Origin: Leptolyngbya sp. NIES-2104
GTDB lineage: Bacteria > Cyanobacteriota > Cyanobacteriia > Leptolyngbyales > Leptolyngbyaceae
Reading direction: 5' to 3'
DNA length: 64,000 nt
Assembly (NCBI RefSeq): GCF_001485215.1
Contig: NZ_BBWW01000001.1
Location: 558,001-622,000, forward strand
A program made the translations under genes and the position numbers. Shown piece by piece: positions 1-64,000 of this stretch. The notes under the pieces were generated by a model, which worked only from the letters and a program-made list of their open reading frames with translations, ran no database searches and was not told where the DNA came from. The first letter of the stretch is position 1, and each line of letters begins with the position of its first letter.

Positions 1-2
1 CT

Positions 3-1943
3 CCGATCGTTTGGCTTGGCGTTGTGGCAATTAGAAAAAAAGCATGGCGACGATTGATTCAATTACTTATTGGGATTGCGATCGCAGGTTCAATCTGTTT
101 ACCGTGGTATCGAACAAATTGGCTAATCATTCTCACGGCAGGAAGACGAGCGACGATCGATAGCGCGATCGCGGAAGGTGATCCGCCTCTCACAAGCCTG
201 TACGCCTGGACATATTACTTCAAAGCGTTGCCCGCTCTCGTGTCTGTTCCATTATTTGTCGTGGGATTAGTGGGATTGCTGCTGTATTGGAAGCGATCGG
301 TGATCCAAGAAGAATGGGAATGGATCGACGGACGCTGGATCAAAACGGCGGATTATGGCGGTTTAGGGCGAAGAGGCTACCGACGCGAAATCTACGATCA
401 CTGGTCGCAATCGGTTCGTTGGTTATTGATTTTCCTTGTTGGTGCTTATATTCTTTGTTCTGCAAATGTGAACAAAGACGATCGCTATATCACACCATTG
501 CTTCCAGTATTAGCGATTCTGTTAGCGCAAGGATTATTACTGTTTCCTGACCGATTGCGAATTTTTCGCTGGGGTGCGATCGTACTTTCAACCCTGCTAA
601 TGGTTGCAAATCTATTGCCCGTTGAATTCAGTCCGAGATTTTTACAAACGGCTCATGCTCGCCACGCTGTACTTTCTGGCAACTGGCATCAAACTGATGT
701 TGTTAATGAAATCATCAGTGCAGAACCGTATTTGCAAAGTACGATCGGGGTTCTACCTTCGCTGCCAGAATTCAATCAACACAATCTCAATTACGCTGGC
801 ACTTTGAGAAATTTCCAGGTTTACGGGCGACAAGTCGGAGCCGATAAAAAGCAGATTGAACCCGATAGTCGATCGCTATCCTGGTACGTGACTAAAACCG
901 GAAATGGGGGCGCAATTCGCCGCCCAGAAGCTTACAACGCTGTCAATCAAACCATCACGAACAGTCCAGATTTTCAGCTTCAGCAATCTTGGAAATTGCC
1001 GGACAAGACCGAATTGAATCTCTATCGACGCTCGATCTCACCCATCCAAGTTGCACCCAATCCCAAACCTGCCGCCCAAGTCCGACTCGAACAAATCCGC
1101 ATTCCGAATCAAGCCGCTCCTGGAAAACCGTTACCGATTACTTACCGTTGGTCAGGTTCTTGGGAGCAACTAAACTCTGGATTGCTGCTGCTCACTTGGA
1201 CACGAGTTGCAGACGATACAACTCCGAAAGATGCGGCTTCAAGATGGTTTCACGATCATGCGATCGCGCTTGGCACTCTGCACTCTCCCGCAAATCCTGA
1301 TAACGCTTCCTTCCAAGTCACAGAACGCCTCGCCGCTCTTCCGCCCGCGAATGCTCAAGGCACTTACACGCTAACGACTGCTTACCTCAATCGAGAAACC
1401 GGAGCAACTTACGCGATCGATAGTCCCGATGTTCGATTAACGATTACCTCCACTGCCGAAGTAGAAGCGCCAGAACTCGATGCCTTGACACAACTTCGCA
1501 CACTAGCGGCGACAATGCCCCAGGGAATCAAAGCACTCGATCGTATTTTCGCCAAAGTCGGACAACTCAATCAATACGATCCGAATCAAGATTACATCAC
1601 GCAAACGAGGCAAATTTTAGAATACCGATCGCAACAAGAGCCGAATAATCTCGAATTTGCTTACGGAGTCGCTTTATCGAATGTGTTAAAACGGCGAGTT
1701 CAACCTGCGATCGACGCTCTAGAACGAGTCACCCAACTCGACGCGAAAAATCCCGCCGCTCATGCTTATCTTGCATTCGTGAATCTGTATGATTTTCGAC
1801 CCGGAGCCGCACAGAAAGCTTTAAATACTGCGATCGCGCTTGATCCGAACCAGAAAGAACTCCGAACTTTGAATGCGGTTGCCGGATTGATGCGAGGAAA
1901 TTTAGTACAGGCATGGACAGAATATCGGCGATCGCAATCATGA
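3..1943 (+). CDS. Membrane glycosyltransferase-like protein with C-terminal TPRs (5' truncated)
   Basis: The reading frame is open to the left edge, so the true N-terminus lies outside the window; the GTG at 24 is only an internal codon. The N-terminal third holds several hydrophobic membrane segments, including a stretch with YITPLLPVLAILLAQG that resembles the last helices of ArnT/PMT-type (GT39) lipid-linked sugar transferases. A soluble, probably extracytoplasmic region follows. The last 120 residues look like tetratricopeptide repeats, with the alternating small and aromatic pattern around PAIDALERVTQLDAKNPAAH. Family knowledge suggests transfer of a sugar from a polyprenyl carrier onto a lipid or protein; the catalytic N-terminal acidic residues cannot be seen here. 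The membrane and TPR calls are firm, the enzymatic role is inferred. Confidence 0.7.
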   Translation, partial: PIVWLGVVAIRKKAWRRLIQLLIGIAIAGSICLPWYRTNWLIILTAGRRATIDSAIAEGDPPLTSLYAWTYYFKALPALVSVPLFVVGLVGLLLYWKRSVIQEEWEWIDGRWIKTADYGGLGRRGYRREIYDHWSQSVRWLLIFLVGAYILCSANVNKDDRYITPLLPVLAILLAQGLLLFPDRLRIFRWGAIVLSTLLMVANLLPVEFSPRFLQTAHARHAVLSGNWHQTDVVNEIISAEPYLQSTIGVLPSLPEFNQHNLNYAGTLRNFQVYGRQVGADKKQIEPDSRSLSWYVTKTGNGGAIRRPEAYNAVNQTITNSPDFQLQQSWKLPDKTELNLYRRSISPIQVAPNPKPAAQVRLEQIRIPNQAAPGKPLPITYRWSGSWEQLNSGLLLLTWTRVADDTTPKDAASRWFHDHAIALGTLHSPANPDNASFQVTERLAALPPANAQGTYTLTTAYLNRETGATYAIDSPDVRLTITSTAEVEAPELDALTQLRTLAATMPQGIKALDRIFAKVGQLNQYDPNQDYITQTRQILEYRSQQEPNNLEFAYGVALSNVLKRRVQPAIDALERVTQLDAKNPAAHAYLAFVNLYDFRPGAAQKALNTAIALDPNQKELRTLNAVAGLMRGNLVQAWTEYRRSQS

Positions 1944-1996
1944 AAAAAATTCGAGGCGTTGGCGACCACCTTTAACAGAGAAGACCAGAATTGTAT

Positions 1997-2011
1997 TGAG
2001 AATTATTTTTA
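1997..2011 (+). promoter_or_regulatory. Candidate Fur box upstream of the iron-uptake genes
   Basis: TGAGAATTATTTTTA matches the 7-1-7 Fur motif TGATAATNATTATCA at 11 of 14 informative positions. It sits about 70 bp before the multicopper oxidase start. The surroundings are AT-rich, so chance matching is possible; the support is mainly the iron-related function of the genes behind it. Confidence 0.4.
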
Positions 2012-2081
2012 ATATGCTTGCTCTGGACTGTAAAGTCATCGATAATCAGGATCGGCTTTCTACCATCCTTGAAATTGCATA

Positions 2082-3077
2082 ATGGCAACCCCTAATCATC
2101 TCAAAACGCTAAGCCGTCGGCAATTAATCCAATTAGGTCTAATCTCTGGAACAGGCGTAGCTGGATCAGTTTTGGGACTGAATTTGATCGCTCAAAATCG
2201 CAAAAACGCTAAAGTCATCATTCCCCCACTTGACATTCCCCAGACCAAAGATGCCGCCAATCCCCTCGCAGTCTTACGCGAGTTCGACTATGGAACAGTC
2301 AGCCAGGAAAACGGTCGAACCGTGCGAGAATTCCGCGTCGAGGCACGTACTTCCCCGTTAAAGCTAAATGGTTCCACTTCATTTGTCACTTGGAATCTCA
2401 ATGGTAGAGTTCCGGGTCCAACCTTTCGAGCAACCCAAGGCGATCGCATTCGTGTCATTTTCTACAACAAGGCGGGACACTCACACTCACTGCACTTTCA
2501 CGGAATGCACCCCGCAGAGATGGACGGCGTAAAACCCGTTAAACACAACACGGTAGAGATCTACGAATTCGATGCAGAACCGTACGGGGTACATCTCTAT
2601 CACTGTCATATCGAGCCAATCACGCGCCATGTGGGAAAAGGCTTGTATGGCATGTTCATCATTGATCCACCGACACCGCGATCGCCTGCCGATGAAATGG
2701 TGTTAATCATGGCGGGATACGACGTGAATGACGATCGTAAAAATGAACTCTACGCATTCAACGGCTTGCCCGACTATTACATGCGAAATCCGATTCCCAT
2801 TCAACAAGATCAGTTAGTGCGCCTGTACGTCCTGAACATGATTGAATTTGATCCGGTTGTCACCTTTCATCTTCATGCAAACATGTTCAAGGTCTATCGC
2901 ACCGGGAGAACTCTAGAACCGACCGAAGAAACCGATGTGATCACAATGGGAACGGCTGAGCGTCACATCTTAGAGTTCAGTTTTCATCACACGGGCGAAT
3001 TTATGTTTCATCCACACCAAGATTACGTAGCCGAAGCAGGCTGTATGGGCGCGTTCAAGGTCATCCCCAATGCTTAG
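2082..3077 (+). CDS. Two-domain multicopper oxidase, probable ferroxidase
   Basis: The protein begins with a twin-arginine-like leader (SRRQLIQLG followed by a hydrophobic stretch), so it should act in the periplasm. Copper ligands are visible in order: LHFHG (H138, H140), HCH (H174, C175, H176) with H183 and M191 completing a type-1 site, FHLH (H263, H265) and MFHPHQ (H310, H312). At 331 residues it has the size of two-cupredoxin-domain oxidases rather than three-domain laccases. A lipoprotein gene and an FTR1-type iron permease gene follow on the same strand. By analogy with the Fet3-Ftr1 partnership I infer that it oxidises Fe(II) for uptake. A copper nitrite reductase is the main alternative by fold, but the neighbours argue for iron. 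Confidence 0.8.
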   Translation: MATPNHLKTLSRRQLIQLGLISGTGVAGSVLGLNLIAQNRKNAKVIIPPLDIPQTKDAANPLAVLREFDYGTVSQENGRTVREFRVEARTSPLKLNGSTSFVTWNLNGRVPGPTFRATQGDRIRVIFYNKAGHSHSLHFHGMHPAEMDGVKPVKHNTVEIYEFDAEPYGVHLYHCHIEPITRHVGKGLYGMFIIDPPTPRSPADEMVLIMAGYDVNDDRKNELYAFNGLPDYYMRNPIPIQQDQLVRLYVLNMIEFDPVVTFHLHANMFKVYRTGRTLEPTEETDVITMGTAERHILEFSFHHTGEFMFHPHQDYVAEAGCMGAFKVIPNA

Positions 3078-3204
3078 CTGAACTTAACAAACCACTTATT
3101 GACAAAAACTCTGATTAAGCTTCACAATGAGCGAAGTCAATCCTTAAGTAGAAAGATTTTCAATAACAGAAGTTTCTCTACACACTTTTCTGGAATCTCG
3201 AATC

Positions 3205-4209
3205 ATGTCTATCAAGTTTAAATTCTTAGCTTGTTTTCTTTGTGCGTTGGGCTTGAGCGTCTTGATTTCGTGCAGTTCTCAAACCCCAAGCACGACCAGT
3301 TCTGCTCCTGCTGCAACTGATACTGCTACAACCCATTCAGCGCACGGTGGCAGAAAAATCAACATTAACAGTGCAATTCTGTCTGAACTCGACAAGCTAG
3401 AAGCAAAGCTTGGTGTACCAGCACTTTCTAATAAGATTCAGGGAAGTCGTCCCTACGGTAAGACTGAAGAACTAGTCGCTAAGAACGTGATCAATCAGCA
3501 ACAGTTTGATCAAATCAAAGATATGGTGACGATCGAAGATATCAAGCTCGAAGGTGAAGCAAAAGATGTCGATTACATGACAAAACTCGGCTTGATGAAA
3601 GGGCATCTCTATGTTGCAAAAGAACTTCTAGATTTGCAGAAACCAGAACAAGCAGAACCCCACATCGGACATCCTGTAGAAGAAATTTATGCAGATGTAG
3701 AAGAGCAGCTCACAGAACGCAAAGTTCCAGCCTTCAAAGATCCTTTGATTGCACTACAAGATGAAGTCAAGGCGGGAGCTAAAAACGCTGAAAAAGTGAA
3801 CACCGGCTACAAGACTTCGATGCAATCGGTAGAAACTGCGATCGCTGTTTTACCTGCTGCTCAACGTCAATCTCCGAACTTTGTTCTGCAAGTAATGAAT
3901 GGTTTATTAGACACGGCGAATTCAGAATATGGAGCCGCGATCGCAGATAACAAAATCGCTCAAGTGATTGAGTACCAAGATTCACGCGGATTCGTTGTCT
4001 ATGCAAATGAACTCTACAAAGGCATTTCGGCAGCAATGGCAAAATCTCAACCGGATGCCCATCGAACAATTGAAACCAAGCTAGCTGAACTATCAAAAAC
4101 TTGGGCGGCAGTGACTCCTCCTGCAACGCCTGTTAGCACCAGCGATCAAGTTTCAGCTTTGATCAAAGACATCGAGAGCAGCACTCAAAAAGTTGCCAAA
4201 GCCTCGTAA
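3205..4209 (+). CDS. Lipoprotein with helix-hairpin-helix-like domain, iron-uptake neighbour
   Basis: An export signal ends in the lipobox LISC (C23), followed by a Ser/Thr/Ala linker and a His-containing spacer, so the protein is probably lipid-anchored and periplasmic. Residues about 51-110 (KININSAILSEL onward) look like a ComEA-type helix-hairpin-helix module. The rest is helical and contains GHPVEE, reminiscent of the HxxE metal motif of imelysin/EfeO proteins, but the required GxHxxE spacing is not met. It lies between a multicopper oxidase and FTR1, which suggests an accessory role in periplasmic iron handling. The lipoprotein call is clear, the function inferred. Confidence 0.65.
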   Translation: MSIKFKFLACFLCALGLSVLISCSSQTPSTTSSAPAATDTATTHSAHGGRKININSAILSELDKLEAKLGVPALSNKIQGSRPYGKTEELVAKNVINQQQFDQIKDMVTIEDIKLEGEAKDVDYMTKLGLMKGHLYVAKELLDLQKPEQAEPHIGHPVEEIYADVEEQLTERKVPAFKDPLIALQDEVKAGAKNAEKVNTGYKTSMQSVETAIAVLPAAQRQSPNFVLQVMNGLLDTANSEYGAAIADNKIAQVIEYQDSRGFVVYANELYKGISAAMAKSQPDAHRTIETKLAELSKTWAAVTPPATPVSTSDQVSALIKDIESSTQKVAKAS

Positions 4210-4230
4210 GATCAGTCCATGATTATATTC

Positions 4231-4257
4231 GGCAGATCAAGCTTGGTCTGCCTTTTT
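4231..4257 (+). terminator. Intrinsic terminator-like hairpin between lipoprotein gene and FTR1 gene
   Basis: GGCAGATC pairs with GGTCTGCC (one G-T pair) around the loop AAGCTT and is followed at once by five T. It starts 21 bp after the lipoprotein stop and ends 33 bp before the preferred FTR1 start. It could end the upstream transcript or reduce read-through into the permease gene. It also argues against the longer FTR1 reading, whose start would lie upstream of this hairpin. Confidence 0.75.
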
Positions 4258-4290
4258 GAATGTTTCGTTTATCTTGTGTTGGAGTCCATC

Positions 4291-5229
4291 ATGGATTTGA
4301 GTTCTGCTATTCCGACTTTTGTGATCACCCTACGCGAAGGGGTCGAAGCTGCCTTAGTGATTGGGATCGTGTTGGCGTACCTCAACAAAGCCAATCGACG
4401 CAATCTAAGAGGATGGGTCTGGGGTGGAGTCGGAGTGGGACTTGCAGCTAGTGGAATGATCGGAGTTTTGTTTGGTTGGATTGTGCAGCAAGCTGGAGCA
4501 GCAGGCAGTTCAGTCGAACAATTTCTAGAAGCCTCGTTTAGTGTGTTAGCGATCGCTTGTCTAAGTTGGATGCTGATTTGGATGACGCGCAATGCTCGAT
4601 CGCTCAAGCAAGATGTTGAAGGTGCGATCGGTTCTGCACTCAAACAAGATGCTCAAGCAGGTTGGGGAATCTTTGGTTTAGTCTTTTTTGCAGTGGTTCG
4701 AGAAGGATTTGAAACCGTTCTATTCATTGCTGGAAAGTTTCAGCAGGGAATTGTTCCAACACTCGGCGCACTCGGCGGAATTGGGATCGCCGCAGCGATT
4801 GGAGCCTTGTTGTTCCGTTGGGGGATTCGCCTGAACATTCGGAAGTTCTTCATGGTCATGGGCGTTTTACTGCTCTTGATTGTTTCCGGCTTAGTCGTGA
4901 CTGCACTGGGACATTTTGATGCGGGTATGTCTGCGTTGTCACAGGTCGATCGCAAATCTGCTTCTCTGTGTTTCTTCTATGAGCGATTTGCTAAACCCCA
5001 AGATCGCGACTGTGTACTTGGGGGTATGGTGTGGAACTTTAGCAAAGTTTTACCTGCTGAGAAGTTTCCGGGTTCGATCTTAAGTGCGCTGTTCGGATAC
5101 ACCGATCGCTTATATCTTGTGCAAGCGATCGCTTATTTAGGGTTTCTTTTCACCGTGGGTAGTTTGTATTTTCAGTCCTTGTTTGGTCGATCAATATTTT
5201 CTCTACGCCGTAAGCAAGAATTGCACTAA
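4291..5229 (+). CDS. FTR1-family high-affinity iron permease
   Basis: This is a polytopic inner-membrane protein of 312 residues with the two REGxE-type motifs that define FTR1/EfeU permeases: REGVE at residues 15-19 and a second REGFE in a later helix. The glutamates are thought to bind iron during passage. I chose the ATG preceded by GGAG six bases upstream; an in-frame start 72 bp earlier would add a non-conserved leader that spans a terminator hairpin. It is the third gene of the oxidase-lipoprotein-permease set, so Fe(II) is probably oxidised in the periplasm and handed to this channel. Confidence 0.9.
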   Translation: MDLSSAIPTFVITLREGVEAALVIGIVLAYLNKANRRNLRGWVWGGVGVGLAASGMIGVLFGWIVQQAGAAGSSVEQFLEASFSVLAIACLSWMLIWMTRNARSLKQDVEGAIGSALKQDAQAGWGIFGLVFFAVVREGFETVLFIAGKFQQGIVPTLGALGGIGIAAAIGALLFRWGIRLNIRKFFMVMGVLLLLIVSGLVVTALGHFDAGMSALSQVDRKSASLCFFYERFAKPQDRDCVLGGMVWNFSKVLPAEKFPGSILSALFGYTDRLYLVQAIAYLGFLFTVGSLYFQSLFGRSIFSLRRKQELH

Positions 5230-5335
5230 AAGCAATCGCTGTAAAATAGACAAGATGTGTCAGCCGTGACGCTATTTTGCGCTGGTGTCACTTTAGCTGC
5301 GTAGACAGGAGAATAGCTAAAAGCGAGACTCAGAG

Positions 5336-5541
5336 GAACGTCAGTTCGATGAATTCCTTCGCTCCGTTGTTCACTCGCCCCGGAATAGAATTCGGGGCTG
5401 ACGATGCGAAGTCCCTTCAGGACTGCAAGCCTTCAATTCATGCGCCTTTAGCCCCCTTGAGTGGGCTTCGCACGATTAGCCCCGAATTTCATTCCGGGGC
5501 GAGGTCGAATCGAAGCGGAAAGACTGATCGAACTCACGTTC
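5336..5541. repeat. Palindromic MITE-like element, copy 1
   Basis: The outer arms (GAACGTCAGTTCGAT against ATCGAACTCACGTTC, read inverted) and the inner arms (CGCCCCGGAAT...ATTCGGGGCT against AGCCCCGAATTTCATTCC, read inverted) make a long inverted repeat. Inside are two small hairpins: AGTCC/GGACT at 5410-5424 and AGCCC/GGGCT near 5450-5467. There is no coding potential. It fills most of the 405 bp space between two convergent genes and is related in design to copies at 38.2, 43.8 and 51.9 kb. It is the most divergent copy. Confidence 0.75.
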
Positions 5542-5634
5542 GGTTAAGTTTGAGAGATGATCTGTGGTGGCTCAGTTTCACCTCTCGCTGCGTGAGTCTG
5601 CATGACTGTGTTGAACTTGAAACTGCATGATGAA

Positions 5635-7314
5635 CTATCTGACATTAGCAAGATATTGATGCACAAACTGCACACAGATTGACCCTTCACCCACACCAGA
5701 AGCGACTCGTTTGACCGAACCATGCCGCACATCGCCGACCGCAAACACACCTGGCACATTCGTTTCCAGCAAGTAGGGATCGCGATCGAGCGTCCAGCCT
5801 TTCGGATGGTGACTCAAGCCTGCTTCTCCAGTGCGCCTTAAGTCAGATCCAGTCAAAATAAAGCCGCGATCGTCCCGTTCGACCACACCATCGAGCCATT
5901 CTGTTCTTGGCACGGCTCCAATAAAGATAAACAGCGAGGTAGCAGGAACCGTTTCCACGGCTCCGGTCTGCACGTTTTCCAGGACGATCGCTTCGAGGCT
6001 CGTTTCTCCTTTTGCTTCAATCACACTCGAATCAGGTTGGACTGTAATGTTCGGTGTTTCTTCAATCTGCTCGATCAAATACTGCGACATACTTTTAGTC
6101 AATGATTCACCGCGTACTAGCATCGTGACGTGACGGGCATATTTCGAGAAGTACATTGCTGCTTGTCCCGCAGAATTCGCACCGCCCACAATAAATACAT
6201 CTTCGTCTTGACACGTCATTGCTTCAGTTTGCGCCGCACCATAGTACACACCTGCTCCGGTTAAGCGATCGAGTCCCGGTACCTCTAATCGTCGCCAAGA
6301 CACACCTAATCCGAGAATCAACGCATGACAGCTAATTTCACTGCCATTCGACAAGGTGATATAGCGATACGGGTCTTGTACACGCATTCCCGTCACTTCT
6401 TGGGGACTAAGAATTTCCACACCGAACCGCCGTGCTTGTGCTACCGCTCGCCGCGCCAAATCACCGCCGCTCAATCCAACCGGAAATCCCAAATAGTTTT
6501 CAATCCGCGAACTCGTTCCTGCTTGTCCGCCGGGGGCTTCACGTTCGAGCATGACTGTACGTAACCCCTCTGAGGCACCATAGACTGCGGCTGCAAGTCC
6601 CGCAGGTCCACCGCCTACAATGATCAAGTCATAGAACGGCTTTTCGGCTTGGGTACGCAGTCCAATTTTTTCCGCCACTTCGGGAATGGAGGGCTGGAGC
6701 AAACTGCTGCCATCACTAAACAGAACTAGCGGTAAAGAAAGACGATCGCACTGAGCAAAGTCCGCTAACTTCTGTGCTTCTTCGGACAGTTCAATATCGA
6801 GCCATTGATAAGGAATCTGATTTCGTGCCAGAAAGTCCTTCATGTCGTGCGACTGTGGCGACCAACGATTCCCAATCACCCGAATGCCTTCAAAGGGTGG
6901 ACGATAAGCAGCAAGCCAATCATCGAGTAAGTCATCGAGAACGGGGTAGAGACGCTCCTCTGGAGGGTCCCACGGCTTTAGCAAGTAGTAATCAATCTGC
7001 GTGCTGTTAATCGCTCGAATCGCGGCATCTGTGTCCGCGTAAGCAGTCAGTAAAGCACGTTTCGCTTGAGGAAAAATTTGGAGTGCTTGTTCTAAAAACT
7101 CAACCCCACTCATCTGCGGCATTCGCTGATCGACGAGGAACAGCGCGACAACTTCATTTCTTAATTTGAGTTGCTGTACTGTGTCGATCGCGCTTTGTCC
7201 CGAATCTGCCCGCACAATCCGAAAGCGTGCGCCATAGTGCGATCGCAAATCTCGCGAAATCGCCTGCAAGACTTCTGGATCGTCGTCCACGGTCAAAATG
7301 ACAGGTTTAGCCAT
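5635..7314 (-). CDS. Receiver-fused thioredoxin-reductase-like flavoprotein lacking the redox CxxC
   Basis: Three modules are visible. Residues 6-128 form a response-regulator receiver with phospho-acceptor D62 in VDQRMP. Residues about 141-220 look like a glutaredoxin fold, but the usual CPxC is SPQS (152-155). Residues 228-559 are a pyridine-nucleotide disulfide-oxidoreductase of TrxB type, with the FAD motif VGGGPAG, the NADPH motif VGGANSAG (376-383) and AVGD near the end. Where TrxB has CATC, this protein has YYGAAQTEA (357-365), so it cannot work as a dithiol reductase. It is divergent from a cNMP-domain kinase gene that probably phosphorylates the receiver. I infer a phosphorylation-controlled NADPH oxidoreductase; the electron acceptor is unknown. 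Confidence 0.85.
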   Translation of the reverse strand: MAKPVILTVDDDPEVLQAISRDLRSHYGARFRIVRADSGQSAIDTVQQLKLRNEVVALFLVDQRMPQMSGVEFLEQALQIFPQAKRALLTAYADTDAAIRAINSTQIDYYLLKPWDPPEERLYPVLDDLLDDWLAAYRPPFEGIRVIGNRWSPQSHDMKDFLARNQIPYQWLDIELSEEAQKLADFAQCDRLSLPLVLFSDGSSLLQPSIPEVAEKIGLRTQAEKPFYDLIIVGGGPAGLAAAVYGASEGLRTVMLEREAPGGQAGTSSRIENYLGFPVGLSGGDLARRAVAQARRFGVEILSPQEVTGMRVQDPYRYITLSNGSEISCHALILGLGVSWRRLEVPGLDRLTGAGVYYGAAQTEAMTCQDEDVFIVGGANSAGQAAMYFSKYARHVTMLVRGESLTKSMSQYLIEQIEETPNITVQPDSSVIEAKGETSLEAIVLENVQTGAVETVPATSLFIFIGAVPRTEWLDGVVERDDRGFILTGSDLRRTGEAGLSHHPKGWTLDRDPYLLETNVPGVFAVGDVRHGSVKRVASGVGEGSICVQFVHQYLANVR

Positions 7315-7550
7315 AGGAAAGAGGATAAAAGATTTCTGTCTATCGTTACAGATTCGGGCGCGAGTGACACTCTACCCAAAGGCTACATCTCAAGGGGGAG
7401 TTCCTGTAACTGTGGTTCTGCTACTGAGCAATTTTCAGGCGTATAACTATCGGAAGATTGTCACAATCGCAGCTTTGCCCCTAAGCTAATGGGCATCTTT
7501 GTCTTTCAGCGTCAAACTCGTTGCTGCTTGCCTTTTGAGGAAGACTCATT

Positions 7551-8954
7551 GTGCTGTGTATTCAAGATCTGTTGGCATTGGAACTGTTTCAGAAATTGCC
7601 GCAATCGCGCTTGGAATGGGTTTGCGATCGCGCCCAAGAGCTTCACTTGAGCGCAGGAGACATCCTCGTAAGTGAAGGCGAAGCTGGCAAAGGATTCTTC
7701 ATTTTGTCGTGTGGAAGCATCGGGGTAACCCGCCTTAGCGATGGGATTGCGGTTCCAGTCGGACAGCATGATGCCCCTGCGTTCTTTGGCGAAGTCCAAG
7801 TGCTCACCGATGATTTGGTTCCAGTCACCCTGCGGGCAATGCAGGACTGTCGGCTCCACCTGCTTACGAACCCCGATTTTCTCGAATTGGTGCATGAGTG
7901 TCGCGAATTTGAACGGCTGATCTTTCAAACCGTCCAGCGGCGGCTAGAAGGACTCACTTCATTTATGCGTCAACGGGAAAAGATGGCGGCGCTGGGTACT
8001 TTAGCCGCAGGACTTGCCCATGAACTCAACAACCCAGCGGCAGCAGTCGTGCGTGCTCTGCAAGATGTCGTGCCTGCTTTGATTGAACTCCAGCGGATGA
8101 ACTTGATTGCTGGACAACGACAGCTTGATCCTGACCACACTCAAGCATGGCTGCAAGCTCGTGACGCGGGCTACGACACGATTCTAAACCATCCGATCGA
8201 CACTATGACTTTGAACGATCGCGAAGACCAAATCTTACAGTGGCTCGAAGATTATGGGGTTGAAGAGGCTTGGAAACTTGCAGAACCGTTAGCAACCGGC
8301 GGGATTGCGATCGAAACCTTAGAACATCTGATGCAGCCTTGGCAGAATGACCAGAGTGAAATGCACGATATGGGACTGCGCTGGTTGGCGTTGTCGTTTG
8401 ATGTGTTGACGATGATTACTTCTGGATTGCATGGAGCTAAACGTATGTCAGAACTGGTGCAATCGATGAAATCCTATTCGCATCTGGATCAAGGGATACA
8501 GCAGTTAATCGATGTGCATGATGGGATCGAAGACACGCTGCGATTGTTTGCTTACAAGCTGAAGCATGGAGTAGAAATTCAGCGGAAGTACGATCGCACC
8601 ATTCCGCGATTTCTTGCCTACGGTAGCGAACTGAATCAGGTCTGGACAAACTTGATTGATAATGCGATCGATGCCATGTCAGACCAAGGCGTGTTGGAGA
8701 TCGAAACCGAGTGGCATCGGGATCATCTGCAAGTTCACATCACGGATTCGGGATCGGGAATTTCGGAGGAAGTACGATCGCGGATGTTTGAGCCATTCTT
8801 TACAACGAAGCCTGTCGGTAAAGGATCGGGCTTAGGCTTAGAAATGGTGCGGCGAATTGTGGAGAATCGACATCGCGGTTCGTTGACTTTAGAATCACGT
8901 CCAGGTCGAACTCGCTTTACCGTTTGCTTACCGCTCAACCCTGAAACCACTTAA
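7551..8954 (+). CDS. Histidine kinase with N-terminal cyclic-nucleotide-binding domain
   Basis: Residues about 10-125 form a cNMP-binding/Crp-like sensor domain. They are followed by a kinase core with the H-box LAAGLAHELNNP (H157), the N-box NLIDNAIDAM, G1 ITDSGSGI, the F-box FEPFFTTK and G2 GKGSGLGL. There are no membrane helices, so it is cytoplasmic. The GTG start follows an AGGAAG ribosome-binding sequence. The gene is divergent from the receiver-oxidoreductase fusion, and together they form a plausible two-component pair that couples a small-molecule or redox signal to a flavoenzyme. The ligand is not predictable from the sequence. Confidence 0.85.
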   Translation: MLCIQDLLALELFQKLPQSRLEWVCDRAQELHLSAGDILVSEGEAGKGFFILSCGSIGVTRLSDGIAVPVGQHDAPAFFGEVQVLTDDLVPVTLRAMQDCRLHLLTNPDFLELVHECREFERLIFQTVQRRLEGLTSFMRQREKMAALGTLAAGLAHELNNPAAAVVRALQDVVPALIELQRMNLIAGQRQLDPDHTQAWLQARDAGYDTILNHPIDTMTLNDREDQILQWLEDYGVEEAWKLAEPLATGGIAIETLEHLMQPWQNDQSEMHDMGLRWLALSFDVLTMITSGLHGAKRMSELVQSMKSYSHLDQGIQQLIDVHDGIEDTLRLFAYKLKHGVEIQRKYDRTIPRFLAYGSELNQVWTNLIDNAIDAMSDQGVLEIETEWHRDHLQVHITDSGSGISEEVRSRMFEPFFTTKPVGKGSGLGLEMVRRIVENRHRGSLTLESRPGRTRFTVCLPLNPETT

Positions 8955-8963
8955 ACGGGAACT

Positions 8964-9146
8964 GTGAATCCAAAAGGGCGATTTGCTAACAGACGTGAAC
9001 AAGACGTTCAAGCTTTTATCAATGCTTGTGCTCAGAAGCAGGGTCGAATTGGCATTGCATTTAACGATGCTGGAATCGTGACTCCTAAAATTGCAAGATT
9101 GCATGACCAACCAACAGAAGATTTCATGGATAGTATTAATCAGTAA
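8964..9146 (+). pseudogene. Remnant of a short-chain dehydrogenase (SDR)
   Basis: The 60-codon open frame contains QGRIGIAFNDAGI and later TEDFMDSINQ. These correspond to the central NNAG strand and the following helix of classical SDRs (usual form GRIDIAFNNAGI). The N-terminal TGxxxGIG cofactor motif and the C-terminal YxxxK half are absent, and the key NNAG reads NDAG. It is therefore a piece from the middle of an SDR gene. It ends 18 bp before an aldo/keto reductase gene. Confidence 0.7.
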
Positions 9147-9164
9147 CCAATCGGAGACTCAATA

Positions 9165-10199
9165 ATGCGGTACAAACTTTTAGGCAAAAGTGGACTTCGA
9201 GTATCAGAGCTATGTCTAGGCACGATGACATTTGGAGAGGACTGGGGCTGGGGCGCTTCTAAAGATGAAAGTCGCCAAATCTTCGATGCGTTTGTGAATG
9301 CTGGCGGTAACTTTCTCGATACTGCGAATGGCTATACCGATGGCACTAGTGAAAAGATTGTGGGTGAATTCATTGCAAATGAGCGAGAACGCTTCGTAGT
9401 TGCGACAAAGTATTCGTTTCCACTTCAGATGAATAATCACGGTGGCAATCCCAACGGTTCGGGCAATCATCGCAAGAACATGGTGCAATCGATCGAGGGC
9501 AGCTTGAAACGACTGAACACCGATTACATTGATTTGTTCTGGTTACACGCTTGGGATTTTACAACGCCTGTGGAAGAAGTGATGCGATCGCTCGACGATC
9601 TTGTGCGCCAAGGTAAAGTTCTCTATGTCGGCATTTCCGATACTCCAGCTTGGATCGTAGCAGAAGCGAACACTTTAGCGCGATGCTACGGTTGGACTCC
9701 TTTTGTGGCACTGCAAGTGGAATACAGCTTGATCCAACGTACGCCGGAGCGCGATCTTCTGCCCATGGCAAAAGCGTTTGGGATGTCGGTTACGCCTTGG
9801 TCGCCGTTGGGCGGTGGCGTGCTAACTGGAAAATACAATCAATCCTCAAATGGAGACAGCAATCGCTTAGGGGATCAAGTTCCACCACATCAGCTTGAGA
9901 TTGCGGATGCAGTGGTGCAAGTTGCGAAAGAGGTAGGCTGTAGTCCGTCTCAGCTTGCACTCGCTTGGCTCAGAGCACAATCTGACAGCATCATTCCGAT
10001 TATTGGTGCGAGAAAGCTGTCTCAGTTCCAGGACAATCTCGATTGCCTCAAGATTGAGATTTCGCCAGAACAGTTACAGCGGTTGGATGAGATCAGCAAA
10101 ATTGAGTCAGGGTTCCCGCATGACTTTTTGGCAAGTGATATGATTCGCGATCGCTTATTCGGAGGAACTTACTCACAGCTCGAATTCACTCATTCATAA
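9165..10199 (+). CDS. Aldo/keto reductase
   Basis: This is a full-length (344 residue) NADPH-dependent aldo/keto reductase of the (beta/alpha)8 type. The catalytic tetrad is complete: D52 in FLDTANGY, Y57, K82 in ATKYS and H128 in FWLHAW. The C-terminal IIGARKLSQFQDNL region matches the cofactor-binding end of the family. It is cytosolic and reduces carbonyl compounds; the substrate cannot be told. A ribosome-binding GGAG lies upstream of the ATG. It stands between two decayed gene fragments, so it may be the intact survivor of an acquired oxidoreductase cluster. Confidence 0.9.
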   Translation: MRYKLLGKSGLRVSELCLGTMTFGEDWGWGASKDESRQIFDAFVNAGGNFLDTANGYTDGTSEKIVGEFIANERERFVVATKYSFPLQMNNHGGNPNGSGNHRKNMVQSIEGSLKRLNTDYIDLFWLHAWDFTTPVEEVMRSLDDLVRQGKVLYVGISDTPAWIVAEANTLARCYGWTPFVALQVEYSLIQRTPERDLLPMAKAFGMSVTPWSPLGGGVLTGKYNQSSNGDSNRLGDQVPPHQLEIADAVVQVAKEVGCSPSQLALAWLRAQSDSIIPIIGARKLSQFQDNLDCLKIEISPEQLQRLDEISKIESGFPHDFLASDMIRDRLFGGTYSQLEFTHS

Positions 10200-10205
10200 G
10201 CGCCA

Positions 10206-10349
10206 TCAGTAGAAAAGCTTCAGATCAAATAACACTTGCCAAGTCGATGCACGTCCCACGGACGGCATTTCTGCTGACCCTGGCGCTTTGGCGTACACGG
10301 TTTGATAGTCGCCGAGTGTCCAGGGGGCAGCAACATACTCATAGCAAAT
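10206..10349 (-). pseudogene. QueA-like (tRNA ribosyltransferase-isomerase) C-terminal remnant
   Basis: Read on the minus strand, this stretch encodes ICYEYVAAPW followed by YQTVYAKAPGSAEMPSVGR, then a short unrelated tail and a stop. The second motif is the signature of the S-adenosylmethionine:tRNA ribosyltransferase-isomerase family (usual form YQTVxAxxPGSAxMPSAxR). Only about 48 codons remain, without a start and with the conserved region interrupted after GR. It is a relic in the space between the aldo/keto reductase and the next SDR gene. The assignment is from memory of the family and needs a database search. Confidence 0.5.
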
Positions 10350-10369
10350 CAGTTCACTAGGAGAAAACA

Positions 10370-11110
10370 ATGGAAAACGGTAAGTTAAACGGCAAAGTGG
10401 CGATCGTCACCGGATCATCTCGTGGAATTGGTCGAGCGATCGCGGAACGATTAGGACAAGATGGCGCAAAGGTTGTTGTCACCTATGTTGGCAATCAAGA
10501 CAAAGCTGAGGAAGTAGTTTCAGCGATCAAAGCAAATGGCTCAGATGCGGTTGCGATTAAAGTTGATATGCGACAGGTTGCAGATGTTCGCAATCTGTTT
10601 CAAAAGACGATCGCTCAGTTTGGTCAAATCGATATTCTGGTAAACAATGCAGCCGGGAAAAATATCTTTCAACCAACGGCAGAACTGAGCGAAGAAGAAT
10701 ACAACAGTATGTTCGATATCACCAGAGGCGTTTACTTCTCCCTGCAAGAAGCTTCTCATCACATGGCGAACGGCGGCAGGATTGTCAATATGTCCTCTAG
10801 TGCAACTGCAATGGCATACCCTACGGGCGGAGCTTATGCAGGGTGTAAAGCAGCGATCGAACAATTCAGTGTTTGTTTAGCCAAAGAGCTAGGTGTAAAA
10901 GGAATCGTGGTTAACATGGTCTCACCCGGTTTAACTGCCACTGATGGGTTGGTACTGGAGCAACAAGAGGTAGAACAAATGGTGGCTCAGACTCCATTGG
11001 GGCGATTGCGACAACCCGACGATATTGCTAGTGCAGTGGCGATGCTAGTTTCTGATGATGCTCATTGGGTAACTGGACAGAACTTAAGGGCGACAGGCGG
11101 CATGGTGTAA
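10370..11110 (+). CDS. SDR-family oxidoreductase
   Basis: This is a classical short-chain dehydrogenase of 246 residues: TGSSRGIG cofactor motif near residue 15, NNAAG in place of NNAG, catalytic Ser in NMSSSAT, and the YAGCK (YxxxK) pair. The C-terminal [10 protein letters not shown] is the usual substrate-side end. It is cytosolic and NAD(P)H-dependent; the substrate is unknown. The start is preceded by AGGAGA. It is probably part of a run of accessory redox genes with the aldo/keto reductase upstream and the MFS transporter downstream. Confidence 0.88.
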
Positions 11111-11164
11111 GGGCTTTGCTTTGTATTCATGTTACTCCTAATTTACTTTGATTCTCATCTATTC

Positions 11165-12343
11165 ATGAAACAATCCTCAACCTCACGATCGGTTCAACTC
11201 ATCTTGCTGCTAGTTAGTACGCTAACTGCAATGTCGAATGCCACGATTTCGCCGTCGCTTCCGGTGATGCGAGAGCATTTTAGTAATGTTGAGAATGTAG
11301 ATTATCTGGTTCGATTAGCCTTAACTATCCCCTCGTTGTTTGTGGCGATCGCGGCTCCCTTCGCAGGTCTACTGATTGACCAACTCGGACGCAAACCCTT
11401 ACTCGCAACAGGATTATTGATTTACGGCATTGCAGGTAGTTCTGGATTGTGGCTCAATTCACTCTATTTTCTGCTGATTGGGCGGGCATTTTTGGGCTTG
11501 AGTGTAGCTGGCATCATGACGACCGCAACCACGCTGATTTCAGATTATTACACGGGGGCATTTCGCGCTCGGCTTTTAAGCTGGCAATCCGCTGCAATGG
11601 CACTGGGCGGCGTGGTCTTTCTCTCGTTCGGTGGGTTACTTGCCGATGTTAGTTGGCGGTTGCCCTTTCTCATCTATCTTGTAGCGTTGTTGTTGTTGCC
11701 TGCGGTGCTGCTATTATTGCCTGAACCGAACCGAGAGCGATCGTCTGCCTCAGATCAAACGAGTTCAGAACCCGCCACTTTACCGATCGGGCTGATTGTG
11801 TTTACCTATGCGATCGCGTTAATCACTCAAGCCGCGTTTTACATGATCCCAGTTCAGTTGCCCTTCTATTTACGAGAATTGACGAACGCAACTGCTTCTC
11901 AAAGTGGAATGGCGATCGCAGTTTCTACCCTATTTGTTGCTGCAAGCTCGTTTCTGTATCAACGCCTCAAAGCTCGTTTCACCTTTGTCAGCATCTATGA
12001 AATGGCGTTTTTGAGTATGGGAGTCGGGTATGGAGTGATTGCACTCGCCAATGGATATGTGGTTGTAATTTTAGGGCTGGCGATCGCAGGATTTGGACTC
12101 GGCTTACTGATGCCAAACATGAATCTCTGTCTTGCGTCGATTACCCCTGATCAATTTCGCGGGCGTGTACTCGGTGGATGGACAACCTGCTTTTTTCTCG
12201 GTCAATTTCTGTCTCCCTTGTTGAGCCAACCGCTGAGTCAGCGATTTGGCTTATCGATAACCTATGGATTGACGGGCGGAGTTCTAATTAGTTTAGGCGT
12301 TGCCACCTTTTTTGTGATGACTCGACCTCAACGAACGGTATGA
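11165..12343 (+). CDS. MFS transporter (drug/solute efflux type)
   Basis: The protein has about twelve hydrophobic helices, and the loop-2 signature appears as GLLIDQLGRKPLL, typical of the major facilitator superfamily. A central hydrophilic loop (EPNRERSSASDQTSSE) divides the two six-helix halves. It is an inner-membrane secondary transporter; resemblance to multidrug proton antiporters is general only. An in-frame ATG 36 bp upstream would add a hydrophobic leader, but neither start has a clear ribosome-binding site and I prefer the shorter form. Confidence 0.8.
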   Translation: MKQSSTSRSVQLILLLVSTLTAMSNATISPSLPVMREHFSNVENVDYLVRLALTIPSLFVAIAAPFAGLLIDQLGRKPLLATGLLIYGIAGSSGLWLNSLYFLLIGRAFLGLSVAGIMTTATTLISDYYTGAFRARLLSWQSAAMALGGVVFLSFGGLLADVSWRLPFLIYLVALLLLPAVLLLLPEPNRERSSASDQTSSEPATLPIGLIVFTYAIALITQAAFYMIPVQLPFYLRELTNATASQSGMAIAVSTLFVAASSFLYQRLKARFTFVSIYEMAFLSMGVGYGVIALANGYVVVILGLAIAGFGLGLLMPNMNLCLASITPDQFRGRVLGGWTTCFFLGQFLSPLLSQPLSQRFGLSITYGLTGGVLISLGVATFFVMTRPQRTV

Positions 12344-12346
12344 AGT

Positions 12347-12638
12347 ATGAGTGAACTTCAAGCTATCCTAGCTGCCTATGCTGCGATCGATGACCTGCAT
12401 TTCTGGCATTCTTGGACCGAAGCAGCGGACTAAACAACTGCTGCAAGACTTGTAGATAGAGGATGAACTAGCTGTCGAGGTTGAGCTTAAGAAACTGTAT
12501 GCGCCGCTAGGGTTAGATATTGGAGCGGACACTCCCGAAGAGATTGCGATCGATATTGATATACCAATTGAGTACACACAGGTACAGCAGTTGTATTCAT
12601 TTGAAGCCACACAGCATCAAACGAGAGACTCAAATTAA
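12347..12638 (+). pseudogene. Decayed xdhC-family gene (internal deletion, frameshift, stop)
   Basis: The stretch starts 3 bp after the MFS stop with MSELQAILAAYAAIDD, the usual N-terminus of XdhC/CoxI proteins (xanthine dehydrogenase maturation factors). After a frame change it continues as ISGILGPKQRTKQLLQDL, meets a TAG, and then reads LYAPLGLDIGADTPEEIAID. The last two pieces are the conserved C-terminal XdhC blocks (GILGPKxRT and GLDIGAxTPEEIA). Roughly two thirds of a normal 300-plus-codon gene is missing between the first and second blocks. The gene is dead. Confidence 0.8.
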
Positions 12639-12725
12639 TTCTGGCAACCTGCAAATCACCAAGACCATCAGTGGTAGCAATAATACGATAGAACTCTGTC
12701 TTGAATCGTTGTGATCGCTTCACCT

Positions 12726-13640
12726 TTAAACGCTAGCTTTACGAGACTGCAAATACTGCTCGTACTGCCGTATGGTCAATCGCTGCATCGCGTGAATCGC
12801 TGGATTTACTTCGACATACCGTCGCTGCGGATTTTTGAGATAATTTTCCTGTTCGCTCTCAATCATTTCAATATCCTGTTTGAGAGAGCGCAGAAATAGT
12901 AAATGGACAATCACCGGCTGCAACACAGGGCGTAATATATACGATAACCATTGTGGAACAGGAGATTTTAGAAATAAGAGCGACAGCGATCGACTTTCTG
13001 TTTTTCCAACGGGCACTCGCATCAGGTATAGGATTGAGCTATCTTCCAATCGATTGACAAGATGAGGATAACGAAAACTTACTGTCATCACTTTCTTCGT
13101 CACTTTCCCATTGCTTGAGCCTAACAGTTTCGCAATCAGATTGTTATACGATACCTGGTAATCTGCGGTGACTGAATCATCAGTTTGACGCAGTTTGATT
13201 AGTGCTGGATCAAACCAACCCTGCAAATTTTGATGTCGATACCCGTGGAATACATCCATCGCGTTTTCATTACAAATCGAAAAATGTGCGTTAAAGTGAG
13301 CACTGACACACAGCTTCAAATAATTAGGATCATCATACTCAGGAATCTTAGGTAAGGATTGATGCTCTGCTAAGACTGGATTACCTGGAAATACCCAAAT
13401 GATGCCATATTTTTCTTGCACAGGGTAGCTGTGCATCTTCCCACCATTGTCTACTGCTTGAATACAATTTTGACGATCGCGAAACAGTAAGATGACTTGC
13501 TCCCAAAGCTGAACGGGCAAAATTCGCTTCAATTTCACATCTTTTGACCCCGAGATCGCATACCAGTAATTCGCATTAATTCCAACCTCGCGTACTACAT
13601 TGTTCACTGTCTGACCTGACAAGGTAGTCTTTAATTCCAT
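12726..13640 (-). CDS. Rieske-type oxygenase alpha-like protein lacking the [2Fe-2S] ligands
   Basis: The C-terminal catalytic region keeps a mononuclear iron motif, NAMDVFHGYRH (D129, H132, H136), as in ring-hydroxylating and chlorophyll/carotenoid-related Rieske oxygenases. The N-terminal part starts as a Rieske domain (LLFRDRQNCIQAVD) and resumes with MHSYPVQEKYGIIWVFPG. The segment between, which should carry CxH and CxxH, is gone: residues 63-67 bridge a gap of roughly 45-55 residues. The frame is intact and the rest looks well conserved. It either lost activity recently or uses another electron source. It is transcribed away from a kinase gene. Confidence 0.75.
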   Translation of the reverse strand: MELKTTLSGQTVNNVVREVGINANYWYAISGSKDVKLKRILPVQLWEQVILLFRDRQNCIQAVDNGGKMHSYPVQEKYGIIWVFPGNPVLAEHQSLPKIPEYDDPNYLKLCVSAHFNAHFSICNENAMDVFHGYRHQNLQGWFDPALIKLRQTDDSVTADYQVSYNNLIAKLLGSSNGKVTKKVMTVSFRYPHLVNRLEDSSILYLMRVPVGKTESRSLSLLFLKSPVPQWLSYILRPVLQPVIVHLLFLRSLKQDIEMIESEQENYLKNPQRRYVEVNPAIHAMQRLTIRQYEQYLQSRKASV

Positions 13641-13812
13641 TGCTCATCCTCAAGGGTAGTAGACCTCGAAGCAGCGTAACAGGGCGGGACAACGCAGCAG
13701 AAGTGATCTGCGTCATCGCTTGAGCTAGGAAAATTATGACAGGAGTCATATCTTTGAGTGGGTTACGATCGCATATTATCGATGAGAGTCTCTTCGTTGC
13801 TGAGGCTGTATT

Positions 13813-14985
13813 ATGTTGAACCCGGTGATGGATTTCTCTCCAACATTTCGGAGAACGTTGCGCTACATTGAGTGGCTATTAATTGCTGCTTTCTTTGTGG
13901 TGTATGGATTGGATGCTCTGTATAGCGGTTCGTGGGCTGAGTTTCTAAAAATCGTGGCTTATGCGATCGGCTTCATTGGGTTAAGTCAGATCTTGCCAAT
14001 CGATCGTCCACCCTGGCAACGACAGATTTATCTCCTAAGCGGACTCTTTTTGGCGATGTCGATTCGCTTGATTGGGTTAGAGTGGGATTTGCTTTTTTAC
14101 TTTTATATCGCTAAAAGTTGCTTCTTACTGGAGCGCAGAATGCTCAGCATCACTATTGTTGAAAGTATGCTGTTGAACATTCTATTGTACTACTACACGC
14201 TGCTTCAGCGGTTTGTGAGCAATTCGAGCACAACGCTCAATCTTTCTAACTCACAACCGATTTGGCGCTGGCTGTTAGAGTTTGTTGTGACTTATGCTGC
14301 CATTCTTACATTTGTGGTGTACCTCAGTCTGGTTGTGATCACAGAACAGAAAAGTCGCCGTCGCGCCGAAGCACTCACGCAACAAGTGGAAACGCTAGCG
14401 GCAACTCTGGAACGGACTCGCATTGCGCGTGACATTCATGACTCTTTAGGGCATTTGTTGACCGATTTGAATGCGCGGTTATCTGTTGCTCAAGCAATGC
14501 GCGATCGCGATCCGCAAGAAGCCGCGATCGCGGTCGATATGGCAAAATTGCTGGCGATTCAGAGCATGACCGAAGTGAAGCGATCACTGCAAATCATTCG
14601 CCAATCCGACTTTGACCTGACTCAAGCCTTAACGACGCTGATGGAGCAGTTGCGGCATAATCAGAATTTAAGTGTGCGATGGAACCTTAACTTACCACCG
14701 CTGCCGTTGCCTACTCAGCATCATCTCTACTGCATCGTAAAAGAAGGATTAATCAACATTCAAAAACATTCCCATGCCTCCGAAGCTTATCTTAACAGTC
14801 GGTTCACCACCGAAGAACTCACCCTCGCACTCTCGGATAATGGTCAGGGATTTGATGTGGCTGAACAACAGGCAGGATTTGGCTTGAAAGGAATGACAGA
14901 GCGCGTTCAACTCTTGAGCGGTCATCTGACGATCCACAGCACGATCGGGCTAGGGACACAAATTCAAATCACAATTCCGTTATGA
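13813..14985 (+). CDS. NarL-type sensor histidine kinase
   Basis: Five or six hydrophobic segments occupy residues 20-175, followed by a short coiled coil and a HisKA_3 dimerisation domain with RTRIARDIHDSLGH (H209). The ATPase part has a degenerate N-box (IVKEGLINIQKHSHAS) and the motifs LSDNGQGFD and GFGLKGM. This is the architecture of membrane-bound kinases that pair with LuxR/NarL regulators. Its stop overlaps the start of the next gene (ATGA), which points to translational coupling. The stimulus is unknown; the integral-membrane sensor has no large periplasmic domain. Confidence 0.88.
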   Translation: MLNPVMDFSPTFRRTLRYIEWLLIAAFFVVYGLDALYSGSWAEFLKIVAYAIGFIGLSQILPIDRPPWQRQIYLLSGLFLAMSIRLIGLEWDLLFYFYIAKSCFLLERRMLSITIVESMLLNILLYYYTLLQRFVSNSSTTLNLSNSQPIWRWLLEFVVTYAAILTFVVYLSLVVITEQKSRRRAEALTQQVETLAATLERTRIARDIHDSLGHLLTDLNARLSVAQAMRDRDPQEAAIAVDMAKLLAIQSMTEVKRSLQIIRQSDFDLTQALTTLMEQLRHNQNLSVRWNLNLPPLPLPTQHHLYCIVKEGLINIQKHSHASEAYLNSRFTTEELTLALSDNGQGFDVAEQQAGFGLKGMTERVQLLSGHLTIHSTIGLGTQIQITIPL

Positions 14986-15620
14986 TTCGTCTGTTGATTG
15001 TGGATGACCAACCGATCTTTCGCCAGGATTTGGCGAAACTGCTTTCCCTAGAGGCAGATTTAGAAGTCGTTGGGCAAGCCAAGAACGGACAGGACGCGAT
15101 CGCAATTGTTCCTTCACTGCAACCCGATGTGATTCTAATGGATGTGAGGATGCCAATTTGTGATGGCGTAGTTGCCACTCGTGAAATTCATCAACGCTAT
15201 GCTTGGATTCGGATTTTGGTGCTAACGATGTTTGATGATGATGAATATATTGAACAATGCTTGAGGGCGGGTGCGTTGGGCTATTTGCTCAAAGATACGC
15301 CGCCTGTGCAGATTGCGATCGCGATTCGCTCAGTTTACTTGGGATACAGTCAGCTCGGACCGACGATCGCGCCGAAAGTATTTGCTCAACTCAGACGAGA
15401 GGATCAATCTTTAGAAGCAGACAGTCACCCTTCATTAAGCAAACGCGAACAGGAAGTACTAAGCTTAATCGGACAAGGCAAAAATAATCAAGAAATTGCT
15501 CAAACACTCTATTTAACAGAAGGAACGGTAAGAAATTATGTGACTCGGATTATGAATCAGCTTGGCGTGAGTAATCGAGTTCAAGCGGCGCTTTGGGCAA
15601 AACAACATCTGCTGCCCTAG
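14982..15620 (+). CDS. NarL/LuxR-family response regulator
   Basis: The N-terminal receiver has the acidic pair in IVDDQ and phospho-acceptor D54 in LMDVRMP. The C-terminal LuxR helix-turn-helix contains LSKREQEVLSLIGQGKNN and GTVRNYVTRI. At 212 residues it is full length. It is the cognate regulator of the overlapping upstream kinase. Targets are unknown. Confidence 0.92.
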   Translation: MIRLLIVDDQPIFRQDLAKLLSLEADLEVVGQAKNGQDAIAIVPSLQPDVILMDVRMPICDGVVATREIHQRYAWIRILVLTMFDDDEYIEQCLRAGALGYLLKDTPPVQIAIAIRSVYLGYSQLGPTIAPKVFAQLRREDQSLEADSHPSLSKREQEVLSLIGQGKNNQEIAQTLYLTEGTVRNYVTRIMNQLGVSNRVQAALWAKQHLLP

Positions 15621-15715
15621 TACTACAGGTGTAGAACTATTGTGGTGAGTTTTGGAAATACTGAGCCTGTCGGCGCTTGTTGACCATGATGTAGGCTCTC
15701 AGATCTTTCCCATCT

Positions 15716-16462
15716 CTACCGACTACTCTGAAGCTTACAACAATCCGTGAACGGAGCCGATTTAAGTTGATCGAGCTTTACCTGCTCCAGCAAACTCCCC
15801 CAAGCAGAATTGATCGCACGATCTTTTCGATATAACTCTGCTAATCCATCAAACGCCTCAAACCAAATTCCATTCTCAGCATAAAGTTGCACTTGCTGGA
15901 AGGCGACCTGGTTTGCTAAACGATTTTTCAACGATTGATCCAACGTCACACGCTGAATCGAACCTTGTACAAAAACCGAACTTGAGGGCTTTGTGGGGTC
16001 GCAATAAACCGAGAATGTCCAAGTGTAGGACTTACCCACTTCCAAAGGTTTTGCGGTTGCTGGAACAGTAAGCCGAATCAATCCTGATTTTGTCTTCGCA
16101 GCACTGAATCGAGTGTTGTAGATGTATTGATCATTCTCATCTTGGAGCGTGAATTCGATCGGTGTTTTTTCTGTTAGCTCACTCGGTAAGTAAAACCAAA
16201 AACTCGGTCGATCGCTGATTGTTTTGCCCCAAACTTTCCCCTGAGTTGATGGAACTAAAGCGGTTAATTGCTCAAACGATCGACAATCTCCCCGACTTGC
16301 TCCTCCCTGCTGCCGTCCATCCGGAGATCCTTGACTCGGCGGTGTTGGATCATTGAAGACAATTTGCCCTGCTCGAATCGGATTCGTTGGCAGTTGTGCC
16401 ACTCCTGACTGAGCGAAAATGAGAAGGCTAAGATTTGCGATCGTCAAACAAATTTGCTTCAT
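15716..16462 (-). CDS. DUF928 secreted protein
   Basis: A signal peptide (ANLSLLIFAQSGVA) precedes a glycine/arginine-rich GRQQGGASRGDC segment and the conserved SDRPSFWFYLPSE and EFTLQDENDQ blocks typical of cyanobacterial DUF928 proteins. The function of the family is unknown; the predicted location is the periplasm or outside. It is the last gene of the sigma factor-DUF1822-CHAT operon, and its start lies 35 bp inside the end of the CHAT-CHASE2 gene. Confidence 0.85.
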   Translation of the reverse strand: MKQICLTIANLSLLIFAQSGVAQLPTNPIRAGQIVFNDPTPPSQGSPDGRQQGGASRGDCRSFEQLTALVPSTQGKVWGKTISDRPSFWFYLPSELTEKTPIEFTLQDENDQYIYNTRFSAAKTKSGLIRLTVPATAKPLEVGKSYTWTFSVYCDPTKPSSSVFVQGSIQRVTLDQSLKNRLANQVAFQQVQLYAENGIWFEAFDGLAELYRKDRAINSAWGSLLEQVKLDQLKSAPFTDCCKLQSSR

Positions 16463-18767
16463 ATCGATTCAAACCGTAAACACAGCTACCCGTTACAATG
16501 AGTGAGATCGTAGCGGGAATGAGTGGAATCCAAGCTCCAATTGTTATAAAAATTACGCTCAGTCCGGTGATTCCCAGAATGGCAACGCTACCGATTCCAA
16601 TGAGCAACATTCGTCGCAACTTCCACCCGATCAAACCACCCACGGTCGCCCAACTAAAAATCCAAAGTCCTTCTATCCAACTTTGCCACACCCAAATCAG
16701 CGATCGCTGATCTAACACAGCACTGATGATCTGACTCGTCATCTGTGCCTGAACAAATACCCCAGAAACACGATGATCGACTCCAGCCCCTTTCGGAGTT
16801 GTCCAAAAATCCCCGCTGCTATTCGCAATCACCCCAATTAAGACAATCCGATCCTTGATTGCTTCAGGGCGAACTTTGCCTGTGAGAACTTGAGTCAGCG
16901 TCACTTGAGGAGCAATCGTTTGTAACTGCGATAGCGATCGGTAGTTCAGTAGAATCTGGTTGCCTGCTGCATCAATGCCTTGATAGCCACTGGCACGATC
17001 GCGCAAGCGGTGAAAGATCGTATTGCCTAGCTTTAGATTACCGTCTGAAGTAAATTCTGGTTTGATTTGATTCGCTGCTAAATAACGAAATGCAAGCCTT
17101 GTACTAAACGCATAGGGAGCTAAACAAGGAGAAGTCGGATCAGCATCCTGGAATAAGATGTGTCGCCGCAAAACGCCATCGGAATCTGCTAGAAAGTCAC
17201 TAAATCCAACTTGTTGAATCGATAACTCAGGGGGAGGAGCAATCCCGGTTGGATCATACTTTGCATCACTATTTTTGCAAATAGCAACGAGGCGCTTATT
17301 TTGGCGAAGTTGTTGAATGAGTTTTGGATATTGCTTCTGAGTCGGAAAGTCACGATAGACATCTAATCCAATCACACGCGGTTGAGCTTTCTCTAAAGTT
17401 TGTAGAAGTCGATCGAGCGTTTGATCCGTGAGCGATCCGCGTCGTTGATCTGGGTTTTGGGATTGGATTTCTGATTCGTCGATCGTCACAATCAAGAGCC
17501 GCGCATCTTGGGATTCAGTCGGTCTGAGATGTAAAATGCGATCGTATGCCCAGAGTTCCATCGGTTGCAGCAATCCAAGAAATCGCACACCCATCACCGC
17601 AGCAGTAACGACAGTACTACCGAGTAAAAGCTTAGCAATTTGAGATTTGAGATTTGGGATTTTAGATTGAATCGGTTGATGCTTGCTCCATTGTTGCCAA
17701 ATCGGAGGTTGTTCGGCAGGATTTTGACAAATCACAGGCAGCCAAGTTGCACATAAAAACTCAGATTCTAGTGCTTGGAGTTGTTCTCTCGCTTCTCGTA
17801 CTGCAAGGTAGAATGATGTTCCATTTGAGAAAGCGAAAAGAAAATGTTTGAGAAAAGCTTGAGCAACGCGATCGGGAATCGGTTCGCGCATCACAATCAC
17901 TTGCGGAATGTGCAAATCAGATAAATCCCAAGCTAAGCCTAATCCATCACAGGAATTGAAAATGGCTAACTTTAGACCTCGCTCGATCGCTTTTCTCAAT
18001 CCATAGCGTAACTGCTCGATCGTTAATGTCTCAGTTCGATTAATTTGAATCGTTCCAGTGATATGACTCGAACTATGTCCAGCAAAAAATAAAATATCCC
18101 AGCCTGTTTCCCAAAGCTGCTCATTGATCGTTTCTAAATCTGGCTCAACGAGCAATCTAAGCTCAGTATTCGGTAGCTGTTCTAATAACTGCTGATCTTT
18201 AGTTGTATTAATTCCTTGACTGTTGCCCAGAATTGCTAATATTTTAATCTTTTCGCTCGGTGAATGCGTTTGAATCGATCGCGTATATTCTGGCAAACTC
18301 AAGGCTAATTCTGCTCTAGGATAGTCTTCAAAAAATTGCCAAAGATGCCAGGGAAATCGCAACAGTGAACGATCTTCAGCAACAACGATCACTCGAATCT
18401 CATCTGTTCTGCTTAAATGCGTTCGCAGTTGTCGATCGATCTTCGCAAAAGAATCAATTTGTAACCATTGATTTAACCGCTGCTGCAATTCCTGACAAAG
18501 TTGCTTGAACGCTGCTTCAGAAACATCCGTTGGGTAAGCTTCATCCTCTTCAATCTCAATCGATCTCAGTCGTCGCAACCGTCGATGGGCATTCACTGCT
18601 TCATACAACTGCTGCCAACGCTGATAGAGAAAATTTAGCCCTGATGCTGAGGATAATTTGCCTGTTATCTGAATCGGAGTCGCTCGGTCTGCGCTCCAAA
18701 GTTGTGCTGTGACCCCACAACCTTGCTGAAAATCTCCACTCAAATTGAGAACAACAAGCTGTGTCAT
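16428..18767 (-). CDS. CHAT-CHASE2 fusion: caspase-like domain joined to an extracytoplasmic sensor
   Basis: Residues about 125-350 are a CHAT caspase-like domain with both catalytic positions present: H231 in FFAGHSSSH and C273 in NSCDG. A transmembrane segment follows near residue 385. A CHASE2 sensor domain (about 405-680, with RLLIVTIDESEIQ at its start) would face the periplasm, and three C-terminal helices end the protein. The layout suggests that an outside signal controls a cytoplasmic protease-like domain. Known CHAT proteins are activated peptidases; whether this one cleaves its own operon partners is open. It lies 3 bp after the DUF1822 stop and overlaps DUF928. Confidence 0.88.
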   Translation of the reverse strand: MTQLVVLNLSGDFQQGCGVTAQLWSADRATPIQITGKLSSASGLNFLYQRWQQLYEAVNAHRRLRRLRSIEIEEDEAYPTDVSEAAFKQLCQELQQRLNQWLQIDSFAKIDRQLRTHLSRTDEIRVIVVAEDRSLLRFPWHLWQFFEDYPRAELALSLPEYTRSIQTHSPSEKIKILAILGNSQGINTTKDQQLLEQLPNTELRLLVEPDLETINEQLWETGWDILFFAGHSSSHITGTIQINRTETLTIEQLRYGLRKAIERGLKLAIFNSCDGLGLAWDLSDLHIPQVIVMREPIPDRVAQAFLKHFLFAFSNGTSFYLAVREAREQLQALESEFLCATWLPVICQNPAEQPPIWQQWSKHQPIQSKIPNLKSQIAKLLLGSTVVTAAVMGVRFLGLLQPMELWAYDRILHLRPTESQDARLLIVTIDESEIQSQNPDQRRGSLTDQTLDRLLQTLEKAQPRVIGLDVYRDFPTQKQYPKLIQQLRQNKRLVAICKNSDAKYDPTGIAPPPELSIQQVGFSDFLADSDGVLRRHILFQDADPTSPCLAPYAFSTRLAFRYLAANQIKPEFTSDGNLKLGNTIFHRLRDRASGYQGIDAAGNQILLNYRSLSQLQTIAPQVTLTQVLTGKVRPEAIKDRIVLIGVIANSSGDFWTTPKGAGVDHRVSGVFVQAQMTSQIISAVLDQRSLIWVWQSWIEGLWIFSWATVGGLIGWKLRRMLLIGIGSVAILGITGLSVIFITIGAWIPLIPATISLIVTGSCVYGLNRYEANLFDDRKS

Positions 18768-18770
18768 CGT

Positions 18771-19874
18771 TCAACTCACAAACGTTTCGACCACACGAAC
18801 ACCCGATACCGTGACTTCTAGCTGAAACTGAGTTGCGATCGCACATCGAAATCGCCGTAGTTGCAGATAGTTACTTTCACTGCCCGATTGTACTGATTGC
18901 AATACTTCAGCAGTGTCTGAAATCAATGTAAGCGAAACACTTTCAGGCAAAACGGATTCAGGCGCTTGGGGTAGAAGCTGTACCCAAATTCGTCTACGAT
19001 CGTCTGCTTCGACATCAAGATTCACCACCAATAGAGCATCGGTAGCCCCCAGTTTCAGTCGCTTCACTCGTCGAATGGTTGAATCAGAAGCCTCATCTCC
19101 TCGAAAACTAAAACTAGGTTCAGAACGCAAAAAAGTCTCAATGCTTTGCCATCCTGTTTCAAACGCATGATTCAACCACTGACTCAAATTGACCGAAGGT
19201 GTGCGACTTTGCCTTTCTAACGATCGCTGTTGCAGTAATGCTCCACACCGATCAAAGGGGACTTCTAATCTTGGAATGACTGAATTTGCTAATCGCTGCG
19301 TTAAGTTCTCAACTTGTGCTTCTGATAATTGAACTAAAGGAGGGACTGCAACACGAGTGGGTTCTGGTGCAAGTTGTTGCATCACCCAAAATACAGTTAT
19401 ATCTTGAATCAGATCAGTATCTGCTAAGACATAACTGCGATCGTCTGTATCATATCGCCCTTGAGTTTTCAGCATCTGATGAGTTGTATAGCCCCAAACA
19501 TAGAGAAGCTGTTCATCCGCATCGAACTCGATCGCAAAATAGTAATCTCCAATCCAATCAGGAATATCAACCCACTCTTGAGGTACGCGAAATTCAGTAC
19601 GATCGCTTGACTCAACCGGAATTAAGATGATGTCTTTCTCTCCAAGCTGCACTGCACTTCCATTCACCATTTCCCAAAATGTAGTTCGACTCAGAAACTC
19701 ACTGCCTGACTTCTCTTGCAGCCAATCTAGAACCGTTTGCAAACAAACCTGATTCAGATAAGCTTGCCAGCGCTGACCCAGAGGAGTGATGCTTTGACTC
19801 TGTTGCCAAGCGTCTTGCTGAATCCTTTCCGGAATCTCTAGAACCTGGACTGATGTATCAAATGCAAGCATCAT
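18771..19874 (-). CDS. DUF1822 family protein
   Basis: This cyanobacterial protein of about 367 residues shows the family features: VQVLEIPERIQQDAW at the start, AVQLGEKDIILIPVE, and the DWIGDYYFAIEFDADEQLLYVWGY region. The function is unknown. The longer reading would overlap the sigma gene by 55 bp; I chose the ATG that overlaps the sigma-factor stop as ATGA, with a second ATG right behind it. Conserved proximity of DUF1822 to a sigma factor and a CHAT protein suggests a shared signalling role. Confidence 0.8.
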   Translation of the reverse strand: MMLAFDTSVQVLEIPERIQQDAWQQSQSITPLGQRWQAYLNQVCLQTVLDWLQEKSGSEFLSRTTFWEMVNGSAVQLGEKDIILIPVESSDRTEFRVPQEWVDIPDWIGDYYFAIEFDADEQLLYVWGYTTHQMLKTQGRYDTDDRSYVLADTDLIQDITVFWVMQQLAPEPTRVAVPPLVQLSEAQVENLTQRLANSVIPRLEVPFDRCGALLQQRSLERQSRTPSVNLSQWLNHAFETGWQSIETFLRSEPSFSFRGDEASDSTIRRVKRLKLGATDALLVVNLDVEADDRRRIWVQLLPQAPESVLPESVSLTLISDTAEVLQSVQSGSESNYLQLRRFRCAIATQFQLEVTVSGVRVVETFVS

Positions 19875-21031
19875 CGTGAATCCCCCTCTAAACGGCGCTC
19901 TGGCTGATAGTACTGTTGTAACCATTCCTCGATTACGACACTCATGTCTTTCAGTGCGGGCGAGGTGAGTGAAATATGCAGACTATCCTGGCTCCATCGT
20001 GCCAAAGCGAGTAATAATGTTTCTTTCACACTGCTCAATCGACGAGAAACCGTATATTGTTTCATTTCAAGCTGCTTGGCAATTTCTTGCTGCGTCAATC
20101 CATCTCGACAGTATAAAGTCAACAATTGCTGAAATTTAGGGTCAAGATTTTCTAAGGCTGTGGTTAATACTGATTGGATTTGCGACCAGTGCGATCGCCG
20201 CTCTGCAAATTCTTCTTGGCTGATTAAAACCGCGAAAGGGGTCGCATTATGATCCGGCAAAGTATCTTGAAGCTCTCCAGTCGTATCGTCTCGGCTGACG
20301 TTTAGAGATGCGATCGCAGGATACAAATAAGCTCGTGCTTGCCTTGCACATCGCTTCAACCTCATTTCTAGCGCTTCTGGAGTCGCCTTATGCAAACTTT
20401 GGGTGTTGTAGAGCTTAGCAATTTCTTCCCAATTGGGCGGCGAGAGTTGCTTGGGGTTCTGATCAGGCGCACAGTAAGTTTTAAAGCACATCCAGGCGAG
20501 GCGCTCTTGCGTGATCGCTGCTGACGAAAATCCCGCCATTTGAAGCGATTCAATGAATTGCTTCTGACTCAACTTCCGCAGTAAACCCCAGTCCGTCCGT
20601 TGATCGGCTTGTCGCTGCTGACGCAATGTATCCCGAATCGCATTACCAAAAGCTAGACTAGCGTAAGTTTTGAGAGAGGCAGTCTGCGCGGGTTGGTAAT
20701 CCGCGAGAATTTTTGGTAAGGCGACGATCGCAATTTGAAAACAATCAGAAATTAAGTGCTGCACGCCGTCTCGCGCCATTCGCTGTGCCACCCAGTAGCA
20801 GGGTTCCTGGACATAAGCACAGAGATGAGCTTCTGCACGCCGTTTTGCCTGAGCGTGCCACTGCTGATGCCAGTAGAGTATCCAGTAAGCTTCTGATGTC
20901 TCAGGCTGCTCAGCTAAACCGTTTTGCATCGTTTTTTGAAGAACGCGATCGCTCACCCATCGATGGAAGCAATCATCCGTAAACTCTACAAATGTAGAAA
21001 ATAGTTCTACGAGGGTTTGACGTGACTTCAT
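19871..21031 (-). CDS. Sigma-70 family RNA polymerase sigma factor (alternative, cyanobacterial type)
   Basis: The 386-residue protein has a region-2-like helical core in the N-terminal half and a clear region 4 near the C-terminus: LDPKFQQLLTLYCRDGLTQQ followed by EIAKQLEMKQYTVSRRLS, a helix-turn-helix for the -35 element. The N-terminal part is longer and less conserved than in housekeeping sigma factors. It is the first gene of the operon with DUF1822, CHAT-CHASE2 and DUF928, and its stop overlaps the DUF1822 start. I infer that its activity may be controlled by one of these partners, since no separate anti-sigma gene is seen. Confidence 0.82.
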   Translation of the reverse strand: MKSRQTLVELFSTFVEFTDDCFHRWVSDRVLQKTMQNGLAEQPETSEAYWILYWHQQWHAQAKRRAEAHLCAYVQEPCYWVAQRMARDGVQHLISDCFQIAIVALPKILADYQPAQTASLKTYASLAFGNAIRDTLRQQRQADQRTDWGLLRKLSQKQFIESLQMAGFSSAAITQERLAWMCFKTYCAPDQNPKQLSPPNWEEIAKLYNTQSLHKATPEALEMRLKRCARQARAYLYPAIASLNVSRDDTTGELQDTLPDHNATPFAVLISQEEFAERRSHWSQIQSVLTTALENLDPKFQQLLTLYCRDGLTQQEIAKQLEMKQYTVSRRLSSVKETLLLALARWSQDSLHISLTSPALKDMSVVIEEWLQQYYQPERRLEGDSR

Positions 21032-21122
21032 GAATAGAGATTTATTTTTCCAAGTGATTCAGTATATCAGACTGAAATTTTGCGAAATTTGCGATCGCAG
21101 CGCTAAGGATCTGAAGCATCCA

Positions 21123-21416
21123 TTAAATCCCGGCAGTCGCTTTCTGCCTGTAAGAAGTTGCTGCATGGTAGTGAACGATCGCGCCTCCACTAGGGCGAGT
21201 TCGACTGCCGAAGAATAGATTACGAGTGGTGAGGGTGCTGCCGCCGCTTTCTGGTTTAAGAACTAGCACGTAACTTCCTTCACGTTCAAGAGCTTTTGCA
21301 GCGATCGCTGGAGTTCCCAGAACTGTGAAGAGAAGGACTGAAAAAAATGTGACAACTTCTCTATCGCCAATTCTCTTGACGCATTGATTGGGTTTCGGAC
21401 TGCTTTGATGACTCAT
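21123..21416 (-). CDS. Possible small secreted protein upstream of the sigma factor
   Basis: The frame encodes 97 residues with a hydrophobic segment ending in TPAIAA, which fits a signal peptide, then a Ser/Gly/Thr-rich tail (SGGSTLTTRNLFFGSRTR). It is on the strand of the sigma-factor operon and ends about 90 bp before it. I do not recognise a family. It may be genuine or a chance frame. Confidence 0.35.
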   Translation of the reverse strand: MSHQSSPKPNQCVKRIGDREVVTFFSVLLFTVLGTPAIAAKALEREGSYVLVLKPESGGSTLTTRNLFFGSRTRPSGGAIVHYHAATSYRQKATAGI

Positions 21417-21662
21417 TTCACTAAACTTGCGTCAGATTCCTCGAAGCTTCACGATCAAAAAAGTAATGCTGAGCCATAAGTAAAGTCTCGATGAAGCTTC
21501 ACGATTGCCCCCGTTCGCTTGCGTAGGTTGCAATGGCAATTCAAGAAGTCCTGTCCTGATTGCAGCTAAGGTGCCCTGAAGCGAGATCTTACCCATCTTT
21601 CAGGACTGCAAGCGCTTGAACCCACTTGCAGGTTCAAATTACCCACTCACCGGAGTTTCATT

Positions 21663-21848
21663 ATGTTTCGTCACGTTCTCATGACTGTTTTCACAGTTGT
21701 CACGGCTGCAAGCGCGATCGCGTTTCAAAGTGGACAAATTGCTGTTGCTGGAAACGCTGGCACTCAATCCACCAGTGATGTCACGCCGCAATCCTGCCCA
21801 TCAGGGGTTGTACTCATTGGAGCAGACGGGAAGCCGGTTTGTGGTTAA
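21663..21848 (+). CDS. Small secreted peptide precursor
   Basis: The 61-residue protein has a signal peptide (VLMTVFTVVTAASAIAF) and a short mature part with two cysteines (SCPSG and a terminal PVCG), which could form a disulfide. A ribosome-binding CGGAG lies seven bases before the ATG. A strong hairpin begins at its stop codon, as expected for a real monocistronic gene. No family is recognised. Confidence 0.5.
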   Translation: MFRHVLMTVFTVVTAASAIAFQSGQIAVAGNAGTQSTSDVTPQSCPSGVVLIGADGKPVCG

Positions 21849-21884
21849 AGTCAGTGAAGAGGGCGACCTCTCCACTGACTTTAA
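21845..21884. terminator. Strong hairpin at the stop codon of the small secreted gene
   Basis: TTAAAGTCAGTG pairs with CACTGACTTTAA, and after an A/C mismatch AGAGG pairs with CCTCT around the loop GCGA. The TAA stop codon lies inside the stem. There is no T-run, so it may stabilise the 3' end or stop transcription weakly in both directions. Confidence 0.6.
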
Positions 21885-22172
21885 TCATTCTGAGAAAGGG
21901 ACTCAATACCCAGATTACAGTACTAAAGATATAGCAAAGCAGATGACCCGTTAGACCCGTCACCTGCAAAAGAACTATTGTGTTGCTACTTATGTTTGTG
22001 CGATCGCTTATACCACGCTGAACAAGCTTCTAATTCTGGGCATTCGTCCTCTGATGGAGCGCAAGAACAGATCGATAAGCAGTCTTGCAGCGATCGCGGG
22101 GCGGGACGGCGAACTTCTTGAATGAACAACAGATAATCGCGCAGCATTGAGAAATTCATCATTGTTCCACAA

Positions 22173-23321
22173 TTAAACCGAGGCGAGTTGTTTTACCTTT
22201 CCTTCCAAAGACTGCATAATTGCCTGATAAGGTTTGATGAACTTACCAATCCCATCTTTTGCAACATACTCCATCACCTGCTCAAGATCGATATCAATGT
22301 CTGGGTCTTTCAGATTCTCGATGAGGATGTGCGCTTTATCTAGGTCTGTGCTTAAGCGATCGGCAACATCGCAATGATCGGCACAAGCTTCGATCGTGGC
22401 AGGCGGCAACGTGTTCACCGTATCTGCACCAATCAGCGCATCAACATACATCACATCGCTGTAGGTCGGGTCTTTCGTTCCTGTGCTTGCCCACAATAAA
22501 CGCTGTACGTTTGCGCCTTTCGCCTTGAGTGCTTGCCAACGATCGCTCTTGATCAGTTCTTGATACTGCTCGTAGGCAAGTTTGGCATTCGCGATCGCAA
22601 CTTTCCCTTTGACCGCAGTCAATTGGGCTGAAAATTGCGCTCCGTCTGTTCCAACCGTCCCCAGCTTTTCATCAAGTAATTCATCAACTCTGCTATCAAT
22701 TCGGCTCAAGAAGAAACTGGCAACGGATGCAATCTTGCTGATGTCCAGATTCTTCGCCACACGCGCTTCTAGTCCGCGCAAATAAGCTTCAGCCGCATCA
22801 ATGTAGTTTTTTAAGCTAAATAGAAGCGTGACATTCACATTGATGCCCTCTCGGATCACTTGTTCGATCGCTTCAAATCCGCTCATCGTTCCAGGAATCT
22901 TAATCATGACGTTTGCGCGTCCAATTTCCTGATAGTAGCGGTGGGCATCCTCGATCGTTGCTTGCGTGTCATCTGCGATCGTGGGTCGAACCTCGATGCT
23001 GACATAGCCATCTAATCCACCTGACTCTTCATAAATCGGGTGCAGAATGTCACAAGCATTCCGAATATCATCGAAAATGAGCGATTCATAAATCTGCTCA
23101 ACTGACTTTTGAGCTTGAATGCCTGCTTCAATGTCAGCATCGTAAAGCTTACTGCCGGAAATTGCTTTCTCAAAAATGGCTGGATTGGTCGTGATGCCAC
23201 GAATGCCGCGTTCTTTAATCAGGCGTTGCAGTTCGCCGGACTGAATTAGATCACGAGTCAAATTATCCATCCAAATACTCTGTCCATAGTCTCGAACCGC
23301 CAAAATCTGATTACCCGCCAT
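22173..23321 (-). CDS. tal: Transaldolase
   Basis: This 382-residue protein has the transaldolase (beta/alpha)8 fold signatures GITTNPAIFEKA at residues about 41-52 and the Schiff-base lysine in NVMIKIPGT, followed by ATSTKDPTYSD-like sequence (WASTGTKDP). It transfers dihydroxyacetone units between sedoheptulose-7-phosphate and glyceraldehyde-3-phosphate in the oxidative pentose phosphate pathway of the cytosol. A HAD phosphatase gene lies 37 bp upstream on the same strand and is probably cotranscribed. Confidence 0.95.
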   Translation of the reverse strand: MAGNQILAVRDYGQSIWMDNLTRDLIQSGELQRLIKERGIRGITTNPAIFEKAISGSKLYDADIEAGIQAQKSVEQIYESLIFDDIRNACDILHPIYEESGGLDGYVSIEVRPTIADDTQATIEDAHRYYQEIGRANVMIKIPGTMSGFEAIEQVIREGINVNVTLLFSLKNYIDAAEAYLRGLEARVAKNLDISKIASVASFFLSRIDSRVDELLDEKLGTVGTDGAQFSAQLTAVKGKVAIANAKLAYEQYQELIKSDRWQALKAKGANVQRLLWASTGTKDPTYSDVMYVDALIGADTVNTLPPATIEACADHCDVADRLSTDLDKAHILIENLKDPDIDIDLEQVMEYVAKDGIGKFIKPYQAIMQSLEGKVKQLASV

Positions 23322-23358
23322 CGTATTCTCCTAAATCGCTATCTGTTATTGACGTTTT

Positions 23359-24048
23359 CTACTTTGCTTGAACTGTTTCGCGTTGTCCCAGGGGTGATTG
23401 TTCGTAGTGTTGCAGTAGATCGGCGGGGTTGTCGTAAATTGCGATCGCATCGGCAAGCTGATCATCCTTAAAGTCGCCGCAGCGAAACGCAATCACACGC
23501 ACTCCAGCAGCAGAAGCCGCTTGAATATCATAAGGAGTATCTCCCAGCATAATGGCTTGCTCTGGCTGCAGTTGCACCTTGCTGAGCGCTGCTTGTACCA
23601 AATCTGGCTCAGGCTTAGAAGCCTCGGCATCATCAGAAGTGGTCTGCGGTTCCTCACCAAGCAAATCTTCTACTTGAGCGGCTTTGAGTAAGCTTGATAA
23701 CTCTCCACTCGTCGCTGAACTCGCAACCACTAATTTGAAGCCATCTTGCTTCATGCGTTGAATTAGATCGCGTGAACCAGGAGCAGGCGATAAATTGGAA
23801 CTGAATTTTTCAATGATCAATTCTTTTCGTCGATCGGCAATTTTTTTACCAACTCCTTCTTTTCCATCGAGTTCTGCAACCATGCGCGGAATCACCTGAT
23901 CGCTGCCCATTCCAATTAAAGGACGAACCGCTTCAAATTTAATCTCGTATCCCTGCTCCGCAAACGCTTCGACATAAGCATGAGCATGAGCATCATTACT
24001 GATCACTAATGTGCCATCAATGTCGATTAGTACACCTTGAATTGCCAT
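23359..24048 (-). CDS. HAD-superfamily phosphatase (beta-phosphoglucomutase/phosphoglycolate phosphatase type)
   Basis: The sequence begins with LIDIDGTLV, the HAD motif I (DxDGT). A helical cap carries VRPLIGMGSDQVI, motif II is VVASSAT, and motifs III/IV lie in KPEPDLV and MLGDTPYDI. It is a cytosolic Mg-dependent phosphatase or mutase acting on small phosphorylated metabolites; the substrate is not evident. Its position directly before tal suggests a role near sugar phosphate metabolism. Confidence 0.88.
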   Translation of the reverse strand: MAIQGVLIDIDGTLVISNDAHAHAYVEAFAEQGYEIKFEAVRPLIGMGSDQVIPRMVAELDGKEGVGKKIADRRKELIIEKFSSNLSPAPGSRDLIQRMKQDGFKLVVASSATSGELSSLLKAAQVEDLLGEEPQTTSDDAEASKPEPDLVQAALSKVQLQPEQAIMLGDTPYDIQAASAAGVRVIAFRCGDFKDDQLADAIAIYDNPADLLQHYEQSPLGQRETVQAK

Positions 24049-24141
24049 GATTTAACCTTGATTACTACGTCTTTTCGCTACACAAGAGTCAGAAGCACTT
24101 ACATTCCATAGAAAGCAGCCACTACATTCCCAGTTCAAACA

Positions 24142-24945
24142 CTAATTGCGACCAATCCACTTTTCAGCGTGTAGTCTCTGAACAACGCCCAACACTAAAA
24201 CATCTAAATTCACTTTGCGTTCATCGATCCAGAACGGTTCAAGCGTTGATGGATGCGTTCCAGCGTTAGCTAATGAGAACCCTCGCTGTCCCTGAACGTC
24301 GTCATCAAAAAAGTAAACAGTAAATTGGTCTTGTCCCCGGTTCCAATGCCCGATGACTTGTGAACATTCGACGTGAGTGTAGCCTGGAAGAGGCATCTTT
24401 TGTTTCTGAAACGCGATTTCTACGTCTGGTAGCTCCAACTTCGTCAAAATTTGCTGAAGTGCAGGCACATAGTCCTGCTGCATAAAGTCCGCAAACAGTT
24501 TTGTTTCAGCACCAGGAGCTTTAGATTTCTTTTCTTGTGCTGGCTGATTTGTTTTCTCTTTCGCTGGTTTTGCTTGAGATCCAGGTTTGCCCTTGATACT
24601 CTCCTCGGTCGTTCTAATTCTAGATTCATCTATCTTTGAAGCGTTGGGATTATCTCCACTGACTGCGCTAGGATCAGGGGCATTCGCTGAAGGAATGCTT
24701 GTAGATTCAGCCACCGTTGTACTAACAATATTTTCTTTGACCACATCCTCAGCGACTCTAGCAACACTAATATTTTCTTCTTCGATCGAAGGTGCTTCTT
24801 CAGGAGAATTAGGAGCATCGTCACTAGATTCATCTCTCGCAGCTTGAGGAGCTTTATCTGTTTCTGGCTCGACTGGTTCAGACTGAGATTCACCAACTTC
24901 AGAAGTTTCTTGCTGAGGGAGATTTGTGATTGCTTCGGATGACAT
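24142..24945 (-). CDS. DUF2996 protein with long acidic low-complexity N-terminus
   Basis: Residues 1-145 are disordered and rich in Glu, Ser, Pro and Lys. Residues about 150-267 match the cyanobacterial DUF2996 domain: FADFMQQDYVPALQQ, GHWNRGQDQFTVYFFDDDVQ and STLEPFWIDERKVNLD. The family is largely restricted to oxygenic phototrophs; I can give no established function. The disordered arm is longer than I would expect for the family. Confidence 0.82.
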   Translation of the reverse strand: MSSEAITNLPQQETSEVGESQSEPVEPETDKAPQAARDESSDDAPNSPEEAPSIEEENISVARVAEDVVKENIVSTTVAESTSIPSANAPDPSAVSGDNPNASKIDESRIRTTEESIKGKPGSQAKPAKEKTNQPAQEKKSKAPGAETKLFADFMQQDYVPALQQILTKLELPDVEIAFQKQKMPLPGYTHVECSQVIGHWNRGQDQFTVYFFDDDVQGQRGFSLANAGTHPSTLEPFWIDERKVNLDVLVLGVVQRLHAEKWIGRN

Positions 24946-25228
24946 GAGTGCTTAGCCTGGAACGATTGTTAGAATTCTGTCTCTATCTACTAGCCTAGAG
25001 GCTCAATTGCGTATTTCGTCCTCCTAATTGCTGAGAAGCGAAGAGCCAAATGACCATCAGAATAACTCAGCCGCTTTAATCAACGAAGGAGAAAAACATT
25101 TACTAATTCAAGGTGCTTTTGATCTAAAGTAAATTGACAAGTATTACTAAAGAAGGACGTACAATCTGGTTTTCATCTCCACTGTTATAAGAACAACAAA
25201 CGCTTTTACAAAGCGAAGGAAAATAACA

Positions 25229-26095
25229 ATGCCACTTCACACCATTAAAGACTTTGATCCTCAGTATCAGAATCATTTTGATGATAATATTGTTGGATTT
25301 GATTTGTATGCAGGTACGGACAAAGTGGGTTCAGTTGAAGATTTGCTGGTTGACGATTCAGGCAAGCTTCGCTACTTGATTATCAATACTGGGGCTTGGA
25401 TTTTTGGTAAAAAGGTGTTGTTGCCGATCGGTAGCGCACAGATTGATAGCAAAGGTCGTCGTGTTGTTGTCAATGGCTTAACTCGTACTCAAGTTGAAGC
25501 CCTGCCTCAATATGATGGAAAAATGCCCGTTGATTATGAGCATGAAGAACAGGTGCGGAAGGTGTATCGTCCAATGGCGACGGGCACAGCATCGCTCGAA
25601 AATTCTGCATCACTAAACTACGATCGCAATTCCTACGCCTACGATGATCATGATCCAGCCCTGTACAATCTAGACGAAAGCAAGCATCAGAATTTGCGCC
25701 TGTACGAAGAGCGACTAATCGCCAGCAAAACCCGCGCTAAAACGGGTGAAGTGTCAGTTGGCAAACGAGTCGAAACCGAAACGGCTCAAGTTTCAGTGCC
25801 GATCGAGAAAGAGCGGGTCGTGATTGAACGGACTGCTACCTCCAGTACCGCCGTAACTCCTGACAGCACTGCGTTCCAAGAAGGCGAAGTGGCGCGAATG
25901 GAAGTCTACGAAGAGACTGCCGATGTTCGCAAAGAAGCATTCGTCCGCGAAGAAGTCAGCATCAGAAAAGAAGTCGATCAAAAAACTGTTACGACTGAAG
26001 AAACCTTGCGCCGAGAAGAGCTAGATGTTGATACAGAAGGTCGCCCGGTGGTAGATAAAGGAACCGACTCGCGTTCTAAGAAGCGCCCCAAGTAG
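25229..26095 (+). CDS. PRC-barrel protein with C-terminal DUF2382 (YsnF/AvaK) domain
   Basis: Residues about 15-110 form a PRC-barrel (GFDLYAGTDKVGSVEDLLVD, then LRYLIINTG). Residues about 155-285 are DUF2382: LYEERLIASKTRAKTGEVSV, VSVPIEKERVVIER and KEAFVREEVSIRKEV. The same C-terminal domain recurs in two more proteins within 5 kb. DUF2382 proteins include AvaK, an akinete marker of Anabaena, and stress-related YsnF; their biochemistry is unclear. The protein is soluble and likely cytoplasmic. The start has AAGGA upstream. Confidence 0.85.
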   Translation: MPLHTIKDFDPQYQNHFDDNIVGFDLYAGTDKVGSVEDLLVDDSGKLRYLIINTGAWIFGKKVLLPIGSAQIDSKGRRVVVNGLTRTQVEALPQYDGKMPVDYEHEEQVRKVYRPMATGTASLENSASLNYDRNSYAYDDHDPALYNLDESKHQNLRLYEERLIASKTRAKTGEVSVGKRVETETAQVSVPIEKERVVIERTATSSTAVTPDSTAFQEGEVARMEVYEETADVRKEAFVREEVSIRKEVDQKTVTTEETLRREELDVDTEGRPVVDKGTDSRSKKRPK

Positions 26096-26144
26096 CACTC
26101 TGCTCCATTGCACAACGTTGAGCAATCCTTAACGTTTCAAACGA

Positions 26145-26183
26145 TTCAGGCAAAGCTACCTTTTGGCTCTGCCTGAAATTCTT
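26145..26183 (+). terminator. Probable terminator after the PRC-DUF2382 gene
   Basis: TTCAGGCA pairs with TGCCTGAA, with an inner AGC/GCT pairing after a mismatch, about 50 bp past the stop. The T-tract (ATTCTT) is weak. Confidence 0.5.
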
Positions 26184-26212
26184 AACATAGACTTTCAATA
26201 CAAACGAATAAG

Positions 26213-27709
26213 ATGAAAAAACTTCAATCTCCAGAGACACTGATCACGTCTTTCGCACTACTGCTAACCTTCGTCACTGCTCCTGAGACATTCGCCGCAT
26301 CATTTAAGCTGGATTCAGTCCTAGCTCAATCTGCTCCCGGTGCACCCGCCTCTAACAAAGAAACGGTAAAGATTGATGGCTCAAGCAGCATGAAGGTGAC
26401 GAATGAGATTCGCCAGCAACAGTCTCCTAATACCGATGTTAGAACTAGCTATAACGGCACAAACGCCGCTCTGCAATCTGTCGCGAAAGGTGAAACCGAT
26501 TTAGCTGCAATTGGTCGCCCGCTTACGGCTGAAGAGAAAGCACAAGGATTGGTTGTAGCGCCACAAAAGCGCCACAAAATCGCGATCGTGGTCGGCGCAG
26601 ATAATCCGTTCAACGGCGATTTAACCTTTGCACAGTTCGCCCAAATCTTTCGTGGTGAAATCACAGATTGGTCTGAAGTGGGAGGTGCGCCCGGAGCAAT
26701 TCAGTTGATTGATCGACCGGAAACGAGCGATACTAGACAAGCTCTACAGAGCTACGATATTTTTAAGCAAGCTCCTTTTGTTGCTGCTGCCAATGCGACG
26801 AAACTATCAGAGGATAGCACCGAGGCAGTGGCACAGAACCTAGGAGCGAGAGGAATTAGCTATGCGATTGCGGATCAAGTCGAAAACGTTCCAGGTGTCC
26901 GCGTTATCCCGATGCACAAGACACTGCCCAGTGATCCTCGTTATCCTTACTCTCAACCGCTGGCTTATGCTTATAAAGGACCCACTCCCAACCCCGCTGT
27001 AGCTGCCTTTTTGGGAATTGCAGCTCCCCCTACTGCCAGCGCTGAAGTTCCGGCTTCACCTCAAATTGCCCCGGCTTCACCTCCGGTCGCTCAGGCTCCT
27101 GCTCAGGTAGAAGACGGAGGGTTTCCGTGGTGGTTGCTGTTGATTCCTGCATTGGGTGGATTAGCCTGGTGGTTATTGACGCGATCGCGTCCGACTCCTG
27201 CGATCGCACCTGTTGCAGTGCCGCCCGTGGTTGCAGTTCCTCCGACGGCTCCCGTTACTCCGGTTACGCCAGTTGCTCCCGTGGTTCTGGATGAACAAGA
27301 ACCAAGCATCAAGCTGTACGAGGAAAGATTAGTCGCTGACAAAACTCGGCAGAAAGTGGGAGATGTGGCTTTTGATAAACGAGTGGAAACAGACCAAGTA
27401 CAGGTATCTGTCCCCATTGAAACGGAGCGAGTTGTGATTGAGCGCAGCACTCCAACAGGGTCAGAAACGTTTGCGCCAGGTAACATCGCTTTTGGTGAAG
27501 GGGAAACTCGAATCGAAACTTACGCGGAAACACCAGACATTCACAAGGAAACCTTTGTGCGAGAGGAAGTTAGTATCAGAAAAGAGCTTGATCATGAAAC
27601 TGCGAGTGTTGAGGAAACACTTCGTCGAGAAGAGCTAGACATCGACATGCAATCTGGCACGGACGGGAGCTTGGATGTCGATCGTAATAATGGTCATGTT
27701 AAGAAGTAG
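26213..27709 (+). CDS. PstS-like periplasmic binding domain fused through a membrane helix to DUF2382
   Basis: After a signal sequence, residues about 50-270 resemble phosphate-binding PBP domains: TVKIDGSSSM, TDLAAIGRPLTAEE and NPFNGDLTFAQFAQIFRG. A Pro/Ala linker leads to one transmembrane helix (FPWWLLLIPALGGLAWWLL, about residue 300). A second Pro/Val linker leads to a cytoplasmic DUF2382 domain with LYEERLVADKTRQKVGDV and VSVPIETERVVIER. The topology is that of a transmembrane sensor: anion binding outside, DUF2382 inside. Neither half has a transport channel partner here. The fusion is supported by one uninterrupted frame; the signalling role is my inference. Confidence 0.85.
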   Translation: MKKLQSPETLITSFALLLTFVTAPETFAASFKLDSVLAQSAPGAPASNKETVKIDGSSSMKVTNEIRQQQSPNTDVRTSYNGTNAALQSVAKGETDLAAIGRPLTAEEKAQGLVVAPQKRHKIAIVVGADNPFNGDLTFAQFAQIFRGEITDWSEVGGAPGAIQLIDRPETSDTRQALQSYDIFKQAPFVAAANATKLSEDSTEAVAQNLGARGISYAIADQVENVPGVRVIPMHKTLPSDPRYPYSQPLAYAYKGPTPNPAVAAFLGIAAPPTASAEVPASPQIAPASPPVAQAPAQVEDGGFPWWLLLIPALGGLAWWLLTRSRPTPAIAPVAVPPVVAVPPTAPVTPVTPVAPVVLDEQEPSIKLYEERLVADKTRQKVGDVAFDKRVETDQVQVSVPIETERVVIERSTPTGSETFAPGNIAFGEGETRIETYAETPDIHKETFVREEVSIRKELDHETASVEETLRREELDIDMQSGTDGSLDVDRNNGHVKK

Positions 27710-27902
27710 TTGAGAATTTGCACCAAGGGCTGATTCTACTTCGGTCTTTGTTGCTATCGAGGAAAGCTCTACTTTGTATGGGTAAACGAAAGGGAGCAGC
27801 TTACAGAGTTGGTCAGTAAAAGGTATGTAGCAGCAAGTTGATGAGGATTTAAATCGACTCAAGCAAGTCATGGAAGCAAGGTAGATTTAACTCAAGAACG
27901 TG

Positions 27903-27931
27903 AAGCCTCTTGCATGAGAGGCTTTTTTTTT
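27903..27931 (+). terminator. Strong intrinsic terminator
   Basis: AAGCCTCT pairs with AGAGGCTT around TGCATG, directly followed by a run of T (TTTTTTT). It is about 190 bp downstream of the PstS-DUF2382 gene and fits as its transcript end. The bases between stop and terminator hold no recognisable gene; a short stretch reading DEDLNRLKQVMEAR could be a further gene relic but is too short to name. Confidence 0.85.
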
Positions 27932-27963
27932 GTCTATTTCACTCCGCAGAAGGTCGTCAATGA

Positions 27964-28119
27964 AGTGAACTGCTCTCTACACTACTGGTTGATTTGTCTT
28001 CGATTGTAGGAACACCTGCTACGGTCGTTGTGCGGGATACGTTAAACGCACTGGAGAAACGTCAATCGATCGTTGTTCCTGGCAATCTTGGTAATCAAAT
28101 TTTGGCAACGCTGCTCTGA
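27964..28119 (+). pseudogene. C-terminal remnant of a short-chain dehydrogenase
   Basis: Following an in-frame TGA, the frame reads VGTPATVVVRDTLNALEKRQ and then SIVVPG...ILATLL before a stop. This is the usual C-terminal end of DltE/YqjQ-type SDRs (form ALEKGxSVVVPG, then the NKLLA block). No cofactor or catalytic motif remains. The surrounding 27932-28299 contains nothing else I can identify. Confidence 0.6.
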
Positions 28120-28299
28120 AGAAACACTGCGAGTCGCTCTTCTACTAAGCAGTGCCTTTAGAGGTATATGTAAATGCGGCTTAAGAGTGACGCATCGCAT
28201 CGATCGAGACTCTATTCTCAAGTAAATACAGAGGATTTGCTTGAGCTTGATGAGTAATACCTTGCAAACTAGAGCAGCCAAGGTCGTAAAGGAGGGAAA

Positions 28300-28746
28300 A
28301 TGGGCTTTTTTCAGCAGAGTCGAAGATGGCTAACAACCATTGCGCTAGTCATACTGTTGACGTTTACTACGGCTTGTAGTGCTGCGACCGCGAAAGAGCC
28401 TCAGGCGGCTCGACCGATTCAAACGGCGCAACCAGGTAGCTATGGTCAGCTTGCTCGTGGTAATTCAGTCGTGGGTCAAGACTTCGGCAACTGGGTTGTC
28501 ACGACTAGTCAAGGATTGATTAAAGATGCCTATGTGCGCGATAACAATAAATTAGGTGTTGTAATTTCGTCTCAGGTGCGTCCAACTGAAGTGAAAGACT
28601 TGGCAAAATCTTTGGCTCAAGGCTTCCACAAGAACTTCCCGAACCAAGATTTAACGGTGTTGGTTTATGCTCCTGACAAGAAACTGATTCTAACTGCTCA
28701 ATACGATGAGCAATCGAAACAAGTTCAGTATCAGTCTGCAAGCTAA
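28300..28746 (+). CDS. Small lipoprotein of unknown function
   Basis: The protein has 148 residues with a hydrophobic leader and a lipobox ending in TTAC, so it is probably membrane-anchored by lipid. The mature part (about 110 residues) contains VGQDFGNWVVTTSQGLIKDA and KKLILTAQYDEQ; I do not recognise a family. The start is preceded by GGAGG. The next gene begins 38 bp downstream on the same strand. Confidence 0.7.
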   Translation: MGFFQQSRRWLTTIALVILLTFTTACSAATAKEPQAARPIQTAQPGSYGQLARGNSVVGQDFGNWVVTTSQGLIKDAYVRDNNKLGVVISSQVRPTEVKDLAKSLAQGFHKNFPNQDLTVLVYAPDKKLILTAQYDEQSKQVQYQSAS

Positions 28747-28784
28747 TTGTTAACTTTAGGTGATTGATTTAGGAGATTAGAATT

Positions 28785-29300
28785 ATGTCTAGTAGTGACG
28801 CATATAAACGCCAAGTGATGAATGACCTGGCGGGAGGCAACACAGAAAGCCTCGATGATGCTAGTACCTCACAGGACTATCAAAGCTTTGATGACTTTGC
28901 TCAGAGGTCGTCGCGAGATGAGCGGCACCAATTGTTTAGCCGGTCTTTTCATCCTGAGCAAGTTCCTGCCGCTCAGATGGAACCGGAACTGCAAAAAGCG
29001 ATCACACAAATCAAACCGAACGAGCGCGATGATGTTGCGCGTGAGTTTTTCAGCCATCTGAAAAAGCGCGGCATTCACGATCGCGATTTAGAGAAGCAGT
29101 TAGGACTCTCCTCACACAATCCGAATCGCATGAGCGCTGATGATGTGAGCAAGCTTGCAGGTTTTGCTTATCATAATCATCCGGATGTCTTCCACGAGGT
29201 CTTAGCAGATCAGCCTGCGTTGGTGAAGTTTCTCAGTAATCCGATGATTGGCGCAGCGTTTGGTGCGATCGCGGCGAAATGGTTAGGCGGTCATCGATAA
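28785..29300 (+). CDS. Hypothetical protein of the stress-type island
   Basis: The 171-residue protein is hydrophilic with many His, Asp and Arg and ends in a small Ala/Gly-rich hydrophobic helix (IGAAFGAIAAKWLGG). A tract PNERDDVAREFFSHLKKRGI is predicted helical. AGGAGATT precedes the ATG at good spacing. I do not recognise the family. Its position between DUF2382 genes and small lipoproteins suggests coregulation with them. Confidence 0.7.
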   Translation: MSSSDAYKRQVMNDLAGGNTESLDDASTSQDYQSFDDFAQRSSRDERHQLFSRSFHPEQVPAAQMEPELQKAITQIKPNERDDVAREFFSHLKKRGIHDRDLEKQLGLSSHNPNRMSADDVSKLAGFAYHNHPDVFHEVLADQPALVKFLSNPMIGAAFGAIAAKWLGGHR

Positions 29301-29325
29301 TTTAACGATCAATGATGTCGGTGAA

Positions 29326-29357
29326 GTCAGAAGTCTTCAGCATTCAAGGCTTCTGAC
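29326..29357 (+). terminator. Hairpin downstream of the hypothetical gene
   Basis: GTCAGAAGTCTT pairs with AAGGCTTCTGAC (12 bp, one G-T pair) around an eight-base loop, 25 bp after the stop. It has no T-run, so it may be an RNA-stabilising 3' end rather than a strict terminator. Confidence 0.5.
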
Positions 29358-29523
29358 AATCTAATCCTTCAACTATATCTAAAGATGAAAGAGGACTAGA
29401 TAAACTCTATCTCTGGGAAAATCCCGAAACAGCAGTATTTTTTTAAGTTAGCAGCAAATTTAGAAAGGTTACGGCGTAACCGAGCATGACTGTTATTTTC
29501 ACTTTTTTATTGAGGCATTGAAA

Positions 29524-30678
29524 ATGGTTGTTGGACAGATGAGACATGCAGTTGGAACCTTCCCAACTCGTCAGGCTGCGGATCACGCATTGACTGAATT
29601 GAGACAAAGCAATTTTCCGATGAATCGCGTTTCGGTCGTGGCAAAAGATCACGATCGAGTAGCTGGAGTCGAGACAACGGAACGCATGGGCAACAAAGCG
29701 GATGATGGCGCAAAAGCAGGCGCGACAACAGGCGGGTTGTTGGGTGGCATTGGTGGATTGCTAGTTGGTTTAGGACTATTGGCAATTCCTGGAATTGGAC
29801 CCGTTATGTTAGCGGGTGCAGCAGAGACAGCGCTAGTTACAGCACTGTCCGGAGCCGCGATCGGAGCCGCAACTGGTGGACTCGGTGGCGCATTAATTGG
29901 GCTAGGAATTCCTGAACGCGAAGCAAAGCATTACAGCGATCGTGTTGAAGCAGGTCATTACCTAGTCATGGTTGAAGGGACGGATGCTGAGATCGCACGA
30001 GCAGAAGCGATCCTAAGTCACCGTGGGATCGAATCCTGGGGTGTTTATGATGCACCTAATGCAAGCCGCTCTGTGATGCCAACAGTTGCGACTCCTGCAA
30101 TGGTTCCGCTAGAAGCAAGCTTACCGCTAGAAGCTTCGGCTCCCTTGGGTGGATTTGCTCCGGTTGCCCCGGTTGTAGAGTCGGTTAAACCTGCTCCGGT
30201 CGTTGAACCGACTCCGGTTGCTGCGGTTGAACCTGATCCGATGCCTGTAGTTGCACCTGAAGTTCAACCCGTTAGAGAGGATGATGCAATTCGCTTACAC
30301 GAGGAGCGACTGATTGCAGACAAACATCGAGTGAAGTCAGGTGAAGTCACCGTCGGCAAATACATCGAAACGCAAACCGAGCAAGTTTCAGTACCAATTG
30401 AGCGCGAACGAGTGGTCATCGAACACATGGAGCCAACGACTCTTACTCCGATCGCACCAGATCAAGTTCAGTTTGGTCAAGACGTAGCGCGGGTCGAAGT
30501 GTACGAAGAAGTACCGGAGATTCGTAAAGAAGCTTTTGTGCGCGAAGAAGTTCGGATTCATAAAGAAGTCGATCGTCAAGTCGCACAAGTCGAAGACACA
30601 ATTCGCCGCGAAGAACTGGATGTCGATGTCGATGGTAATCCCATTGTTCAGACTCCCGATCGCGATATCCGTCGCTAA
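29524..30678 (+). CDS. General-stress-type glycine-zipper protein with C-terminal DUF2382
   Basis: Residues 8-60 match the general stress protein 17M-like module (VGTFPTRQAADHALTEL, then VSVVAKDHDR). Next comes a Gly/Ala-rich hydrophobic segment (about 70-130, with GGLLGGIGGLLVGLGLL) of glycine-zipper type that could insert in or bind membranes. A Pro/Val linker leads to DUF2382 (about 255-375), again with HEERLIADKHRVKSGEV and VSVPIERERVVIEH. I use the ATG with GAGG eight bases upstream rather than the TTG two codons earlier. It is the third DUF2382 fusion in the island. Confidence 0.83.
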   Translation: MVVGQMRHAVGTFPTRQAADHALTELRQSNFPMNRVSVVAKDHDRVAGVETTERMGNKADDGAKAGATTGGLLGGIGGLLVGLGLLAIPGIGPVMLAGAAETALVTALSGAAIGAATGGLGGALIGLGIPEREAKHYSDRVEAGHYLVMVEGTDAEIARAEAILSHRGIESWGVYDAPNASRSVMPTVATPAMVPLEASLPLEASAPLGGFAPVAPVVESVKPAPVVEPTPVAAVEPDPMPVVAPEVQPVREDDAIRLHEERLIADKHRVKSGEVTVGKYIETQTEQVSVPIERERVVIEHMEPTTLTPIAPDQVQFGQDVARVEVYEEVPEIRKEAFVREEVRIHKEVDRQVAQVEDTIRREELDVDVDGNPIVQTPDRDIRR

Positions 30679-30712
30679 TACTCAACCATTTCTAACCCTC
30701 AATTTAATTGAT

Positions 30713-31240
30713 ATGAACAAAATTCTTCTCTCTCTACTGAGCGGCGCACTCCTGATTAGTACGATCGGCTGTAACAGTCCCGCTCGTACAAGCAACAGTG
30801 CCGCTGATTCTACCCAACAGGCAGCAAATCAAAGCACAGATAAGCAAACCACTCAAAGCAATCAAAATGATGCCACGAGTGAAACGCGCCGGAGACAACT
30901 CAATGCAGACAATCGTGCCCGCGAAGAACGCAATAACGTTGTCAACGATGGTAGTGCCGAAAATCGCTCTGATGCTGATCTCAAGAGTCAAGTCCGCAAC
31001 AAGCTCGAAGCGAACCTTCCAGCAAGCCAACTGACGGTTGATGCTAAAGACGGCATGGTCAAAGTTGCAGGCACGATCGTTGATGAGCAGCAGCGTCAAA
31101 AGATTGAGCCTTTAACTAGAGAGATCAAAGGAGTGAAAGGCGTTGAAATAAATGTCAAGGTTGACACTGCCGCGAAGCCTGCTGCGCCGAATCCAGATAC
31201 CAAAAATCCAATCAAGGATCAAACCAACAGCAAGCAGTAA
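30713..31240 (+). CDS. BON-domain lipoprotein
   Basis: The frame is open far upstream into the preceding gene, but the ATG followed by a lipoprotein signal (LLSLLSGALLISTIGC) is clearly the start. A Gln/Asn/Thr-rich linker precedes a BON domain: DADLKSQVRNKLEANLPASQ, LTVDAKDGMVKVAGTI and a final GVEINVKV. BON domains bind phospholipid or envelope surfaces and often occur in osmotic or envelope stress proteins. It starts 34 bp after the DUF2382 gene and is probably cotranscribed. Confidence 0.85.
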   Translation: MNKILLSLLSGALLISTIGCNSPARTSNSAADSTQQAANQSTDKQTTQSNQNDATSETRRRQLNADNRAREERNNVVNDGSAENRSDADLKSQVRNKLEANLPASQLTVDAKDGMVKVAGTIVDEQQRQKIEPLTREIKGVKGVEINVKVDTAAKPAAPNPDTKNPIKDQTNSKQ

Positions 31241-31269
31241 GTTGTAGGTTGACCATACCAAAACACGAC

Positions 31270-31308
31270 GGGAGTTAGGGTGAATGACATCCTGACTCCC
31301 TTTCTTTT
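31270..31308 (+). terminator. Intrinsic terminator of the DUF2382-BON operon
   Basis: GGGAGTTAGG pairs with CCTGACTCCC (one G-T pair) around an 11-base loop, followed by TTTCTTTT. It is 29 bp after the BON lipoprotein stop. Confidence 0.85.
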
Positions 31309-31438
31309 CAGTCCGCTTTGTTGGAGAAACTTAATACCAATTTAAACAAACAATGCGACAGATTATGCGGTTACCCGACGATCGTTCGATTTGTTGCATT
31401 AAATGTTCGATTCGGTATAACAATATGTCAAAGTCCAG

Positions 31439-34400
31439 CTATCGAGGAACGTGAGATTCTAGTAAGCTTACAATCGCCTTCAGTAAGGCTTCTGGCTCTA
31501 CAGGTTTTGTGATGTGACTCTGAAAACCGACCTGAAGCGCTCGCTGCTGATCAATTTCTGCGGCATAGGCAGTCAGCGCGATCGCTGGAATGGTTCCACC
31601 TTGACTTGACGGTTTTAATCGAATTTGCTGGAGCAGCATATAACCATCCATTTCAGCCATCCCGATGTCACTGAGTAGCAAATCGGGAATAAACTGTTCT
31701 AACGCTTGTAATGCTTCTATGCCAGACGCAACGGCTTTCACCCTTGCCCCATATTGCTCCAACAGAAAAGTCTGAAACTCACGGGTATCTGGTTCATCGT
31801 CCACTAACAAAATCTGACGACCTGCTAAAGGTACTTCTACATCGATTTGATGATGAGTTGACTCAGATGAAATCGATGCGGTCTGCTGGAGGGTTGGCAA
31901 TTGCACAATGAATGTTGCGCCTTGATTCTCTCCCGCGCTCTCTGCCAGAACGGTACCCCCGTGCATTTCTACAATTTGCCGCACGATCGCAAGTCCCAAT
32001 CCTAATCCGCCAAACTTGCGAGTGGTCGAGCCGTCTTCTTGCCGAAAATACTCAAACACATGGGGTAGAAAACTGGGTGCAATTCCCTTGCCTGTGTCGA
32101 TGACTCGAATTTGAGCAAGACGATTAAGTTGCCGCAGTTCAACGATCACCGCTCCATCGTTAGGAGTGAATTTAACGGCATTAGTGAGCAGGTTCCATAC
32201 CACTTGCTGCAATCGTCCTGCATCTCCAGAAATCGGAGCAATCGAATCATCGAGGGCAAGGGTCATCTGAATGTTTTTCGCTTCTGCTGCTAAACGCACT
32301 GTTTCAACCGCCGCAGAAATGACCGAGGTTAAATTCACAGGAGCCGCTGTGAGGGACAGTTTGCCCTGCATAATCCGTGAGATATCGAGTAGGTCTTCGA
32401 TCAGTTGCGACTGCAATTTGGCATTGCGCTCGATCGTTCTCAAGGCTTCTGTTCTACGGGCTTCGTCGAGTCTGCCGTTTTGCAGCAAGCGTGTCCAGCC
32501 TAAGATTGGATTGAGGGGCGATCGCAATTCGTGTGACAGCACCGCTAAAAACTCGTCTTTGATTCGATTGGCGTTCTCGGCTTGCTCACGGGCGGTTTGT
32601 TCTTGTTCGAGGAGTTGTAAACGGGCTTGCTCAATTTGCTTTTGGGGTTCGATGTCAGTACAAGTGCCAAACCACTGATAGATTTGACCCTGCTCATCTT
32701 TGAGCGGAATCCCTTGACCTAAAAACCAGCGATAACTGCCATCTGCTGCACGAAAGCGATATTCAATTTCGTAGAATTGTCCCCGATTCACGGCTGCCAA
32801 CCAGCGATCGCGGGTCATTTCCAAATCATCGGGATGAATAATCGAGAGCCAGTTTAAGCCGCGCATCTCCTCGGCACTCAAGCCCGTGTAGTTACAAAAC
32901 CGCTGATTGACATATACATTTTGTCCTGCTCCATCGGTAATCCAAACAAATTGAGGAATCGCTTCCGCTAAGAGACGGTAACGGGCTTCACTTTCTCGGA
33001 GTTCTGCTTCGGCGGATTTGCGATCGCTAATATCGCGAGAAGATCCGATGACAAATTCGACTGTACTATCGGCAGCAAAAACGGGATTGAGAATATATTC
33101 AAAATAGCCATCGGTTCCGACTGGATTCGTGTAGGAGGTTTCATCCTTAATGGTTTCGCCCGTCTCAAACACTCGTTGCAGATCGCGCATGATTTGCTGC
33201 TCAACGGCGACGGGATAGTTGAGGTCAGCCATTGTTTTACCGATCGCGGCATCGGCGCTCAGCCCCCACAAATCGAGCAACACCTGATTCGCGTAGAGAA
33301 ATCGCCCGTCTCGATCGAAGCTACACACGAAATCAGTGATCGTCGAGAGCGTGATATCGAACTTTTGCACTTGCCGTTCCAGTTCAGCGCGACTTTCACT
33401 TAAAGCGGCTTCAGCTTTGGCGCGTTCGAGTTTTACCCAAATGCGGCTTGCTAATTCCTGCATCAATTCGATTTCGTCTTCGCGCCAATCGTAAGGGATT
33501 GTATGAAATACGACGAGCGAAAAGCTCCATTTGCCGTGTCTGATCAATGGAATGTTGATTTCTGAACCGATGTTGAGCGCAGCATAGCGAGACGGATCGA
33601 CGACACGCGGATCTGTTGCGTAGTTACGAATCACGATCGGCTGTCCCGCTTTTGCCGTTTGCAGAAGTTCGTCGGTGACAAACTCTTGTAGCGCATAAAC
33701 TCCAACTAAACTGGATCGATCGCTCTGATGCCAATCGTAGTTGATTACTGCTTGATTCAATGGCGCGTTAATTTCGACAAAGGCACAAGCTGAAATTTGC
33801 AAATAGCGATTAAGATCTACGCCGATCGTCTGCACAATTGCGTCTACGCCAACGGTTTCAGCCAGATTTTGACTGACGGTGGCAAAAAATTCTCGGTTTC
33901 GCTCGGTGCGTTTGCGTTTGGTGATATTAGTAAATAAAACGGCGAATTGGTGGTTTTGTGGCTCCCCGATCGCAAAAGCGTTGAGATCAAACGTGCGATC
34001 AAGTGCGATCGAGTGCTGCTCAAATCGAGCGGATTTGCCCGTCCGTACGACGTTCGCATAAATGTCAAAGAAAGCATCTTCGATATCGGGAACGAGTTCG
34101 CGTGCGGTTTTGCCTGTTGGATTTTCCAGTCCTGTTAGCTGTTCAAACGCTGCATTCACTTTTAGAATTCGATAATCAACAGGTTCACCGTTTTGATCAA
34201 ACAGCAGTTCACAGATGCACAACCCTTGATCGATCGACTCAAATAAGGTGCGATATTCTGCTTCGGATTCGCGTCGGGCAGAAGTCGCACGATCGCGCTC
34301 AAACACGATGCTGGCGGTATGTGTCCCCAACTCAGCCAGGTCATATTCCCAACTCGTCGGCATCCGCGCTTCGTCAAAGCACAGCATCAGCGAGCCGAGC

Positions 34401-34873
34401 GGCAAGCCGTCGATGCCGATCACAGGTTTAGAATGACACGCCAGAATGCCGTGAGCGATACATAAGTCGCGCCATTCCTGCGACCAGCGATCGTCGTTGG
34501 CAATGTCGGTACAAGTGATCGGTTCACCGCGATAGACCGCTTCTCCACAGGTTCCAATACAGAGATCATTAATCGGGGCACCTTTCAGTCCTTGTCCAAA
34601 CGAGGGTGGGAGGGCTGACGTGATTAAATTGGAGAAGGTTCGTTGTTGAGCATCGCTGAGTAGAAAGCAGGCTCGACTACGGGGATTGAGCTTAGAAATG
34701 GAAGCACAGACGGCTGCAAGACAATCCTCTAGCGACTGTCCTAATGCAATGCGCTCCAACAAGTGCTTTTGTTCAAGCAGTATCTGTTCAGTCAGCGTGC
34801 AGTCTGCGACAGTTGGCGACTGAGTTTGATCAACCCACTGGGATGCTTGATTCGCAGTTGTTTTCTCAGTCAT
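31439..34873 (-). CDS. Hybrid sensor histidine kinase (GAF-PAS-GAF-PAS-PAS-HisKA-HATPase-REC)
   Basis: Modules in order: GAF about 30-195, PAS 205-325, GAF 330-490, PAS 510-630, PAS 640-755 (PQFVWITDGAGQNVYVNQRF), HisKA with FLAVLSHELRSPLNP near 790, and a HATPase with NLLTNAVKFTP, DTGKGIAP and GLGLGLAIV. The C-terminal receiver has ILLVDDEPD and LLSDIGMAEMDG. There are no membrane helices. GAF and PAS domains bind small ligands or chromophores, but I see no clear bilin-binding cysteine motif. Start and ribosome-binding site (GAGGGGA) overlap the end of the truncated receiver gene upstream. Confidence 0.92.
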   Translation of the reverse strand: MTEKTTANQASQWVDQTQSPTVADCTLTEQILLEQKHLLERIALGQSLEDCLAAVCASISKLNPRSRACFLLSDAQQRTFSNLITSALPPSFGQGLKGAPINDLCIGTCGEAVYRGEPITCTDIANDDRWSQEWRDLCIAHGILACHSKPVIGIDGLPLGSLMLCFDEARMPTSWEYDLAELGTHTASIVFERDRATSARRESEAEYRTLFESIDQGLCICELLFDQNGEPVDYRILKVNAAFEQLTGLENPTGKTARELVPDIEDAFFDIYANVVRTGKSARFEQHSIALDRTFDLNAFAIGEPQNHQFAVLFTNITKRKRTERNREFFATVSQNLAETVGVDAIVQTIGVDLNRYLQISACAFVEINAPLNQAVINYDWHQSDRSSLVGVYALQEFVTDELLQTAKAGQPIVIRNYATDPRVVDPSRYAALNIGSEINIPLIRHGKWSFSLVVFHTIPYDWREDEIELMQELASRIWVKLERAKAEAALSESRAELERQVQKFDITLSTITDFVCSFDRDGRFLYANQVLLDLWGLSADAAIGKTMADLNYPVAVEQQIMRDLQRVFETGETIKDETSYTNPVGTDGYFEYILNPVFAADSTVEFVIGSSRDISDRKSAEAELRESEARYRLLAEAIPQFVWITDGAGQNVYVNQRFCNYTGLSAEEMRGLNWLSIIHPDDLEMTRDRWLAAVNRGQFYEIEYRFRAADGSYRWFLGQGIPLKDEQGQIYQWFGTCTDIEPQKQIEQARLQLLEQEQTAREQAENANRIKDEFLAVLSHELRSPLNPILGWTRLLQNGRLDEARRTEALRTIERNAKLQSQLIEDLLDISRIMQGKLSLTAAPVNLTSVISAAVETVRLAAEAKNIQMTLALDDSIAPISGDAGRLQQVVWNLLTNAVKFTPNDGAVIVELRQLNRLAQIRVIDTGKGIAPSFLPHVFEYFRQEDGSTTRKFGGLGLGLAIVRQIVEMHGGTVLAESAGENQGATFIVQLPTLQQTASISSESTHHQIDVEVPLAGRQILLVDDEPDTREFQTFLLEQYGARVKAVASGIEALQALEQFIPDLLLSDIGMAEMDGYMLLQQIRLKPSSQGGTIPAIALTAYAAEIDQQRALQVGFQSHITKPVEPEALLKAIVSLLESHVPR

Positions 34874-35237
34874 GGCTCCCCTCTATTAGATCCGAGATGG
34901 CTTGAATCAGTTGATTCGGGTCGATCGGTTTGCTCAGATGTTTCTGAAATCCAGCTTGTAAGGCTTGTTGTCGATCGAACTCTCCGGCGCAAGCAGTCAG
35001 GGCAATTGCAGGAATATGCTTGACTGGCTCCAAGTTCCGGACTTGCTGTAACAAACTATAACCGTCTATCCGAGGCATTCCAATATCACTCGCAATGAAA
35101 TCCGGTATTGCTTGTCCGATCGTTTGTAATGCCTCAATGCCAGAAACAAAACTTGTGACGGACACGCAAGCGTGAGAAGGCATCGCACTTGCTTGATCTA
35201 AAACAAAGGCAACAAATTCCCGTGAGCCGTACCGCAA
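34866..35237 (-). pseudogene. Truncated receiver domain lacking its N-terminal acidic pocket
   Basis: The frame keeps the second half of a receiver: phospho-acceptor in FIASDIGMPRIDGYSLLQQV, the conserved Thr in AIALTACAGEF and the Lys in HLSKPIDPNQ. The first strand with the Asp pair that binds Mg is missing; the frame begins at YGSREFVAFVLDQA, directly after a stop, with only a TTG available. It closely resembles the receiver at the end of the adjacent hybrid kinase. It is either a dead fragment of a former kinase tail or a still-translated leader coupled to the kinase gene, since its end overlaps the kinase start by 8 bp. Confidence 0.65.
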
Positions 35238-35280
35238 GTTTTATTGATCTGAGTGAAGAGAACGAATGGCTTCAGAACGT

Positions 35281-35700
35281 TTAACTGTTACGGTCTTCAG
35301 GCAAAATAGCGCGAATGCGATCGAGCAAAAGATCAAAATCAACGGGTTTACGAATAAAGTCATCTGCACCGAATTCAAATCCTTCTGCTGGATTAAACTG
35401 GTCGTAGCCTGTGATTAACAAAATTGGAATGAAGGGGAGACGATCGTTTTGTCGAATGCGTTGTGTCACCTCAAACCCATTCATTTCTGGCATCATCACG
35501 TCTAGCAAAATCAAATCGGGTTGCTGACGCTCAACTTTATCTAATGCCTCTCGACCGCTGCTTGCAATCTGCACGTCGTATCCTTCCTGCTCTAGAACGG
35601 TTTGAAGCAGAAAAGAATTATCTTCAATGTCATCAACAACGAGAATGCGATCCGCCACGGAAATTAATGGAGTCGGTGAAGTGTTCACTGTGTAACGCAA
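35281..35700 (-). CDS. Single-domain response regulator
   Basis: This is a complete receiver of 139 residues: ILVVDDIEDN with the acidic pair, phospho-acceptor in LILLDVMMPEMNGFE, and switch residues in LLITGYDQ and FIRKPVDFD. There is no output domain, so it probably works as a phosphate shuttle or acts on a partner protein. It lies 43 bp upstream of the truncated receiver and the GAF/PAS hybrid kinase on the same strand. Confidence 0.9.
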   Translation of the reverse strand: MRYTVNTSPTPLISVADRILVVDDIEDNSFLLQTVLEQEGYDVQIASSGREALDKVERQQPDLILLDVMMPEMNGFEVTQRIRQNDRLPFIPILLITGYDQFNPAEGFEFGADDFIRKPVDFDLLLDRIRAILPEDRNS

Positions 35701-35863
35701 CTAGGGTTACACTTCAGTATGATCTCCAACCTAGCTTAGTCACCTCTTACCTTAGAGATATCTATCTTAGGAGGACTTGTTTTTAACAACTGTATTTGCA
35801 TTGAATCGCGGCATTCTCTTGATCTACCGCGTTTGCTCCAGGATGGCTGGAATTGAATGTTAC

Positions 35864-36574
35864 TCAAGGCTTCAACAAAGCATCAAATTCGGCTTGCACC
35901 ACTTTGTAACATTGGCAAGCACCCGCTTCTAGTCCTGCTCGATTCAATACGGTGATTTTACCCTGACTATGATGAATGAGTTCTTCCTGTTGCAGCAGGC
36001 GAAACACATCGGTCACACTAGCGCGGCGCACCCCTAACATTTGCGCCATAAACTCTTGAACCAATGGAAATTGATCTGATTCTGCCCGGTCTTGCGTCAT
36101 TAATATCCAACGGCAGCATCGCTGTCTAATCGAGTGATGACGATTGCAGGCAACCAGTTGCCCAGATTGCGTCAGCAACGCATAGGTGTAGCGATGCAGC
36201 AATGAGTGAAGCAATCTCCCTGGTTTGACTTGTGCTCTGAAGGTTTCTGCTGCCATTCGCAATGCGGTACCTGGAATTTGCACCAATGCTCTAACATTGC
36301 TTTTGTTTACGCCGAGAAATACAGGCAAACCAACCATACCTTCATTGCCGATCGTGGCAATTTCAACCGCAGCGCTGTCATCGAGCACAGTAAGCTGCGA
36401 CACAATACCCTCATTGACGAAATAAATAAACTCGATCGAGTCTTGAGGCTCGTGTAGAACTTGCTTCATTTCTAAGCAAACTGGCTCGAAGTACGGCAGG
36501 AATTGATTGTACTCTGACTTTGGTAAAGCAGCGAGTAATCGATTTCTAGCAGGAATATCAGAAGACGAAGACAT
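35864..36574 (-). CDS. Crp/Fnr-family transcriptional regulator
   Basis: The 236-residue protein has an N-terminal cNMP-like beta-roll (FIYFVNEGIVSQLTVL, then TIGNEGMVGLPVFLG) and a C-terminal winged helix containing FMAQMLGVRRASVTDVFRLL. The beta-roll lacks the canonical cAMP phosphate-binding RSA signature, as in several Crp relatives of soil and phototrophic bacteria. A Cys-containing tail (GACQCYK) follows the DNA-binding domain. Targets are unknown. The long upstream space holds two tandem inverted repeats but these lie nearly 400 bp away. Confidence 0.88.
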   Translation of the reverse strand: MSSSSDIPARNRLLAALPKSEYNQFLPYFEPVCLEMKQVLHEPQDSIEFIYFVNEGIVSQLTVLDDSAAVEIATIGNEGMVGLPVFLGVNKSNVRALVQIPGTALRMAAETFRAQVKPGRLLHSLLHRYTYALLTQSGQLVACNRHHSIRQRCCRWILMTQDRAESDQFPLVQEFMAQMLGVRRASVTDVFRLLQQEELIHHSQGKITVLNRAGLEAGACQCYKVVQAEFDALLKP

Positions 36575-36967
36575 AAGAGCGGTATCGAATAATTTTGTTG
36601 ATATCGATGCTGAAGAATGAAAATGCTCTAGTCTCGTGTAGTAGAACTACGGGTACAAGTCTGAATACATTGACGGGGCTGAGGAGATTTCTGGGTCAAA
36701 TCATTCAGATTCTTTAACTAACCTAACACATTCTAAAAGTCCGTAAATTGTGCAAAAAAAAAACACTCAGTGTTCTGTTCAAGCTTCTAAATCACGAAAA
36801 TTCTAGTTAGAGAAAATCCGAATTTATCAGGTTGAATTGATGAAAATAGCTAATAGAAAGAGTTACAGCTTGTGGCTACTTCAACCATAGATTATTCCTT
36901 AACAAACCGGGGATGAACAACACGGTGATTTTTTTACTTAACTGGCTACCTTGTCAATTTGTTTATC
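36575..36967. other. Intergenic space of the divergent Crp/PAS genes
   Basis: This region is AT-rich and holds no gene. At 36638-36650 there is a perfect inverted repeat, GTAGT-AGA-ACTAC, about 65 bp from the Crp-family start, which could be an operator. Nothing else was recognised before the tandem boxes that follow. Confidence 0.5.
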
Positions 36968-37010
36968 GTACGCTAACGTACGAGTAGGGGCAGATAGTAC
37001 GCTAACGTAC
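36968..37010 (+). promoter_or_regulatory. Two identical tandem GTA-N8-TAC boxes (NtcA-type)
   Basis: GTACGCTAACGTAC occurs at 36968-36981 and again at 36997-37010, 29 bp apart (almost three helical turns). Each fits the NtcA consensus GTAN8TAC exactly. TAACGT, a TAN3T-type -10, begins 21 bases after the first box, but it lies inside the second box, so the second site could block or modulate the promoter. The PAS-protein gene starts about 130 bp downstream. Confidence 0.6.
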
Positions 37011-37142
37011 CGTGGTCGCTCATCGTTTTGCGATCGCTAAATCCGTCTTCAGCGAAGGGCAAAGCGAGAAACGCAACTCCGAAGAAACCATACAAAACAG
37101 ATTAGAAACCGAAACGTTATTTAACCCTTCTACTAAAAAACA

Positions 37143-38168
37143 ATGACACTATCAGAATACAAAACTGATTTAGATTTTTCTTTTGAGCCATCGATTAGCG
37201 CCGAAACAGAGCTACGAATCTTAAAGAACTGCTTACACCAATTCCCGATCGCGATCGCCATTACCACAGGTGCAACTCATATTCTTCAATTTGCAAATCC
37301 CGCTTTTTTACAAATTGTCGAGTGTTCAGAAGAAATTCTGGGTCAGCCCATTTGGCGAGTCGTTTCTAAACTTGCGGGACAGAGCTTTTATGATCATTGC
37401 ACCCACGTTTATCAAACGGGTTCACCGTTGAGCGTTAACACTGTAAGCAATCCACACAGCAGTAATTCTGCGTTAACGGATACTTGCTTCCAATTTGTCT
37501 TTCAACCTCAGCATGATGTTGAAGGCAACGTCGAAAGCGTGCTAATTTATGCAGCCGATATCACTGAGCAGATTCAAACAAACCACCGCATCGAGCAACT
37601 AGAAGGGGTTGCTGGTGAACTCCAAGTTACAAATGAAGAATTGCAAACAACCCAAGAAGAGTTAGAAACGACGATCGAGGAGTTTGATGTCCTGGTTGAA
37701 GAACTCAGAACCGCTAACGATGAGCTGAGTCTTCTCAACGAAGAACTGCAAAGCTTGACCGGGGAACTACAACAGGCAAGCGACGAACTCAACCAATCAG
37801 AGTTGTCTTTGCAGTCGATTTTGTCTAGCTTACCGAGCGGTGTTGTGATTTTGGATCAAGATTTGCATGTTCAGTCCTGGTCGGCGCAAGCTCAAGAGCT
37901 ATGGGGACTGTGGGCAACTGAAGTAGAAGGTCAGCATTTTCTCAATTTGGACATCGGCTTACCGATCGAGCAACTGGCAAAACCCATTCGGACGTGTTTA
38001 TCTGGCGCAGTTCAATCTCAAGACGTTACGCTGGCAGCTACTAACCGTCGGGGTCAATCGATCGAGTGTGAGGTGACTTGCGTTCCTTTGATACATCAGA
38101 GAACTGAGATTGTGGGAGCCATTTTACTAATGCAGCAGAAGCTGTTTACTGGTGGAAAGGCTGCGTGA
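37143..38168 (+). CDS. PAS-coiled coil-PAS signalling protein
   Basis: The first PAS domain lies at about 35-155 and the second at about 225-335 (LSSLPSGVVILDQDLHVQSW). Between them is a glutamate-rich heptad coiled coil with ELQTTQEELETTIEE and ELSLLNEELQSLTGEL, the type of spacer found in CheB-CheR-PAS fusion proteins such as the one encoded at 45-48.6 kb. No kinase, cyclase or methyltransferase domain is present, so it is probably an adaptor or sensor that works through dimer contacts. Tandem NtcA-type boxes lie upstream. Confidence 0.82.
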   Translation: MTLSEYKTDLDFSFEPSISAETELRILKNCLHQFPIAIAITTGATHILQFANPAFLQIVECSEEILGQPIWRVVSKLAGQSFYDHCTHVYQTGSPLSVNTVSNPHSSNSALTDTCFQFVFQPQHDVEGNVESVLIYAADITEQIQTNHRIEQLEGVAGELQVTNEELQTTQEELETTIEEFDVLVEELRTANDELSLLNEELQSLTGELQQASDELNQSELSLQSILSSLPSGVVILDQDLHVQSWSAQAQELWGLWATEVEGQHFLNLDIGLPIEQLAKPIRTCLSGAVQSQDVTLAATNRRGQSIECEVTCVPLIHQRTEIVGAILLMQQKLFTGGKAA

Positions 38169-38200
38169 AAGTTGTTTTGATGAGTTGTTTTTAATCGCTT

Positions 38201-38404
38201 CTAGGGCGTGCTTTAAAACCCCTCACTTCGTTTACTTCCGCCCCGGAATGGAATTCGGGGCTAACAGTGCGAAGTCCGTTGAAACGGACTAAAGAGACTC
38301 AAATTGGCTTTTAGTCCCCTTCAGTGGACTTCGTTTGATTAGCCCCGAATTCCATTCCGGGGCGGGTGAGCAACGCAGTGAAAAGGCTTTAAAACACGCC
38401 CTAG
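38201..38404. repeat. Palindromic MITE-like element, copy 2
   Basis: The ends are CTAGGGCGTGCTTTAAAACC and its inverted partner GGCTTTAAAACACGCCCTAG. The inner arms GCCCCGGAATGGAATTCGG and their inverse form a second pairing. Two hairpins lie inside: AGTCCGTT/AACGGACT with loop GA (38273-38290) and AGTCC/GGACT (38313-38330). There is no open frame. Together with short flanks it fills the 400 bp between the PAS gene and the NACHT gene. Confidence 0.85.
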
Positions 38405-38569
38405 CACAATTACACTACGGCTTAGTAAAGCGTTTGAGTTTGCGATAAGACTTTTCCTAGAGGGGGAATATTTCAGTTTTGCGGAGTCTGCCTCTACCGA
38501 AAGATTACCACTCCAAAGATAAATACTAAGATTCAGGCGCTTATGAGTGTAAGCACAGGGTTTTTTCTA

Positions 38570-38920
38570 ATGGCAAAGCGATCGTTCCAAGCGACAGAAG
38601 CAGGAATCAAACAAGCAAAAAGCGCCTTCGATCGCACGGGCTGGACGCAGGAAAGCTTGGCAATGGAAGTAAACCTCAAGACGCGCCAACCCGTTTGGAG
38701 ATTTTTCACAGGTCGTCCGGTGGAACGTCATATTTTTATCGAATTGTGTTCTATTTTAGGGCTGGATTGGCAAGACATCGCTGAACACTCTGCACCGGGA
38801 GGATCAGAACCTAAACAGGCTTACGGAACACTCCCGGAAATTGATGCTCTAGTGCGTCAGGTACGATCGCAACGCCAAGACAAAATTCAAAATCAGTGTG
38901 TGGCACGTTGCAGTTATTAA
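38570..38920 (+). CDS. NACHT-NTPase N-terminal part (helix-turn-helix), cut off by a frameshift
   Basis: The product starts MAKRSFQATEAGIKQAK and contains WTQESLAMEVNLKTRQPVWR, the DNA-binding-like domain that normally forms the N-terminus of cyanobacterial NACHT NTPases. It ends IDALVRQVRSQRQDKIQNQC and then leaves the conserved sequence (VARCSY, stop). The expected continuation (GTLQLLNVSRP) is present in the next frame, which overlaps. The break falls at TGTGTG, where one TG unit fewer would restore a single frame. An ATG 27 bp upstream is also open; I prefer MAKRS by similarity. Confidence 0.75.
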   Translation: MAKRSFQATEAGIKQAKSAFDRTGWTQESLAMEVNLKTRQPVWRFFTGRPVERHIFIELCSILGLDWQDIAEHSAPGGSEPKQAYGTLPEIDALVRQVRSQRQDKIQNQCVARCSY

Positions 38921-40959
38921 ACGTGAGCCGTCCGGTCAAAATTGACGACCTTTACATTGATGTCAACATCCTGGAAGAAATTGCCAGTCAACAATGGTTA
39001 GAGATTACTGACTTGCAAAATTTCACCCCAAAAGACTTCGATCGCTTTGGACTCGGTGAGATCTCCCAAATTCAGATCGAAGGAATGAGATCTGTCGAAA
39101 CCTACTCGAAGCTGCGGGTATTGGGCAAACCTGGAGCAGGTAAAACCACCTTTTTGCAGCATCTCGCAATTCAATGCAACCGGGGTCGATTTGCAGCGAA
39201 TCGGGTTCCCATTTTTATCACGCTGCGAGATTTTGCCGACGAGTCTAGAACCGCAGACGAGTTCAGTTTAATTCATTACATCCGCGAGGAATTTCTCACC
39301 TCTGGCATTTCAGATCCCGTTGCGGTTGAAACATTGTTGCGATCGGGAAAAGTATTGGTGCTGCTCGATGGGTTAGATGAAGTTTGCGCTCAAGACAGTA
39401 AGGCAGTGGTGAAGGAAATTCGTAGATTTTCGGAGAACTATCAACAGAATCTATTCGTCGTCACTTGCCGCACAGCCGCGAAAGCACTAAACCTAAATCG
39501 CTTCACCGATGTTGAAATTGCTCCGTTTACTCAAGCCCAGATTGATGACTTTGGATACAGGTGGTTTGAGGCATTCACGAAAATCACGCCTCAAGAAGGA
39601 CGAGAACAAGCAATTCAGTTTATTGAGAAACTCAACTTGCCCGAAAATTTACCGTTCCGCCAACTTGCCACGACTCCCTTATTTCTACATCTCGCCTGCT
39701 GGATGTTTCAGCATCAACAACAATTTCCCAGTCAGCGATCGGAATTTTATAAGCAATGTCTAGATGTTTTACTGTCAAAATGGGATGAAACAAAAGGGTT
39801 TGAGCGAGAGGAACTGTATCAAGGCTTCTCATTACCCCAAAAACTCAAACTGCTCAGTCAGATTGCGGCGATCACATTCGAGCAGGGCAAGTACTTTTTT
39901 GAACAGTACAGCGTTGAGGAACACATTAGCGACTATCTTCGCGATTTGCCGAATGCTTCGATGATCTCAGAGGGAAATCGCAGCACGATTGCTTCGCAGT
40001 TCCCCGGAGGGGTAATCGAGCCAGAGGAGCTGCAAATCGAGAGCCAAGGTGTACTCAAAGCGATCGAACTCCAACACGGACTCTTAACCGAACGAGTGCG
40101 AGGGATTTTCTCGTTTTCCGATTTAGCTTTTCAAGAATACTTTACAGCACGAAAAGTTGTTGCAAATTACAATTTGCAAGTCACAGAGCAACCCCTCGAT
40201 CGCTTAGTCAGTCACATGACTGATCCTCGCTGGCGTGAAATCTTTTTGTTAACGGTGACGATGCTACGAAGCGCAGATCCGCTCGTACTGTTGATGAAGC
40301 GGCGAATCGATGCACTTGTGGCTGACGATCGAGATTTGCAACAGTTTTTAGGCTGGGCACACCAAAAATCGCTTGCCACTCCTCCCTCGCCCACTGCCAT
40401 TCGTGCCTTTCACCATGCCCTTGCACACCAGCCGCAACTCGTGCCGCTTCTCGCACTTTCTTCGACGCTCGATCAAGGCGTTTTTCTCGATATGGCATTC
40501 GATGATCTGGTGCAAAAGTGTACGATGAGTGCCAAGCGCAACGCTAAAGGAATCAACGCTGACAATGTCACTCATGCTCGTGCCTGTGTCGATGCGCTCG
40601 ACAATGCTCTCATTCTGGTCATGAATACTAAGTTACATCGATCGCTGCAACAGCTTAAAGATCAACTTCCAGATCTCACAAAGGATCGAAAAGAATTTCA
40701 GACCTGGTGGAAAACGAATGCTCTAGATTGGGCAGAACAGATTAGGACAGCCATCTCTGAGCATCGTAACACTCAGCATCAATGGAACTTTAGCCCTGAT
40801 CAGCAGCAACTGTTGCAACAATACTACGCTGCAAATCAATTGCTGATAGATTGCCTGAATACGGGTTGTGTCGTAACCGCAGCAGTTCGGCAGGAAATTG
40901 AAGCAACCTTACTGCTACCTCAGACGGAACTTGAGGACAGAGAATGGCAGTGGGGTTAA
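38896..40959 (+). CDS. NACHT-family NTPase body (NLR-like), displaced by frameshift from its N-terminus
   Basis: Starting at a GTG, the product reads CGTLQLLNVSRPVKIDDLYI, the normal middle of these proteins. It then has Walker A in LGKPGAGKTTFLQH, Walker B in VLVLLDGLDEV, and helical winged regions with FSFSDLAFQEYFTARKVV. A helical C-terminal domain of about 230 residues follows. Bacterial NACHT proteins include antiphage STAND NTPases that sense phage or cell damage and trigger abortive responses. Whether the split form is translated as two coupled polypeptides (the GTG lies inside the first frame), by slippage, or not at all is unknown. Several small genes lie antisense just downstream. 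Confidence 0.82.
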   Translation: MCGTLQLLNVSRPVKIDDLYIDVNILEEIASQQWLEITDLQNFTPKDFDRFGLGEISQIQIEGMRSVETYSKLRVLGKPGAGKTTFLQHLAIQCNRGRFAANRVPIFITLRDFADESRTADEFSLIHYIREEFLTSGISDPVAVETLLRSGKVLVLLDGLDEVCAQDSKAVVKEIRRFSENYQQNLFVVTCRTAAKALNLNRFTDVEIAPFTQAQIDDFGYRWFEAFTKITPQEGREQAIQFIEKLNLPENLPFRQLATTPLFLHLACWMFQHQQQFPSQRSEFYKQCLDVLLSKWDETKGFEREELYQGFSLPQKLKLLSQIAAITFEQGKYFFEQYSVEEHISDYLRDLPNASMISEGNRSTIASQFPGGVIEPEELQIESQGVLKAIELQHGLLTERVRGIFSFSDLAFQEYFTARKVVANYNLQVTEQPLDRLVSHMTDPRWREIFLLTVTMLRSADPLVLLMKRRIDALVADDRDLQQFLGWAHQKSLATPPSPTAIRAFHHALAHQPQLVPLLALSSTLDQGVFLDMAFDDLVQKCTMSAKRNAKGINADNVTHARACVDALDNALILVMNTKLHRSLQQLKDQLPDLTKDRKEFQTWWKTNALDWAEQIRTAISEHRNTQHQWNFSPDQQQLLQQYYAANQLLIDCLNTGCVVTAAVRQEIEATLLLPQTELEDREWQWG

Positions 40960-40960
40960 A

Positions 40961-41209
40961 TTAGACCCGTTGAACTTCGGTAGCGACTGCATTTTGGGCT
41001 TGAGCAGTGGGGATTAGCGTCCAGCCTGCTTGCCTCAGCTTTTGGTAGGTACTCCAGCCTTTAGAACCACCAGGAATGGGATAATCAGGGACTTTATATT
41101 GAGGACATGCCGTGTAAGGCAGCCAAGAATCGAAGGAACGTTCTCTTAAATGTAGAATCAATTGACCCTCATGATTTGAGCTAGATAGCCAACACATTTG
41201 ACCAGACAT
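40961..41209 (-). CDS. Small conserved-looking protein (hypothetical)
   Basis: The protein has about 82 residues with four Cys/Trp-rich patches (MCWLSSSNHEG, SWLPYTACPQY, GSKGWSTYQKLRQAGWTLIP). The ATG at 41209 has a perfect GAGGAG six bases upstream, which decides the start over an ATG 18 bp earlier. It converges on the NACHT gene with stops only 1 bp apart. I do not know the function. Confidence 0.6.
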   Translation of the reverse strand: MSGQMCWLSSSNHEGQLILHLRERSFDSWLPYTACPQYKVPDYPIPGGSKGWSTYQKLRQAGWTLIPTAQAQNAVATEVQRV

Positions 41210-41260
41210 GGGTAACTCCTCGTTCATTCAACAGTGATTAAAAAAAAGGTTGATCAAATG

Positions 41261-41497
41261 TCAGCTTTGAGCAACATCAGAGCAAAGATACAACGATGGC
41301 TTTAATAGCAGCCAACCGAGTAGGAAAAAGACAGCGATCGAGATTTGCAAAAGGTCTGCGGGCGAAATGGCATGATCAGCAGAGACAGATACAATTCGTT
41401 CGATTGTTCCGAACATCCAAAGCGGAAGCCAGAGAATCCAGATACCGTACTTCAAAGAGAGCAAAAATGAGGAGTTCGACAATGGGTTAGAATTCAT
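41261..41497 (-). CDS. Small two-helix membrane protein
   Basis: About 78 residues with two hydrophobic helices (YGIWILWLPLWMFG and LLQISIAVFFLLGWLL). No ribosome-binding site is clear; a TTG 21 bp upstream is an alternative start. It is part of a run of tiny minus-strand genes. Confidence 0.4.
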   Translation of the reverse strand: MNSNPLSNSSFLLSLKYGIWILWLPLWMFGTIERIVSVSADHAISPADLLQISIAVFFLLGWLLLKPSLYLCSDVAQS

Positions 41498-41574
41498 GGT
41501 TGCAATGAAATTTTTCAAAAAAGCAATTGATCTGCATTTTCAGCAGCATTGTACGGGTTGAAGCTATCAAATTT

Positions 41575-41787
41575 TTACAGCAAGGTCGGTAAGCCTGCGA
41601 TCGTTCCTGCAACACACGTCCAAACGCAGAAACTTCCAATATCAGCATCATCCAGTGCTGTTCCCATTCGCTCTAGTGATATCAAGAGCGAGATGAGCAC
41701 CGTTAGGCAAAACAAAGCATATTGCGAAATAGACATCCAAGATACCTCCAGTTTGTTGTACAAAGCGCAAACCAAAGCAACTTGCAT
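41575..41787 (-). CDS. Small membrane protein, translationally coupled
   Basis: The ATG comes one base after the stop of the preceding gene (TGATATG), so coupling is likely. The product has about 70 residues and two or three hydrophobic segments (YALFCLTVLISLLISLE, FCVWTCVAGTIAGLP). Family unknown. A longer reading would overlap the upstream gene by 62 bp and is rejected. Confidence 0.5.
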   Translation of the reverse strand: MQVALVCALYNKLEVSWMSISQYALFCLTVLISLLISLERMGTALDDADIGSFCVWTCVAGTIAGLPTLL

Positions 41788-41788
41788 A

Positions 41789-41998
41789 TCATGCTGCCCG
41801 CAAATCTGACTCAGCCAGAACCACCATTGTTTCTGCACCGATTCTGCCAAACTCAGGCTCTACTCCTAATGCCATCTCAATCGAATAAGTCCAGGTTCCA
41901 GCTTCGGGTTTGTAGCTTCGCACAATTCCTTCTCCGCCCACAAACCTCACTCGTTGAGCATTATGAAAACCTGGTACTCTGATCAAAGTTGCAGCCAT
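41789..41998 (-). CDS. Small conserved cyanobacterial protein
   Basis: The 69-residue product contains FVGGEGIVRSYKPEAGTWTY, SIEMALGVEPEFGRIGAET and a final VVLAESDL. I recall this pattern from short cyanobacterial hypothetical proteins, with a probable small beta-barrel fold. AGGAG lies ten bases before the ATG. It is the first of the small minus-strand genes. Confidence 0.68.
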   Translation of the reverse strand: MAATLIRVPGFHNAQRVRFVGGEGIVRSYKPEAGTWTYSIEMALGVEPEFGRIGAETMVVLAESDLRAA

Positions 41999-42220
41999 GA
42001 GCTAGACACTCCTAATTCAGTGTGGATACTTTCTGTTTTACTGAAAGCAACCCGACCTGTTTTGTATCTTTTTGAGGAAAGTAACCCATTAAATTCTGCA
42101 ACTTTTGAGCGTTTTTGATGGAATTGATACAACTGAAACACAATTGAAACAGGCGCTTAAGCGCGATCGCAAATCGACTTGAATCTGTCATCAATTAGCA
42201 TCAACATAACTAGATTGCGA

Positions 42221-43261
42221 TTAAGCAGGTTGTTCTTCCTCGTCTTCGGCGATCGTTCGTTTTGTCGCAAAGCCGTTGAGAACAATTCCCCGAATCAGGG
42301 CTACTTCCTCATCCAAGCGATTCGCATGATCGTTGTATTTTGTGGCTGCATCTAGCAAGCTGTGACCTTCCATGCGCTCTGCCATCTGACGCGAAAACGT
42401 GACTTTTTCCTCCATGACTCGAATCGCTGACCAAAGCGCGTTTTCCAGGTTTTGGGTTTGCTCTGCTAGGAAAACATTCGCTGTAAATGAATGCCCGGTG
42501 TGACAGCGAAACCGAAGTGGCTCACTGTTACCAATCTGCCAAATACTCCCGTTACATTCAGGACAGGTATAAGTTGTTCGAGTGCCGATCGCTTCGACAT
42601 TCTTCAGAAATTCCTGGGTATTCATTTTTTGTTCAGCAATATTCGATTCGACTTCGATTTCTTGAGTCACGGGATAGGCTTCCTCTGATTCTGCGGGTTC
42701 TTTCGATAAACGGACTAAAAGGTTTGGAATGTCAGCCAACGGCAAGCAGTGATCGACCTTGACAAACTGTAAAGCGCTCTTTGCCATGCTGGGGTATTCT
42801 GCTTCTTTCGGGTCTTGGACGATCGCGACTCCGCCCCGTTTCTTAACTGCTTGCAACCCGACCGTACCATCATCGAGATAGCCGGTCAGGACTACCCCTA
42901 ACACCCTTGGACCATAAGCGCGGGCAGCGGAACGAAAGAGCGTATCGATCGCGGGTCTAAATCGGTTTTCCTGCGGTCCACGGACGACCCGCACATAGCC
43001 CTGATTCAGCAGTAAATGATAATCAGGCGGAGCAATATAAATTCGTCCGGATTGAATTGCTTCACCATCTACGGGGTGAGAAGCGGGAAGGGAACCGACA
43101 TCCGAAAGAATTTTAGGGAGAATACTAGGTTTGTTGGGTTCGAGGTGTTGAACGACTAGTAAGACAGCATCTAGATCAGCAGGCAAAGCGCCAACGATCG
43201 CGCCTAGCGCTTTGAGTCCACCCGCTGAAGTTCCAATCACAATAATGTCATGTCCAGGCAT
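42221..43261 (-). CDS. CheB-type protein-glutamate methylesterase with zinc-ribbon tail
   Basis: The catalytic residues of the CheB methylesterase domain are present: S12 in GTSAGGLKA, H39 in VQHLEP and D131 in GYLDDGTVGL. There is no N-terminal receiver. The C-terminal part has a metal-binding motif CPEC (233-236) with C253 and H257 in RFRCHTGHSF, then a helical tail. Such stand-alone CheB proteins occur next to CheR-like or PAS-kinase hybrids outside flagellar systems. The split CheB-CheR kinase lies 2 kb away. The substrate receptor is unknown. Confidence 0.88.
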   Translation of the reverse strand: MPGHDIIVIGTSAGGLKALGAIVGALPADLDAVLLVVQHLEPNKPSILPKILSDVGSLPASHPVDGEAIQSGRIYIAPPDYHLLLNQGYVRVVRGPQENRFRPAIDTLFRSAARAYGPRVLGVVLTGYLDDGTVGLQAVKKRGGVAIVQDPKEAEYPSMAKSALQFVKVDHCLPLADIPNLLVRLSKEPAESEEAYPVTQEIEVESNIAEQKMNTQEFLKNVEAIGTRTTYTCPECNGSIWQIGNSEPLRFRCHTGHSFTANVFLAEQTQNLENALWSAIRVMEEKVTFSRQMAERMEGHSLLDAATKYNDHANRLDEEVALIRGIVLNGFATKRTIAEDEEEQPA

Positions 43262-43426
43262 GTGTTTCTTTTTACCCTTATAAATAGTTCAATCGAGTCT
43301 GCATCTTTGGAATGTTTTAGTGCAATTCAAACAATAAATATACAAATTAGACAGTTACTGAAACATCGTTTCCAATAGCAGAATGCGATACTAGGCTCTA
43401 GTCTACAGTCACAGCTATACCGTGTA

Positions 43427-43690
43427 ATGAAACGCTTGCACTGTACTTCTGTTAGCGCAATTTCCTTAACAATTCAACCTTTTAAAATGGAAACGTCATC
43501 AACTAATTCAATGCAGTTGAAAACCCAAACAATGAGAGGTCATTATCATCAACAGAATTCTTCAACCAGAAATGAGTCCGTTCTCAGTCAGCAGACTTGT
43601 CTCTGTTGCTCAACTGTTTTACTTCGTCATATACGATCGGGAAAACTCTACTGGCGCTGTAGCTACTGCCGTCAGGAAATGCCAGTTTGA
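43427..43690 (+). CDS. Small zinc-ribbon protein
   Basis: The C-terminal 35 residues hold two CxxC pairs: TCLCCSTVLLRHIRSGKLYW and CSYCRQEMP. This resembles short cyanobacterial zinc-ribbon proteins ending in QEMP. The N-terminal 50 residues are Ser/Thr/Gln-rich and may not be translated, since internal ATG codons (MET, MRG) are alternatives. The function is unknown; binding of nucleic acid or protein is possible. Confidence 0.55.
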   Translation: MKRLHCTSVSAISLTIQPFKMETSSTNSMQLKTQTMRGHYHQQNSSTRNESVLSQQTCLCCSTVLLRHIRSGKLYWRCSYCRQEMPV

Positions 43691-43770
43691 AGTTGTACCC
43701 AATTGGTCTTTAGGTGCTACAGATGGATTCAGTATTAGGCTTAATACTGGAATGCTTCTTGTAGTTAAAT

Positions 43771-43985
43771 TTTAGAGAGTGTTTGAAAAGTATAAAAAGT
43801 CTCTTCGCTCTCGTTTGACTCCCGCCCTGAAATGAATTTCGGGCTAACCGACGAAAGTCTACTGAAGTAGACTGGGAAACAGTTTGAAGTTCTTAGTCCA
43901 TTTCAATGGACTTGCGCCGATTAGCCCGAAATTTATTTCAGGGCGGGTTGCGGCAACAACGATTACTTTTCAAACATCCTCTTAG
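43771..43985. repeat. Palindromic MITE-like element, copy 3
   Basis: The ends share GTTTGAAAAGTAT and its inverse TACTTTTCAAAC. The inner arms CCCGCCCTGAAATGAATTTC and their inverse pair, and two perfect 8 bp hairpins lie inside: AGTCTACT-GA-AGTAGACT (43856-43873) and AGTCCATT-TC-AATGGACT (43895-43912). It shares its ends with copy 4. It occupies most of the gap between the zinc-ribbon gene and the convergent high-light-inducible protein gene. Confidence 0.88.
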
Positions 43986-44063
43986 ACGAATATAGCCGAA
44001 AGCCCTCTTCCAATTGCTGGAAAAGGGCTTCGCATTCTTCTAAGTGTAGAAGAGATTTACTTC

Positions 44064-44264
44064 CTACTTCACTAAATGCAACAGGTCGCGAATGACGCTG
44101 TAGCCAGCCAAGTCCCAAAGGAGATATGCGGTGAAACCGATCATCGCAAAACGCCCATTCCAAAGTTCAGCTTGGGGATTCCAACCAAATAAGAAAGCGT
44201 TGCGATCGGCTCCATTGTATGCCTTAGCGATCGAAGGTAGTTCAGTTGCTTTGTTAGCTTGCAT
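44064..44264 (-). CDS. High-light-inducible protein (HLIP, chlorophyll a/b-binding-like)
   Basis: The 66-residue protein has one transmembrane helix with the signature AELWNGRFAMIGF (ExxNGRxAMIGF), whose Glu and Asn bind chlorophyll in this family. HLIPs sit in thylakoid membranes, protect chlorophyll-synthesis and photosystem intermediates and dissipate energy. AAGGA is nine bases before the chosen ATG; an ATG three codons upstream overlaps that site and is less likely. Expression under high light is expected from the family. Confidence 0.9.
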   Translation of the reverse strand: MQANKATELPSIAKAYNGADRNAFLFGWNPQAELWNGRFAMIGFTAYLLWDLAGYSVIRDLLHLVK

Positions 44265-44344
44265 GATTAACATTCCTTAGTGTTTTGTTATATTTCTATA
44301 CTATTCGCAAATTCAACAATTGCTGTCCACCTTTAGAGCCAGAT

Positions 44345-45079
44345 CTACTGGGTCAGGTTGGCGATCGCAATCGCGAGTTGAATCGAATCAATCGGTTTTG
44401 TCAGGTGAATTTGAAAACCAGATTCGATCGAGAGCGTCCGTTCTCGATCGCTCGCATAAGCCGTCAACGCGATCGCGGGAATCTGTCCACCGACCTCAAG
44501 CAATCTGATGCGACGAATCAGGGAATAACCATCCTCTTTTGGCATTCCGATATCCGCTAAAAGCAAGTCGTATCGGTCAGGATTCTCTGTTAAAACCGCG
44601 ATCGCGTCCTTTGCTGAGGCAGCCATCTCCACTTCAGCCCCAAAGTCTTCTAACAACCATTTGATCAAGTCGCGGCTTCCCGCATCGTCATCGACTGCTA
44701 GAATACATAACCCAGCGAGTGAGGGGACTTCAGCGATCGGTAAATCTAGCGGTTCTGCTGTATCGATTGGTTCTAAATCAGTGGATGGTCTCTCTTCTTG
44801 AGATGAAGGTTCTGTCTGGGTGGCATTCTCTGTGAAGTGCATCGGCAACTTGACCGTCAGGGCTGCACCTTGATTTTCACCGGGACTTGCCGCCTCAACA
44901 GTGCCTCCGTGAAGCTCGATGAGATACCGCACGATCGATAAGCCGAGTCCGAGTCCCTGACTTGTTTTAGTGCTGCTAGAATCGCCTTGACGAAAGCGAT
45001 CAAAGATATACGGCAGCAAGTCTGCCTTAATGCCTTGTCCCGTATCGCTGACTCGAATCTGCGCTTGACTTGTCCACAA
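44345..45079 (-). CDS. C-terminal part of the split hybrid kinase (HATPase second half plus receiver)
   Basis: The frame continues the preceding kinase: [20 protein letters not shown] (G1 box), [12 protein letters not shown] (F box), [15 protein letters not shown] (G2 box), then a linker and a complete receiver with [12 protein letters not shown], phospho-acceptor in [14 protein letters not shown] and HLTKPIDSI. It has no plausible start of its own (only a TTG inside the upstream frame). Joined to the upstream frame by a one-base shift it would complete a protein of about 1,400 residues. Confidence 0.8.
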
Positions 45080-48000
45080 GTTCTAACGTGACTTCCACTC
45101 GCCCGCCGGAGGGTGTGAACTTAATTGCATTCGAGAGCAAATTCCAAAGCACTTGCTGTAGGCGATCGACATCGCCCACCACCATCACTGAAGTTAAATG
45201 CGAAACGAGTTGAATCGCCCTAGCATCTGCCGATAGCTGAACCGACTCGATCGAACTTCTCACGACCATCGCTAAATCGAGTAGTCGAGTGTTGAGATCC
45301 AGCTTTCCACTGATAATCCGCGACACATCCAGCAAATCATTAATCAACTGAGCTTGTGCCTTCGCACTGCGTTCGATGACTTCGATCGCACGAGCGGCGG
45401 CAGCTTCCTCTAGGTTGCGGGTGCGGAGAATTTGCGACCATCCCAGCATGATGTTGAGCGGGTTTCGCAGTTCGTGAGACAGGTTTGAGAGAAATTCATC
45501 TTTCGCACGATTTGCCAAATCTGATTCTTGACGAGCGGCTTGCTCTTGTTCAAGTAGACGCGATCGCTCAATTTCAAACTGTCTGCGATCGGTAATATCT
45601 TCGATCGCCAGCAAAATTCGTTCAGCATCGCCTTCTTGCAGAATTTTCCAACCATTGAGCAACATGGTTCTCTGTCCAATGTGTTCAAATTGATGCTCCA
45701 CCTCGAAGTTATCAAGCGGAGCATCATCGGCAAAAACGGCTTCCAATCGCGATCGCAGTCCGGGAATGTTCCACTGCCCGTTGCCCAAGTCAAAAATCAG
45801 CGATTGTGCCGTTTCGCTCTGTTCAACCTGAAACGTTTCATAGAACGATCGATTCGCAGTGTTGACTCGAAAATCAGAGTCCAGCACAATCAAAGGCACT
45901 TGTACCGTTTCCACGATCGCTTCTGCGTAGTTTCGAGCTTCTTCGAGTGTCGTGGCACTCCGTTTTAAGGCATCGATATCAATCATGACGATCACGACAC
46001 CATCGATCTGATTTTCGCTGGTGCGATACGGGCGAATTCGGAGCGTGTACCAGCGCCCGCCTTGCGTTTGAACTTCTAATTCTTTGACGCTCAGCGTATC
46101 TAGAACTTCTAAAATTAGCGGTTCTAAGTCAGGAACGTTGAGATTGACTCGAATATCGCTGAGGGGTCGTCCTGCATCAGCCGGAATGAAATTGAACAAG
46201 CGCTGCGCCATCGGAGTAAACCGCCGAATGCGTAAATCATTCGTTAGCATCAAAATCGGAATGTTAATGCTGGCAAGTAGATTGGTTAAATCGTTGTTGA
46301 CTTGGTGTAATTCCTGATTACGGCTACGAAGTTCTTCGTTCGTGGTGTTGAGTTCTTCGTTCGTGGCTTGAATCTCTTCTTTCGCCGTTTCTAGCTCTTC
46401 GTTAGTACTTTGCAACTCCTCGTTGCTCGACAGGATTTCTTCGTTCGCAACTTTGAGATCTTGATTAATATGCTCCTGTTCTGAGATCACTGCTTGCAGA
46501 TATTCGTGTATCGACATCCGTTCTTGATTGGAGGCAGCAAGTTCCTGTCTCAGTCGAGCATTTTCGCGCTCTAAATCTCCCGGTATGCTCTCCGACTCGA
46601 TCGAGCGGGTTACAATCGAAGGCGCTTCTTCAAATAGCACTAGAAAGTGACGTTCCTCAGTGGGGGTCTTAAACGGAATCACCTGAAGATTAACGACACT
46701 TGATCGCTCCCCCGCTGTCAGGTTTACCCCGTTCTTAGTAACGGGAACATCTTGTCGCTGTGCCTGATAAATTGCGGCGCGTAGCTCAACCTGCAAGCCT
46801 TCTCGCGCCATGTTGAACAGATTGAAGCTGGCAGTTCCAGGAACGAGTTTAAGATAGCGATCGATGTCTCCCCGCAGTTGCAAGACCTCGATCTTGTCGT
46901 TGACCACTACCCCCACCGGAGCATAGTGAATTAAAAGCAGTTGATCCACCTTTTTCTGTAAGTCAAATCGCTCGCTCGAAGCTGGATTTACAGGCGGACG
47001 CTCATTAGGCTTGACGATCGGATAGTTGCTGGTGACAAAGGAAAACACCGGACGATTGGCAGTTAGCTTCTTGGCATGAAGTTTGTATTTTTTATCGACG
47101 ACCGTAAATAAGTTCGAGTATTTCCCGATGCTTTCGGATGTTCCCAGGAGCAGAAAGCCAGTGGGATTGAGGCTGTAATGAAAGATGGGCATGACCCGTT
47201 TTTGCAGTGCCTCTCCGAGATAAATCAGCACATTCCGACAGCTAATCAAATCTAAGTTAGAAAAGGGCGGATCGCTACCCAAGTCTTGCCGCGCAAACAC
47301 ACACAGTTCGCGCACCGCCTTATTGATTTGATAACCCCCTCCTTCCAGCGTATAAAAAAATCTGCGGCGACGCTCCGGGGAAATGTCCACCATCTGATTC
47401 TCGGAATAAATGCCCGATCGCGCTTTGTTGATTGCCATCTCGCTAATGTCAGTCGCGAAAATCTGGATCGGCGGTTGAGTGGGTTTGTCTGCCAAAAACT
47501 CTAGCAAGCAAATCGCGATCGAGTAGACTTCCTCACCTGTCGAACAGCCTGCTACCCAAACCCGAATCGGAGATTCTGCCGACTTATTTTGCGTAATGGT
47601 CGGAAAAACTTGCGCTTGCAGCAGTTCAAAGGCTTCGGGATCGCGGAAAAAGCTCGTGACATGAATCAGAATTTCTTCATACAATGCCTTTACTTCAGCC
47701 GGATGCCCTTGTAAATACTCAGCATAATCCTCTAACCGTTCCAGTTTGTAGAGCAGCATCCGGCGTTGGATTCGTCGATCGATCGTGTTGGATTTGTAGC
47801 GGCTAAAGTCAACGCCCGTCGTCGATCGTAACAACGCAAAAATCGTGAACAGGGCATCCTCGCTTTCAGGAGATTCCTCAACGATCATCGGCGGCAATGA
47901 ACGAGCGATAGAAGGACTGCGACTTAGATTCGCTAGTTCCTCCGCAATTTTTTGAGGTGGCAACACAAAATCGACCGCGCCTGTCGCCACAGCCGTATTC

Positions 48001-48560
48001 GGCATTCCATCAAACTGTGCGCTTCCTTCACACTGAGCAAAGGTAATCCCGCCCGATGCTTTTACCGTCTTCAAGCCCACGGAGCCATCGCCATCCGTAC
48101 CAGACAACACGATCGCGATCGCTTTGTGTCCGCGATCGGCGGCTAAGGACGCAAAAAAGGCATCACCCGGCATATATTTGCCATAAATCTTTTCGCGGGC
48201 TGTGAGTTGCAGCGTTCCGTTGTCCATTGTCATCTTCGTATTGGGCGGAATCACGAAGACTTGATTTGGCTCGATTGTCATGCCGTCTTGCACTTCGTTG
48301 ACTGGCATTTCCGTCACTTGATCCAAAATTTCGCTCAGCAAGCTTTTGTGATCCGGCGATAAGTGCTGAATCAACACAAACGCCATTCCGGTATCGGTGG
48401 GTAAATGGCTCAGTAATTGTTTGAACGCTTCCAATCCACCCGCAGAAGCCGCGATCCCCACGATCGGAAAGGGGGCATTAACTTCAGGCTGCGGCTTTAA
48501 ATCAGACGCTTCCGTCGAAGATTGAGGTAGCTCTTGCGAATCGGACGGGTCAGAGGTCAT
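45027..48560 (-). CDS. CheB-CheR-coiled coil-PAS-PAS-HisKA hybrid kinase, frameshifted inside the ATPase domain
   Basis: Modules in order: CheB methylesterase (about 30-220, S39 in [11 protein letters not shown]66 in IQHLSP), CheR methyltransferase (about 235-500, [16 protein letters not shown] and [12 protein letters not shown]), and a Glu-rich coiled coil (about 665-760, [16 protein letters not shown]). Two PAS domains, HisKA ([14 protein letters not shown]) and the N-box [17 protein letters not shown] follow. After [11 protein letters not shown] the frame leaves the conserved sequence and stops; G1, F and G2 boxes are in the next frame. This proteobacteria- and cyanobacteria-type fusion links methylation, sensing and phosphorylation. 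The kinase should be inactive as read. The lesion needs a one-base insertion or two-base deletion near 45,085. Confidence 0.88.
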
Positions 48561-48916
48561 AGAATAAATTGTTTAGCTGCAAAGCAGATGTTTTAGATTG
48601 AATTTCAATCTGTATAAGATCACAACTTAAGTCTTTATTTCAAACAAGTATCTAAAGAATGAGTCATAAAAAGCAAGAAACAATTTGAGTCTTGTGCGAT
48701 CGCACCTTGCTAAAATGCTCTCTCCCTGAGTCGCAATTGATTTGAGCGATCGCGCTAAATCAGTTTGAAACAGGATAGCTCGCTGATAGCGCACATCCAA
48801 TTGAAGTTCTGAAAGGTTCTGCTTCAATTTTGTATGGTGAGATTCAGCCAGGGAGAGTGATCAATGCAGTGACAGACTAACTTTGCTCGATCGCTCAAAC
48901 CATTGCAGTCTCCACG
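48561..48916. other. Intergenic region between the split kinase and tonB
   Basis: There are 356 bp with two HIP1-type palindromes (for example GTGCGATCGCAC) and no convincing gene. A 66-codon frame on the minus strand lacks a ribosome-binding site and any family signal. Confidence 0.5.
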
Positions 48917-50416
48917 CTAGGGTGTAGCAGGTGGAGGTGCTTCCGCAGGGGGTGGAGTTTCTGGAGCCGGGGCAGGTTCAGGCGGCGGTGCTTCAACTGG
49001 AGGCGCTTCCGGAGCGGGTGCTGGCTCAGGCGGCGGCGCTTCAACTGGAGGTGCTTCAACTGGTGCTGGCTCAGGCACAGGTGATGCAGAAGGTTCAGGG
49101 CTAGGTGCTGGTTCGGGCGAGGATGGAGCAGCGGGAGCAGTCGGAGAAGGCTGAATTGTAGGCTGAGTTGTTGCAGATTCCGGTGGTTTTTGCTGTTGGG
49201 CTTCGCGCTGAATCCGTTCTTGTTCTAAACGCTCTTGTGCGGCTCGTTCTGCTTCTCGTGCTGCCCGTTCTTGATCTTCTTGGCGACGACGATCGGCATT
49301 TCGTCGCTGGAAATCTGAACCTTCTTGCTCAGAAGTGACCTTAATGCGTTGACCTTGAAAACCAGTTTCTGAAGCTTCGTACCTGCGCCGACGGATCGCT
49401 TCTTCAGCTTTGCGATCGATATCAGGATTGCCGCTTGATGTTCTCAGTCGCACATTCGTGACATTGCCGTCCTTATCGACATCAAAATCAAACCGCGCTG
49501 AACCTTCTGCACCTAGGTATTCATCTAAACCACAGTTATCTTTGCATTTTGGACGGTTGCGACGGGATTGAGCAGGGCGATCAGAGGGTTCAGCACGAGG
49601 AGCTTGACGAGTCGCGACAGAAGGCGATGGGCTTGGCTGTGGCTTTCCTTGCTGTCCTGAACCTGTAGAATTTCCAGTTCCGTTACCATTGCCGTTCCCA
49701 ATCCCGTTGCCCGTTCCCCGATTGCCAATTCCGTTACCCGTTCCATTGCCCGAACCGTTACCTGTTCCATTGCCTGTTCCAGTACTGGTTCCACTCGGTT
49801 GATTCGTTTGAGTTCCAGCCTGAGAATTTTGAGCATTGTTCTGCTCTGGCTTTGCATCTGTCTGTGCAGCCGTAGAGGGATTGGGGGAAGGACTCGCGGA
49901 TGGATTGGGAGAAGGCGTTGGATTGGGAGGGGTGCTAGGCGAGGGTGAGGGACTCGGAGAAGGCGTTGGACTTGGAGAAGGCGTTGGGCTTGGAGAAGGA
50001 CTCGGAGAGGGGGTTGGAGCTGGAGTTGGGGGAATTTGCTCCGCTACTTCTGGTTCAACGATTGGGGATGGCTCGATCGCAGGTTCAGGAATAGCTTGTG
50101 CAACTTCAACATTGTCTGAAGAAGCAGCCGGATTCGGATTAAAAAGTGAGAACTGTTCACTACCGCCGCCGCTACCGCCTGCTTCTTGAGCCGCGTTGGT
50201 ATTATCTGGCAATGGTTCGTCGGGTTGGTCGTCTGCAATGATTTCGATTTCTTGTTCTGCGATTGCAGTTTCTGTATTCGGTTTCCAGAGAATGACTAGC
50301 AAGGGAATCAACAGCAAATGTAACGCGATCGCGCCTGTGAAGCTAAAGGGTAAAAATCGCTTCAGACCTGCCGTTTCTTTCTGACGTTGCTCGACAATCT
50401 CTGGGACAAAACTCAT
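48917..50416 (-). CDS. tonB: TonB-family energy-transducing protein with extended tails
   Basis: A cytoplasmic start and one membrane anchor (FTGAIALHLLLIPLLVILW) are followed by an acidic segment, a Pro/Ser-rich spacer (about residues 130-180), a Gly/Asn/Thr repeat tract (GNGTGNGSGNGTGN), and a TonB C-terminal domain at about 295-365 (LGAEGSARFDFDVDKDGNV, RKAEEAIRRRRYEAS). Unusually, a further 130 residues follow: an Arg/Glu helix (RRRQEDQERAAREAERAAQE) and a Pro/Glu/Ala-rich end. TonB carries proton-motive energy from ExbB-ExbD to outer-membrane receptors for siderophores or cobalamin. It is divergent from exbB-exbD. The repeats probably vary in length between strains. Confidence 0.82.
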   Translation of the reverse strand: MSFVPEIVEQRQKETAGLKRFLPFSFTGAIALHLLLIPLLVILWKPNTETAIAEQEIEIIADDQPDEPLPDNTNAAQEAGGSGGGSEQFSLFNPNPAASSDNVEVAQAIPEPAIEPSPIVEPEVAEQIPPTPAPTPSPSPSPSPTPSPSPTPSPSPSPSPSTPPNPTPSPNPSASPSPNPSTAAQTDAKPEQNNAQNSQAGTQTNQPSGTSTGTGNGTGNGSGNGTGNGIGNRGTGNGIGNGNGNGTGNSTGSGQQGKPQPSPSPSVATRQAPRAEPSDRPAQSRRNRPKCKDNCGLDEYLGAEGSARFDFDVDKDGNVTNVRLRTSSGNPDIDRKAEEAIRRRRYEASETGFQGQRIKVTSEQEGSDFQRRNADRRRQEDQERAAREAERAAQERLEQERIQREAQQQKPPESATTQPTIQPSPTAPAAPSSPEPAPSPEPSASPVPEPAPVEAPPVEAPPPEPAPAPEAPPVEAPPPEPAPAPETPPPAEAPPPATP

Positions 50417-50574
50417 GACTTATTGATAACAAATTGCATCAGACGATTTTTCTTATATTAGGCTAATGGCTGCTCTAATATCTGTCAACGGTTACTTAGA
50501 AGTGCCTCAAAATATAGAATTGCATAGAAAGAACATTGCTAGTGATTGAATCTGCAACGATTTAGAAAATTATT

Positions 50575-50589
50575 TGACAATTAATCTCA
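50575..50589 (+). promoter_or_regulatory. Candidate Fur box between tonB and exbB
   Basis: TGACAATTAATCTCA fits TGATAATNATTATCA at 11 of 14 positions, the same score as the site before the iron-uptake locus at 2 kb. It is about 100 bp before exbB in an AT-rich stretch, so chance is not excluded. Confidence 0.35.
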
Positions 50590-50690
50590 TTAGTTTTACG
50601 CTACTGATCAGCTTTTTGTCGCTTCAGTACAAAAGATTCGTGCGTTCAAAGCTTTTGCAAAATGTCTAGGAGCAGGTTGGAGTCGTCAGG

Positions 50691-51344
50691 ATGAATAACG
50701 CGATCGGGATTCTTAAAGCGGGCGGGATTGTCATGATTCCCTTGCTGCTGTTTTCAATCACAGCGATTGGATTGATCATTGAGCGATCGCGCTATTGGAG
50801 TCGGATCATCAAACGTCAGCCGAAGATGATGCAGCGCGTTTTGATGTTGTACCAGGAAAACGATGTTGCAGAAGCGATCGCAGTTCTGAAGAAAAACATT
50901 GATCTGCCTGCGGCTCGGATTTTACTAGCAGCATTGTCGCTCGATCGTCCGACTCCTGAACAGTTCCGATTAGCGATGCAAGCGGAAGCGCAAGCCGAAA
51001 CACCCGGAATGAAGCGATTTACAAATATCTTCGATGTGATTGTCGGCTTGTCTCCCCTGTTCGGTTTGCTGGGAACAGTGCTTGGATTGATTGTCTCATT
51101 CGCCTCGCTCAATCTTGGAAACGTCGGCGGTAGCCAAACAGCAGGAGTCACAGGCGGGATCAGCGAAGCGTTAGTCTCAACTGCCGCAGGTTTGGTCGTT
51201 GCGATTTTTAACTTATTCGCGGTCAGCATCTTTCGGGGCTTTTTCACTCGTCAATCTGCGTTAATTCAGGAATACGCTAATCGATTTGAACTAATCTACA
51301 GTCGTCGTTACGAAGATCAACATTTGTCTCGGTTTCATTCGTAG
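50691..51344 (+). CDS. exbB: ExbB/TolQ/MotA-family proton channel subunit
   Basis: The 217-residue protein has three hydrophobic segments and the conserved block SPLFGLLGTVLGLIVSF followed by GISEALVSTAAGLVVAI, diagnostic of ExbB/TolQ. With ExbD it forms the inner-membrane proton channel that energises TonB. The gene heads a two-gene operon and is divergent from tonB, which decides for ExbB over TolQ. Confidence 0.92.
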   Translation: MNNAIGILKAGGIVMIPLLLFSITAIGLIIERSRYWSRIIKRQPKMMQRVLMLYQENDVAEAIAVLKKNIDLPAARILLAALSLDRPTPEQFRLAMQAEAQAETPGMKRFTNIFDVIVGLSPLFGLLGTVLGLIVSFASLNLGNVGGSQTAGVTGGISEALVSTAAGLVVAIFNLFAVSIFRGFFTRQSALIQEYANRFELIYSRRYEDQHLSRFHS

Positions 51345-51364
51345 TTGTTTTAGGTTAAACTCCG

Positions 51365-51766
51365 ATGCTATTTCCTGAAGAGAATGATACCCCGCCCACA
51401 ATTAACATCGTTCCGATGATTGATGTGGTGTTCGCATTGCTTACCTTTTTTATTGTTTCCACACTGTTCTTAACGCGCTCTGAGGGGTTGCCTGTCAATC
51501 TCCCGCGTGCAGCCACCGCAAAGACTCAACAGCAAACGAGAATTGCGGTCAGCGTTCAGCCCAATGGTGCGATCGCGCTAAATAAGCGCCCTGTTCAACT
51601 CTCTGAACTAGAAATTGGAGTGAGAACTTTAGTTCAAGCCAATCAGCAAGCGGTCGTTGTGATCAATGCGGATGAGAAAGTGCAGCATGGTGAAATTGTC
51701 GCCGTGATGGATGAGATTCGGAAGATTGACGGCGTGAAAATGGCGATCGCGACCAAGAAGAAATAA
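51365..51766 (+). CDS. exbD: ExbD/TolR-family channel subunit
   Basis: The 133-residue protein has one membrane helix following NIVPMIDVVFALLTFFIV, whose Asp (MIDV) is the proton-carrying residue of the family. A periplasmic domain follows with INADEKVQHGEIVAVMDE. It starts 20 bp after exbB. Confidence 0.93.
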   Translation: MLFPEENDTPPTINIVPMIDVVFALLTFFIVSTLFLTRSEGLPVNLPRAATAKTQQQTRIAVSVQPNGAIALNKRPVQLSELEIGVRTLVQANQQAVVVINADEKVQHGEIVAVMDEIRKIDGVKMAIATKKK

Positions 51767-51860
51767 GTAGATAGAATTTGGTTTAAGTGGTTTCGATGAG
51801 CCAAGAATCCTCATCCGCCATGCGGTGGGGAGTGTCAATCAGAATGGTTATAATCCGTTA

Positions 51861-51880
51861 CTTTTCAAACGTTCTCTAAG
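51861..51880. repeat. Solo end of a palindromic element
   Basis: CTTTTCAAACGTTCTCTAAG equals the right end of copies 3 and 4 with few changes, but no matching left end or inner arms precede it. It lies 39 bp before copy 4, so it may be the scar of another insertion or deletion. Confidence 0.6.
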
Positions 51881-51900
51881 TCCGCCGAGCGCGGACTTAG
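51876..51900 (+). terminator. Perfect hairpin downstream of exbD
   Basis: CTAAGTCCGC pairs with GCGGACTTAG around CGAGC. No T-run follows. It is about 110 bp after exbD and could act as a 3' end structure for exbB-exbD or belong to the repeat debris here. Confidence 0.5.
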
Positions 51901-51918
51901 GTTGTATAGCCACGGCTT

Positions 51919-52132
51919 CTAAGAGGATGTTTGAAAAGTTGTCGTTCGTTGCAACTCCCGCCCTGAAATGAATTTCGGGCTAATCGACGAAAGTCCTTTG
52001 AAAAGGACTAAGAACCTGAAACAGTCTCCTAGTCTACTTCAGTAGACTTTCCACCATTAGCCCGAAATTCATTTCAGGGCGGGAGGTAAGCGAAGCGAAA
52101 AGACTTTTTATACTTTTCAAACACCCTCTAAG
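51919..52132. repeat. Palindromic MITE-like element, copy 4
   Basis: The ends are CTAAGAGGATGTTTGAAAAG and, inverted, CTTTTCAAACACCCTCTAAG. The inner arms (CCCGCCCTGAAATGAATTTC and its inverse) pair perfectly over most of their length. Two perfect hairpins lie inside: AGTCCTTT-GA-AAAGGACT (51992-52009) and AGTCTACT-TC-AGTAGACT (52031-52048). It lies between the convergent exbD and fabG genes, as the other copies also lie between genes. Confidence 0.9.
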
Positions 52133-52167
52133 CGTTAGGGCGAAAGATCAGTGTCAATGGAATTGCT

Positions 52168-52911
52168 CTAAGCCATCACCATGCCACCATCAACATTCAT
52201 CACTTGTCCGGTAATATATCCTGCTGCCGGAGAAGCTGCCAGAAAGCGAATCATTTCCGCCACTTCTTCAGGTTTACCGTACCGATTCAGCGGAATAAAC
52301 TTGAGAATTTCATCTGCCTTCAAGTCATGAGTCATATCTGTTTCAATGAACCCAGGAGCAACCGCATTCACAGTAATTCCACGACTCGCTAACTCTTTCG
52401 CCACGGTTTTCGTAAATCCAATCACACCTGCTTTTGCAGCACTATAGTTCGCCTGTCCCGGATTGCCCATTTGACCTGCAACCGATGTGATATTAACAAT
52501 CCGACCGCTGCGCTGTTTCAGCATAATCTTGCTCACAGCTCTGGTACAAAGAAACACGCCTGTCAAGTTCAAATCAATCACGGCTTGCCATTCTTCCGGT
52601 TTCATCCGTAAAAGTAATGTATCGCGAGTAATTCCCGCATTATTGACCAAGACATCAACTCTGCCGTACTTTGACATCGTGCCATCAATTAAGGCATCGA
52701 CCTGATCGGCTTTAGACACATCGGCTTGAAGCGCGATCGCAGTTCCCCCATTTCCGGTAATCGTCGCAACCACGTCATCCGCCGCGCCGCTCGAACTCGC
52801 ATAATTCACAACAACGGTCGCGCCTTCATTGGAAAGCGCCAACGCAGTCGCCCGCCCGATTCCCCGCGATGCTCCCGTGACGATCGCGACTTTTCCCTGT
52901 AGTTCGCCCAT
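52168..52911 (-). CDS. fabG: 3-oxoacyl-[acyl-carrier-protein] reductase
   Basis: This is a 247-residue SDR with TGASRGIG, NNAGITRDTLLLRM (the FabG-specific NNAGITRD), catalytic Ser in NITSVAGQMGN, and YSAAK. The end VDGGMVM is also typical. It reduces 3-oxoacyl-ACP with NADPH in fatty acid synthesis in the cytosol. It is monocistronic as far as can be seen and lies downstream of repeat copy 4 (convergent with exbD). Confidence 0.93.
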   Translation of the reverse strand: MGELQGKVAIVTGASRGIGRATALALSNEGATVVVNYASSSGAADDVVATITGNGGTAIALQADVSKADQVDALIDGTMSKYGRVDVLVNNAGITRDTLLLRMKPEEWQAVIDLNLTGVFLCTRAVSKIMLKQRSGRIVNITSVAGQMGNPGQANYSAAKAGVIGFTKTVAKELASRGITVNAVAPGFIETDMTHDLKADEILKFIPLNRYGKPEEVAEMIRFLAASPAAGYITGQVMNVDGGMVMA

Positions 52912-53136
52912 GAGTTCCCACCTGTGATAAATCTGCGGATCTGATCATATCGATATGGAGGGACGCAGATCCGCCAAATCTCGGTTTTTGCGCTCCCGGA
53001 TTCGGAAATAATTTAGTGAAAAGATGATTAACTCGCTTAACTTGGGGTTATTTTTTTTCTCAATGGGGAGTAGGATGGCTTCTAGCGCGATCCCTCGAAC
53101 TTCTCGATCGCTCTCTTTGCAGTTTCAAATTCACCT

Positions 53137-54999
53137 ATGACCAGAGATCGCGGCATTCCTAATCGTCGGAACCGGAAATCACCCAGCAGATCGAGTCCTC
53201 CGATCGAGAAATCGTCTGCTCAAGCGGTGAAAGACCGTCCTCAACCCGAAGAAAAGTCCGATCGTATGGCGAATTTGCTCGATCGATTTCACAAGGCGCG
53301 AAAATGGCTGTTTAGCGATTGGAGAGCGTTAATTGCCTTATCGCTGGCAGTAACCGGAAGCGCAACTGCTCTTTCTTTAGCGTTTCTGTTCAAACTGCCC
53401 GCTGTTCCGAACTGTCCTTCGATTTTTTGGCCGCTTGCCTCAGCTTCTCTACGACTTCATTGCGCTGAAATCGCTGCCGGAAAACGCACGACGAGAGATT
53501 TATTAGAAGCGATCGAGCTTGTCAAAACGTTGCCGCCTGATCACCCGCTCTACGACGAAGCCAAACGCCTGATCGAACTTTGGGCACAAGAGATTCTTGA
53601 TTTAGGTGAAGAAGCGTTCCAAGCTGGAAACCTGGATGAAGCCATTAACACCGCGAATAAAGTGCCGAAAGTTGGTAGTGCTCACGGTCAGGTTGAAGAC
53701 AGAATCAAGCGGTGGAGAAGCATTTGGTCTTCGGCTGAATCGCTGTACCGCAAAGCAGAAGATGCCTTGAGAAAAGAGAATTGGCGATTGGCATTAACCG
53801 AAGCGGGGCGATTATTGTCGATCGATAACAAGTTCTGGCAAACCACGAAATACCAAGAACTCAGCACCAAAATCACCGCGACCCGCGAAGATATTACCAA
53901 AATTGCCAAAGCGAAGAACCTGATTGAGTCAGGCGGACTTCAAAATCTCGCAGAAGCGATCAAGCTCGTTTCTGCGATTAACAATCAGAGTTACGTCTAC
54001 CAGAGAGGGCAAGAAGTTCTGGCAGATGCGGGTAAGAAAATGTTGGATCTCGCAGAAGCAGCCCTCGATCGCCGAGATTTGACCACTGCTTTAGATGTGA
54101 TCAAACAGATTCCCGCTGCGGCGAATCTGCAAAAAGAAGTCGAAGATTTTGAAGTGTTGGCGAATGCAATGGGTCGCGTTTGGAATGGAGCACCCGAAGA
54201 TTATGATGCTGCAATCGCTCAAGCTCAAAAAGTCGGCTCTGATCGCCCGTTCCACAACAAAGCGCAACAACTGATCGCCCGTTGGAGAACTGAAAAGGGC
54301 GAGATGGCGCAACTCGATCGCGCTCGTCAATTGGCGCAGTCGAATCGACCGGAAGATCTGCAAGCCGCGATCGATGCCGCTTCTCAGGTGTCGGATGCGA
54401 ATCCGAAAGCGAAGGAAGCTCAGCAAATCGTCGATAAAATTACGGCAGACATTCAGAATCGAGAAGACCGACCGCTAATCGATCAAGCAGAGCAGATTGC
54501 AAATCGGGGCGATGCAAATTCGTTACAGCAAGCGATCGATTTACTCAACCGCATTTCATCTCGTCGCGCTCTCGGTGGAGAAGCCGTAGACAAACGGCGA
54601 CAGTACGCAAGTCAGCTTCAATCGATTCGCGATCGAGAACGGGCATTAAACCAGCCTTCTCCTTCCCCTGATCCGACCGTTCAGAACCGCATTCAAGAAG
54701 CCGCTTCCGCTGAGCAGATTTTGCAGGATGCCAAAAATATCGCCAATGGGGGAACGGTTGATTCTGTCGCAGAAGCAATTCGTAAAGCGGATGGAGTCGC
54801 CCTTTCGAGTCCAATGCGACAAGAAGCGCAATCGTTGATGGATCAATGGAGCCAGCAGCTTTTACAAACAGCGATGTCACAGGCGAGTGCTGATCCGGGA
54901 AGAGCGATTGCGATCGCACAACAGGTTCCAATGGGTACGAACGCTTACGATCAAGCCCAATCGTTGATTCAACTCTGGCAACAAGGCTTAAGACGTTAA
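53137..54999 (+). CDS. Single-pass membrane protein with tandem helical repeats
   Basis: A basic, proline- and serine-rich cytoplasmic leader (about 70 residues) is followed by one membrane helix (ALIALSLAVTGSATALSLAF). About 500 residues of repeated helical units follow. Each unit carries variants of A-x-A-I-x-x-A-x-x-V (EAIELVKTLPPDHPLYDEA, EAINTANKVP, EAIKLVSAI, AAIAQAQKVGSDRP, QAIDLLNRI), similar in spacing to TPR/Sel1 repeats. Homologues in cyanobacteria are often labelled chromosome-segregation ATPase, but I see no ATPase motif. A scaffold role at a membrane is my inference. Its stop overlaps the convergent crtD gene by 12 bp. Confidence 0.75.
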   Translation: MTRDRGIPNRRNRKSPSRSSPPIEKSSAQAVKDRPQPEEKSDRMANLLDRFHKARKWLFSDWRALIALSLAVTGSATALSLAFLFKLPAVPNCPSIFWPLASASLRLHCAEIAAGKRTTRDLLEAIELVKTLPPDHPLYDEAKRLIELWAQEILDLGEEAFQAGNLDEAINTANKVPKVGSAHGQVEDRIKRWRSIWSSAESLYRKAEDALRKENWRLALTEAGRLLSIDNKFWQTTKYQELSTKITATREDITKIAKAKNLIESGGLQNLAEAIKLVSAINNQSYVYQRGQEVLADAGKKMLDLAEAALDRRDLTTALDVIKQIPAAANLQKEVEDFEVLANAMGRVWNGAPEDYDAAIAQAQKVGSDRPFHNKAQQLIARWRTEKGEMAQLDRARQLAQSNRPEDLQAAIDAASQVSDANPKAKEAQQIVDKITADIQNREDRPLIDQAEQIANRGDANSLQQAIDLLNRISSRRALGGEAVDKRRQYASQLQSIRDRERALNQPSPSPDPTVQNRIQEAASAEQILQDAKNIANGGTVDSVAEAIRKADGVALSSPMRQEAQSLMDQWSQQLLQTAMSQASADPGRAIAIAQQVPMGTNAYDQAQSLIQLWQQGLRR

Positions 55000-56496
55000 A
55001 GCCTCGATCTGACGCACTACGGTCAGAGCAGAATAACTCACACCTGCCGTTCCTTCTCCAGGATGCGTCGAATCCCCGACCAACCAGAGATTTTGTACCG
55101 GAGTTCGATTCGCAAATCCAAACGGTCCAAACGTCGGAATTCTCTGACCAATCCCACCCACGATTCCATCTGCTCGTGCGGTAAATCGCTGAAACGTTCT
55201 AGGAGTCGCCGACTCTTGATAAACGATCGTATCCGGGTTCAGCGTAAAATAGCGTCCGAGTTTGTCGATCGCTTCTATTGCATATTGCTCTTTTAGCGCT
55301 TCGTAATCTTCGGCGTTCTTCCACGCCCCGGTATCAGTGAACGATGAAGCGATGATCGTCGCTTTTCCGGCGGGAGCACGTCCGTCTCCTTCGTGACTGA
55401 CTGAAACGAACAGCGAATTATTTTCACCGATCGGTCCTTCGTAATCGTAGAGAAACTGGAGATGCGGCGGGCAATCTTCGGGAATCGCAGATCGATCGAC
55501 TCCTAGATAAATGACAAACGCTCCAGAAGAGGGCGGCAATTTATCAACGCGACGACGATAGCCTTTCGGGGCGGCATCTCCAAGGAGTTCGACCAAATTC
55601 TGCACCGTGACATTTGCCACTACATGATCTGCCGATTCAAACCAAGATTCGCCTGTTTTCTGATTCCGAATCGTTGCGCCCTTTGTGCGACCTGATTCGG
55701 TGTGAATCTGCTCAACCGTATGCCGCATCAAGAGTTTACCGTTATCGCGTTTGAGAGATTCAACTAATCGATCGCTCAAACTCTGCATACTGCCCTGCAA
55801 GTGAAACAATCCCTGGGGAGCCTGAGACACACTGAGTGCAGTCGCCGCATAGAGAAGAGCCGTTTCATCGGCATCGACTTGAGAATAAAGTTTCAGTTGC
55901 AGATCTAAGAAAGTTCGGAGTCGTCGATCGTTCCCTAATCCGTATCCCCGAAGCGCATCGCCCACGGTTGAAAACGTATGCGGCAAAGTCAGTAACGTAT
56001 CTGGACGAACCGCTTTCGTCAGTTGCCACAAGTCCCAGACATTGCGAGGTGGCAGAACGGGATCACGTGACTGAAAAGCCCAACTGTGACGGAATAAATC
56101 ATTGAGCAATTGCCAGAACGGTTCACTTCCGGGAAATTGTTTCTGACGTTCGGCTTTCCATTTTTCACGATCGTGCCAAACTCGAATCGGTTCGGTTTCA
56201 CCAGGAAGAAAAACGGCACAGGCGGGATCACAATCGGTCGCAGCGGGCGGATCAATTTCTAACTCTGAAAAAATCCGATGATGAATCCCACCCGGTTCCA
56301 AGCCTGCAACCTGAGTCGCTCCCACATCGAACGTAAAGCCTTGGCGTTTAAATGTCGAAGCACAACCACCGGGAACGAGTGCCTGATCCAGCACTAAAAC
56401 TTCATACCCCCGATGAGCCAGCAGCGCTGCCGCCGTCAAGCCACCGATTCCTGCACCGACCACGATCACTTTGCGGGTTGACTTGCTCTGCATCAC
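54988..56496 (-). CDS. crtD: C-3',4' carotenoid desaturase
   Basis: This 502-residue FAD enzyme of the phytoene-desaturase family has the dinucleotide motif VIVVGAGIGGLTAAALL at residues 10-26, GGCASTFKRQGFTFDVGA, and the C-terminal FAD block LWLVGDSTHPGEGTAGVSYS. The length and the GCASTF region fit cyanobacterial CrtD, which introduces the 3',4' double bond in myxoxanthophyll synthesis. It acts at membranes. A CrtO-like or CrtI-type assignment is less likely but not excluded without alignment. Confidence 0.85.
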   Translation of the reverse strand: MMQSKSTRKVIVVGAGIGGLTAAALLAHRGYEVLVLDQALVPGGCASTFKRQGFTFDVGATQVAGLEPGGIHHRIFSELEIDPPAATDCDPACAVFLPGETEPIRVWHDREKWKAERQKQFPGSEPFWQLLNDLFRHSWAFQSRDPVLPPRNVWDLWQLTKAVRPDTLLTLPHTFSTVGDALRGYGLGNDRRLRTFLDLQLKLYSQVDADETALLYAATALSVSQAPQGLFHLQGSMQSLSDRLVESLKRDNGKLLMRHTVEQIHTESGRTKGATIRNQKTGESWFESADHVVANVTVQNLVELLGDAAPKGYRRRVDKLPPSSGAFVIYLGVDRSAIPEDCPPHLQFLYDYEGPIGENNSLFVSVSHEGDGRAPAGKATIIASSFTDTGAWKNAEDYEALKEQYAIEAIDKLGRYFTLNPDTIVYQESATPRTFQRFTARADGIVGGIGQRIPTFGPFGFANRTPVQNLWLVGDSTHPGEGTAGVSYSALTVVRQIEALTS

Positions 56497-56649
56497 TTAA
56501 CATTTTTTAACGCTCTAGCTTCATTGTAGAGAATTGAGGAACCGAGCGGTTAAACCGAAAGAAGGGAGTTTTACGCGAATTCAGCAAATTTTAAGTGTGA
56601 ATTACGACTTTGCAAACACTAAGATAGGTGAAGCACGTCACCCATTGCC

Positions 56650-57927
56650 ATGACTTCAACGCTCATTCGATCGCCTAAACTCAATTCGCCAACTCTCCAT
56701 CGTCTTGCCAATGGCTTGACGATCATTGCCGAACAGATTCCCGTCGATGCTGTCAATCTCAATGTCTGGCTCGATGTCGGATCAGCGGTGGAGTCAGATG
56801 CCATTAATGGCATGGCTCACTTCCTCGAACATATGGTGTTTAAGGGAACCGATCGACTCCAAAGCGGCGAATTTGAACAACAGATCGAACAGTGTGGAGC
56901 CGTGACGAATGCGGCAACCAGTCAGGACTACACGCACTATTACATTACGACGGCTCCTAAAGATTTTGCGACTCTAGCACCGCTGCAAATGGATGTCGTG
57001 TTGAATGCGCGAATTCCTCAAGATGGCTTTGAGCGAGAAAGATTTGTCGTGCTAGAAGAGATTCGACGATCGCAGGATAATCCCCGTCGCCGTACGTATC
57101 AGCACATGAGCGAGATGGCGTTTGAAACCTTGCCCTACCGCAGGCAAGTTTTAGGACCTGCTGCGGTAATTGAAAACCTCAGCGCTCAACAAATGCGAGA
57201 TTTTCACGCAGGCTGGTATCATCCTCGATCAATGACTGCTGTTGCTGTCGGAAATTTACCCGTCGATGAACTGATTCGCATCGTCGAACAGAGCGTTTCT
57301 CACATTTCGCCGACGGTTGATAAGCCGCAAATCGAGAACCTGACAGCCGAGCAACCTTTTACCGAAATCATTAGGCATGAGCATGTTGATCCGAGTCTGA
57401 CGCAAGCGAGATTAATGATGCTGTGGCGAGTTCCGGGACTGTCAGATTTACAGCAAACCTACGCGCTTGATGGATTAGCAAGCATTCTGGGACATGGACG
57501 CACCGCACGATTGGTAAAAGATTTGCGAGAAGAACGCGGCTTAGTGTCGAGCGTGTCTACCAGCAATATGACCTATCGCCATCAAGGAATTTTCTGTGTG
57601 TCGGCTCAGTTGCCTGTGCAAAATATTGATGCGGTCGAAGCTACGATCGTGGCTCATCTCCGATCCCTGCAAACGGAATTCGCGACCCAAGCGGAACTCG
57701 ATCGCGTTCGTACTCAAGTCGCGAATCATTTCACGTTTGGAAATGAAACCCCTAGCGATCGTTCAGGGTTGTACGGCTACTATCAAACCTTAGTCGGCGA
57801 TTTAGAGCCAGCGTTTAACTATCCGACTTACATTCAATCGCTGTCTGGATCTGATTTACAAAAAGCGGCTCAAACCTATTTGCCAACGGACGCTTACGGT
57901 TGCGTGATTGTGAAGCCGGGACAGTAA
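56650..57927 (+). CDS. M16-family zinc metallopeptidase
   Basis: The inverted zinc motif HFLEH (H57, E60, H61) is followed by the downstream glutamate region VLEEIRRSQDNP. The 425-residue length fits single-domain processing peptidases (mitochondrial processing peptidase beta/PqqL type). Such enzymes are typically dimeric; no second subunit gene is adjacent. It is probably cytosolic, as no signal sequence is visible. A fructosamine kinase gene starts 3 bp after its stop and is likely cotranscribed. Confidence 0.92.
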   Translation: MTSTLIRSPKLNSPTLHRLANGLTIIAEQIPVDAVNLNVWLDVGSAVESDAINGMAHFLEHMVFKGTDRLQSGEFEQQIEQCGAVTNAATSQDYTHYYITTAPKDFATLAPLQMDVVLNARIPQDGFERERFVVLEEIRRSQDNPRRRTYQHMSEMAFETLPYRRQVLGPAAVIENLSAQQMRDFHAGWYHPRSMTAVAVGNLPVDELIRIVEQSVSHISPTVDKPQIENLTAEQPFTEIIRHEHVDPSLTQARLMMLWRVPGLSDLQQTYALDGLASILGHGRTARLVKDLREERGLVSSVSTSNMTYRHQGIFCVSAQLPVQNIDAVEATIVAHLRSLQTEFATQAELDRVRTQVANHFTFGNETPSDRSGLYGYYQTLVGDLEPAFNYPTYIQSLSGSDLQKAAQTYLPTDAYGCVIVKPGQ

Positions 57928-57930
57928 ACC

Positions 57931-58794
57931 ATGTGGACAGAAATCGACGCTCAGATTAGTCAGGCGATCGCTCAATCGTTTGAAAGTCGCGATCGACGTT
58001 CTGTCGGTGGCGGCTGCATTAATCAGGGTTATCGAGTTAGTGACGGGACTCAAACTTTTTTCGTGAAGCTCAATCGCGCTGATCAGATTGATATGTTTGA
58101 AGCGGAAGCGATCGGCTTACAACAGATGCGAGAAGCAGAGGTGATCCGAATTCCGAAACCGATTTGCACTGGAATTTCGGAAAATTCCGCTTACATCGTG
58201 TTGGAATGGCTCGATTTAGGCGGGGGAAATTCGCGATCGTGGGCAGAAATGGGAGGAAATCTCGCTCGAATGCACCAGTATGAGAAATCAACGGCATTCG
58301 GATGGGAACGGAATAATACGATCGGTTCGACTCCTCAAATCAATTCCTGGACATCGAACTGGACGGAATTTTTTACCCAGCATCGAATCGAATATCAACT
58401 CGAACTGGGAGCGCGGAACGGGGGACGGTTTCGGAATGGCGCAACGCTACTGGATCGGATTCCAGAATTACTGGCGGGACACGAACCAAAACCGTCGATC
58501 GTTCACGGTGATTTATGGTCAGGAAATGCGGCGGTAATGCAATCCGGGGAGCCTGTCATCTTTGATCCAGCAACGTATTGGGGCGATCGAGAAGTGGATT
58601 TAGCGATGACCGAATTGTTTGGGGGCTTTCCCGCTGAATTTTATCGAGGCTATGAAGCGATTCATCCGACTGATTCAGGCTACAAGCAACGAAAACCGCT
58701 CTACAACCTGTATCACATTCTGAATCACTTCAATTTGTTCGGGGGCGGCTACGAATCGCAAGCGAATCGCATGATTGATCGATTAATTCTGTGA
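57931..58794 (+). CDS. Fructosamine kinase family protein
   Basis: The 287-residue protein has the aminoglycoside-kinase-like fold signs: a catalytic loop VHGDLWSGNAAV and the metal-binding FDPATYWGDREVDLAM. This family phosphorylates ketosamines (glycated lysines or small amines) and so allows deglycation. It is cytosolic. It is coupled closely to the upstream M16 peptidase gene, which might suggest a joint role in removing damaged proteins; this link is speculative. Confidence 0.9.
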   Translation: MWTEIDAQISQAIAQSFESRDRRSVGGGCINQGYRVSDGTQTFFVKLNRADQIDMFEAEAIGLQQMREAEVIRIPKPICTGISENSAYIVLEWLDLGGGNSRSWAEMGGNLARMHQYEKSTAFGWERNNTIGSTPQINSWTSNWTEFFTQHRIEYQLELGARNGGRFRNGATLLDRIPELLAGHEPKPSIVHGDLWSGNAAVMQSGEPVIFDPATYWGDREVDLAMTELFGGFPAEFYRGYEAIHPTDSGYKQRKPLYNLYHILNHFNLFGGGYESQANRMIDRLIL

Positions 58795-59073
58795 ACCGTT
58801 CATCTGTGGAATCGATTCGATCGGAGGGACAGATTCGATTTTTTCAATTTGAGCCACGTTCACTTCATCGGCTCTCACCGAAGTAGAATCACGTGAGGTG
58901 CTGCTGCCACCGGGAGACGGCATCCACCACGCGAGAACGCTCGTCACTCCACCCCAATACAGTGCACTTGATTGGCTATCGTTTGGATTCGACAGCTTAA
59001 ACAGACAGAAACAAAGAATAATCGAGCTGAACGTAACCTGCATACTCAGACGAACTTTTTCTTGAGTCGGCAT
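58783..59073 (-). CDS. Small membrane protein with disordered C-terminus
   Basis: The 96-residue protein has two hydrophobic helices (VTFSSIILCFCLFKL, LYWGGVTSVLAWWM), a Ser-rich patch and a Glu/Pro-rich end. It overlaps the convergent fructosamine kinase gene by 12 bp. Upstream AGGAG-like sequence (TAGGAGA) is present. Family not recognised. Confidence 0.55.
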   Translation of the reverse strand: MPTQEKVRLSMQVTFSSIILCFCLFKLSNPNDSQSSALYWGGVTSVLAWWMPSPGGSSTSRDSTSVRADEVNVAQIEKIESVPPIESIPQMNGSQN

Positions 59074-59214
59074 GTAGATGTCTCCTAGATGACACTGAAT
59101 TTTGATTAGTATTCCCGCTTGCTTAAATTGTGGGTCACGGGTTTAGCGATCGACAGTACCCATCTAGGGAATTCCCCGGAAGGCTAAGATATCTCGAACG
59201 TGGAAAGTCACCTG

Positions 59215-60039
59215 TTACTTTTTAGAACGGGGTGCAGGTTGCTGTAAATTCCTGGGTGCGATAAAGACGGTTTCCCCTTTCTCGTTTTGTCGCTCGATCG
59301 CGCCCAGTTTTAACAACTCGCGTTTAGCGCGATCGCGAGTCGGTTTGTCTCCTGCCGCGATCGCATCCTGATAAACCGTTGACCAAGCTTGGAACCGCAC
59401 CCAGCCAATCTCAGGATTCGTTCTCAAAAAGTCTGCGGTTTCCTGAAAATTCGGTGCAAACTGCTTGTACTCCTCAGATTGAGCCGCCCACTTCGCAGTC
59501 ATGTCAAACGATCGAGCTGCCTCAGGCAAATTTCCCAATAGAAGAATCTGATCCATCGCTTTCCATCGCCAGACGGTGAAGGCTCTGGGGTGCATCTGAG
59601 GTGACAGGGCATCGGTTCCCCGTTTCATATATTCCAGCGCTAATTCTGGCTTACCCGTTTGATGCGAAACGGCTCCAGATAAGAAGAGATAGCTTTCGAC
59701 AAATCGGGGATCGCGACGAGTAATGATATCGAAATACTTTGAACTGAGTGAAAATCCAGTCGCTTCACGGGCAGGTGTATCTCCGTAATACTGAATGAAA
59801 TTGAGAAACGTCCAATTTGCCATTAGATTGTCAAATCCGAAACTGGGCAATCGGCTAAGAAGATTTAGGCGTAATCTTTCCTGTTCTTCTGCCTGTTGTG
59901 GCGTATCAAGAGAAATCGAAGGCTGTTTGAGACGATCGAACTGAATTGCGACCACTCCAGCGATCGCAATTCCTCCAATTACGCAGTGCCCAATAATACT
60001 TAAAACTTCCTTCCAAGTTCGTTTAATACTGACAACCAC
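59215..60039 (-). CDS. Conserved cyanobacterial membrane-anchored protein with TPR-like region
   Basis: One N-terminal membrane helix (IIGHCVIGGIAIAGVVAI) is followed by FDNLMANWTFLNFIQYYGD, a block I associate with a widely conserved cyanobacterial family. Helical repeats of TPR type follow (RDPRFVESYLFLSGAVSHQ, PELALEYMKRGTDALSP). No enzymatic motif is visible. It is transcribed divergently from the S41 protease gene. Confidence 0.7.
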   Translation of the reverse strand: MVVSIKRTWKEVLSIIGHCVIGGIAIAGVVAIQFDRLKQPSISLDTPQQAEEQERLRLNLLSRLPSFGFDNLMANWTFLNFIQYYGDTPAREATGFSLSSKYFDIITRRDPRFVESYLFLSGAVSHQTGKPELALEYMKRGTDALSPQMHPRAFTVWRWKAMDQILLLGNLPEAARSFDMTAKWAAQSEEYKQFAPNFQETADFLRTNPEIGWVRFQAWSTVYQDAIAAGDKPTRDRAKRELLKLGAIERQNEKGETVFIAPRNLQQPAPRSKK

Positions 60040-60337
60040 GACCCTGAACTCCTCAGTTTAAGAAAGCTTAATGAAACTCAGCCCGAAACCCTAGAACAAT
60101 TTGCCAAAATTCCGCTAGATTGTCTTAAAGGTTGCAACTGCCCAACGGAAGCTAAGCCATATTAATCTGTATGGCTGGTTTTATACTCAGAGACACTTGA
60201 TCAACTGTCCTAAAATTGTCACACCATCTGGAATTTCACTGTGTACCCTGTATCTAGACTTTTAGGGTTCCAGTAATTTCTCTCACTCCTTCATCTAATT
60301 TGCTGATTTAATCACTGGCAATTTAAATTCATCTGTG
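60040..60337. other. Divergent intergenic region
   Basis: This is AT-rich, non-coding DNA. It contains a short inverted repeat AGCCATA...TATGGCT near 60155-60177 followed by GGTTTT. No gene is seen. It should hold the promoters of both flanking genes. Confidence 0.4.
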
Positions 60338-60363
60338 TCACCCTGTTTGCAGGTGTGATTTTT
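60338..60363 (+). terminator. Terminator-like hairpin in the leader of the S41 protease gene
   Basis: TCACCCTG pairs with CAGG-T-GTGA (one bulged T) around TTTG and is followed directly by TTTTT. It ends 38 bp before the protease ATG. No plus-strand gene lies upstream for 1.5 kb, so it would stop only a leader or small RNA. Transcriptional attenuation is one reading. Confidence 0.6.
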
Positions 60364-60401
60364 GATTTACGAACTGTCCACTCCTCGTTCCTCTACACTC
60401 A

Positions 60402-61724
60402 ATGAATCGACCCACCCGACGTGTTTCGCTGCTCCAAGTTGCTCTCTGTAGTGGTGTCATTGCGGCGACCGCTACCGGAACTGTATTCACCGCCGATCGC
60501 TCTGTAAAAGCGGCTCTCCAAGACAGCCCGAAATCAGTTCTCGATGAGGCATGGCAAATCGTCAACCGCGAATACGTGGATGGCACTTTTAATAAAAATG
60601 ATTGGCAAGCGGTCAGACAATCGCTGCTCGGTCGAGAATATCCTTCACGCCAACAGGCATATACTGCCCTGCGAGATGCTCTGAAGAAGCTGGATGATCC
60701 CTATACCCGCTTCATGGACCCGAAACAGTTTGAAGCCTTGACCAATCAGACTTCTGGCGAACTGTCTGGGGTTGGGATTCGCCTCGAACAAAATGAAAAA
60801 ACGAAGGTTCTGACCGTCGTTGAACCGTTGGAAAATTCCCCAGCGATTCGAGCGGGGATCAAAACGGGCGATCGCGTTCTTTCGATTAACGGTCGTTCTA
60901 CGAAAGGAATGAGCGTCGAAGATGCCTCGAATCTGATTCGCGGGGAAGCCGGAACGAAAGTCACGCTTCAAATCGGACGCGATGGCGCTACAAACTTTGA
61001 TTTGCCACTGACTCGTGCCCGGATTGAACTGCAAGCGGTTCGATCCAGCGTCAAACAAGAAGGCAAGAACAAGATTGGCTACATTCGCTTATCAGAATTC
61101 AGCAGTCATGCGGCTGAGCAGATGGAGCGGGCGATTCGTAACCTGAACGATCAGAAAGTGGATGCGTTCGTGTTGGATCTGCGCGGAAATCCGGGCGGAT
61201 TGCTGCAAGCGAGTATTGATATCAGCCGGATGTGGTTGGATCAAGGCGCGATCGTGAAAACTGTGAACCGTCAAGGTGTGGGCGACACGGCTTATGCACG
61301 TGGACGACAATTGACGAAATTACCAGTGGCAGTGATCGTCGATGGTCGATCGGCAAGTTCGAGTGAAATTCTCGCGGGTGCGCTGAAAGACAATAAGCGT
61401 GGCACGATTGTTGGCAGTCAAACCTTCGGAAAGGCATTAGTGCAATCGGTGCATTCGCTTTCGGATGGTTCGGGATTGGCAGTGACGATCGCGCACTACT
61501 ACACACCGAATGGAACGGATATCAGCCACAAAGGAGTCACTCCCGATGTGAAAGTTGATTTGTCGGATGCTCAGCAGAAATTCTTGGCAACCAATCCCAA
61601 ACTGATTGGTACGCCTCAAGATCCTCAGTATGCGCGGGCGTTGAATTTCTTGGAGCGGACAGCACTGGCAAAACCAGGAGCACAACAAGCTTCACAGCGA
61701 TCGAATCCGGCAAATCGCGAGTAG
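60402..61724 (+). CDS. Carboxyl-terminal processing protease, S41 family
   Basis: The 440-residue protein has an export signal (VALCSGVIAATATGTVFTA), an N-terminal helical domain, a PDZ domain at about 122-195 (GVGIRLEQNEKTKV, IKTGDRVLSING) and the S41 serine protease core. The Ser/Lys dyad is present: S319 in DGRSASSSE and K344 in TFGKAL, spaced 25. It cleaves C-terminal extensions of periplasmic or lumenal proteins. Cyanobacteria have three paralogues (CtpA for D1 maturation, CtpB, CtpC), and I cannot safely say which this is. A terminator-like hairpin lies in its leader. Confidence 0.92.
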   Translation: MNRPTRRVSLLQVALCSGVIAATATGTVFTADRSVKAALQDSPKSVLDEAWQIVNREYVDGTFNKNDWQAVRQSLLGREYPSRQQAYTALRDALKKLDDPYTRFMDPKQFEALTNQTSGELSGVGIRLEQNEKTKVLTVVEPLENSPAIRAGIKTGDRVLSINGRSTKGMSVEDASNLIRGEAGTKVTLQIGRDGATNFDLPLTRARIELQAVRSSVKQEGKNKIGYIRLSEFSSHAAEQMERAIRNLNDQKVDAFVLDLRGNPGGLLQASIDISRMWLDQGAIVKTVNRQGVGDTAYARGRQLTKLPVAVIVDGRSASSSEILAGALKDNKRGTIVGSQTFGKALVQSVHSLSDGSGLAVTIAHYYTPNGTDISHKGVTPDVKVDLSDAQQKFLATNPKLIGTPQDPQYARALNFLERTALAKPGAQQASQRSNPANRE

Positions 61725-61744
61725 TTTTTAGTGTTGGATGAAAG

Positions 61745-61776
61745 AATCGATCGTTCTTCGGAGCGATCGATTTTTT
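61745..61776 (+). terminator. Intrinsic terminator with UUCG tetraloop
   Basis: AATCGATCGTTC pairs with GAGCGATCGATT (one G-T pair) and closes with the stable C(TTCG)G tetraloop, followed by TTTT. It is 20 bp after the S41 protease stop and separates it from nirB. Confidence 0.92.
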
Positions 61777-61853
61777 GTTGAACTTGAAAAGTTCTTTATC
61801 CAATGCGTAACCCGCATCGACATGATACGGTTCCCTCATTTTGAAAAAATTCT

Positions 61854-61894
61854 GTAACTAAAATTACAAAATGAACTGGGGGATCTCATAGGCT
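61854..61894 (+). promoter_or_regulatory. NtcA-activated promoter of nirB
   Basis: GTAACTAAAATTAC (61854-61867) is an exact GTAN8TAC NtcA box. TAGGCT (TAN3T) at 61889-61894 follows after 21 bases, matching the class II NtcA spacing of about 20-24. The nirB ATG is 29 bp after the -10. The TTG start of transcription would be expected near 61900. Both elements and spacing fit nitrogen-controlled activation. Confidence 0.85.
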
Positions 61895-61923
61895 GAAACT
61901 GGCAACGCAGCAGACTAGCTTGT

Positions 61924-64000
61924 ATGACGAAACAGAATTTAGTCGTGATCGGGAATGGGATGGTGGGTCACAAGTTCCTAGAGCGGATGATCGAGAACGA
62001 ATCATCCGAGTGGAATTTGATCACGTTCTGCGAAGAATCGCGGATGGCTTACGATCGCGTTAATCTCAGCGGATTTTTTGCAGGGAAAACGGCGGACGAT
62101 CTCTCGCTGGTCGAGTCAGATTTTTATGCAAAGCATGGCGTTCAGATCTATGTTGGAGATAAGGCTGTTGGGATCGATCGCGATCGCAAAACCGTCACTT
62201 CCGCCAATGGTGTCACTCTTCGTTATGACAAGCTCGTTCTTGCTACCGGATCGTTTCCATTTGTGCCGCCGATCCAAGGCAGGGAGACGGAAGGGACGTT
62301 CGTGTATCGCACCATTGATGATCTCGAAGCGATCGCAGCCTACGCCCAATCATGTCGAACTGGCGTGGTTGTTGGGGGCGGTCTGCTCGGATTGGAATGC
62401 GCGAATGCGTTGAAGAATTTAGGGCTAGAAACTCATGTGGTTGAGTTTATGCCCCGATTGATGCCCGTTCAGGTGGACGATGCGGGTGGGGCATTACTGA
62501 AGCAAAATATCGAAGCGATCGGCGTTTCGGTTCATACAAGCAAATCGACGACGGAAATTGTGAGCGAAAACGGGCGCGTCGATCGAATGCTGTTTGCAGA
62601 TGGTACGGAACTGCACACAGACATGATCGTATTTTCGGCGGGGATTCGTCCGAGGGATGAAATGGCGCGATCGTGCGGTTTGTCGGTCGGTGAACGCGGT
62701 GGAATTGTCATTAACGAGAATTGCCAGACTTCGGACGCGGATATTTATGCGATCGGGGAATGTGCCCTCTATGAGAATCGCATCTATGGTTTAGTTGCTC
62801 CGGGTTATTCGATGGCGACTGTGGCAGCGGATCATCTTTGTAGTCTCCAGGGCAATCAGTTCACAGGCGCAGATATGTCTACAAAGCTCAAATTGTTGGG
62901 TGTAGATGTGGCGAGTTTTGGGGATGCGTTTGCGAAGACAGGGGGCGCGAAAGAAATTGCGATCGTCGATTCGGTTCAAGGCACTTACAAAAAGTTAGTG
63001 GTTGATCAAACCGGGAAGACGCTGCTTGGTGGAATCCTAGTCGGAGATGCTTCGGCATACGGCAATCTGGTTCAATTGATGCAGAATCAAATTACCTTGC
63101 CGCCGCATCCTGAAGATCTGATCATTCCGCCTCGAAGTGGTAGTGCTTCAGCGGTGATGGGAGTCGATAGCTTTCCTGATACGGCACAAATTTGCTCTTG
63201 TAACAATGTCACTAAAGCAGCGATTTGTGATGCCATTCAGAATCAAAATCTGACCGACATTGGTAGCTTGAAACAATGTACCAAAGCGGGAACAGGCTGC
63301 GGGGGCTGCGTTCCGTTAGTGACTGATTTGTTGAAATCAGAACTGAAAAAAGCGGGCATCGAAGTTAAAAATCATTTGTGTGAGCACTTCGCGTATTCAC
63401 GTCAGGAACTTTATCATCTAGTGCGATCGCAGAGAATTCATACGTTTGCTGAGCTACTTCAGCAACATGGAACCGGTCAAGGATGCGAAATTTGTAAACC
63501 TGCGATCGGGTCAATTCTGGCATCGGCTTGGAATGATTACATTCTTGATCCCGCTCATACAGGTTTACAAGACACGAATGATGCTTTTCTCGCCAACATT
63601 CAGCGAGATGGAACTTACTCGGTTGTGCCGCGTGTTCCGGGTGGAGAACTGACACCCGATCAGTTAATTGCTCTCGGTCAAGTTGCCAAAGAGTTTGGAC
63701 TCTACACCAAGATTACTGGCGGTCAGCGCGTCGATTTATTTGGAGCAAGAGTTGAACAGTTACCGCTGATTTGGAAACAGTTGATTGATGCGGGATTTGA
63801 ATCGGGTCATGCTTACGGAAAAGCATTGAGAACCGTGAAATCTTGTGTTGGGAGTACTTGGTGCCGATTCGGGGTGCAAGATTCGACCAGTTTAGCGATC
63901 GAGGTGGAACTGCGCTATCGAGGCTTACGTGCTCCTCACAAGATTAAATCTGCGGTGTCCGGTTGTACTCGCGAATGTGCTGAAGCTCAGAGTAAAGACT
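61924..64000 (+). CDS. nirB: NAD(P)H-dependent nitrite reductase large subunit (3' truncated)
   Basis: The frame is open to the right edge (692 codons seen). The N-terminal half is an NAD(P)H- and FAD-dependent oxidoreductase: VVIGNGMVGHKF, the FAD block VLATGS, and the second dinucleotide motif VVVGGGLLGLEC. BFD-type [2Fe-2S] cysteines follow (CSCNNVTK, GTGCGGC and GQGCEICKP). The siroheme/4Fe-4S part begins with CVGSTWCRFG and CTRECAEAQSKD, the first half of the cluster-binding motif. It reduces nitrite to ammonium in the cytosol. Cyanobacteria normally use ferredoxin-dependent NirA, so this is unusual. It is preceded by an NtcA promoter. Confidence 0.95.
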   Translation, partial: MTKQNLVVIGNGMVGHKFLERMIENESSEWNLITFCEESRMAYDRVNLSGFFAGKTADDLSLVESDFYAKHGVQIYVGDKAVGIDRDRKTVTSANGVTLRYDKLVLATGSFPFVPPIQGRETEGTFVYRTIDDLEAIAAYAQSCRTGVVVGGGLLGLECANALKNLGLETHVVEFMPRLMPVQVDDAGGALLKQNIEAIGVSVHTSKSTTEIVSENGRVDRMLFADGTELHTDMIVFSAGIRPRDEMARSCGLSVGERGGIVINENCQTSDADIYAIGECALYENRIYGLVAPGYSMATVAADHLCSLQGNQFTGADMSTKLKLLGVDVASFGDAFAKTGGAKEIAIVDSVQGTYKKLVVDQTGKTLLGGILVGDASAYGNLVQLMQNQITLPPHPEDLIIPPRSGSASAVMGVDSFPDTAQICSCNNVTKAAICDAIQNQNLTDIGSLKQCTKAGTGCGGCVPLVTDLLKSELKKAGIEVKNHLCEHFAYSRQELYHLVRSQRIHTFAELLQQHGTGQGCEICKPAIGSILASAWNDYILDPAHTGLQDTNDAFLANIQRDGTYSVVPRVPGGELTPDQLIALGQVAKEFGLYTKITGGQRVDLFGARVEQLPLIWKQLIDAGFESGHAYGKALRTVKSCVGSTWCRFGVQDSTSLAIEVELRYRGLRAPHKIKSAVSGCTRECAEAQSKD

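Follow-up and report, generated by a model that had tools for sequence, protein, structure and literature searches.

Within 6 kb of this cyanobacterial genome, three proteins carry the same domain, DUF2382, each joined to a different partner module. Do these genes and their neighbors form one stress system under common control, or have promiscuous domains simply gathered here? We addressed this question in the 64-kb window (the whole stretch of DNA analyzed) and in related genomes.

Composition and layout of the island

The six genes of the preliminary description were all found at 25229-31308 (Table 1). DUF2382 is common to three of the products (PF09557, E = 2.7e-35, 4.1e-31 and 4.1e-31), each of which scores above the curated cut-off for TIGR02271 (YsnF/AvaK) as well as for PF09557. 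The partner of the first domain is a PRC barrel, as had been proposed (Pfam PRC, 3.3e-12), and with 46.7 bits for PF05239 and 121.5 bits for PF09557, P0001 has the PRC plus DUF2382 architecture of the AvaK type. The second domain is joined to a PstS-like module (PBP_like_2, 2.8e-24) through a membrane helix, seen as a hydrophobic segment between the PBP domain and DUF2382. For the third, the proposed stress-protein module held with respect to YflT (4.3e-08), but its glycine-zipper part scored only 14.6 bits against a cut-off of 25. The remaining three genes encode a lipoprotein, a conserved hypothetical protein and a BON lipoprotein (BON, 5.6e-12), in keeping with the original description. For the YflT-DUF2382 gene, the most probable start codon is the ATG at 29524, and an in-frame TTG lies at 29518. 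An Rfam scan of 24900-31500 returned no family at gathering score.

Table 1. Features of the island and its upstream sites, in window coordinates
Feature	Position	Strand	Source
Operator-like palindrome 1 (CTAAAGTAA-N11-TTACTAAAG), end 76 bp upstream of PRC-DUF2382 start codon	25124..25152	.	
PRC-barrel + DUF2382 (AvaK-type) protein P0001, 288 aa	25229..26095	+	
DUF2382 domain 1, residues 156-267	25694..26029	+	Pfam
P0002: signal-like segment, PstS-like PBP domain, membrane helix, Pro-rich linker, DUF2382; 498 aa	26213..27709	+	
PBP_like_2 domain; nearest solved relative Sll0540 (9l8j)	26348..27013	+	
Membrane helix FPWWLLLIPALGGLAWWLL, P0002 residues 304-322	27122..27178	+	hydropathy
DUF2382 domain 2, residues 366-477	27308..27643	+	Pfam
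Terminator-like hairpin 3' of unit 1	27902..27925	+	
Operator-like palindrome 2 (CTCAAGTAA-N11-TTGCTTGAG), end 54 bp upstream of LIPO3 start codon	28217..28245	.	
LIPO3, small lipoprotein without family assignment, 148 aa	28300..28746	+	
HYP4, conserved protein without family assignment, 171 aa	28785..29300	+	
YflT/glycine-zipper + DUF2382 protein, 384 aa	29524..30678	+	
DUF2382 domain 3, residues 258-369 of frame from 29518	30289..30624	+	Pfam
BON-domain lipoprotein, 175 aa	30713..31240	+	
Terminator-like hairpin 3' of unit 3	31270..31300	+	

The whole genome encodes six full DUF2382 proteins and one half-domain match, and because three of the six full copies lie within these 6 kb, their clustering exceeds chance. 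The island looks like three putative transcription units rather than one: PRC-DUF2382 with PBP-TM-DUF2382 (unit 1), LIPO3 with HYP4 (unit 2), and YflT-DUF2382 with the BON lipoprotein (unit 3). We rejected a single six-gene operon on account of the terminator-like hairpin and second palindrome between units, with the qualification that such hairpins number seven in the region against a shuffle mean of 7.0 and are thus not in excess.

Conservation of the neighborhood was borne out in part: pieces of the island are kept well beyond the genus, but the complete six-gene set was found in this genome only. Of 79 HYP4 loci, 77 have LIPO3 at a distance of no more than 6 kb, and the other two start at a contig end. 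Within the same distance of HYP4, PRC is found in 17 of the 79 loci and DUF2382 in 20, where six genes spread over 6.39 Mb would give about 1%. An AvaK-type PRC-DUF2382 gene is often upstream of the LIPO3-HYP4 pair, including in Nostocales. Outside the window, BON is the next gene after YflT at 12 of the 13 loci in related genomes (all but L068), eight of the 13 having been chosen through their YflT match; in a wider set, just 3 of 12 YflT loci have a BON gene within the retrieved stretch.

Pfam gave no family above cut-off for LIPO3 or HYP4, and we took their scattered Pfam scores (E 0.0025 to 0.1) and PDB scores (E at least 0.3) as chance. The predicted fold of LIPO3 has a confident core (pLDDT of at least 90 in 87 of 148 residues), and its best matches in the PDB are weak (Foldseek, 3e-3). 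Among these, the Listeria sex-pheromone precursor lipoprotein (Z 8.7 over 93 residues, rmsd 3.5) is tied with other small alpha/beta domains.

A PBP-helix half joined to DUF2382

Judged from its sequence, P0002 is a rare domain swap, in which the PBP-helix half of a widespread DUF4912-carrying family is joined to DUF2382. Among the matches listed, the PBP-DUF2382 fusion occurs in 2 of 42 family genomes, this one and that of Leptolyngbya sp. FACHB-36 (G008), and the two proteins form a single clade in both trees (100/99 for PBP, 94/92 for DUF2382). The domain scan found no DUF4912 in either fusion; 12 of the 14 non-fusion PBP proteins scanned carry it. Cyanobacterial PBP_like_2-TM-DUF4912 proteins resemble P0002 in having a signal-like segment, an acidic loop residue in the PBP domain and a Pro-rich linker, but have DUF4912 where P0002 has DUF2382. 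One 810-aa protein of this family (L077) has an FPWWLL-type membrane helix, as in P0002, and is 49% identical to P0002 over 388 columns that include the helix, which is almost identical in the two proteins. With P0002 as query, 246 of 388 genomes in the class sample gave a match at 1e-30, which may fall in either half of the query, indicating a large, apparently uncharacterized receptor family. Hydropathy of P0002 reveals one N-terminal hydrophobic segment and a second at residues 304-322, and we infer a topology in which the PBP-TM half would hold DUF2382 on the cytoplasmic face of the membrane, below a periplasmic ligand-binding domain.

The ligand bears on a link to phosphate that the preliminary description had drawn and that is now weakened. 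In E. coli PstS, phosphate is bound by a Ser-Gly-Thr loop. P0002 has Ser-Asp-Thr instead of the Ser-Gly-Thr of phosphate binders, so that phosphate sensing is doubtful, and an acidic residue replaces the Gly of the Sll0540/clostridial PstS loop in all 23 aligned clade members (15 of 38 rows were left out for frame). A phosphate-linked stress island, whose PstS-like domain would sense inorganic phosphate and signal via DUF2382, could still draw on the PBP_like_2 match, on a TIGR02136 PstS-subfamily score under the cut-off (76.8 against 206.6 bits, 1.6e-21), and on Sll0540, the phosphate-binding-like nearest solved relative (9l8j, PBP domain, E 3.7e-47), whose Nodularia relative is given as a phosphate-binding protein in PMC3610870. 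However, Sll0540 has the SGT loop and was solved as a 242-residue chain without membrane helix or DUF2382, and visual inspection of the ORFs at 22.1-34.9 kb revealed no pst transporter genes. We regard phosphate sensing as very unlikely and abandoned it as the leading reading over the altered loop.

An operator-like palindrome and a candidate regulator

Upstream of units 1 and 2 lies a palindrome with the consensus CTNAAGTAA-N11-TTACTTNAG, whose half-site centers are 20 bp apart, or approximately two helix turns. With up to three mismatches, it occurs at these two places only in the window (four matches counting both strands against 0.36 expected, for a pattern composed after its sites were seen). 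Across 58 genomes, 13 places match with at most one mismatch, and nine of these are in the genus (8 genomes), compared with four places for a reversed-pattern control, none of them in the genus. Eight of the nine genus sites lie at LIPO3 or PRC-DUF2382 promoters and the ninth inside a coding frame, counts that are partly circular because the palindrome was itself discovered upstream of LIPO3 genes in this genus. At up to two mismatches the palindrome falls to background (25 places versus 28 for the control in 8 genomes), with six places versus three in this genome.

The palindrome precedes the first gene of units: PRC alone in G008 and G009, LIPO3 wherever LIPO3 leads, and both in the window, where the terminator-like hairpin separates them. 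No palindrome or shared motif was seen upstream of unit 3. The palindrome is also absent from a further pair of PRC-DUF2382 genes in this genome (L064 and L065). We set aside a coiled protein pair (L172) as a third regulon target, for its site proves little, having two mismatches within a promoter that is conserved throughout. One protein of this pair has a YtxH score below cut-off.

In 11 genomes, a divergent XRE gene lies no more than 0.9 kb from LIPO3 or PRC-DUF2382, and in 10 of them a palindrome with at most three mismatches lies between the XRE gene and its divergent neighbor. Palindromes of this stringency number 34 in the 1,857,895 bases of scanned loci, some of which are counted twice. 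With this adjacency, the XRE-type protein is the likely regulator; its pairing with the palindrome and the direction of control are inferred. One XRE copy (L038) is barely above the HTH_3 cut-off (23.5 versus 23 bits), L107 is an XRE-adjacent locus without a palindrome, and in L072 and L074 the XRE gene is 4.3 and 2.1 kb from a YflT gene, again with no palindrome. There is no XRE gene beside the island in the window, and a small XRE-type regulator would act here in trans, binding the palindrome ahead of units 1 and 2. Candidate XRE genes lie at G000:C1:405968-406480 and, as a further copy, at 1332834-1333319.

Instead of serving as a DNA operator, the palindrome could act in the transcript, as a hairpin of the 5' leader that controls stability or translation. 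Its end is 15-17 nt from the start codon in several relatives. Folding is strong at the LIPO3 site (z -4.8) and at the sites of L063 (z -5.6) and L044 (z -3.7), and weaker at that of L038 (z -2.4). However, the PRC-DUF2382 site retains the consensus yet hardly folds (z -0.5), the distance to the start codon is highly variable, and sites lie between divergent genes, some of them paired about 200 bp apart. We consider an RNA element improbable and favor a DNA operator.

A probable general-stress island and its relation to known proteins

The locus is probably an AvaK/YsnF-type general-stress island of three units, with units 1 and 2 under XRE-palindrome control and unit 3 a separate stress module that lacks the palindrome. 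Support comes from sequence, in the form of domains, gene pairs, the palindrome with its genome-wide specificity, XRE adjacency and the domain swap. Desiccation, osmotic or membrane stress would turn the units on. DUF2382 is highly charged and consists of two similar halves, and the structure model of P0001 has a pLDDT of only about 30-40 across it; the domain may be disordered. Most likely, DUF2382 would provide a stress-induced assembly or protective surface, sited variously by its partner module, and might, as the preliminary description had it, serve in docking.

Alternatively, promiscuous stress domains may have gathered by chance or through a loose relation to stress, with no common control and with the fusion as neutral domain shuffling. 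The restriction of the complete set to one genome, the rarity of the fusion among the matches listed (2 of 42), the low frequencies of DUF2382 near HYP4 (20 of 79) and of BON with YflT in the wider set (3 of 12), and the missing palindrome at unit 3 would all fit, but the pairs far exceed chance, both for LIPO3-HYP4 and for DUF2382 relative to its 1% expectation, and near-perfect palindromes are almost restricted to these promoters within the genus. We consider such a gathering unlikely. A bolder form of the stress-island reading, which we put forward only tentatively, is an undescribed regulon in which an XRE-type repressor and 29-bp operator would govern AvaK-type DUF2382 and LIPO3/HYP4; in one lineage, the receptor half of the PBP-DUF4912 family would have been wired in, with a non-phosphate periplasmic ligand recruiting or releasing DUF2382 assemblies on the cytoplasmic side of the membrane.

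To our knowledge, AvaK/YsnF proteins have been of use as markers of stress, with no mechanism established, and Zhou and Wolk reportedly described an akinete marker gene in 2002. The predicted regulator-operator pair, the LIPO3/HYP4 partners and the natural receptor-DUF2382 hybrid offer direct handles. Removal of just one or two genes would put the regulon to the test. The hybrid, for its part, suggests the side of the membrane on which DUF2382 works and that it can fill the DUF4912 slot.

The earlier view that no such system had been described holds for the island and operator, of which we found no description in the open-licence text of PubMed Central, a corpus outside which most subscription journals lie. 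It does not hold for AvaK-type proteins, which are known stress proteins, so that the base of the island is of a known kind. According to PMC7660261 and PMC6584798, AvaK and its upstream paralogue rose 6.7- and 9.5-fold in an alkane-overproducing Nostoc, and a homologue reportedly rose in desiccation and UV. Npun_F5451-F5453 and AvaK of Nostoc and Anabaena are likewise AvaK/YsnF-like PRC-barrel proteins, adjacent and co-induced (PMC7660261), to which the island adds LIPO3-HYP4, the PBP-TM-DUF2382 hybrid, the YflT-DUF2382/BON pair and the predicted XRE operator; the hybrid, the palindrome and the divergent XRE candidate are new here. The general stress proteins YsnF and YflT of Bacillus have the DUF2382 and YflT domains, but in this cyanobacterium the two are fused together and to other modules. 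A DUF2382 match was also present in Bacillus subtilis.

Layout of the island and nature of its shared domain

The six genes at 25229-31240 are a genuine stress island, of a known kind and conserved in part; what is new is its hybrid member and a predicted operator/regulator pair. The preliminary description had placed the DUF2382 (YsnF/AvaK) domain on three N-terminal modules, and this was confirmed: three such proteins lie within 6 kb on three different modules, accounting for half of the six full DUF2382 proteins in the 6.39-Mb genome. Intergenic gaps and hairpins suggest three transcription units (genes 1-2, 3-4 and 5-6); the terminator-like hairpins lie 3' of genes 2 and 6, at a hairpin frequency no higher than in shuffles. 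A hybrid histidine kinase gene converges on the BON gene.

Features of the island and related loci (plain positions, window; L, fetched locus; C1, contig 1 of NIES-2104)
Feature	Location	Strand	Remark
Gene 1, PRC-DUF2382		+	288 aa; DUF2382 at C-terminal end
Gene 2, signal-PBP-helix-DUF2382 hybrid		+	498 aa; DUF2382 at C-terminal end
Gene 3, LIPO3		+	lipoprotein; between DUF2382 genes
Gene 4, HYP4		+	conserved, family unknown; between DUF2382 genes
Gene 5, YflT/glycine-zipper-DUF2382		+	384 aa; DUF2382 at C-terminal end
Gene 6, BON lipoprotein		+	after DUF2382 genes
Histidine kinase	31439-34873	-	large, PAS/GAF-type hybrid (label by eye)
Palindrome before gene 1	25124-25152		promoter-type
Palindrome before gene 3	28217-28245		promoter-type
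Palindrome before LIPO3 copy 2			promoter-type
Palindrome before PRC-DUF2382 copy 2			promoter-type
Palindrome inside frame	contig 2		frame resembles efflux component
Palindrome before coiled protein pair	near C1:5531235		two mismatches
Coiled protein pair	L172:86-661, 701-1444	-	NIES-2104
LIPO3-HYP4 copy 2	C1:404775-405747 (L038)		divergent XRE gene, palindrome between
XRE genes, NIES-2104	405968; 1332834
PBP-TM-DUF4912 paralogues, NIES-2104	L066:5278-8883; L067:5241-7847
Half-DUF2382 proteins	L092:6616-7371; L103:7755-8291; L064:8310-8783		adjoin PRC-DUF2382
Long YflT proteins	L054:11088-12893; L070:7492-9219; L071:7963-10347		BON follows
Paired palindromes	L043:10028, 10229; L048:7371, 7583; L145:1363, 1568		between XRE gene and neighbour

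DUF2382 is present in 31 of the 58 genomes compared (NIES-2104 included), none of which has three full DUF2382 proteins equally close apart from NIES-2104 itself; in genome G057 a 2-kb stretch contains three of the domains, spread over two frames. DUF2382 is highly charged, with 45 charged residues among the 113 of the gene-1 domain. By eye, DUF2382 consists of two similar halves, and half-domain proteins exist (L092, L103); at both of these loci the short protein occupies the slot held by the hybrid in the window. Structure prediction for DUF2382 gave no confident fold, and the domain may dock to itself, coat membranes or stay disordered. PMC7660261 reports that AvaK and a neighbour are induced in alkane-overproducing Nostoc punctiforme and says that they accumulate under butachlor. 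A review (PMC6584798) describes the AvaK homologue alr4050 as upregulated under desiccation and mentions comparable findings for UV and dehydration. By homology, these accounts support a stress role for the island.

Origin and ligand of the hybrid protein

The closest solved chain to the hybrid PBP domain is Sll0540 (9l8j, 3.7e-47). Residues of the SGT loop bind phosphate in E. coli PstS, and the loop reads SGT in Sll0540 and clostridial PstS. It is replaced in all 23 clade members aligned (SDT in 21, SDS in one, SET in one), and because of this alteration the hybrid PBP probably binds something other than phosphate, or nothing. The suggestion that the common domain links envelope, phosphate and stress signals should thus lose its phosphate part unless binding is shown.

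Near relatives of the hybrid are long and share its signal-like segment, its PBP domain and a membrane helix, with DUF4912 behind the helix in 12 of the 14 scanned. In one of them, from L077, the helix is nearly identical (FPWWLLGIPLVGGLLWWFL, against FPWWLLLIPALGGLAWWLL in the hybrid). These PBP-TM-DUF4912 paralogues form a large cyanobacterial family with several members per genome. The family is apparently uncharacterised; the one open-licence paper found for DUF4912 concerns cotton.

Among the matches listed, from the 42 genomes of the family, PBP and DUF2382 share one frame only in NIES-2104 and in Leptolyngbya sp. FACHB-36 (G008), whose gene layout is that of locus L095. In the complete DUF2382 list, the other full-length frames span 154-430 aa, too short for an added PBP, except for a two-domain 587-aa frame in G057. 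No better match was found in 388 genomes of the class, with four candidates scored per genome. The two hybrids form one clade in both the PBP tree (100/99, 20 rows) and the DUF2382 tree (94/92, 34 rows), and the simplest reading is that they arose once, by domain swap.

Conserved blocks around LIPO3 and HYP4

LIPO3 was found in 23 and HYP4 in 22 of the 58 genomes, adjacent or nearly so wherever both were called on one contig. Scanning genomes of 84,980 species for HYP4 gave 149 relatives, and neighbours within 6 kb were counted in those 79 of the best 80 loci that had a called HYP4. Besides LIPO3, present in 77/79, 22 loci had a membrane protein of 1000 residues, 20 had DUF2382 and 17 had PRC; CsbD-like and CAAD-like membrane proteins, both labelled by eye, were present in 15 and 13, YflT in 11, the XRE gene in five, BON in two and PBP in one. 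All of these are lower bounds because contig ends cut many loci. Chance would place DUF2382 within 6 kb at about 1% of loci (six genes in 6.39 Mb).

PRC-DUF2382 lies directly upstream of LIPO3-HYP4 in Nostoc, Scytonema, Komarekiella and others, and the order LIPO3, HYP4, YflT-DUF2382, BON is repeated in G001, G004, G006 and G034, in some with intervening genes. Outside the window, 12 of 13 related-genome loci have BON behind the YflT gene, eight of the 13 having been fetched for their YflT match; in a wider set it occurs in only 3 of 12 YflT loci, within the stretch fetched. Conservation of the neighbourhood, a point raised by the preliminary description, therefore holds for recurring blocks but not for the six-gene set, which was seen only in NIES-2104, and the island is made up of these blocks. 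Three long YflT proteins followed by BON have no DUF2382 match; two contain two YflT stretches, and that of L071 is fused to a PRC barrel.

A predicted operator and its candidate regulator

Aligning the DNA upstream of LIPO3 revealed a palindrome, CTNAAGTAA-N11-TTACTTNAG. Among 102 LIPO3 upstream regions, 8 contain it with no more than one mismatch, versus none in shuffles. All eight belong to the genus of NIES-2104, and one genome, which has two locus ids, is counted double. Of 25 regions upstream of PRC, only the one in the window contains it. At up to three mismatches the window has only the two tabulated places, for a pattern composed after these sites had been seen; the whole genome has six at up to two mismatches, versus three in the control. 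Across the 58 genomes there are 13 one-mismatch places, nine of them in the genus, with eight of the nine at LIPO3 or PRC-DUF2382 promoters; the other four fall in three genomes that lack a close XRE homologue and resemble background. With the pattern reversed as a control there were four such places, none in the genus. Only near-perfect palindromes are informative, since two-mismatch places in the genus (25) do not exceed the control (28). Some of these promoters served to define the motif, which makes the genus evidence partly circular; that the motif is nearly missing from the rest of the same genomes is not subject to this circularity.

The candidate regulator is an XRE protein of 164-181 residues with an HTH_3 domain barely over the cut-off in the one copy scanned. 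In 11 genomes its gene is divergent from LIPO3 or PRC-DUF2382 and less than 0.9 kb away, and the palindrome (at most three mismatches) separates the two in 10 of them, L107 being the exception. In three of the ten (G005, G009, L145) the palindrome occurs twice, about 200 bp apart, as if one of each pair served XRE autoregulation. A further copy, in L063, trails a palindrome-bearing PRC-DUF2382 gene by 2 kb, and those in L072 and L074 lie 4.3 and 2.1 kb away from a YflT gene that lacks the palindrome. Close homologues (at least 58% identity) number 12 in 11 of the 58 genomes, all 11 with DUF2382 genes. There is no XRE gene beside the island in the window; NIES-2104 has two elsewhere.

G008 and G009 have PRC-DUF2382, (hybrid), LIPO3 and HYP4 in close succession, and there the palindrome precedes only PRC-DUF2382; where LIPO3 comes first, it precedes LIPO3; and in the window, where a terminator-like hairpin separates the two units, it precedes both. 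Because its placement tracks unit boundaries, which is the best argument, we predict that the palindrome is a DNA operator. It could instead act as an RNA hairpin at the LIPO3 site, which folds (z -4.8), but not at the gene-1 site, which barely does (z -0.5). The island and the predicted operator/regulator pair are worth a bench test. The coiled protein pair with a two-mismatch palindrome in front also occurs in G003 and G004 and is a possible third target.
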